Below are positions 1 through 28,689 of a stretch of 28,689 nucleotides of DNA, piece by piece. The stretch lies in assembly GCA_024278215.1 (NCBI GenBank), contig JAJRTR010000025.1:1-28689 (forward strand). Direction: 5' to 3'. Source of the DNA: a bacterium. Lineage in GTDB: Bacteria > UBP15 > UBA6099 > JAJRTR01. Numbering within the stretch: the first letter of the stretch is position 1; each line of letters opens with the position of its first letter. The notes beneath the pieces are model-generated. The model was not told where the DNA came from. It searched no databases and worked only from the letters and a program-made list of their open reading frames with translations. Position numbers and translations under genes: made by a program.

Positions 1-401
1 GCAATAAGTGCATCCTTTGCCGGTTCTAAACCTCCTTCCCTTTTGCCTTCTCCTCTCTGAAGATTTTCCATCCTTATCTCGATTCGACTGTTTGCCCTGT
101 TGACTCCCTATGTTTCAGTCTGCTACCCTGTGAACGGTTACCTATATTCAGGGATACAGTATAATCCGGCGCGTGATAATTCATTGTCGCTTTCAGGGAT
201 GTAGTAAACTCCCCCGGCAAAACAAAGCAGTGATGAATCACTGCGCTCCGGATGAAGAAAAACACCTCCCCGTGAACGGTCACAGATATTCAAGTCGGGA
301 AAAACGGTCTCCGGGCGGGTAACACTTTACATGCCAATAACGGTATCCGTATAATTCTCCAAGTGTATATCCGGAAAATATCTCGAATTGTTATATCTAT
401 T
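1..401. other. Gene-free stretch with degenerate repeats and a dyad
   Basis: I see no convincing gene here; the short open frames lack family resemblance and good ribosome sites. A 25-nt segment at 126-150 recurs at 268-292 with about four differences (shared core GTGAACGGT), and a related core is found at 28105-28128. A second imperfect pair beginning TTCAGGGAT lies at about 148 and 193. A near-perfect dyad sits at 227-244 (arms GCAGTGAT and ATCACTGC, two bases between). It looks like repeat-laden DNA downstream of the pilin operon. Confidence 0.5.
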
Positions 402-435
402 AAAAAGCCACGCCTGATAACATGACGTGGCTTTT
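402..435 (-). terminator. Rho-independent terminator of the pilin operon
   Basis: Perfect 10-bp inverted repeat (AAAAGCCACG at 403-412, CGTGGCTTTT at 426-435) with a 13-nt loop. Read on the minus strand it ends in a run of five T, about 120 nt past the last pilin stop codon, so it fits as the end of the minus-strand operon. The stem could also act on the plus strand, where the T run is shorter. Confidence 0.8.
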
Positions 436-553
436 GTGAAATATCACCTGATTTATATACTAATTTCATACCGACACTTCCGCATCCACTTCAGGTCAAG
501 CGGAGTAATCCGGCGAGTTGTAAACAATATACTTTCGGCGGCTCAAGTTGCTA

Positions 554-898
554 TCAGAGCTTATGAGTGCCTGCGCCTTCGCGGTGACCGGAAACCCTGT
601 GATATGGCGACGCGACGAGTACGTATGATGTCATATCCACCGGACATGTGGGTATACCGTCCGGGAAATAGTTGACATTCGTTTTGATGTCGCTCATTGA
701 ATCTGTAGGCCATGTAGCTTCAATGTAAAAGTAGGCTTCGATCTGTTTATTAATGATCGCCCTGTTCATTTCACATGACTGTACCTTGGCAGTCTTTGTC
801 GTAACCGTAAACCTTGGAATTACGATTGCCGCCAGGATACTGATCAACAGTACCACCAACATTACTTCCAGTAGTGTGAATCCAGCTTGTTTTTTCAT
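554..898 (-). CDS. Type IV-type prepilin, copy 1 of the array
   Basis: A 114-aa pseudopilin or pilin precursor. It opens with a short basic leader and the prepilin peptidase site MKKQAG|FTLLEV, with Glu at +5, followed by a hydrophobic helix to about residue 28 that would anchor it in the inner membrane and pack in the filament core. The rest is a small globular domain with two cysteines (C42 and C85, probably a disulfide) and the tail motif HRVSGHREGAGTH shared by all five copies. AAGGGG lies 8 nt before the ATG. It is the last gene of the operon, 43 nt after copy 2, and is followed by the terminator. Family membership (N-methylated pilin fold) is clear; whether it serves a pilus or a secretion pseudopilus is not. 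Confidence 0.9.
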   Translation of the reverse strand: MKKQAGFTLLEVMLVVLLISILAAIVIPRFTVTTKTAKVQSCEMNRAIINKQIEAYFYIEATWPTDSMSDIKTNVNYFPDGIPTCPVDMTSYVLVASPYHRVSGHREGAGTHKL

Positions 899-941
899 GT
901 TCTTACCCCTTCTGTAATATAGTTTTGTTACTGAACATACT

Positions 942-1292
942 TTAATTCAAAGTATGTGTACCCGCGCCTTCGCGGTGACCGGAAACCCTGTGATATGGCG
1001 ACGCGACGAGTACGTATGATGTCATATCCACCGGACATGTGGGTATGCCGTCCGGGAAATAGTTTACGTTCGTTTTGATGTCGCTCATCGAATCCGTAGG
1101 CCATGTAGCTTCAACAAAGAAGTAGGCTTCCACCTGCTTATTGATGATCGACCTGTTCATCTCACAAGACTGCACTTTCGCAACCTTTGTCGAGATCGTG
1201 AATCTTGGAATTACGATTGCTGCCAGGATACTGATCAACAATACAACCAGCATGACTTCCAGCAGTGTGAATCCAGCTTGCACCTTTTTCAT
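942..1292 (-). CDS. Type IV-type prepilin, copy 2 of the array
   Basis: A 116-aa prepilin with leader MKKVQAG|FTLLEV, a hydrophobic N-terminal helix, the conserved cysteine pair (SCEMNR and PTCPVD contexts) and the tail HRVSGHREGAGTH. GAGG is placed 8 nt before the ATG. Its last third is nearly the same DNA as copy 1: 83 consecutive identical bases (964-1046 against 573-655), while the middle differs more. Copies 1 and 2 are the closest pair in the array. The role, by family, is subunit of a pilus or type II secretion-like pseudopilus assembled by the ATPase and platform genes upstream. Confidence 0.9.
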   Translation of the reverse strand: MKKVQAGFTLLEVMLVVLLISILAAIVIPRFTISTKVAKVQSCEMNRSIINKQVEAYFFVEATWPTDSMSDIKTNVNYFPDGIPTCPVDMTSYVLVASPYHRVSGHREGAGTHTLN

Positions 1293-1342
1293 ACTTTATA
1301 CCTCGTCTTCCTGTTTTTTGCATTTATACTGTTACGGTTTTC

Positions 1343-1708
1343 TTATCTTTTAATTACGCCGCTGAAGATATGTGTTCCGTCTCCCTCGCGGTGTCCACTG
1401 ACGCGGTGGTAGGGGGAAGGTACGAGCACATAAGATGTAAGATCAACCGGGCACGTGGGTATTCCGTCCGGAAAATAGTTGACATTCGTTTTGATGTCGC
1501 TCATGGAATCTACAGGCCATGTGGCTTCCACAAAGAAGTAGGCTTCCACCTGCTTGTTGATAATCGACCTGTTCATTTCACATGACTGCACTTTCGCCAT
1601 TTTCGTCGATACTGTAAATCTCGGTATGACGATAGCTGCCAGTATACTGATCAGTATAACAACCAGCATCACCTCAAGTAACGTAAAACCTGCCTGGCTC
1701 TTTTTCAT
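1343..1708 (-). CDS. Type IV-type prepilin, copy 3 of the array
   Basis: A prepilin of about 121 aa when started at the ATG at 1708 (MKKSQAG|FTLLEV). The frame stays open upstream to 1852, and an ATG also lies at 1717. I prefer 1708 because it gives a typical seven-residue leader and a GAGAGG placed about 9 nt ahead; the same GAGAGG would abut the 1717 ATG. The two cysteines are conserved; the tail is HRVSGHREGDGTH followed by a few extra residues. The gap to copy 2 is 50 nt and to copy 4 is 49 nt. It is probably a filament subunit like its neighbours. Confidence 0.88.
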   Translation of the reverse strand: MKKSQAGFTLLEVMLVVILISILAAIVIPRFTVSTKMAKVQSCEMNRSIINKQVEAYFFVEATWPVDSMSDIKTNVNYFPDGIPTCPVDLTSYVLVPSPYHRVSGHREGDGTHIFSGVIKR

Positions 1709-1757
1709 TTCCCGCATCCTCTCAAAACTTCGATTTATCACCCTGCTGTTAATATTT

Positions 1758-2138
1758 TTAATGATTGAATTGCAGCATTCTTTCGAATATGTGCGTACCG
1801 GCACCTTCTCTGTGCCCCGAGACTCTCTTGTAAGGTGACGGAACGAGCACATAAGATGTCAGGTCCACCGGGCATGTGGGTATGCCGTCAGGGAAGTAGT
1901 TGACATTTGTTTTGATGTCTGCAAGGGTATCAAGGGGCCATGTCGCTTCCACAAAGAAATACATTTCGACCTGTTTGTTGATGATCGACCGCTGTATTTC
2001 GCAGGCCTGCACTTTTGCTCTTTTTGTCGATATCGCATAGCGGGGAATCACAATCGCACCCAGTATGCTGATGAGGATTACGACGAGCATTACCTCAATG
2101 AGCGTAAAACCTGTTTCTTTTCCTATTAGCTTCCTCAT
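1758..2138 (-). CDS. Type IV-type prepilin, copy 4 of the array
   Basis: A 126-aa prepilin with leader MRKLIGKETG|FTLIEV, slightly longer than in copies 1-3, then the hydrophobic helix, the cysteine pair (QACEIQR and PTCPVD) and the tail HRVSGHREGAGTH with a short C-terminal extension. It is more diverged than copies 1-3 in the middle segment (EMYFFVEATWPLDTLAD region). A purine-rich AGGAG precedes the ATG. It is expected to be cleaved and methylated by a prepilin peptidase that is not encoded in this window. Confidence 0.88.
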   Translation of the reverse strand: MRKLIGKETGFTLIEVMLVVILISILGAIVIPRYAISTKRAKVQACEIQRSIINKQVEMYFFVEATWPLDTLADIKTNVNYFPDGIPTCPVDLTSYVLVPSPYKRVSGHREGAGTHIFERMLQFNH

Positions 2139-2179
2139 ATCCTGTTGCTCCTGTTCAAATACAATATATTTAATCCGGT

Positions 2180-2548
2180 TCAGTTAGGCAGAACGTGTGT
2201 TCCGGCACCTTCCCTGTGTCCGCTGACCCTGTGTTTCGGAGCAGGTGCCAGCACATAAGAAGTCATATCAACCGGACATGTTGGTATTCCGTCCGGAAAA
2301 TAGTTGTCGTTTGTTTTTATATCTGCAAGTGAACCAAGCGGCCAGGTACTTTCTGTGAAGTAATATGTCTCAACTGATGTATTTATTATTGCCCGATTCA
2401 TTTCACATGCTTGCACTTTTGCTGTTTTCGTTCCTATAGAAAACCTGGGGACAATTATTGCTGCCAGTATGCTTATCAGCACAACTATCAGAAGTACTTC
2501 TATAAGTGTAAATCCACTCTGATTGATTTTCAGTCCGGTCAGAAGCAC
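2180..2548 (-). CDS. Type IV-type prepilin, copy 5, start codon uncertain
   Basis: The prepilin core is clear (KINQSG|FTLIEV, hydrophobic helix, cysteines in ACEMNR and PTCPVD, tail HRVSGHREGAGTH), but no ATG lies at the expected place. The residue where siblings have the initiator Met is CTG (2531-2533). In-frame alternatives are GTG at 2548, which I list (12-residue leader, with GGAAGG almost touching it), GTG at 2557, and TTG at 2626, which would give a leader of about 38 residues. None has a well-spaced ribosome site. It is the first pilin after the platform gene and the most diverged copy. It may be translated weakly, may start at a rare codon, or may have lost its start. Confidence 0.75.
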   Translation of the reverse strand: MLLTGLKINQSGFTLIEVLLIVVLISILAAIIVPRFSIGTKTAKVQACEMNRAIINTSVETYYFTESTWPLGSLADIKTNDNYFPDGIPTCPVDMTSYVLAPAPKHRVSGHREGAGTHVLPN

Positions 2549-2626
2549 ACCTTCCACAATAATCTGTAGACTTTTATCAACAACTTCCGTGCCAACTTCA
2601 GTAAAACCCTGCCTGGAAAAATCCAA

Positions 2627-2950
2627 TATCCCGCTTTTTCAAAAAAAAAGAAATATTTCTCTGCGTATCTTGCGGCAACTACTACCCACAATGGCATTAC
2701 CCTCATATTGAGCCGTTTAAACATACTAATTAACATAATATGTGTTATCTGAAATCATTTGCAGCTTCAATTATCTTGTTTTGCAGTGAAAAACTGCATC
2801 CCAAGCAAAAATTGTTCCTGTGAATCTAAAAAATACTGAAAAAAACAAATCTTTTTCTGTTTTTTGCGAACCTTGAGAAAACTTTTAAGCGCTTGGATTA
2901 TTCCTGTATATTAACATTTTCAGGAATTGTGATTCGCGAAAATCCCGAAA
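2627..2950. other. Non-coding stretch upstream of the pilin array
   Basis: I see no supported gene. The DNA is AT-rich with a run of nine or more A at about 2640-2650. It must contain any separate promoter for the five pilins, since a terminator-like hairpin lies between them and the platform gene, but I could not find well-spaced minus-strand -35/-10 boxes. Confidence 0.4.
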
Positions 2951-2969
2951 AAGGGGTATTTGAATACCC
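2948..2969 (-). terminator. Hairpin terminator behind the platform gene
   Basis: GGGTATT (2954-2960) and AATACCC (2963-2969) form a compact stem. On the minus strand it is followed by C and five T (2948-2952). It lies about 35 nt past the platform-gene stop. It would separate the ATPase/platform transcript from the pilin transcript, or attenuate between them. Confidence 0.6.
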
Positions 2970-3003
2970 GTCTTTACGCATGAATGGGTAATGCGATACA
3001 CAA

Positions 3004-4209
3004 TCAATTGGGGGCAAAACTGACAATATTGAAGATGGGAAGATACATGGCGATAGCGATAAATCCGATAATGAAAGCCACGAAAACTGTTATCAGGGGT
3101 TCGAGAATCAGCAGCAATCTCTTTATCAGATGATTGAGTTCTTTTTCCAGCGCGTCGGCACTGCCGTCGAGCATTTCCGACAGGTTACCGTTCTGTTCGC
3201 CGGCGGCTATCATGTAGGTCACGAGAGGGGAGAAGTCTCTGGACAACCGCAACGGCGACGAAATCGTCCCGCCGGATTCGACACTTTCTATGACCCTCTA
3301 GAGGTCTCTTGAAATGCAATCGTTTTCTACAAGGCTGCGGGCGGTTTCAAGTGAGGTGATGACCGGCACCCCGCAGTTGAGCATTGATCCGAGAGTGCGG
3401 ACAGTTCGCGAAATCGCTATCCTTCTATTTATAGGGCCGAATATGGGGACCGACATCCGCAGCCTGTCATAAGTAGGTTTTGTCGACGGGCTGCTCTTGA
3501 ACAGCAGGAACCCGACAAACAACACAATGAGCGCGCCTATGCACATCATCCAGTTACTGACGAGGAAATTGCTGATCCCGAGCATAATTCTTGTCGTCTG
3601 GGGCAGTTTCAGGCCTGCATCGGAATATATCTTGTCGAATGCGGGGATAACTTTGAAAGTGAAGAAAAACACGGCAACCGCCGCGAGCGTAAGAACAAGT
3701 TTCGGATATGTAAACGCGGAACTGATCGCCCGTTTCAGTTCGACATCTCTTTCGAGATACTGTGTAAGATTGTCAAGCACCTTAACGAGATTACCGCTGG
3801 CTTCACCCGACTTTATCATGCTTATGTAAAAATGGGGAAATACCTTCGGGTGGTTCTCGAAAGCGGCGGATAGTGAGACTCCGTTTTCGACTTCTTCACG
3901 TATTTTTTTTATTACTTTTTTCAGAGAAACATTTTCAGTCTGCTCTTCGAGCGCCGCGAGCGCGTCGACCGCCGGAAGCCCTGTGGATATGACGGTGCTG
4001 AGTAGTTTTGTGAAAATCACGATGTCGTCGATCGTTATCCGCTGCTGGATGAGGGTGATTCCTTCGGATAGTTCTTTTTCCGTGACGGACAGTACTACAT
4101 AGCCGAGTTTCTGAAGCCTGAAGAACACGGCCTGTTCGGTGGCACCGTAAAGAGTGCCCTGATAGTTTCTGCCGAGCTGGTCTTTTGCTATGAATTTATA
4201 GTGTGGCAT
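3004..4209 (-). pseudogene. PilC/GspF-type inner-membrane platform protein, interrupted by in-frame TAG
   Basis: The reading frame is that of a PilC/GspF platform protein, the polytopic membrane protein on which the assembly ATPase acts. Two GspF domains are visible: residues about 60-190, with a membrane segment near 170-190, and about 260-395, with a C-terminal membrane helix. The frame would be about 401 codons, the usual family length. Codon 304 (3298-3300) is TAG; the 15 codons after it continue in the same frame (RVIESVESGG) into a normal second domain (SPLVTYMIAAGEQNG), so this is a single nonsense codon and not a frameshift. The product would lack most of the second domain. It starts 22 nt after the ATPase gene with a weak ribosome site. 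Possible explanations are a decaying gene, a sequencing or strain variant, or read-through. Confidence 0.88.
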
Positions 4210-4231
4210 ATTTGATGTTTTCGCGGCTTTT

Positions 4232-5935
4232 TCAGTCTATGCTGATGAAAACCGCTTTTCTGACTTCTTCGAAAGTAGTAATTCCTTCGACAACTTTTCT
4301 GAAGGACGCATGGCGCAGAGTGCTCATACCTTCTTTTATAGCAGCCTGTCTTATGTCGCCTGCGCCCCGGCCTTCGAACACCATTTCCTGTATCGTTTCC
4401 GTGACACGCATTACCTCGAAGACACCGATCCGGCCATAATAGCCTGTGAAGGAACAGAATTTGCATCCCCGGCCTCTGAAAAGTGTGGCCTTTCCGCGTT
4501 TTTCGGATTTTACGCCGAAATCGCGGAAAAGAGTCCGGACATCAACTTTATACGGTTCTTTGCAATAAGGACATATCTTTCGGATAAGTCTCTGTGCGAC
4601 AACACCAATGAGTGATGCCGCGAGCAGATAGTCCTGCACACCCATTTCCACAAGTCTTGTGATGGCATTCGAGGCGTTGCTGGTGTGCAGAGTGCTGAAA
4701 ACGAGATGGCCCGTGATGGACGCCTGGTTCGCGATGCGGGCAGTTTCACTGTCGCGTATCTCACCTACCATTATAATGTTAGGGTCCTGTCTCAATATGG
4801 AGCGCAGCCCGGTGGCAAACGTGATGCCCGCGCCCTGGTTGACCTGCGACTGGTTGATGCCCGGCAGCTTGTATTCGACGGGGTCCTCGATTGTAACAAT
4901 GTTCTCTGTCTGGTTGTTTATCCTGCTGAGAATGGAGTAGAGAGTAGTGGTTTCTCCGCAGCCTGTGGGGCCGGTAACGAGAATCATGCCGTTCGGGCGC
5001 TCGATCAGGTCTTTTATTACAGTGAGGTCGCGGCCTTCGAGTCCCAGCCCCTCGAGACTGATAAGCATATTCTCCTTACTCAGAATACGCATAACAACTT
5101 TTTCGCCGTTTATAGTGAGATAAGTGGCAGCGCGAATATCATACTCGCGACTCCCTTTTTTTATCGTGATATGACCGTCCTGCGGGACCCGTTTTTCGGT
5201 TATGTTCATGTTCGACAGAATTTTTATCCTGGATATGACGGAAGCCTCGACATGGCTTGGTATCTGCATGACATCATGAAGAACACCGTCGATGCGGTAG
5301 CGCACCCTGAGCGCGTTTTCCTGGGGTTCGAGGTGTATGTCGCTTGCACGCTCGTTGATAGCCCCGTCGATGATGTCTACAACAAGCCTTACAACCGGCG
5401 GGCTTTCCACCGCGGCCAGCATGTCGTCGATAATAAGCTCGCCGGTCTCCAGTGGAATCTGCTCCTCGACGTGCATGTCGATAATTGTCTGCCGGGTTCT
5501 GTGTTGCGGGTTGAAGTGCTGGTTCAGGGCAAGCCGTATCTCGTTTTCAGCAGCCAGAAACGGTTCCACATTGTAGCCCGTGGTGAGTTCCACCTCGTCG
5601 ATAACCGACATATCCACCGGCGGTGCGAGAGCGAGACTGATCGTGTCGTTTTCAATGCTGAACGGGAACACGTTGTGTCTTCGCAGCAGATCTTCCGGAA
5701 GCAGGTGCGAAACCTGTGGATCGACATTGTCGTCGCTAAGCTCGATGCGAGGGACAGCGAGCTGCTCTGCCAGCACATCCACCATATCTTCGTGTGAGAT
5801 CAAACCGAGTTCGACAAGAGAATGGACTATTGCCTGATCTCCCGCTCCCCTTGCCTGTCGCCGGGCCTGCTCGTACTGTTCATGAGAGATAAGTTTTTTT
5901 CTCTGCAATATTTCCGCGACACGTGCACGCGCCAT
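4232..5935 (-). CDS. PilB/GspE-type assembly ATPase with altered Walker A
   Basis: A 567-aa cytoplasmic hexameric ATPase of the GspE/PilB family that powers pilus or pseudopilus assembly. It has an N-terminal GspE-type domain (about 1-150) and an ATPase core (about 175-560). Visible motifs are Asp box IEDPVEY (349-355), Walker B region IIMVGEIRD (387-395), His box GHLVFSTLHTSNA (409-421) and the zinc-binding cysteine pairs C455/C458 and C491/C494. Walker A reads GPTGCGETT (322-330): Glu328 (GAA, 4952-4954) stands where the family has the phosphate-binding Lys, and Cys326 where Ser is usual. By family knowledge this should abolish ATP hydrolysis. GGAG lies 8 nt before the ATG. It is the first gene of the minus operon. 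Confidence 0.93.
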   Translation of the reverse strand: MARARVAEILQRKKLISHEQYEQARRQARGAGDQAIVHSLVELGLISHEDMVDVLAEQLAVPRIELSDDNVDPQVSHLLPEDLLRRHNVFPFSIENDTISLALAPPVDMSVIDEVELTTGYNVEPFLAAENEIRLALNQHFNPQHRTRQTIIDMHVEEQIPLETGELIIDDMLAAVESPPVVRLVVDIIDGAINERASDIHLEPQENALRVRYRIDGVLHDVMQIPSHVEASVISRIKILSNMNITEKRVPQDGHITIKKGSREYDIRAATYLTINGEKVVMRILSKENMLISLEGLGLEGRDLTVIKDLIERPNGMILVTGPTGCGETTTLYSILSRINNQTENIVTIEDPVEYKLPGINQSQVNQGAGITFATGLRSILRQDPNIIMVGEIRDSETARIANQASITGHLVFSTLHTSNASNAITRLVEMGVQDYLLAASLIGVVAQRLIRKICPYCKEPYKVDVRTLFRDFGVKSEKRGKATLFRGRGCKFCSFTGYYGRIGVFEVMRVTETIQEMVFEGRGAGDIRQAAIKEGMSTLRHASFRKVVEGITTFEEVRKAVFISID

Positions 5936-6375
5936 AGTTAAATCTCCATTTTACGGCACATTCCCGGCATTACTAATGTACCATCACTCGGACCTGCTCT
6001 ATTTTGTCACTCAAACAGCAGCCTGTAATAACTTGCGTAACTTAATGCTGAACCTGCGCGAACTCAGATGTTTTGTAAGAATTTCGGGGACATGACTGGA
6101 ATTTACCCATTAATTCCGAATCGTGTACCCGGTAATTCGGATCCTTCTGTAAAAACATGCAAGTTCAGCAATAATGTAAAATATCACGCACCGATTGCGT
6201 TCGGTACTTATCTATAATAATCCTTTTAAAGGACTGTTTGTTTCCAGTATCGTACTAAAATGCAATTTAGCATTATACACGATTTCACATTTTTTGTCAT
6301 CATGTTTCGACAGCACATTTCACAAATGATATGGCCGTGAACAAACAGAACCTGGAATAGTACTGAACGATATTA
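5936..6375. other. Gene-free region upstream of the ATPase operon
   Basis: There is no supported gene. It separates the minus-strand pilus operon from the plus-strand tRNA transcript, so both promoters should lie here or just beyond. It contains the 125-bp palindrome at 6046-6170 and further AT-rich sequence. A clear minus-strand promoter for the ATPase gene was not found. Confidence 0.45.
6046..6170. repeat. 125-bp imperfect palindrome, MITE- or REP-like
   Basis: Outer arms TGCTGAAC (6046-6053) and GTTCAGCA (6163-6170) pair exactly. Inside them GAACT...ATGTTTT pairs with AAAACAT...AGTTC. The centre holds the dyad CATGACTGGAATT / AATTCCGAATCGTG (6091-6125). A close relative of the central dyad lies at 28451-28485 near the window end, which supports an interspersed repeat family over a chance structure. 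Confidence 0.65.
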
Positions 6376-6403
6376 TTGACACTGCCGTAAAAATCGCTAC
6401 AAT
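6376..6403 (+). promoter_or_regulatory. Strong sigma70-like promoter for the tRNA transcript
   Basis: Consensus -35 TTGACA (6376-6381), a 16-nt spacer and -10 TACAAT (6398-6403). Transcription would begin at about 6410, about 140 nt before the first tRNA. No protein gene follows, so a stable-RNA promoter fits well. Confidence 0.7.
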
Positions 6404-6409
6404 TTTAGG

Positions 6410-6548
6410 TCGGGTCACGTAGCACGGTATAAGTTATACCCTTGTTGCTCCGTAAGCGAGTGGCCTGTCGGATTCCGACTTTGCCGGTCAAGGAAAACTT
6501 AAGAATAGGAATGGGTAAATCGGAAGCAGTCTATCGTCAATAGAAGAA
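6410..6548 (+). ncRNA. Possible structured leader RNA ahead of tRNA-Arg genes
   Basis: The segment between the promoter and the first tRNA contains two nearly perfect dyads: GGTATAA-G-TTATACC (6426-6440) and GTCGGA-T-TCCGAC (6467-6479). Its 32-nt stretch 6462-6493 matches 21532-21563 at 27 positions. It could be a processed 5' leader, a small RNA, or an inserted repeat that is simply transcribed. I do not recognise an RNA family. Confidence 0.35.
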
Positions 6549-6622
6549 GCGCCCGTAGCTCAGCTGGATAGAGCGCATCCCTGCGGAGGATGAGGTCTCA
6601 GGTTCGAATCCTGTCGGGCGCA
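6549..6622 (+). tRNA. tRNA-Arg (anticodon GCG)
   Basis: A full cloverleaf: acceptor GCGCCCG/CGGGCGC with discriminator A, D-stem GCTC/GAGC, anticodon stem CATCC/GGATG with loop CTGCGGA (anticodon GCG, codon CGC), and T-loop TTCGAAT. The T-stem has one T-T mismatch at its outer pair. CCA is not encoded. Most bacteria read CGN with an ACG anticodon deaminated to inosine, so a genomic GCG is less usual. Confidence 0.93.
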
Positions 6623-6630
6623 CTGGCGGA

Positions 6631-6703
6631 GCCCCCATAGCTCAGGCGGATAGAGCGCTGGATTCCTAATCCAGGTGGACAGGTTCGAGTCCTGTTGGGG
6701 GTA
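6631..6703 (+). tRNA. tRNA-Arg (anticodon CCT)
   Basis: Cloverleaf: acceptor GCCCCCA/TGGGGGT (first pair G-T), D-stem GCTC/GAGC, anticodon stem CTGGA/TCCAG with loop TTCCTAA (anticodon CCT, codon AGG), T-stem ACAGG/CCTGT and T-loop TTCGAGT. CCA is not encoded. It sits 8 nt after the first tRNA-Arg and is presumably cotranscribed with it. Confidence 0.93.
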
Positions 6704-6752
6704 CTGAAATGAGGCTCCCTACAGCAAACCACGAGAGTATCAAAGATGTGCC

Positions 6753-6784
6753 ATTCCCGCGAAAGCGGGAATTATTTCTTTTTT
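6753..6784 (+). terminator. Rho-independent terminator of the tRNA transcript
   Basis: Perfect 8-bp stem ATTCCCGC (6753-6760) and GCGGGAAT (6765-6772) capped by a GAAA tetraloop, followed by a T-rich tail to 6784. It lies 50 nt after the second tRNA. Confidence 0.88.
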
Positions 6785-6847
6785 GCGTATCCGGCAATCC
6801 CGCTTTAGACATTTAGCCCCCTTGAGGGCAAGCTCGCGATACGGGCC

Positions 6848-6874
6848 TTGAACTTATTGTATTTCAGCTATAGA
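6848..6874 (+). promoter_or_regulatory. Weak candidate promoter for the SGNH hydrolase block
   Basis: TTGAAC (6848-6853), a 15-nt spacer and TATAGA (6869-6874), about 55 nt before the ATG of the hydrolase gene. The spacer is short and both boxes deviate from consensus, so this is a suggestion only. Confidence 0.3.
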
Positions 6875-6928
6875 ATTACGGCTTATTCAACATAATGAAG
6901 GAACTTACAACATAGCTGCCGGAGAGCA

Positions 6929-8023
6929 ATGAACAAGCCGAAAAACGACAAAAGCGCGTCGAGCAATTTCTCCGGTTGTATTGTTCTTTTGATATTTTCT
7001 TTTATTGGTTTTCTTTTTCTGGCTAACATAGTTTTTGTGATAAAGTTTCGAACGGACGGACAGACGGAGCGAGCGATAAGACTCCGCGAATTTCCGGCGA
7101 ATATTGATATATCAGGGCGCCGGCCCGGCACTGACCGGCTTTTTCGGCTAAGAACAACAGCGGATCATTTCATCTACCCGGCGGGGATACACGCGCAACC
7201 CGACAAAAAAATATTTTTCCTCGGCGGCTCGACTACCGAGTGTTTTTATGTCGATGAGAAAAAACGTTTCCCATATCTTGCCATCGAGTTGCTCGAAGAA
7301 AGAACGGGCAAGAAGATAAATTCCTACAATGCCGCCGTCAGTTCCAGCAATTCTCTGCATTCAATAAATATTCTGTTCAATAAAGTGATGCCCTATGAAC
7401 CCGACGTCAGTGTCATGATGCACAATATCAACGATCTGATAATACTGATGTATACAGGCACGTACTGGAACGATCATTTCAACCGTTCGGCGCTGATAGT
7501 AATGAACAATGATAATGCGGACAGCATCTTCAAACTGATTTTTCCCGGACTCGCGGAACTGGCGACAAGGATCAGGCAGAAGATGGGAAAAGCCGAGAAA
7601 AAAGATGAGTGGGCGAAATATAGAAACAGGAAAGTAATAATTGACGAGGATTATTTCACCACTCAGTTTTCAGCCAATATCGATACCTATATAGGAATGT
7701 GCCGCGCGAGGGGAATCGTTCCAGTGCTTATGACACAGCCTAACAGATTTAAAAAAGACATGGAAGATGAAAACTTTGAGATTGTGAAAACTCTGGACAG
7801 GGACTTTGGAATTAAATATGAAGAATTTCTGGCGTTGTATTACAGGTTTAACGATATTATCAGAAATAAAAGCCGGGAGAAAGATGTCATTGTCATAGAC
7901 CTTGCAAACAGAGTGCCGCAGAGTGATGAGTATATGTATGACTGGGTTCATCTTAATAACAAGGGAAGCGTTCTTGTATCCGACATAATAGCATCCGACC
8001 TGGCCGGGAAACTCCAGTGGTAG
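6929..8023 (+). CDS. Membrane-anchored SGNH/GDSL-type hydrolase
   Basis: A 364-aa protein with one N-terminal membrane helix (about residues 17-40) and an SGNH-type domain beyond it, so it probably faces the periplasm. The nucleophile block reads FLGGSTTE (Ser101), oxyanion-type Asn residues occur in HNIND (about 165-169), and the catalytic DxxH is DWVHLN (Asp338, His341). SGNH proteins beside glycan genes usually add or remove acyl groups such as O-acetyl on sugars; that role here is inferred from the neighbours. GGAG precedes the ATG by 4 nt. It is the first gene of the plus block, 171 nt before the flippase. Confidence 0.8.
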   Translation: MNKPKNDKSASSNFSGCIVLLIFSFIGFLFLANIVFVIKFRTDGQTERAIRLREFPANIDISGRRPGTDRLFRLRTTADHFIYPAGIHAQPDKKIFFLGGSTTECFYVDEKKRFPYLAIELLEERTGKKINSYNAAVSSSNSLHSINILFNKVMPYEPDVSVMMHNINDLIILMYTGTYWNDHFNRSALIVMNNDNADSIFKLIFPGLAELATRIRQKMGKAEKKDEWAKYRNRKVIIDEDYFTTQFSANIDTYIGMCRARGIVPVLMTQPNRFKKDMEDENFEIVKTLDRDFGIKYEEFLALYYRFNDIIRNKSREKDVIVIDLANRVPQSDEYMYDWVHLNNKGSVLVSDIIASDLAGKLQW

Positions 8024-8120
8024 TATTGCCGTCGGATGTCGGGGACCGTCTGCATGTAGCGACACATTCACAACTCGTTGCGCCATTCATGTTTTCCGGT
8101 GTCTTCACATAATCCTGATA

Positions 8121-8147
8121 TTAACCCGCATATTTCACCAATGCGGG
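8121..8147 (+). repeat. Conserved hairpin repeat, copy A
   Basis: Starts TTAACCCGCAT and forms a perfect 7-bp stem (CCCGCAT / ATGCGGG) with loop ATTTCACCA. The same stem and loop recur at 9589-9615 and 22724-22750. It lies 47 nt before the flippase start. Confidence 0.8.
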
Positions 8148-8163
8148 CAAAATGTCATAACAA

Positions 8164-8176
8164 TGTATAGTATACA
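8164..8176. promoter_or_regulatory. Operator-like perfect palindrome
   Basis: TGTATA-G-TATACA is a perfect 13-bp palindrome 18 nt ahead of the flippase start. It could be a repressor site or part of a -10 region; no partner copy was seen in the window. Confidence 0.3.
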
Positions 8177-8194
8177 CACGGTAAAAATCCGGAA

Positions 8195-9496
8195 ATGTTT
8201 GAAGACAACACTATCGTCATGATGCAAATACTGAATTCCACATATCAATGGCTCAACGAGAAAGGGTTCTTCCACCTTCTTTTTGTAAATTTTCTTGCCA
8301 ATATACTTGGATTCATATCATCGCTGACAGTGGCAAAACTTCTTAGTCCGACCGAGTTGGGGCAGACCCGGATTTTCCAGACTTACCTGAATCTGCTCCT
8401 GCTCATCTGCGGTTTCGGACTCAACACCTCGGTTCTTAAATTCTGCGCGGAGCGGCTTTCGGAAGAAAAACGCAATTACATTCTCAAGTACGCGACCGGT
8501 CGCAGTCTTATCGTCACCGCTGTTGTCTTTGTTGTAGCGTTTATACTCACAAAACTCGGCATCATCGTTTCCTCCGGCAAATTTTCAACATGGTTCATCA
8601 TACTGATGTTGTCGATGCCGTTTTCTATCGTTACACAAATGTTGCTTACTTATAAGCAGGCTTTGAAGGAAATGAAAACGCTGGCGAAGTTGCAGTTGAT
8701 CATAAGAGGCGAGAGCTTCGTCCTGGTGATCCTGTTGACCTGGAAATGGGGTTTCAAAGGATTTGTAATCTCCCTGGTTGTTGCAAATGTTGCAGGGCTT
8801 ATCCCGGCTCTTATCGATACAACAACAAAACCGTTTTACACGTTGGCCGAAAAACTTCCCTCGAACTTCTGGAGTGTCTCTATATACAGCATGATGGCAA
8901 ACGGTGTGAATATGCTCGGCCATTATGTGGATGTCATCATGCTCGACCATTTCAATCCCGACAGGGAGTCGATCGGCTACTACTCGCTCGCTCTGATTTT
9001 CCTCAACGCCTGCATTCAGGTCAATGGCACTGTTCAGTCGATTATAACACCGTATATCAGTGAAAAATCAGATGATAAAGTATGGGTACATAAACAGATC
9101 GTGATGAATCAGTTGCGAATGAGCGCGCTCAGCATATTCATAGCGGCAGGCACATATCTGGCCGCCTCTGTGTGCATCCACTATTTGTTCGGCCCCGAAT
9201 ACCGGATTGCACTGACATTTCTGGCGGTGCTGCTGATAAAATATATCATAATGTCTTCATATTCCGTCATCGGAGCTGCCTTCGTGGGCCTTGGACTTAT
9301 GTCATATAATTTCCTTGTCGTCTCCATCTCGACACCGGTCGGATTCGTTCTCTCATACCTGATGCTGAAAAAATGGGGAGTCGTCGGAGTCGCCTGGGCG
9401 CAGGTTTTCTCTTCGTCCCTGATACTGATCCTTCTTCTTGTACTGTATCCGTTCGCAATGAGAAAAACTTTCGCTGATCGCGAGAACATCGACTGA
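8195..9496 (+). CDS. Wzx-like polysaccharide flippase (MOP superfamily)
   Basis: A 433-aa polytopic inner-membrane protein with about 12-14 hydrophobic helices. The N-terminal segment FVNFLANILGFISSLTVAKL followed by LSPTELGQTRIFQTY is typical of the polysaccharide transporter (Wzx/RfbX/MATE-like) family, which moves lipid-linked glycan units to the periplasmic face. The listed ATG has GGA directly before it, which is close; ATGs at codons 9 and 10 (8219, 8222) are alternatives without better ribosome sites. It sits between the SGNH hydrolase and a GT-C glycosyltransferase, which supports a surface-glycan export role. Confidence 0.85.
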   Translation: MFEDNTIVMMQILNSTYQWLNEKGFFHLLFVNFLANILGFISSLTVAKLLSPTELGQTRIFQTYLNLLLLICGFGLNTSVLKFCAERLSEEKRNYILKYATGRSLIVTAVVFVVAFILTKLGIIVSSGKFSTWFIILMLSMPFSIVTQMLLTYKQALKEMKTLAKLQLIIRGESFVLVILLTWKWGFKGFVISLVVANVAGLIPALIDTTTKPFYTLAEKLPSNFWSVSIYSMMANGVNMLGHYVDVIMLDHFNPDRESIGYYSLALIFLNACIQVNGTVQSIITPYISEKSDDKVWVHKQIVMNQLRMSALSIFIAAGTYLAASVCIHYLFGPEYRIALTFLAVLLIKYIIMSSYSVIGAAFVGLGLMSYNFLVVSISTPVGFVLSYLMLKKWGVVGVAWAQVFSSSLILILLLVLYPFAMRKTFADRENID

Positions 9497-9588
9497 GCTT
9501 GCGATTATCCTTGTTTTTGATCTTTCCGGTCGAGCACATTTACCCGGATTTATTATTTCAGTTGCATGTGTTATATTTGAAATAATAA

Positions 9589-9615
9589 CTAACCGCATAT
9601 TTCACCAATGCGCGG
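9589..9615 (+). repeat. Conserved hairpin repeat, copy B
   Basis: Same loop ATTTCACCA and nearly the same stem (CCGCAT / ATGCGCGG) as copy A. It is 33 nt upstream of the GT-C gene. One base is missing in the 5' arm and one is added in the 3' arm compared with copy A. Confidence 0.75.
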
Positions 9616-9648
9616 AAAAACTCTTCGAGATGTGCGCATGGGCAGGTA

Positions 9649-11412
9649 ATGAATAAAAAGAAACTCGCAACAATACCGACAATACTGTTCGTTGTAATTC
9701 TGGCGGCGGCAGTGTTTCTAAGGTTTGTCAACATTACAACAATCGGTTTCAGCGGCGCAGATACATTCATGTACTACAGAGTGGCCACTTCATGGAGCGA
9801 GGGTGACTATTCAGTGCTCGGCGACGAGCATCTGATCGACGAACAATTAGACCTGTTTCGCCCTGTCCCATTCTATATCTATTCACAGCTTATACGGCAT
9901 TTCGGACAGTACGATTACTCTATTATGTTGTTTAATTCAGTCGTTGATATTTTTAATATCATTCTTCTTTTCATGTTGGGGACGAGGCTAAAGAACGCAT
10001 GGCTGGGACTGCTGTCGGCAATGACATACGCGTTTATCCCGGCAGCTATCGAACATTCGCGGATGGCACTTTTTCATATTATGACTGAGTTTTTCGTACT
10101 GATAATGGTTGTTTGTCTTTTGAATCTCATCGGATGCAAAACAAAAAAGTCTTTTTATTTCAACTGTGTGTCGGCAGGATTGTTCGCGGCACTTGGTATA
10201 TGTACACATCCTGCAGTAGGGTTTCTGCTGCCGGGGGCAATCGCCGTCATCGGAATCGCCGCCCTTGGGCAACAAGGGGTTCAAGACAGAATAAGGCGCT
10301 TTTTCTACGGCTCGCTTCAGTTTGTAGCGGCATCGTTGTCTCTACTGTTCGCCGGTTGCTTTTTCTGGGGTTTTCAGAGAATCTTCGATGCTTTCTTCAA
10401 AGGCGGCATGAGGGGTGTATCGCAGAATTCGCGCAGCTTAATGGATATGGGCATTCAGCTTGTAAAACTGATACATGTCAACATCTATTTCTTTTTCAGT
10501 TTGAAAATTTTCGATCTGATTTTCTTCTTCGCGTGTATCTCCTGCGTCATCCTTTTTACCAGGTCGAATATTTTAAAAAGGAATAAAGGAACTGCCGGGA
10601 CTATACCTTTCGTCCTGATGATTCTGATGTTCTCCTATTTTATTTTCACTACTCTTTTCACTACCGAGATAATCACGAGATACTTCATCCCCCTGCTTCC
10701 CCTTTTCATTCTATTCATCTATCTCACGATATATGAAACTTATGAAGAGATCGTTTTATTTGCAACAGCAAGATATGGCCGGGAGCGAAGCATTATCGTG
10801 TTCATGCGAAAATCGCCGATACACCTGATTGTCATCTTTCTGCTTTTCTCGCTCTTTTTTACCAGCAATTACTCTGTCGCCCGAACTATGGCTTATGTCA
10901 GAGGTCAAAGACCGCATCTCTATCTTGATTTCTGGAACGTCTACGGCAGGACCCCGTCCGTGTACAGGGAGGTCTACAACACAATCGGAGGCAGGGTGAC
11001 CGATAAAGAAAGACTGCTCGTCCTGCCTTTTCTTTTCAGGCACGAAGGTGGTTTCAGCATAAAGCCTTATTTCGGCGATAACGTATCTTATATCAGGAAT
11101 CTTTACCTGAACCTCGAATTCGGCTGCGACGACAACTGGGAGGACTATATCAAACGGAACAGGATACGATACATATTCTTTGGAACTGCCGGAGAAATGT
11201 TCGCGCCGAATGCGGAGTTTTTTCTACGTTATTCACCCGGGCAGGACATTCCCGCATGTTATGGAATACCTTCCGGAAATTTCAATCCATCGGATGAGTT
11301 GGCATTTATTATAGATAAAGTGAAACAGGCCGGCGGAAAAGCCATCTACCGACTGGATACCGGGATAATTTTCGACCTGGGACAGCAGGGTGCTTCGAAC
11401 AAAATAAACTGA
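9649..11412 (+). CDS. GT-C-type membrane glycosyltransferase (GT39/ArnT-like)
   Basis: A 587-aa protein with roughly ten to eleven membrane helices in the first 410 residues and a soluble C-terminal domain. An acidic residue follows the first helix (GADTFMYY, Asp38), the place of the catalytic Asp in GT-C enzymes using polyprenyl-phosphate sugars, and the loop after helix 1 is long as in PMT/ArnT proteins. It likely transfers a sugar from a lipid-phosphate donor on the periplasmic face; donor and acceptor are unknown. An oligosaccharide polymerase is a less likely alternative. It is last in its block and converges on the minus operon, 29 nt from its end. Confidence 0.72.
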   Translation: MNKKKLATIPTILFVVILAAAVFLRFVNITTIGFSGADTFMYYRVATSWSEGDYSVLGDEHLIDEQLDLFRPVPFYIYSQLIRHFGQYDYSIMLFNSVVDIFNIILLFMLGTRLKNAWLGLLSAMTYAFIPAAIEHSRMALFHIMTEFFVLIMVVCLLNLIGCKTKKSFYFNCVSAGLFAALGICTHPAVGFLLPGAIAVIGIAALGQQGVQDRIRRFFYGSLQFVAASLSLLFAGCFFWGFQRIFDAFFKGGMRGVSQNSRSLMDMGIQLVKLIHVNIYFFFSLKIFDLIFFFACISCVILFTRSNILKRNKGTAGTIPFVLMILMFSYFIFTTLFTTEIITRYFIPLLPLFILFIYLTIYETYEEIVLFATARYGRERSIIVFMRKSPIHLIVIFLLFSLFFTSNYSVARTMAYVRGQRPHLYLDFWNVYGRTPSVYREVYNTIGGRVTDKERLLVLPFLFRHEGGFSIKPYFGDNVSYIRNLYLNLEFGCDDNWEDYIKRNRIRYIFFGTAGEMFAPNAEFFLRYSPGQDIPACYGIPSGNFNPSDELAFIIDKVKQAGGKAIYRLDTGIIFDLGQQGASNKIN

Positions 11413-11441
11413 TTTTTTCTCACAGCGCCGACCGGCTGTTA

Positions 11442-12515
11442 TCACATCCCTTTCCGGTCAACCTTGTTGTAGCCTATGAGAAAAAGAATTTTTGCAATTG
11501 TAAGCATATCGAAGACAGTCTGCGCGCAATTGCCCGCAATACCACGTTTCCTTGCCGGTGCATAGTCACAATGAGAGCAGACCGGATGCTCCTTTTTCCC
11601 TTTTTTAACACTCTCCCTGAATTCCTGCGCGGCAGGCGAGTTCCACACTTCCTCGACAGTCTGAGTGTTCAGGTCTCCATAAAGCACGTCTCTCTGGAGA
11701 TCATGGCCGCATGGTGGAACCAGGCCGTCGGACTTGATATTCAGCCAGTACCAAGGCCGGTCACACAGAATATTCGGAAATTTCAAGTCGTCCACATCTT
11801 TGACATCCCATTTTATCATCGGTTTAACTATTACATTGACATCATATTGCGACCAGTAATTTCTGAAGGCGTTTACTTCGTGTTTGTTTTCCGCCATTTC
11901 GATCATTTGGACCGTGACAAAAAGACCGGAATTCATTTTTTTCTTCATGTTGATGAAATTTATAATGTTGGCCCTGGTTTTTTCGAAATCCGCGCCCACC
12001 CGGATCGATTCATAAGTCTCCGCGGTAGCACCGTCGAAGGATATAACGAGGCCATTGAGCCGGGACCGCAGGAGATTCTCTGCCGCTTCTTCATCGAGCA
12101 ATGTGCCGTTTGTCGAAATCCATGCTCCGATTCCCGCTTCGCCGGTCATGTCGATCATTTCAAATATTCTTTTATTTAATAGAGGCTCTCCTCCGGAATG
12201 CAGTATGGCCAGCTCCATTTTTCCCGCGCATTGATCGATTATCTTCGTGAAAAGATCGAAATCCATGTGCTGATGCTTTTTGCCAGAACCCTGGACCGCC
12301 CTGCTGCACATTACACATTTCAGGTTGCAGATACTGGTTGTTTCAATCGCGGATAGTGTCGGGAAACCCGTCACCTCGGCTTTCTTACGAAGGTAACTGT
12401 TCATTATTCTTACGCGGTTTATAAAATGTGAAGGAGAGAAGGTATTCCTTCCAATGTTCCGCGTAATTTTTATGTATTTCCCAAATGTGCCGTTGCTCAA
12501 AAAACACCCACCCAT
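11442..12515 (-). CDS. Radical SAM/SPASM-type protein, second of a tandem pair
   Basis: A 357-aa protein. The cluster motif is CNLKCVMC (Cys63, Cys67, Cys70), the SAM-binding GGEP is in LHSGGEPLL (about 105-113), and a Cys-rich C-terminus (PPCGHD, CSHCDY, GNCAQ) fits a SPASM/twitch domain carrying an extra Fe-S cluster. Such enzymes often modify peptides, but related ones occur in glycan loci with unknown substrate. It is separated by 1 nt from the paralogue upstream and is the last gene of the ten-gene operon. A shorter start at residue 38 is possible, but the longer N-terminus resembles related proteins. Confidence 0.85.
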   Translation of the reverse strand: MGGCFLSNGTFGKYIKITRNIGRNTFSPSHFINRVRIMNSYLRKKAEVTGFPTLSAIETTSICNLKCVMCSRAVQGSGKKHQHMDFDLFTKIIDQCAGKMELAILHSGGEPLLNKRIFEMIDMTGEAGIGAWISTNGTLLDEEAAENLLRSRLNGLVISFDGATAETYESIRVGADFEKTRANIINFINMKKKMNSGLFVTVQMIEMAENKHEVNAFRNYWSQYDVNVIVKPMIKWDVKDVDDLKFPNILCDRPWYWLNIKSDGLVPPCGHDLQRDVLYGDLNTQTVEEVWNSPAAQEFRESVKKGKKEHPVCSHCDYAPARKRGIAGNCAQTVFDMLTIAKILFLIGYNKVDRKGM

Positions 12516-12516
12516 A

Positions 12517-13575
12517 TCAATGTTTAATTAGAATATGCCGGATCAGGTTGCCGGAGTAAACACAACTGGGGATAACTTCGCATTCTTTCCAGCACATATT
12601 GCATTTTTTGACAATATTTCTGAATCTCGCGGCTTTCTCGCCGAACCACAGGCTGCTGAAGTCCTGTTCGGCGATGTTGCCGAGTACTTCCGGTCGGATC
12701 ATGCACATGATTATATCGCCGTTGGGCTCCATACGGAAATAGCTCCACAAAGCCATACAATCATGACGAAAAGAATCCGCGCCGTTTTCCATTCTGGCGT
12801 TGAGGCCGGTCATGTAGTAGTCGTTCAGCATTCTATAAAGCAGGCCCTGCTTCCTGTTGTTGCTCCTTACAAGATCAAGAATCTTTTTTCTATGTTCATT
12901 GTCGGTTTCGGTGCCGCTTTCAATACCGGTCGACTTGAGAGAAAGCGGATCGTCATAGAACTGGTTGGCGTCGGCGATGAAATATGCCAGCCTGTCAAAG
13001 TTCACATCCGAAAGCGACTTCTCGAAGTGATCGATATTTTTATAATTGAAATGTGAAATCGTGCAATTGACAGTCAGCAAAACATTTTTAAAGTCTTTTT
13101 TGATCATTCTGAGAGTTTCATGAGCATGTTCGAAGGCGCCTTTTACGCCCCGGACTTCATCATGTACGTCCGGAGGGCCGTCAATGGAGACAGAGATACT
13201 CAATTTTCTTCCGGCTGTTGTCTTAATAAAATCCTGTATCCGGTCGATATAGAAGCCATTAGTCGTTATGTGAAAAGTCGCGGGATTGTTTTTCTCAAGA
13301 AGGTAGCTGAAAAGCTCGGTGGCGTCTTTACGTATGAAAGGTTCTCCGCCGGAGATTTTGACAACATCAAGTCTTTTCAGTCCGGTATCAAACATTTTTC
13401 TATAAGCGTCTACCGATAGATCGTCCCTGCCGTCCTGTTTCTCGACACCGCACATGGCACATCTCATGTTGCAGCGTTTTGTCACGAGGAAAACAGCATG
13501 ATTAGGTAGAAACGCTTTTGAAAACTTCCTGCCTGCTATGTGTTTAGCTATGTGCGCCGCCTGATGTAATTTCAT
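12517..13575 (-). CDS. Radical SAM/SPASM-type protein, first of a tandem pair
   Basis: A 352-aa protein with cluster motif CNMRCAMC (Cys35, Cys39, Cys42), GGEP in VKISGGEPFI (about 73-82), a TIM-barrel middle, and a C-terminal cysteine set (MCMIRPEVLGN, KCNMCWKEC, PSCVYSG) of SPASM type. It overlaps the upstream UPF0104-type gene by 32 nt, so it is translationally linked to the glycan operon. It shares architecture but modest sequence similarity with the following radical SAM gene; a duplicated pair acting in sequence or as a complex is possible. The substrate is unknown. Confidence 0.85.
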   Translation of the reverse strand: MKLHQAAHIAKHIAGRKFSKAFLPNHAVFLVTKRCNMRCAMCGVEKQDGRDDLSVDAYRKMFDTGLKRLDVVKISGGEPFIRKDATELFSYLLEKNNPATFHITTNGFYIDRIQDFIKTTAGRKLSISVSIDGPPDVHDEVRGVKGAFEHAHETLRMIKKDFKNVLLTVNCTISHFNYKNIDHFEKSLSDVNFDRLAYFIADANQFYDDPLSLKSTGIESGTETDNEHRKKILDLVRSNNRKQGLLYRMLNDYYMTGLNARMENGADSFRHDCMALWSYFRMEPNGDIIMCMIRPEVLGNIAEQDFSSLWFGEKAARFRNIVKKCNMCWKECEVIPSCVYSGNLIRHILIKH

Positions 13576-14530
13576 ATTCTTTCACTTCTCTAAATATTCT
13601 TGGGAAACATATCCATGCCAGCGCCTGGCCGAGCAATATCAGCAACAGCATGTCTGCAAGTATCAGGAATGAATATGCCATTGCATCCACTGCGCTGAGC
13701 CCCTTGAGCCCCAGCATATAGACAAGAACGGCCTCTCTCGATCCTATGTTCAGAAATGTCACGGGGAGCAGCCTGACCATCATCACCAGAGATATTGCAA
13801 GCGTTACGAACACGAACGACAGTCCCTGGTTCAGGGCACCTGATAAAAGGTAAAATTTTGCATAAGTTACAACGACGGCGACGATGGACAATCCGGCGAC
13901 TTTCCATACTCGAAAGAACAAAAGACTACCGAAGGTTCTCCCGTCCGCATGCTCCTGATCACCGGAAAACAATTTCTTGAACTTTTCCGGCGATACCTTT
14001 TTTATAATATTCTTTGCAATAGTATATGCAGGCTTCCATGCCGTCACAAGAATCGCGGCCGCGATAAAAAAAACTATCAACGGCAGTGCCCTGACCTGGA
14101 TATTTCCGTGCTGTACACATATAAAGAAATACAGGGAAGCCGCACCGAATATCATGAGCAGAAAAAAATCCCAGAGCCTGTCCGCAACTGCCGTCTTCAG
14201 TGCGGACATGAAATTGTATCCCTGCTGGTGGAGATAATAAGGCCTGACAGCCTCACCAATTCTGCCGGGGGTCATGCTGCCGTATGAGTTTCCGACAAGC
14301 ATAAGTGCGCAAGCATGGAAAAAAGAAATCCGTATATTATAGAATTCCAGAAAGACCATCCAGCGAACAACTCTTACGGACATGGCTGCCAGCCCGATGA
14401 GAAAGGCACAGGCGAATTTCACCGGGTCGGCCTTCAACATCACTGCGAATATCGCAGCAGGATCAATCCTTGCACATAACCATATAAAAAGAATCAGGCC
14501 TGACAGTCGGATAAGGGATTTGTATTTCAT
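13544..14530 (-). CDS. UPF0104/LPG-synthase-TM family membrane protein
   Basis: A 328-aa integral membrane protein with about eight helices. The segment GNSYGSMTPGRIGEAVRPYYL and a second conserved stretch LLPVTFLNIGSREAVLVYM match the lysylphosphatidylglycerol synthase transmembrane (UPF0104, AglD-like) family. In glycan operons such proteins are candidate lipid-linked sugar transporters or partners of GT2 enzymes; the function is not settled. It overlaps the DUF2304 gene by 4 nt (ATGA) and the radical SAM gene by 32 nt. Confidence 0.8.
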   Translation of the reverse strand: MKYKSLIRLSGLILFIWLCARIDPAAIFAVMLKADPVKFACAFLIGLAAMSVRVVRWMVFLEFYNIRISFFHACALMLVGNSYGSMTPGRIGEAVRPYYLHQQGYNFMSALKTAVADRLWDFFLLMIFGAASLYFFICVQHGNIQVRALPLIVFFIAAAILVTAWKPAYTIAKNIIKKVSPEKFKKLFSGDQEHADGRTFGSLLFFRVWKVAGLSIVAVVVTYAKFYLLSGALNQGLSFVFVTLAISLVMMVRLLPVTFLNIGSREAVLVYMLGLKGLSAVDAMAYSFLILADMLLLILLGQALAWICFPRIFREVKEYEITSGGAHS

Positions 14531-14937
14531 TTTCTTGAAAATCCGGTTTCCGGGTCATCTCCCGCGGCCTTGCGCTTTCCGCTCTCTCGAGTTTCAAAAC
14601 GGTTTACCCTGTAATTCAAAATGCCTGCTTCCTGTGATAGTTTCCTGATTTTCTGCTCCAGTTTTATTATTCTTTCAAACTGATAATGTGCGATGATAAG
14701 CAGGGAGAAAATGGGAATAGCGAAAACAAGATTCATCCGCTTTTTTATCATAACCAGATTCTGAATCAATGTGAGTAGAGACGGAAAAAGGCTGAACAGA
14801 ATCACACCGCCCCAGACGGCACTCCATAAAAGTGTTGTCGAGACCCCGGTTTTGCCTTTCCTGAAGGTTGCCCACCCTTTTATGAGAAATAAAAAAGCGA
14901 GCATCGCTATAATGAATGTTATTCCCTTGCCAGCCAT
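14527..14937 (-). CDS. DUF2304-type small membrane protein
   Basis: A 136-aa protein with three hydrophobic helices (about 7-20, 37-58 and 69-88) and a charged, coiled-coil-prone tail (QFERIIKLEQKIRKLSQE). This layout and its position beside a GT2 are characteristic of DUF2304 proteins, which are thought to be membrane partners of dolichol- or undecaprenyl-phosphate glycosyltransferases. It lies 54 nt after the GT2 and overlaps the next gene by 4 nt. Confidence 0.75.
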   Translation of the reverse strand: MAGKGITFIIAMLAFLFLIKGWATFRKGKTGVSTTLLWSAVWGGVILFSLFPSLLTLIQNLVMIKKRMNLVFAIPIFSLLIIAHYQFERIIKLEQKIRKLSQEAGILNYRVNRFETRESGKRKAAGDDPETGFSRK

Positions 14938-14991
14938 ATTATTTGTTCTCTGGATCCAATTGCAAATTCTGATTCTTCTGCAATTAGTTCT

Positions 14992-15708
14992 CTATTTCTT
15001 TCGCGCGATATCCACACTCGATCTCAGGATGGCTGTCACGACGCCGACGCCATACCTGAACATGCCTTTATATGACACTCCGTGTTTTCTTTTTCGGAGA
15101 TTTATCGGGACTTCTCCCACTTTAATGCCTACCCTTGAAAACCTGATCCACATTTCTGAAGCCATATACTCGGGTTCGATTATCTCGTTGAGAACAGGGA
15201 TCACCTTTTCACGCAGGCTGTCTCCTCTGAATGCCCTGAATCCGCACATGGAATCTGTGAGATTGTAGCCTGTAAGCCTGTTGAGCAGAGCTGTTAACGG
15301 ACCGAGAAAAATCCGTCTCATCAGTGGCGCTTCCTTATAATTTGTGCCGAGTATTCTGGACCCGATCACGGTATCACTGCCGGTTTCTTTTAATGCTTTT
15401 ATAAAAAGAGGTATCTCCGCCGGATCGTGCTGTCCGTCGCCGTCCATTTTTACAAGGTATTCGTGACCTTCCATTGCAACAGTCCTGTAGCCTGCGATCA
15501 CAGCGGCCCCCTGTCCCAGGTTGACGGGAAGCGGTATCACCCTTGCTCCATTGTCGCGGGCTATTTCCGCGGTCCCGTCGCCGGAGCCGTCATCGACTAC
15601 ATAAACAGTACAACCATCGGGGATATCGCTCAGCACATGGCTGATATTCTTCGCTTCGTTGTATGCGACAATCAGTACAGCGACATCGTCTTTCAATTCG
15701 GTCGTCAC
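14992..15708 (-). CDS. GT2 glycosyltransferase, polyprenyl-phosphate sugar synthase type
   Basis: A 238-aa GT-A-fold enzyme without membrane helices. It shows VAYNEAKNI near the start, VDDGSGDGT (about 38-46) and the metal-binding DGDGQHD (89-95), and overall resembles dolichyl-phosphate mannose/glucose synthases. It likely makes the lipid-phosphate sugar used by the GT-C enzyme in this locus, with DUF2304 as membrane anchor; that link is inference. It overlaps the sulfotransferase gene by 4 nt. Confidence 0.88.
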   Translation of the reverse strand: MTTELKDDVAVLIVAYNEAKNISHVLSDIPDGCTVYVVDDGSGDGTAEIARDNGARVIPLPVNLGQGAAVIAGYRTVAMEGHEYLVKMDGDGQHDPAEIPLFIKALKETGSDTVIGSRILGTNYKEAPLMRRIFLGPLTALLNRLTGYNLTDSMCGFRAFRGDSLREKVIPVLNEIIEPEYMASEMWIRFSRVGIKVGEVPINLRKRKHGVSYKGMFRYGVGVVTAILRSSVDIARKK

Positions 15709-16520
15709 CCTGAAAACCTTTCGAGTTCTGTTCCCTGCAAATCGTCAATTATCGACTTACGGATTTCCTCCTGAAGCTCACTTTTCCATTTGACTTTAAC
15801 GCTTTTATTTTTAAAGACCGAATACTTATCGTTTGTCTTTTCATGAGATGATTCCTGTAAAAAGTCCAGAGTCTGTTGCGTGACGGGCAGTTCGAGAAAG
15901 TCGAAACACCTGCGTGTTTCTTCGAGTGTATCATCAACGAGTCTTTCGTATGATACGATCCTGAAAGAGGCGGCATACTCACGTTCGAGCTTCAAAAAAA
16001 GTCGCGCCAGTTTTTTCCATGCCTCGAACCCCCAGTATTCATGCGGTCTGCCGCTGTTGCGGCAATTCGCGTGCCGCCATTCAGCCATCGGGTCGGCGTC
16101 CCCGGGGAACTCGGCGGGGTTCGTCAGCCATGAGTTTATCGTCCCGCAGGGGTTCCTTATTATTCCCAGCACTCTGATATCCGGGAACAGTTCGATCATT
16201 CTTTCGAGAAGATCGTGATACCTGACGGTTTTGATTGCCAGCACTTCAGGATTATCGTTTTTCTGTCTGAATTCCTTGTGTATCCCCTTTTCCTTTCGCT
16301 CTGTCTGAAGGAGAAAGCTGTCATTGCTATCGTAGATATCATTACAAAACGCCTCGAAATCTTCCCTGCAGGACGAAACGGTCACCCTGTTCTTGAAAGC
16401 GTGCGCGAAGAAAGGCTGGTATCTATAACACACATTCGGGCAACTGTCTACTATCTGGCCCAGCCAGCTCGTTCCCGAGCGTGGCGTTCCCGCAATCACC
16501 ACCAGTTTGCTGAACTTCAC
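15705..16520 (-). CDS. PAPS-dependent sulfotransferase family protein
   Basis: A 271-aa P-loop protein. The 5'-phosphosulfate-binding loop reads GTPRSGTSWL (11-20) and the 3'-phosphate-binding block is IRNPCGTINS (121-130), the two hallmarks of sulfotransferases that use PAPS. The expected reaction is transfer of a sulfo group to a hydroxyl or amine, here probably of the glycan built by the locus. It is tightly packed, 14 nt after the FemAB-like gene and overlapping the GT2 by 4 nt. The substrate is not determinable from sequence. Confidence 0.88.
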   Translation of the reverse strand: MKFSKLVVIAGTPRSGTSWLGQIVDSCPNVCYRYQPFFAHAFKNRVTVSSCREDFEAFCNDIYDSNDSFLLQTERKEKGIHKEFRQKNDNPEVLAIKTVRYHDLLERMIELFPDIRVLGIIRNPCGTINSWLTNPAEFPGDADPMAEWRHANCRNSGRPHEYWGFEAWKKLARLFLKLEREYAASFRIVSYERLVDDTLEETRRCFDFLELPVTQQTLDFLQESSHEKTNDKYSVFKNKSVKVKWKSELQEEIRKSIIDDLQGTELERFSG

Positions 16521-16534
16521 TCCTGCAATACCCC

Positions 16535-17605
16535 CTATTCGGCATCACGGTATGCCGGAAAATAGCCTCCAGCCACAGGGTTTCCATGTTTTTCCCTCAC
16601 TTCACACAACTTATTATAAATATCAGTTTTGTGAATGATTTTTGACGTAAAAAATGTTTTGCGCAATTTCGAGAAATTCTTCTTGAAGTTGAAAACCGGT
16701 TCTCTTCCGCCCTGAATGTCATAGATTTTCAGGCCTTTTTCCCTGCACCATTTGATCGCCCTGTCAATCATAATGTTGTTGGCATTAAGCTTCCGGCTGT
16801 CCCACAGGGATGTGCGCAGAAAATCATGCGCCACCGTTTCGCCGTAGAGGCACACGATGCCGCCGACAACATTTCCTTCATGCCACGCCGTCAACAGCAT
16901 TGCGGAATCATGCAGTTTTTCAAACAGGTTCATAAAAAAGGATGTGTCGAACCTGTAATGGGGCAGGGCCTCTTTCCGGTTCATTTCACTTCTGTATATT
17001 TCGGAGAATCGTTTTATTGCGTCCGGGTCGGCTGAGATTTTCAACTCGACTCCATTTTTTTCGGCATTTCTTATTTTATTCCTGCAGGATGATTTATATC
17101 CTCCCCGTATTTCGTCTTCCGGTTGCGAAAGGTCGACATAAACAGTCTTCCGGTTTTCTTCGATATTAAAAATGTTCTCGAATATTTCATAGTTTCCGGC
17201 ATTTGGATCGAAACGTACGAATTCGGAAACAATATTCTCCTGAATACAATAGTCATGGAAGCAATCGGCAAATAATTTTGCTTTTACCTTATCGCTCAAC
17301 CAGGTATAATCCGATATCAAAGGACCGCCATAATACCAGGAAGATATAATGTCGAAACAGCTTTCGACATCGAAAACGCAGGCTTCCGCATATTGCAAAT
17401 CAGAGAGCTGCCTCTTGAAATAGGGATAGTAGTAGAAGAAATCGTCAAACTCCAGAACGAAAAGCTCGGGTTCGTAATTATAATGCCCGGCAATAAAACT
17501 CACATAACCAGGTGAATTGTAAACCGGTTTGAATTCCAATTGATTGTAATAATATGACCACCTGGAAACATCATTCCCAGAATATATAATTATTTTACAA
17601 TCCAC
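16535..17605 (-). CDS. FemAB/GNAT-like acyltransferase
   Basis: A 356-aa protein whose second half (about 150-330) resembles the BioF2-like/FemAB-related acetyltransferase fold. Visible are CRNKIRNAEKNGVELKIS, a signature-like region of Fem proteins, a core strand region VVGGIVCLYG (about 247-256) and the following NNIMIDRAIKWCREKGLKIY. Relatives add aminoacyl or acetyl groups, and versions in exopolysaccharide loci are common. It lies 23 nt after the SDR gene and 14 nt before the sulfotransferase. It probably N- or O-acylates an amino sugar of this glycan. Confidence 0.7.
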   Translation of the reverse strand: MDCKIIIYSGNDVSRWSYYYNQLEFKPVYNSPGYVSFIAGHYNYEPELFVLEFDDFFYYYPYFKRQLSDLQYAEACVFDVESCFDIISSWYYGGPLISDYTWLSDKVKAKLFADCFHDYCIQENIVSEFVRFDPNAGNYEIFENIFNIEENRKTVYVDLSQPEDEIRGGYKSSCRNKIRNAEKNGVELKISADPDAIKRFSEIYRSEMNRKEALPHYRFDTSFFMNLFEKLHDSAMLLTAWHEGNVVGGIVCLYGETVAHDFLRTSLWDSRKLNANNIMIDRAIKWCREKGLKIYDIQGGREPVFNFKKNFSKLRKTFFTSKIIHKTDIYNKLCEVREKHGNPVAGGYFPAYRDAE

Positions 17606-17628
17606 TGGAATTCACCTCTGGGGGACAA

Positions 17629-18612
17629 TCAGAGCATGTAGTGATAGCGCACGTTGTAGTATTTGTCGTCGCGCCAATCTTCAAATTCGCGGGCTTCGAT
17701 GGCCTTGCTGATCTCGATTACACTCTCGGGAATCTGTCTGCGAACTTTGTATTCGAGCAACCAGTTAAGCTTGGCGAAGTCTACCCTGTAACTGCGTTCG
17801 TCTTCTCTTTCGGGGCGGACGTCGACCGGCACACCAAGGGTGTCGGCGATGATGGTTCCCAGTTCCTTAATGTTGAAGTTCTGCTCATTGCTGCCTACGT
17901 TGAAAACTTCGCGTTTCACCTTATCTTCGGGGGCTTCGAGAGCTGCGACAAATACGCGCGCGATGTCTTCGCAATGCACGAAAGGTCTGTACTGGCCGCC
18001 GCCGAGCACGAGGACTTTCCCTTCGGTGGCCGCCTTCAGGGCCATAATATTCACAGCAAGGTCGAAACGCATTCTTGAAGAATATCCGTAGGCCGTGGCA
18101 AGTCTGAATATGATTGGAGCGGCTATGTTTCTTGCGTTGGAAAGTATTATTTCTTCGGACAGTATCCTTGATTCGGCATAGAGAGAAACCGGATTGAGGT
18201 ACGAACCTTCGTTGAGCAGTATTCCCGGCGGCGCCACGCCGTATACGCTGCAGGAAGACGCGAACAGCAATCTCTCGACTCCATAGAAATTGCACAGGTC
18301 GACAACGATTTTTGTGGACTGGACGTTCACCATGCGTGTCAGGTCCGGATTCTTCCTGCATGCCGGGTCTCCCACGACCGCCGCGAGATGTATTACTGCG
18401 TAGGCGTCTTTGAAGGCACGCGCGAGGTCCGCCACGTTCAGCACATTCCCCTGTTCGAATGTAAGGTTGGGGTGGTCTTTGAAGTCCGACATCCCTCTGT
18501 CGCCGAACAGCAAACTGTCCACCATGTGTATCCTGTATCCTTTTTCGAGAAGGAATCTGGTGACATAGTTTCCTATATAGCCAGCTCCGCCTGTGACAAC
18601 AACTTTTTTCAT
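17629..18612 (-). CDS. NAD-dependent epimerase/dehydratase (extended SDR)
   Basis: A 327-aa extended short-chain dehydrogenase with NAD-binding GGAGYIGNY (8-16) and strands up to HLAAVVGDP (75-83). The active-site block reads SSCSVYG (119-125) and SLYAESR (143-149): Tyr145 is followed at +4 by Arg149 where Lys is usual. Some family members may tolerate this, so loss of function is not certain. It likely acts on a nucleotide sugar together with the DegT aminotransferase upstream (70-nt gap) and the SQD1-like enzyme. Confidence 0.85.
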   Translation of the reverse strand: MKKVVVTGGAGYIGNYVTRFLLEKGYRIHMVDSLLFGDRGMSDFKDHPNLTFEQGNVLNVADLARAFKDAYAVIHLAAVVGDPACRKNPDLTRMVNVQSTKIVVDLCNFYGVERLLFASSCSVYGVAPPGILLNEGSYLNPVSLYAESRILSEEIILSNARNIAAPIIFRLATAYGYSSRMRFDLAVNIMALKAATEGKVLVLGGGQYRPFVHCEDIARVFVAALEAPEDKVKREVFNVGSNEQNFNIKELGTIIADTLGVPVDVRPEREDERSYRVDFAKLNWLLEYKVRRQIPESVIEISKAIEAREFEDWRDDKYYNVRYHYML

Positions 18613-18682
18613 TTTACTTTATCAGCCTCAAGTAATATTTATAACCGTTTAGGCAACTGTAAAATTAATTTTTTCAATAGGC

Positions 18683-19828
18683 TCAGATGTCTTTTATAAC
18701 ATCGACGACCATGTCGAGGTCTTCACGTTCGAGCCCCGGATGGTTCGGCAAACCGATAACCCTTCCGGCAACATCTTCAGCGACAGGCAATTTGATAGAA
18801 TCATAATCCGGCAGGCTGTCTTTATAAAGGTTTCCGAAAATCGACTTTTTATCTGCCTGCAATGTCTTGAAAATCTTCTGTCTGTTCAGGGGTTCCTTAT
18901 ACCTGTTTCGAACCTCGACACCCCTTTGCCTTAACTTTCCGATCAACTCTTCCGTGTTATAGCCGAGTGTTTTCTCGTCGACCTTAAACGCCGCCCAGAA
19001 AAAAGTGTGCTCGACATGGGGCAGCAAAACAGGTGGGATGAGCCAATCGACACCGGCGAGTTTTTCAATGAGATACAGTGAATTCCTGACGCGCCTCGCG
19101 TTGAGACCATTCAATTTCTCCAGTTGCACCAGTCCGATGGCGGCGGCGATCTCCGTCATCCTGAAATTGTAGCCGAGATATTCGTGTGTGTCTCTGTCCG
19201 TCATTCCGTGAGACCTGACCGCCCTGGCCTTCGCCGCGAGCTTTTCATCGTTGGTTGTTATGATCCCGCCTTCGCCCGTTGTCATGTGTTTTGTCGCGAA
19301 GAACGAAAAAGCTCCGGCACTGCCGATACTACCGGTGATTCTGCCCCTGTACTTTGTGCCGTGGGCCTGCGCGCAGTCCTCGACGACGCTGAAACCATGC
19401 CGCCCGGCCAGCGACATGACGGCATCCATGTCGGCGGACTGTCCGAAATAGTGGACAGGGATCACTGCGGCTGTTCTCTGCGTGATTTTGTTCTCCATGT
19501 CCGCAGGGTCGATGCAATAGGTATCGGGATCGATATCCACAAATATCGGTACAGCGCCCTGCATAATGACGGAACTTACCGTGGCGAAGAAGGTCAGGGC
19601 CGGGACCAGGACTTCGTCGCCCACCCCTATTCCGAGACCTCCCAGCGCAAGTTGCAGGGCGGCGGTGCCGCTGTTTACCGCGACGGCGTATTCCACACCG
19701 ATGTATTCGGCAAACCGTTTTTCGAACTCCGCTACGCGCCGCCCGGACACATAGTTGCCTGAAAGCAGTACTTCTCTCACCGCCTCGGCTTCTTCTGCGT
19801 CCACAAAAGGTTTCGATACTTTTATCAT
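18683..19828 (-). CDS. DegT/DnrJ/EryC1-family sugar aminotransferase
   Basis: A 381-aa PLP enzyme. The PLP-binding lysine is Lys180 in FSFFATKHMTTGEGG, and NSGTAALQLAL (52-62) and the DCAQAHG loop (151-157) are family hallmarks. It transfers an amino group, usually from glutamate, to a keto-sugar nucleotide. The start overlaps the SQD1-like stop by 4 nt, so the pair is probably translationally coupled and acts on one intermediate. It is full length for the family. Confidence 0.92.
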   Translation of the reverse strand: MIKVSKPFVDAEEAEAVREVLLSGNYVSGRRVAEFEKRFAEYIGVEYAVAVNSGTAALQLALGGLGIGVGDEVLVPALTFFATVSSVIMQGAVPIFVDIDPDTYCIDPADMENKITQRTAAVIPVHYFGQSADMDAVMSLAGRHGFSVVEDCAQAHGTKYRGRITGSIGSAGAFSFFATKHMTTGEGGIITTNDEKLAAKARAVRSHGMTDRDTHEYLGYNFRMTEIAAAIGLVQLEKLNGLNARRVRNSLYLIEKLAGVDWLIPPVLLPHVEHTFFWAAFKVDEKTLGYNTEELIGKLRQRGVEVRNRYKEPLNRQKIFKTLQADKKSIFGNLYKDSLPDYDSIKLPVAEDVAGRVIGLPNHPGLEREDLDMVVDVIKDI

Positions 19829-20976
19829 GCCGTCAACAGGTCCTTATAGCCTGAAATCCTGTCCTTGTTTGCCATCAAAGCGTTGAGGACGGGCCCCACA
19901 CTTTCTTTCATCGTCCTGGGCTCGCCGGTCAGCATATTTATGAACTTTTCATTTCTGAATCTGTATTCATTCCCTTCCTTTTCGATCCTGGGATTCGGTA
20001 TGAAATCGACTTGCGCGTCATGGTGGTTGTCTTTCATAAAGTCGACAATCGACTGTGCGAGGTCTTTTATTCTGGTGTACTCCGTAAGCTGATTGAATAC
20101 ACGAAGTTCCTTTGTTTTTTCGAGCCTGACCGCGTCGACAATCGACCGGGCGGCATCTTCAATGTGGATGAAAGGCTTTATCTGGTTGCCGGTTCCATAG
20201 ATGCTGAGCGGCTGCTCCAGAACCGCCATCACGCACCAACGGTTGAAAAGTGTTCCGAAATAGAAATCGAAATCGAAGCGCGTGGCGAACACTTTGTTTT
20301 CCAGCGTTTCCGCCGTATCCGCCCCATAAATTATGGAGGTTCTGATATCGGTTATGGGCATTCCGGTCTGGAAGTTCATCAGTTGCATATTCGTGGCGTT
20401 GAAGCCTTTGCTGACATGGTACCAAGAAGAAGCCATGTTCGGGTAAGGCACAAGATCGACGTTACCGTCGGCGCCTTCCGCGCGGATGCTGCCTTCAGGG
20501 ATGTCGAAATTCGGGGCCCCGTAAATACCTGTAGTCGTAGTTTCAATAAAATGTGTATCGAGCAGCCCCTTCTCCTTCAGCGCCCACAGAAGATTTCTCG
20601 TCATAGCAATATTGTTGTCCTGGGTGTAGGCGCACTTCTCGGAGTCCAGATGAGAATATGGAGCCGAAGGCTGAGCTGCGGTGTGCACTACCACTTCCGG
20701 CTTATAAATGTTGATCAGGTCTTTTACAAAACTGTAGTCCGAAAGGTCTCCCTCTATAAAACTGATATTCCTGTACCCGCTCTCGAACGCGGCCTCAAGT
20801 CTTTCTTCCATTGAAAAAACCGGTATTGCCGACACTGAACCTATCTCCTCGACCCACATCCTTCTCCCGAAATTATCTACCCCGATTATCCTGTCGCCGG
20901 GGAACGCTTTACTCAATTTCAGCAGCGACGGCCAGCCCAGATACCCATCCGCTCCTGTCAGTAATACACGCATCAT
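19825..20976 (-). CDS. SQD1-like SDR (UDP-sulfoquinovose synthase-related)
   Basis: A 383-aa atypical extended SDR. GADGYLGW (8-15), QPSAPYSHLDSEKCAYTQ (about 102-119), TTTTGIYGAPN (146-156) and SSWYHVSK (183-190, Tyr186/His187/Lys190) align from memory with Arabidopsis SQD1, which makes UDP-sulfoquinovose from UDP-glucose and sulfite. The Tyr-His-x-x-Lys set is kept; the Arg of the SQD1 'QRSAPYS' block is Pro here, and the Glu of 'GEYG' is Ile, so the exact reaction may differ. GGAGGG favours the second ATG (20973). It is the first gene of the ten-gene operon, coupled to the aminotransferase. Confidence 0.78.
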   Translation of the reverse strand: MMRVLLTGADGYLGWPSLLKLSKAFPGDRIIGVDNFGRRMWVEEIGSVSAIPVFSMEERLEAAFESGYRNISFIEGDLSDYSFVKDLINIYKPEVVVHTAAQPSAPYSHLDSEKCAYTQDNNIAMTRNLLWALKEKGLLDTHFIETTTTGIYGAPNFDIPEGSIRAEGADGNVDLVPYPNMASSWYHVSKGFNATNMQLMNFQTGMPITDIRTSIIYGADTAETLENKVFATRFDFDFYFGTLFNRWCVMAVLEQPLSIYGTGNQIKPFIHIEDAARSIVDAVRLEKTKELRVFNQLTEYTRIKDLAQSIVDFMKDNHHDAQVDFIPNPRIEKEGNEYRFRNEKFINMLTGEPRTMKESVGPVLNALMANKDRISGYKDLLTA

Positions 20977-21009
20977 TACCCTCCGTTGTGTTCTGTGCTC
21001 TGGTGATCA

Positions 21010-21015
21010 ATTATA
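21010..21015 (-). promoter_or_regulatory. Candidate -10 box of the ten-gene operon
   Basis: A consensus TATAAT on the minus strand, 33 nt before the SQD1-like start. The -35 region 17 nt upstream (TTAATT) is poor, so an activator or an alternative promoter may be needed. Confidence 0.35.
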
Positions 21016-21365
21016 CATAAAAAACCTGATATAATTAAGTTATTAAGCAAATATAACAAGTCAGGAGAACCGATTGCAAATTATGTTCGTAGCGAGGTCG
21101 AACGAAATTGTTCAGACGAAAAACTGTGTTGCCGGTCCCTGTTTTTCGCGCATTCTTATGCGACTTATTTGAAAACTACATTTATGTCGCACACCCTTTG
21201 TAGATACGGACCTTGTTTTAACAGGGGTTATGGGTAGAATATGCAATAGTCACCGGTATTCATGGAGTCCGATAGATGGCGCTTTCCGGGTTTTCGGCAA
21301 CTCCGGGGCAGATCAAGTCCGTTCAAGGTTTGATCCAATGGTTGTCGGATTATGTAGCTTTTTAG
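21016..21365. other. Gene-free divergent intergenic region
   Basis: No gene is seen. It lies between the minus operon and the second plus block and should hold both promoters. It contains the 43-nt repeat at 21074-21116 that recurs at the window end. Confidence 0.4.
21074..21116. repeat. 43-nt interspersed repeat, copy 1
   Basis: Begins TTGCAAATTATG and ends GAAATTGTTCAGA. It matches 28555-28598 with one inserted base and one substitution. Such near-identity across more than 7 kb of unrelated genes indicates a dispersed element. Confidence 0.8.
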
Positions 21366-21571
21366 GCGTAGTATCTTAGGACTAAAATGCTACGCAGGAT
21401 GGTAAAGAAATGCTGAAAATAGATCGGTGAAAGCTGGAGCTTCCAGTTACAGGCGTTTCCAAGGTAGACCTTTGGAACGATGAAACTCTGTGTGCCGTGC
21501 TCAAACCGCATTTGTTTGGGCACGAAAATGCGGCCTGTTTGGTTCCGGCTTTGCCGGTCTAGGGGAATACG
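21366..21571. repeat. Palindrome-rich repeat element abutting the GT4 gene
   Basis: Opens with 14-bp inverted arms (21366-21379 against 21382-21395, 12 pairs), followed by the dyads CTGGA/TCCAG and TTCCAAGGT/ACCTTTGGAA, and ends with CCGGC-TTT-GCCGG. The last 32 nt (21532-21563) match 6462-6493 at 27 positions. The 'GCTGGAGCTTCC' style reminds me of widespread short palindromic repeats of environmental bacteria. Element borders are estimates. Confidence 0.5.
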
Positions 21572-21625
21572 CTCATATCTCACCTAAGTCACGACAAAAG
21601 CCTTAGAATCATTCATGTCGGGTCC

Positions 21626-22675
21626 GTGCCGCCTCCTTACGGCGGTGTGTCCGTACACATCGAACGACTTGCGGAATACCTCAACCTTCAGGGGCATCAA
21701 TGCTCTGTTGTCGATGTACTTAAAAAAGAGGGTGATGTCAAAGATTATGTTCTTCTGATGGATCGCTACAGAGCCCTGTCTTTCCTTTTCAGACATCCAC
21801 GATGTATCGTGCACATGCATGATTTCGGATTTGAAGATTTCGGATCAAAATTATACATTACGCTCAGACTGTTCGGGCTATTGATGAAAAAACATTTTTT
21901 TATTCTTTCTTTTCATGATGAACGTTTCCTTGAGCGGCTGAACAACTATGTTGAGACATCCCGCAGGATTATCGCCGCTCACTTCAACAGCTACAGGAAA
22001 GTCATTGTCGATAATCCGGATTGCAGGGAGCTTGCGGCGTGTTTCATAAAGAATCACGACAGAATCGCCGTAGTTCCGGAGTTCATTGCTCCTCCGGTTA
22101 TTCCTCCGATCGAGAACACTGCCGTCAACCGCCTGAGACACGAGCACAGATTCCTTCTTACTTCAAATGCCTGGAAGATATGTTTTCACAACAGGCAGGA
22201 CCTTTATGGAATAGATATGCTGATAGAACTGATGAACAGGCTAGTTAACGAACACAGTATAGACGTGGCACTTGCTTTTCTTCTGCCGCAGATCGAAGAG
22301 CGGGAGTATTTCGAGAAACTTAACAGGCGAATATCCGAACTTGGTCTGACGGAGAGATTCATCTTCATAACCGAACCGCTGAAAGTAGGCGCTTCGCTGT
22401 GGGCTCTCGGAGATATTTTTGTCAGGGCGACAAATACTGATGGAAACTCGGTCGGTCTGATGGAAGCCCTTTCTCTCGGCATACCCGTTATCGCAAGCGA
22501 TTGCTCTCCAAGGCCCGAAGGAACAGTTCTTTTTCAAACCAGAAATAATAATGATTTATTGGAAAAAACTCTTTCCATTCTTGATAATATTGATAACGCT
22601 CGAAAGAAGGTGAAGGCGCTTAAAATACCGGATGCCGGCAAAGCCATACTCGACATATACAGACATTTGCCGTAA
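21626..22675 (+). CDS. GT4-type glycosyltransferase, 5' end uncertain
   Basis: A 349-aa GT-B enzyme. The N-terminal PPPYGGVSVHIERLAEYL acceptor-side motif and the donor-side TDGNSVGLMEALSLGIPVIA (271-290, Glu280 in the EX7E-type position) are typical of GT4. The only standard start codon is the GTG at 21626, which would cut off the first beta strand. The frame continues upstream as DKSLRIIHVGS to a stop at 21560-21562, so a normal start such as ATG-AAA-AGC seems lost (GAC-AAA-AGC is read). AGGGG at 21561-21565 stands 9 nt ahead of an in-frame ATA (21575). The upstream repeat element may have damaged the 5' end. It is the first gene of the second plus block. Confidence 0.8.
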   Translation: MPPPYGGVSVHIERLAEYLNLQGHQCSVVDVLKKEGDVKDYVLLMDRYRALSFLFRHPRCIVHMHDFGFEDFGSKLYITLRLFGLLMKKHFFILSFHDERFLERLNNYVETSRRIIAAHFNSYRKVIVDNPDCRELAACFIKNHDRIAVVPEFIAPPVIPPIENTAVNRLRHEHRFLLTSNAWKICFHNRQDLYGIDMLIELMNRLVNEHSIDVALAFLLPQIEEREYFEKLNRRISELGLTERFIFITEPLKVGASLWALGDIFVRATNTDGNSVGLMEALSLGIPVIASDCSPRPEGTVLFQTRNNNDLLEKTLSILDNIDNARKKVKALKIPDAGKAILDIYRHLP

Positions 22676-22723
22676 TCGAAGCGATCTTCACTCATTTCCA
22701 GTTGTCACGGAACTGCTTGTGCG

Positions 22724-22906
22724 TTAACCCGCATATTTCACCAATGCGGGCCAAAAATCGGGAGAATGCCTGTAATACAAGGCGCGGCAAGTGAGTGGTG
22801 CGGGAGCATACTGCCGGTATGTGACCAATCCCAAATCGCCGCCGCAACGCAGTAGAACAGGCGTTATAGCGATTTTCCGGATTTATTTGTGAGAAATCCG
22901 GGTTAA
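22724..22906. repeat. 183-nt nested palindrome with hairpin repeat copy C
   Basis: Outer 20-nt arms (22724-22743 and 22887-22906) pair at about 16 positions. Inside, AAAATCG pairs with CGATTTT (22754-22760 / 22870-22876) and AATGCCTGT with ACAGGCGTT (22765-22773 / 22857-22865). The centre has CATAC-TGCCG-GTATG (22807-22821). The first 27 nt are the third copy of the hairpin seen at 8121 and 9589. It resembles a non-coding, MITE- or REP-like element between the GT4 and the LegB-like gene. Confidence 0.75.
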
Positions 22907-22918
22907 AGAGGCGTAATT

Positions 22919-23908
22919 ATGGACTGGAAAAAACAAGAGGTGCTTGTGACCGGAGCGGGGGGGTTTATCGGCAGCCACCTTGTAGAACACCTGTTGGACC
23001 TTGGTGCTTCCGTTCATGCTTTCATACACTACAACTCGCGCAACGACTGGGGTAATCTCGAACTGATTCCAGACGAAAAAACAAAAGAGTTGGAAATAAT
23101 TACGGGCGATGTCACCGATCCGTTTTCAATCGGGAAAGCTGTCGCGAAAACTTCGGTGGTTTTTCATCTCGCCTCGCTGATCGCGATACCTTATTCGTAT
23201 ACCGCGCCTGCAAGTTATGTAAAAACAAATGTCGAGGGAACTCTCAATGTTATGCAGGCCTGCCTCGAATGCGGAGTGGAGAAAGTTGTGCATACATCCA
23301 CGAGTGAAGTGTATGGAACGGCGCAATATGTTCCGATAGACGAGAAACATCCCCTCCAGGGCCAGTCGCCATATTCCGCCAGTAAGATCGGAGCAGACAA
23401 AATCGCGGAGAGTTATTACCTTTCTTTCGATCTTCCCGTGGCGACGGCCAGGCCCTTCAATACGTATGGTCCGAGACAATCGGCAAGGGCGATAATCCCC
23501 TCTGTGGCCTGCCAGGTGCTCGCCGGGCAAGACGTCCGGCTCGGCTCTCTTTCGCCTGTCAGAGACCTCACTTACGTACTTGATACCGTGAAAGGCTTCA
23601 CTGCCGTCGCCGCTTGTGCCGATACCGCCGGACAGGTTCTGAATATCGGGTCCGGCAAAGGAATAAGCATCGGTGACCTTGCCGACAAAATCATTGCCGC
23701 GACCGGGAAGGAATCCGGAATTATCCGTGATCCTGCACGTACCAGGCCCGATAAGAGCGAAGTCATGCGGTTGATATGCGATAATTCATTGATGAAAAAG
23801 ACTACAGGCTGGGAACCCCGCCATACTCTGACAATGGGGATAGAAGAGACGGTAAAATGGATTTCCGACAACCTGTACCTCTACAAAACAGGGATATACA
23901 ATGTATGA
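22919..23908 (+). CDS. LegB-like nucleotide-sugar 4,6-dehydratase
   Basis: A 329-aa extended SDR. It has NAD-binding GAGGFIGSH (12-20), active-site TSTSEVYG (126-133) and Tyr152-x3-Lys156 in PYSASK, and the stretch YVPIDEKHPLQGQSPYSASK very close to what I recall of LegB, the GlcNAc nucleotide 4,6-dehydratase of legionaminic acid synthesis. The product would be a 4-keto-6-deoxy sugar for the aminotransferase two genes on. AGAGG lies 7-8 nt before the ATG. It overlaps the next gene by 4 nt (ATGA). The later legionaminic acid enzymes are absent here, so the pathway may differ. Confidence 0.85.
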   Translation: MDWKKQEVLVTGAGGFIGSHLVEHLLDLGASVHAFIHYNSRNDWGNLELIPDEKTKELEIITGDVTDPFSIGKAVAKTSVVFHLASLIAIPYSYTAPASYVKTNVEGTLNVMQACLECGVEKVVHTSTSEVYGTAQYVPIDEKHPLQGQSPYSASKIGADKIAESYYLSFDLPVATARPFNTYGPRQSARAIIPSVACQVLAGQDVRLGSLSPVRDLTYVLDTVKGFTAVAACADTAGQVLNIGSGKGISIGDLADKIIAATGKESGIIRDPARTRPDKSEVMRLICDNSLMKKTTGWEPRHTLTMGIEETVKWISDNLYLYKTGIYNV

Positions 23909-24627
23909 TTAAAAACACAAAACAGGCTGTTGTACTGGCGGGCGGCAGGGGTACACGTCTGCGCCCGTATACTTCGATATTGCCGAAACCGCTCATGCCC
24001 GTGGGCGACATACCCATCCTCGAAGTGATCGTAAGACAGCTCAGGCACCACGGGTTCAGGGAGATTATCCTGGCGGTCGGTTATTTGTCGTCATTGATCG
24101 AGGCCTACTTCGGCAACGGTGAAAAATGGGGAGTCGACATTCGTTATTCCCACGAGCCCAAAGCGCTTGGAACTGTCGGACCTCTGAAACTGATAGATAA
24201 TCTTCGCCCGCCATTTATCCTGATGAACGGCGACGTCCTCACTACACTCGATTACAGCAAACTCTTTTCTTTTCATCTTGAAGAGAATCCTTTTATCACT
24301 GTCGCCGCTCATGAAAAAAGTATCCAGATAAACCTGGGAGTGATCAATAAAGACGACAGCAATTATATTTCCGGCTATACGGAAAAACCCAAGCTCGACT
24401 ACCTGGCCAGCATGGGCGTTTATGTCTTCGGCGAACAAGCGATGGATTTTATTGAAAAAGATGAATATATGGATTTCCCGGACTTGATACAACTGCTTGT
24501 GCGCAGGCAGCACCCAGTGAAAGTCTATCCCTTCAACGGAAGGTGGATCGACATCGGAATCAGAGAAGAACATGAGAAGGCCATAGAGGTCTTCGAGGCC
24601 CTTAAGCATGAGTTCATCCCCGAATAA
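23905..24627 (+). CDS. Sugar-phosphate nucleotidyltransferase
   Basis: A 240-aa enzyme of the NTP-transferase (RmlA/ManC-like) family: LAGGRGTRLRPYT (11-23) binds the nucleotide triphosphate, PKPLMPV follows, and NGDV carries the metal-binding Asp. I chose the ATG at 23905, which overlaps the LegB-like stop as ATGA, over an upstream in-frame start, since the motif then begins at the usual position. It likely activates a sugar-1-phosphate for the adjacent dehydratase, as PtmE-type guanylyltransferases do in legionaminic acid loci. The nucleotide used cannot be told. Confidence 0.87.
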   Translation: MIKNTKQAVVLAGGRGTRLRPYTSILPKPLMPVGDIPILEVIVRQLRHHGFREIILAVGYLSSLIEAYFGNGEKWGVDIRYSHEPKALGTVGPLKLIDNLRPPFILMNGDVLTTLDYSKLFSFHLEENPFITVAAHEKSIQINLGVINKDDSNYISGYTEKPKLDYLASMGVYVFGEQAMDFIEKDEYMDFPDLIQLLVRRQHPVKVYPFNGRWIDIGIREEHEKAIEVFEALKHEFIPE

Positions 24628-25798
24628 TAAGATTTCCGCGGCTGGTTTCAACTGGAAGGTGACGCTGTGCGAACCCGACATAGGCACGGAAGAGATAGAA
24701 GCCGTCACGGAGGTCCTGAAGAGAAGGTGGCTGACCGCCGGCGGCGTAACAGCCAGGTTCGAAAAGCAATTCGCCGAAAGGCTGAATGTTAAAAACGCCA
24801 TTGCCGTATCAAACTGTTCCGCCGCACTGTTACTCGCAAACCAGGCGCTCGGCATCGGGCGCGGCGATGAAGTGATATGTCCTTCCCTGACTTTCGCCGC
24901 TTCGGCCAATGCTTCGATTTTCGCGGGCGCTTCCGTCGTTTTCGCGGATATTCGCTCGGAACATGATTTGACTGTTGACCCCTCGGATATCGAATCGAAA
25001 ATCACTGAAAAAACAAAAGCGATTACTGTTGTGCACTATGCCGGTTTCTCTTGCATGATGGACGAAATAACGGAAATTGCGGAACGGCACGGACTTCATA
25101 TTATTGAGGATTGCGCCCATGCTCCGCTCATGAGCCATGTGTTCAAGGATGGAAAAGTTATGTCGCTCGGCTCCATAGGCGAGGCCGGCTGCTTCAGTTT
25201 CTACGGGAATAAAAACATAACAACAGGCGAGGGCGGAATGGTAACTGCAAATGACGATGCCATCGCGGAAAAAATCAGGCTGCTTCGCTCTCACGGCATG
25301 AGCGCAAACTCCTTCGACAAGATAAAGGGCCACGCCTTCAAATACGATATTACATCTCCGGGTTTCAACTTCAGGTTCGACGACCTTAGAGCCTCTATCG
25401 GCATTGTCCAGCTCGATAAACTTGAAAAATCAAATGCTGTCCGCAAGAAAGTCGCCGGCATATATCTGGAATATTTCGACAACTCGCCGGTTTCCATTCC
25501 TTTCAGAAACAGATACGAAACCGGACAGGGCCTTCATATCTTCCCTGTTCTGCTTCCGCGGCGCTGCGACAGGAATAGCGTGATGATGAAACTCAAAGAA
25601 TCCGGTATTCAATCTTCAATACACTATTCGCCCATCCATTTGTTTTCTTATTACAGAGAGAATTTCGGATGCAAAAAAGGATCGCTGCCTGTTACCGAAA
25701 GAGTGAGCGAAAGGATTCTCACTCTTCCACTGCATTCACGCATGTCCGGCGACAACGCTGCTTTTGTAGCGGAAAACCTGCTGAAAGTGATTGCCTGA
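24608..25798 (+). CDS. DegT/DnrJ/EryC1-family sugar aminotransferase
   Basis: A 396-aa PLP enzyme. PLP-lysine Lys202 is in FSFYGNKNITTGEGG, and the VSNCSAALLLA (67-77) and EDCAHAP (167-173) loops are conserved. It probably aminates the 4-keto product of the LegB-like dehydratase. It starts 20 nt inside the nucleotidyltransferase gene. It is clearly distinct from the other DegT enzyme of the window (18683-19828), so the locus can make at least two amino sugars. Confidence 0.92.
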   Translation: MSSSPNNKISAAGFNWKVTLCEPDIGTEEIEAVTEVLKRRWLTAGGVTARFEKQFAERLNVKNAIAVSNCSAALLLANQALGIGRGDEVICPSLTFAASANASIFAGASVVFADIRSEHDLTVDPSDIESKITEKTKAITVVHYAGFSCMMDEITEIAERHGLHIIEDCAHAPLMSHVFKDGKVMSLGSIGEAGCFSFYGNKNITTGEGGMVTANDDAIAEKIRLLRSHGMSANSFDKIKGHAFKYDITSPGFNFRFDDLRASIGIVQLDKLEKSNAVRKKVAGIYLEYFDNSPVSIPFRNRYETGQGLHIFPVLLPRRCDRNSVMMKLKESGIQSSIHYSPIHLFSYYRENFGCKKGSLPVTERVSERILTLPLHSRMSGDNAAFVAENLLKVIA

Positions 25799-25809
25799 CA
25801 GAGACAAAC

Positions 25810-26568
25810 ATGACTGACGACATCAAAAAGCTTAAAGCATATAAAACGTATACGAAGGAACTTCTTTGCGACCCGACCGGGTACAATTCCGGCTCCCATA
25901 ATTTTATGGATGAACTAAACATCCGCCAGATGTACGAATACGCCGTGCTTTTCCGCAGGGCTTTTCTCCGCGCCGGATACGCGAAACGCAGTCCTGTGGA
26001 TCTGACACTGCTGGAAGCCGGTTGCGCATGGGGGCTAAGGCTCAATCAGTTGACAAACTTCAATTTCCAACCATCGAATATGTTCGGAATAGACATTATT
26101 CAGGAGTATATCGACGAGGCGAAAAAACTGAATCCGTCGATGAATTTCGATGTCATGTCCGCTACCGATATGAATTTCGAAAACGATTCCTTCGATTTCT
26201 CTTTCGCATGTGTCGCTCTTTCGGCGATGATAGATGAAAATGTGATAAAACGATCGTTGTCCGAACTTTGCAGAGTCTCAAAAGATTTTGTGCTGATCCT
26301 CGATAATTTTGAAAAAGAATATTCCAATATTAAAAACGACATTACATATTTCAAAGGGGTAGACGAGCAGCTTGTACTGAAACTCGCCGACCGTAAAGAT
26401 GTCCGGAGCGTCGAATGTATCGGTTCGTTCTGGACAACAAGCAGTTTCTCATGGCGGATGCACGACATTTTCAACATGTTCCGCTTCCTCGAGAACATCT
26501 CATATCCTTTGTTCATCAAATGGTTGTCAAAAGATTCTCACAAGGCCTTTTTTATTGAACTGAAATAG
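25810..26568 (+). CDS. Class I SAM-dependent methyltransferase
   Basis: A 252-aa protein with motif I LLEAGCAWG (67-75), acidic strand GIDI after beta 2, and MNFENDSFDFSFA in the motif-II/III area. The frame is open further upstream, but the ATG at 25810 lies 11 nt after the aminotransferase stop and gives a normal length. The likely role is O- or N-methylation of a sugar or lipid intermediate in the glycan locus. The stop TAG is 9 nt from the left end of the IS element, so the insertion just missed the gene and may have removed downstream cotranscribed genes. Confidence 0.82.
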   Translation: MTDDIKKLKAYKTYTKELLCDPTGYNSGSHNFMDELNIRQMYEYAVLFRRAFLRAGYAKRSPVDLTLLEAGCAWGLRLNQLTNFNFQPSNMFGIDIIQEYIDEAKKLNPSMNFDVMSATDMNFENDSFDFSFACVALSAMIDENVIKRSLSELCRVSKDFVLILDNFEKEYSNIKNDITYFKGVDEQLVLKLADRKDVRSVECIGSFWTTSSFSWRMHDIFNMFRFLENISYPLFIKWLSKDSHKAFFIELK

Positions 26569-26577
26569 CCCTTGGTT

Positions 26578-26597
26578 CCAATACCGTTCAGTTAAGC
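26578..26597 (+). repeat. Left terminal inverted repeat of the IS
   Basis: Reads CCAATACCGTTCAGTTAAGC. It differs from the right end by one base (A against G at position 6). Confidence 0.9.
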
Positions 26598-26648
26598 GAA
26601 ATATGGCTGAAAAACAGGATAGGGTATCAAGAGAAAGGAGGACGGACG

Positions 26649-28065
26649 ATGCCCTATTATGGACAGAGGAAACCGCGGGGAGAAGTCAAACTGACGGAGA
26701 TTATCAGCATGGGCGCTCTGGCGCGAGTTATTCCTGCGAAAGTTGTTGACGAGGCGGTGGAAAAACATGAAAGGAAGGAGACTCGAAATCGTTTACTTCC
26801 TGCGAGAGTAACGGCCTATTACATTATTCTGATGACGATATACAGTCATCTGGGATACCGGGAGATATTGCATGTGATGGTGGAGGGATTCAAAGCACTT
26901 TTCAAGGATCTGAAGGGCTGGCATGTGCCTCACAAATCTGCGGTCACGCAAGCAAGAGCGCGTTTAGGAGCCGAGCCGATGAAGGAACTTTATCGCAACA
27001 TAGTGAGGCCTGTCGCTAAAAAGGAAACAAAAGGGGCATGGTATCGTGGCTGGCGGCTGACAAGTTTTGACGGCACGACACTCGACGTCGCGGACACACC
27101 GGAGAATGAAGCAGCTTTCGGGCGACCTGGCAATGGTCGCAGCGATAACAAGAGCGCATACCCGCAGGTGCGTCTGGTCATGCTGTGCGAGCAGGGAACC
27201 CATGTTCTGGCTGATGTTGAATTCGGCAATCTGGCCACTGGAGAACAAAAAATGGCGCGCAGCCTGTTTCGTTCATTGGAGCCGGAAATGCTCAACCTTG
27301 CAGATCGTAATTTCTTCGGCTACAAGCTGTGGAACGAAGCCAGCGCCACGGGAGCGCAACTGCTGTGGAGAGTGAAGAAAAACTTGATACTCGAACCTGT
27401 GAAGACATTTGAAGACGGATCATTCACCGCATGGATCTATCCCAGCACAAAAGCGCGGCGCAAGAAACATAACGGAATACTTGTGCGGGTCATAGAATAT
27501 ACTATTAATGATTCCGGCCGCATGGACACAGAACCGAAATACCGCCTGATAACAACCATATTAAACCCTGACGACGCGCCCGCCCATGAACTGGCCTGCC
27601 TCTACGAACAGCGACAGGAAATCGAATTCACTTTCGACGAAATCAAAACACATCAGCGCGGCGCCGGCGTTGTGCTTCGCAGCAAAACGTCGCAAGGAGT
27701 TGTCCAGGAAATCTATGGCTACCTGCTCGCCCACTTTGCCATACGCAGCATCATGCACGAAGCCGCCCTTGCGCTGGATATCGATCCCGACCGCGTTTCA
27801 TTCACAAACACTATTCGCATCATCCGAAGAAAGCTTCAGCGGTTCCAGTCCATTTCCCCCCAGGCGGTGGGGTGATTTGCATCAGGAGATTATAGATGAA
27901 ATCGCACAGGAATTATTGCCGAAAAGAAGGCTTAGAATGAATCCGAGAGTTGTCAAAAGAAAAATGTCGGGGTATGCTCTGAAACGCCGGAAACACAGGA
28001 ATTATCCGCAACCGTCCAAGAGAATTCCGGATGCTGTGAAAATTGTCGGCGAGGTGCTTAACTGA
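26649..28065 (+). pseudogene. IS4-family transposase, C-terminus frameshifted
   Basis: A DDE transposase with an IS4-type N-terminal domain (about 10-125), Asp141 in SFDGTTLDV, Asp219 in LADRNFFGY and the YREK signature Y319-x2-R322-x3-E326-x6-K333. AGGAGG precedes the ATG. Frame 0 stops at 27873-27875, 408 residues in. The expected C-terminus (GDLHQEIIDEIAQELLPKRR, NPRVVKRKMSGY) continues in the +1 frame to 28065. The switch falls around a run of six C (27856-27861). An indel disabling the C-terminus is the simplest reading; programmed +1 slippage on CCC-C is possible. The catalytic core is intact. Confidence 0.85.
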
Positions 28066-28075
28066 ACGGCATTGG
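28056..28075 (-). repeat. Right terminal inverted repeat of the IS
   Basis: Reverse complement reads CCAATGCCGTTCAGTTAAGC. The transposase stop codon in the +1 frame lies inside it. Confidence 0.9.
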
Positions 28076-28297
28076 GGTTAGCGCAATATTTCCAATGCCA
28101 CCCACCCGTGAACGGGGTTACAAATTCATGTACGATTGAAATCCTGATATTTCCATGACTGATCCACGAATAGCTATCTTCATATCAGACATGATTATTA
28201 TTTTGTGATTTACTCAAGGTCTTTGTATTGAATGCCGATAATATAACAGGAAAATCCAAAGACATGGACGTCATTGTTTATCACGGAGGATAGCAAT
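28076..28297. other. Gene-free stretch right of the IS
   Basis: No gene is seen. It begins with a third occurrence of the CCCGTGAACGG core (28105-28128), here able to form CCCGT-GA-ACGGG, followed by AT-rich DNA leading to the small leader-like frame. Confidence 0.4.
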
Positions 28298-28336
28298 ATG
28301 TTTGTTTCGTCATTCATATATCATTTCCTTTGTTGA
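28298..28336 (+). CDS. Possible 12-codon leader peptide
   Basis: ATG at 28298 has a strong GGAGGA 8 nt ahead. The frame reads MFVSSFIYHFLC and stops with TGA, 7 nt before a terminator hairpin. Three Phe and one Tyr in 12 codons recall attenuation leaders of aromatic or phenylalanyl genes. No regulated gene is visible before the window end, so this may be coincidence or a remnant. Confidence 0.3.
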   Translation: MFVSSFIYHFLC

Positions 28337-28343
28337 AAAGGCC

Positions 28344-28372
28344 AACCGTATCTATTATGATGCGGTTTTTTT
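28344..28372 (+). terminator. Rho-independent terminator behind the small leader frame
   Basis: AACCGTATC (28344-28352) and GATGCGGTT (28359-28367) form a 9-bp stem with one G-T pair and a six-base loop, followed by a run of seven T. Confidence 0.75.
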
Positions 28373-28391
28373 GTGGGGAATAAATCTGTGT

Positions 28392-28419
28392 GCTGAAGTG
28401 CTCCACACAACACTTCAGC
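28392..28419. repeat. 9-bp perfect hairpin after the terminator
   Basis: GCTGAAGTG (28392-28400) pairs exactly with CACTTCAGC (28411-28419). The right arm can instead pair with TGAAGTT just downstream, so alternative folds exist. Confidence 0.5.
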
Positions 28420-28450
28420 CGTGTTAAGTGAAGTTGCCGGGTTCCGGGAA

Positions 28451-28485
28451 CATGACGGAAATTCGCTTTCGAATTCCGGATCATG
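28451..28485. repeat. Dyad related to the 6046-6170 palindrome
   Basis: CATGACGGAAATTCG and CGAATTCCGGATCATG form a nearly perfect hairpin with loop CTTT. The layout matches 6091-6125 (GGGRACATGAC ... AATTCCGNATCRTG). Confidence 0.65.
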
Positions 28486-28554
28486 CCCTCAATGGATTCT
28501 ATTCCCGGCTGAAATGTTACTGCTTGCAAAATAACGTCACTGTTTTGCGCCAAT

Positions 28555-28598
28555 TGCAAAATTATGTTCGTAGCGAGGTCGAGCGAAATTGTTCAGAG
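28555..28598. repeat. 43-nt interspersed repeat, copy 2
   Basis: Near-identical to 21074-21116, with one extra A and one G for A change. It continues directly into the palindromic element that runs off the window. Confidence 0.8.
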
Positions 28599-28599
28599 C

Positions 28600-28689
28600 A
28601 AGGCGGAGGTGTAAAATCCTCGCAGGCGTACTTGTAGAGTACGTCGAGGACGATTTCGCGCCGACAACGCAGCTATGGACAATAGCAGC
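28600..28689. repeat. Palindromic element truncated by the window end
   Basis: Contains TCCTCG...CGAGGA and inside it GTACT-TGTAG-AGTAC. It shares AAGGCG at its left and a GCCG-CAACGCAG-like block at its right with the core of the 22724-22906 element, which suggests one structural family. Confidence 0.55.

Follow-up and report, generated by a model that had tools for sequence, protein, structure and literature searches.

What becomes of a pilus assembly ATPase when the lysine of its Walker A motif, which contacts the phosphates of ATP, is replaced by glutamate? The question is raised by a pilB/gspE-type gene in the window, the whole stretch of 28,689 nucleotides analysed here. The original prediction, made from the letters of this DNA, described an otherwise intact ATPase and offered three options: the protein is dead, it is a regulatory subunit of another ATPase, or the codon is a sequence error or variant. 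Alignment to close relatives and a hunt for a second GspE/PilB gene were proposed as checks. Both were run, and the pair formed by this gene and its neighbour pilC is most likely a spare copy of ordinary pilus machinery that died recently, rather than a motor of a novel type.

The PilB protein and its P-loop

4232..5935, minus strand: pilB/gspE-type pilus assembly ATPase gene, 567 amino acids, MshEN and T2SSE domains, P-loop Lys changed to Glu (open reading frame; Pfam)
4952..4954, minus strand: pilB codon 328, GAA (Glu) in GPTGCGETT (alignment and orthologue codons)

The pilB product passes the curated Pfam cut-offs for both of its domains, with 431.4 bits for T2SSE (cut-off 24.9) and 72.7 bits for the N-terminal MshEN domain (cut-off 23.1). 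Its best NCBIfam model is type_IV_pilB (TIGR02538), where it scores 579.3 bits, below the cut-off of 675.65; an intact PilB homologue encoded on contig C190 of the same genome also falls slightly under this cut-off, at 648.4 bits. The closest solved relatives are the PilB structures 5zfr and 3jc8, and the protein aligns over residues 3-561 with the PilB (5zfr, 3jc8 and Thermus PilF, 6f8l) and GspE/EpsE subfamily. It shares with this family the MshEN region, the T2SSE core, the Walker B motif, the Asp and His boxes and the zinc-site cysteines, which are visible in the translation, but differs from it in having glutamate for the Walker A lysine, so that GPTGCGETT departs from the GxxxxGK[ST] pattern.

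The predicted codon is as described, since positions 4952-4954 read TTC on the plus strand, giving GAA in the coding direction. When 122 PilB/GspE-family proteins, drawn from the window's order, other phyla and a GTDB-based collection, were aligned, column 328 was lysine in 121 of 121 homologues and glutamate in the window protein only. The integrity of the remaining motifs was likewise borne out: of the 60 columns with at least 95% conservation, 59 are kept and K328 is the sole departure. All five orthologues from the same order (60-67% identity) read GPTGCGKTT with AAA at this codon, which rules out a degenerate P-loop common to the clade; GAA is one transition away. Of the genomes compared, this one alone thus has glutamate at position 328.

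K328E would take away the phosphate-contacting lysine, and normal ATP binding or hydrolysis by PilB would not be expected. In Pseudomonas, PilB with a Walker A Lys-to-Ala change (K332A) has been used as a catalytically inactive control (PMC12533971). Glutamate at this P-loop position should do no less damage than alanine. A search of the open literature found no paper joining "degenerate Walker A" with PilB.

The adjoining pilC gene

3004..4209, minus strand: pilC/gspF inner-membrane platform gene, 401 codons with one in-frame TAG inside (translation; T2SSF match)
3298..3300, minus strand: premature TAG at pilC codon 304, within the second T2SSF domain (translation; orthologue codons)

The next gene downstream of pilB is pilC, and it carries a second lesion. 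The original prediction gave the pilB change correctly but overlooked this stop next door, and its account of the locus was to that extent incomplete. The window PilC is 53% identical to an orthologue over residues 1-401, with one TAG within. Four orthologues extend over codon 304, and each has GAC (Asp) there with matching sequence around it. Two bases separate GAC from TAG, so that a single miscalled base is insufficient to explain the TAG. Many members of the wider family have glutamate at this column, and a path from GAC through GAG to TAG is plausible; a GAG intermediate would leave a single-base last step. The TAG sits in a 10-base palindrome, CCTCTAGAGG. As an ordinary stop it would remove the remainder of the second cytoplasmic domain of PilC and the last membrane helix.

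The reading frame downstream of the TAG is still conserved. Counting positions beyond the stop, PilC keeps the family residue at all 16 columns with at least 95% conservation and at all 30 with at least 85%.

Genomic surroundings and spare genes

554..898, minus strand: pilin-like gene p1 (open reading frame; Pfam)
942..1292, minus strand: pilin-like gene p2 (open reading frame; Pfam)
1343..1852, minus strand: pilin-like gene p3, as listed, the true start probably lying nearer 1700 (open reading frame)
1758..2138, minus strand: pilin-like gene p4 (open reading frame; Pfam)
2180..2626, minus strand: pilin-like gene p5, in the tandem array downstream of pilC (open reading frame; N_methyl)
6549..6704, plus strand: two tRNA-Arg genes (GCG, CCT), upstream of pilB (tRNA search)

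In the window, pilB-pilC is flanked by the two tRNA-Arg genes and the five-gene tandem pilin array. The five pilin-like genes (554-2626, minus strand) share near-identical C-terminal motifs resembling RVSGHREGxGTH. The most similar pilin pair of the window, p1 and p2, has a dN of 0.045 and a dS of 0.50, and these downstream pilins have therefore evolved under constraint. The order has related tandem pilin arrays at other loci too (G005 contig C156, G001 contig C40 and others).

The orthologous genes are arranged differently. In two genomes of the same order (G001 and G005) pilB and pilC follow genes for a response regulator, a histidine kinase and NtrC, in that sequence, and in G002 and G003 an NtrC-type gene adjoins pilB. 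The window resembles the five-gene operons in having a PilB with the GPTGCG variant of the P-loop followed by pilC, but their PilB retains the lysine and their pilC is intact. In this genome, in contrast, the orthologous regulator-kinase-NtrC operon lies on contig C170 (L159, 15645-18981), where it adjoins a radical SAM gene but no pilB-pilC, while the window pair stands between tRNA-Arg genes and pilins. No relics of the response regulator, histidine kinase or NtrC gene were found anywhere in the window. Some NtrC-like matches were listed with in-frame stops, which a core-domain search did not reproduce.

The hunt for a second GspE/PilB gene returned two, adjacent on contig C190 and both with the normal P-loop GPTGSGKTT. 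Another, intact PilC is encoded on contig C129, and the genome also has several PilT-like genes and an apparent Tad-type set on C199, judged by domain content. No second orthologue of the window PilB was found in the genome, and no plasmid or viral-contig copies were found. In a related draft genome, a PilB homologue (L049; G005 contig C355, 839-2548) is reported with one in-frame TGA, and interrupted pilB-type genes are therefore not unique to this genome.

Loss, error or a purposeful dead ATPase

The explanation that we favour, with somewhat better than even confidence, is that pilB-pilC is a redundant second pair whose function was lost very recently by point mutation. The two lesions, the uniqueness of the glutamate, the conservation of the remaining sequence and the intact spare homologues are observed directly; loss of activity, redundancy of the pair and fixation of both lesions in the population are what we infer. 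In support, none of the 121 homologues departs from lysine, pilC contains the TAG, spare copies are intact and the pair is separated from its ancestral regulator-kinase-NtrC partners, which are still on C170. Pilus assembly in the cell would then depend on the intact pilB genes of C190 and the intact pilC of C129. The first of the three original options, a dead protein, is favoured by the pilC stop, the unique glutamate and the intact spares; the regulatory subunit is poorly supported, and an error or variant is possible.

Against loss stands the state of the remaining sequence. With 59 of 60 conserved columns kept in PilB, and none lost in PilC at either threshold, there is no accumulated decay, and the downstream pilins are under purifying selection. 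Nor do the proteins evolve faster: the distance to outgroup homologues is 0.594 for the window PilB (0.590-0.594 for intact orthologues) and 0.724 for the window PilC (0.726-0.739). The pair thus has the disabling lesions of pseudogenes, K328E and the in-frame TAG, while the relaxed constraint or faster evolution of pseudogenes is absent. Since conserved positions are intact and no rise in rate is seen, any loss would be very recent, or the lesions are not real.

The main rival treats the two lesions as errors or minority variants: one or both codons would be wrong in the draft consensus or come from a minority strain, and a working pilB-pilC would be present in most cells. The genome is a 207-contig draft (95% complete), intact conserved positions without acceleration are as expected of working genes, and K328E needs a single transition. 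The window also contains an IS4-type transposase gene (26649-28065, plus strand) whose last ~60 residues are apparently in another frame past a GGGG run near 27870; this suggests a frameshift, and thus that other disruptions are present in the contig. However, this rival would require two independent errors in one functional pair, ~1.65 kb from each other, the pilC TAG differs at two bases from the codon that four orthologues share, and the window's other large genes are open.

A screen for nonsense codons bridged by homologues bears on the same point. It covered 433 kb, roughly a tenth of the genome, and considers nonsense codons only, with no bearing on the rate of missense errors. The pilC gene stood out by far, being the only one whose nonsense codon was bridged by many homologues (70); eight other candidates had 1-4 each, and the one of these examined further, a PilT candidate on contig C77, proved to be a gene boundary. 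Homologue-bridged nonsense codons are otherwise rare in these 433 kb, which speaks against a genome-wide excess of them and against the rival. That both members of a functional pair carry a lesion, and that the pilC stop lies two bases from the orthologous codon, favours biology over random error as far as the sequence goes. We consider error or strain variation possible but rather unlikely.

A third explanation is that the Glu-bearing PilB is a non-hydrolysing structural or regulatory ring alongside another, active PilB. Outside codon 328 the protein is fully constrained, two active-looking PilB homologues are encoded on C190, and a precedent exists in Vibrio cholerae, where retraction by PilU proceeds when PilT bears K136A but fails when PilT is absent (PMC6821130). 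A member defective in Walker A can therefore serve as the platform of an active paralogue. That precedent, however, is an engineered alanine mutant of a retraction ATPase, whereas here a natural glutamate occurs in an assembly ATPase and the platform gene is broken too. A dead ATPase evolved for a purpose is unlikely because the glutamate is unique to this genome, occurring in none of the 121 other homologues, nor in the five orthologues, and because the cognate PilC is truncated. We regard such a ring as improbable, and its more specific form, a natural charge-reversed pseudo-ATPase that regulates or templates the cell's two active PilBs and is maintained by selection, as very improbable.

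Least credible is that the pilC TAG is read through, or that PilC is made in two parts, so that K328E alone affects the system: past the TAG the PilC tail shows the same conservation as its orthologues, but TAG is an ordinary stop that ends four of the window's 26 genes, general TAG readthrough was not seen in the 433 kb of stretches sampled, and the window's only tRNA genes are the two normal tRNA-Arg genes.

The locus gives no support for pilus assembly without the ATP-binding lysine. It also carries a lesson for draft genomes, in which partner genes should be inspected before a new function is assigned to a change in a catalytic residue. If recent loss of the redundant pair is real, it would be a small example, from a little-known phylum represented by seven genomes in this analysis, of a redundant pilus motor pair lost after parting from its regulators.
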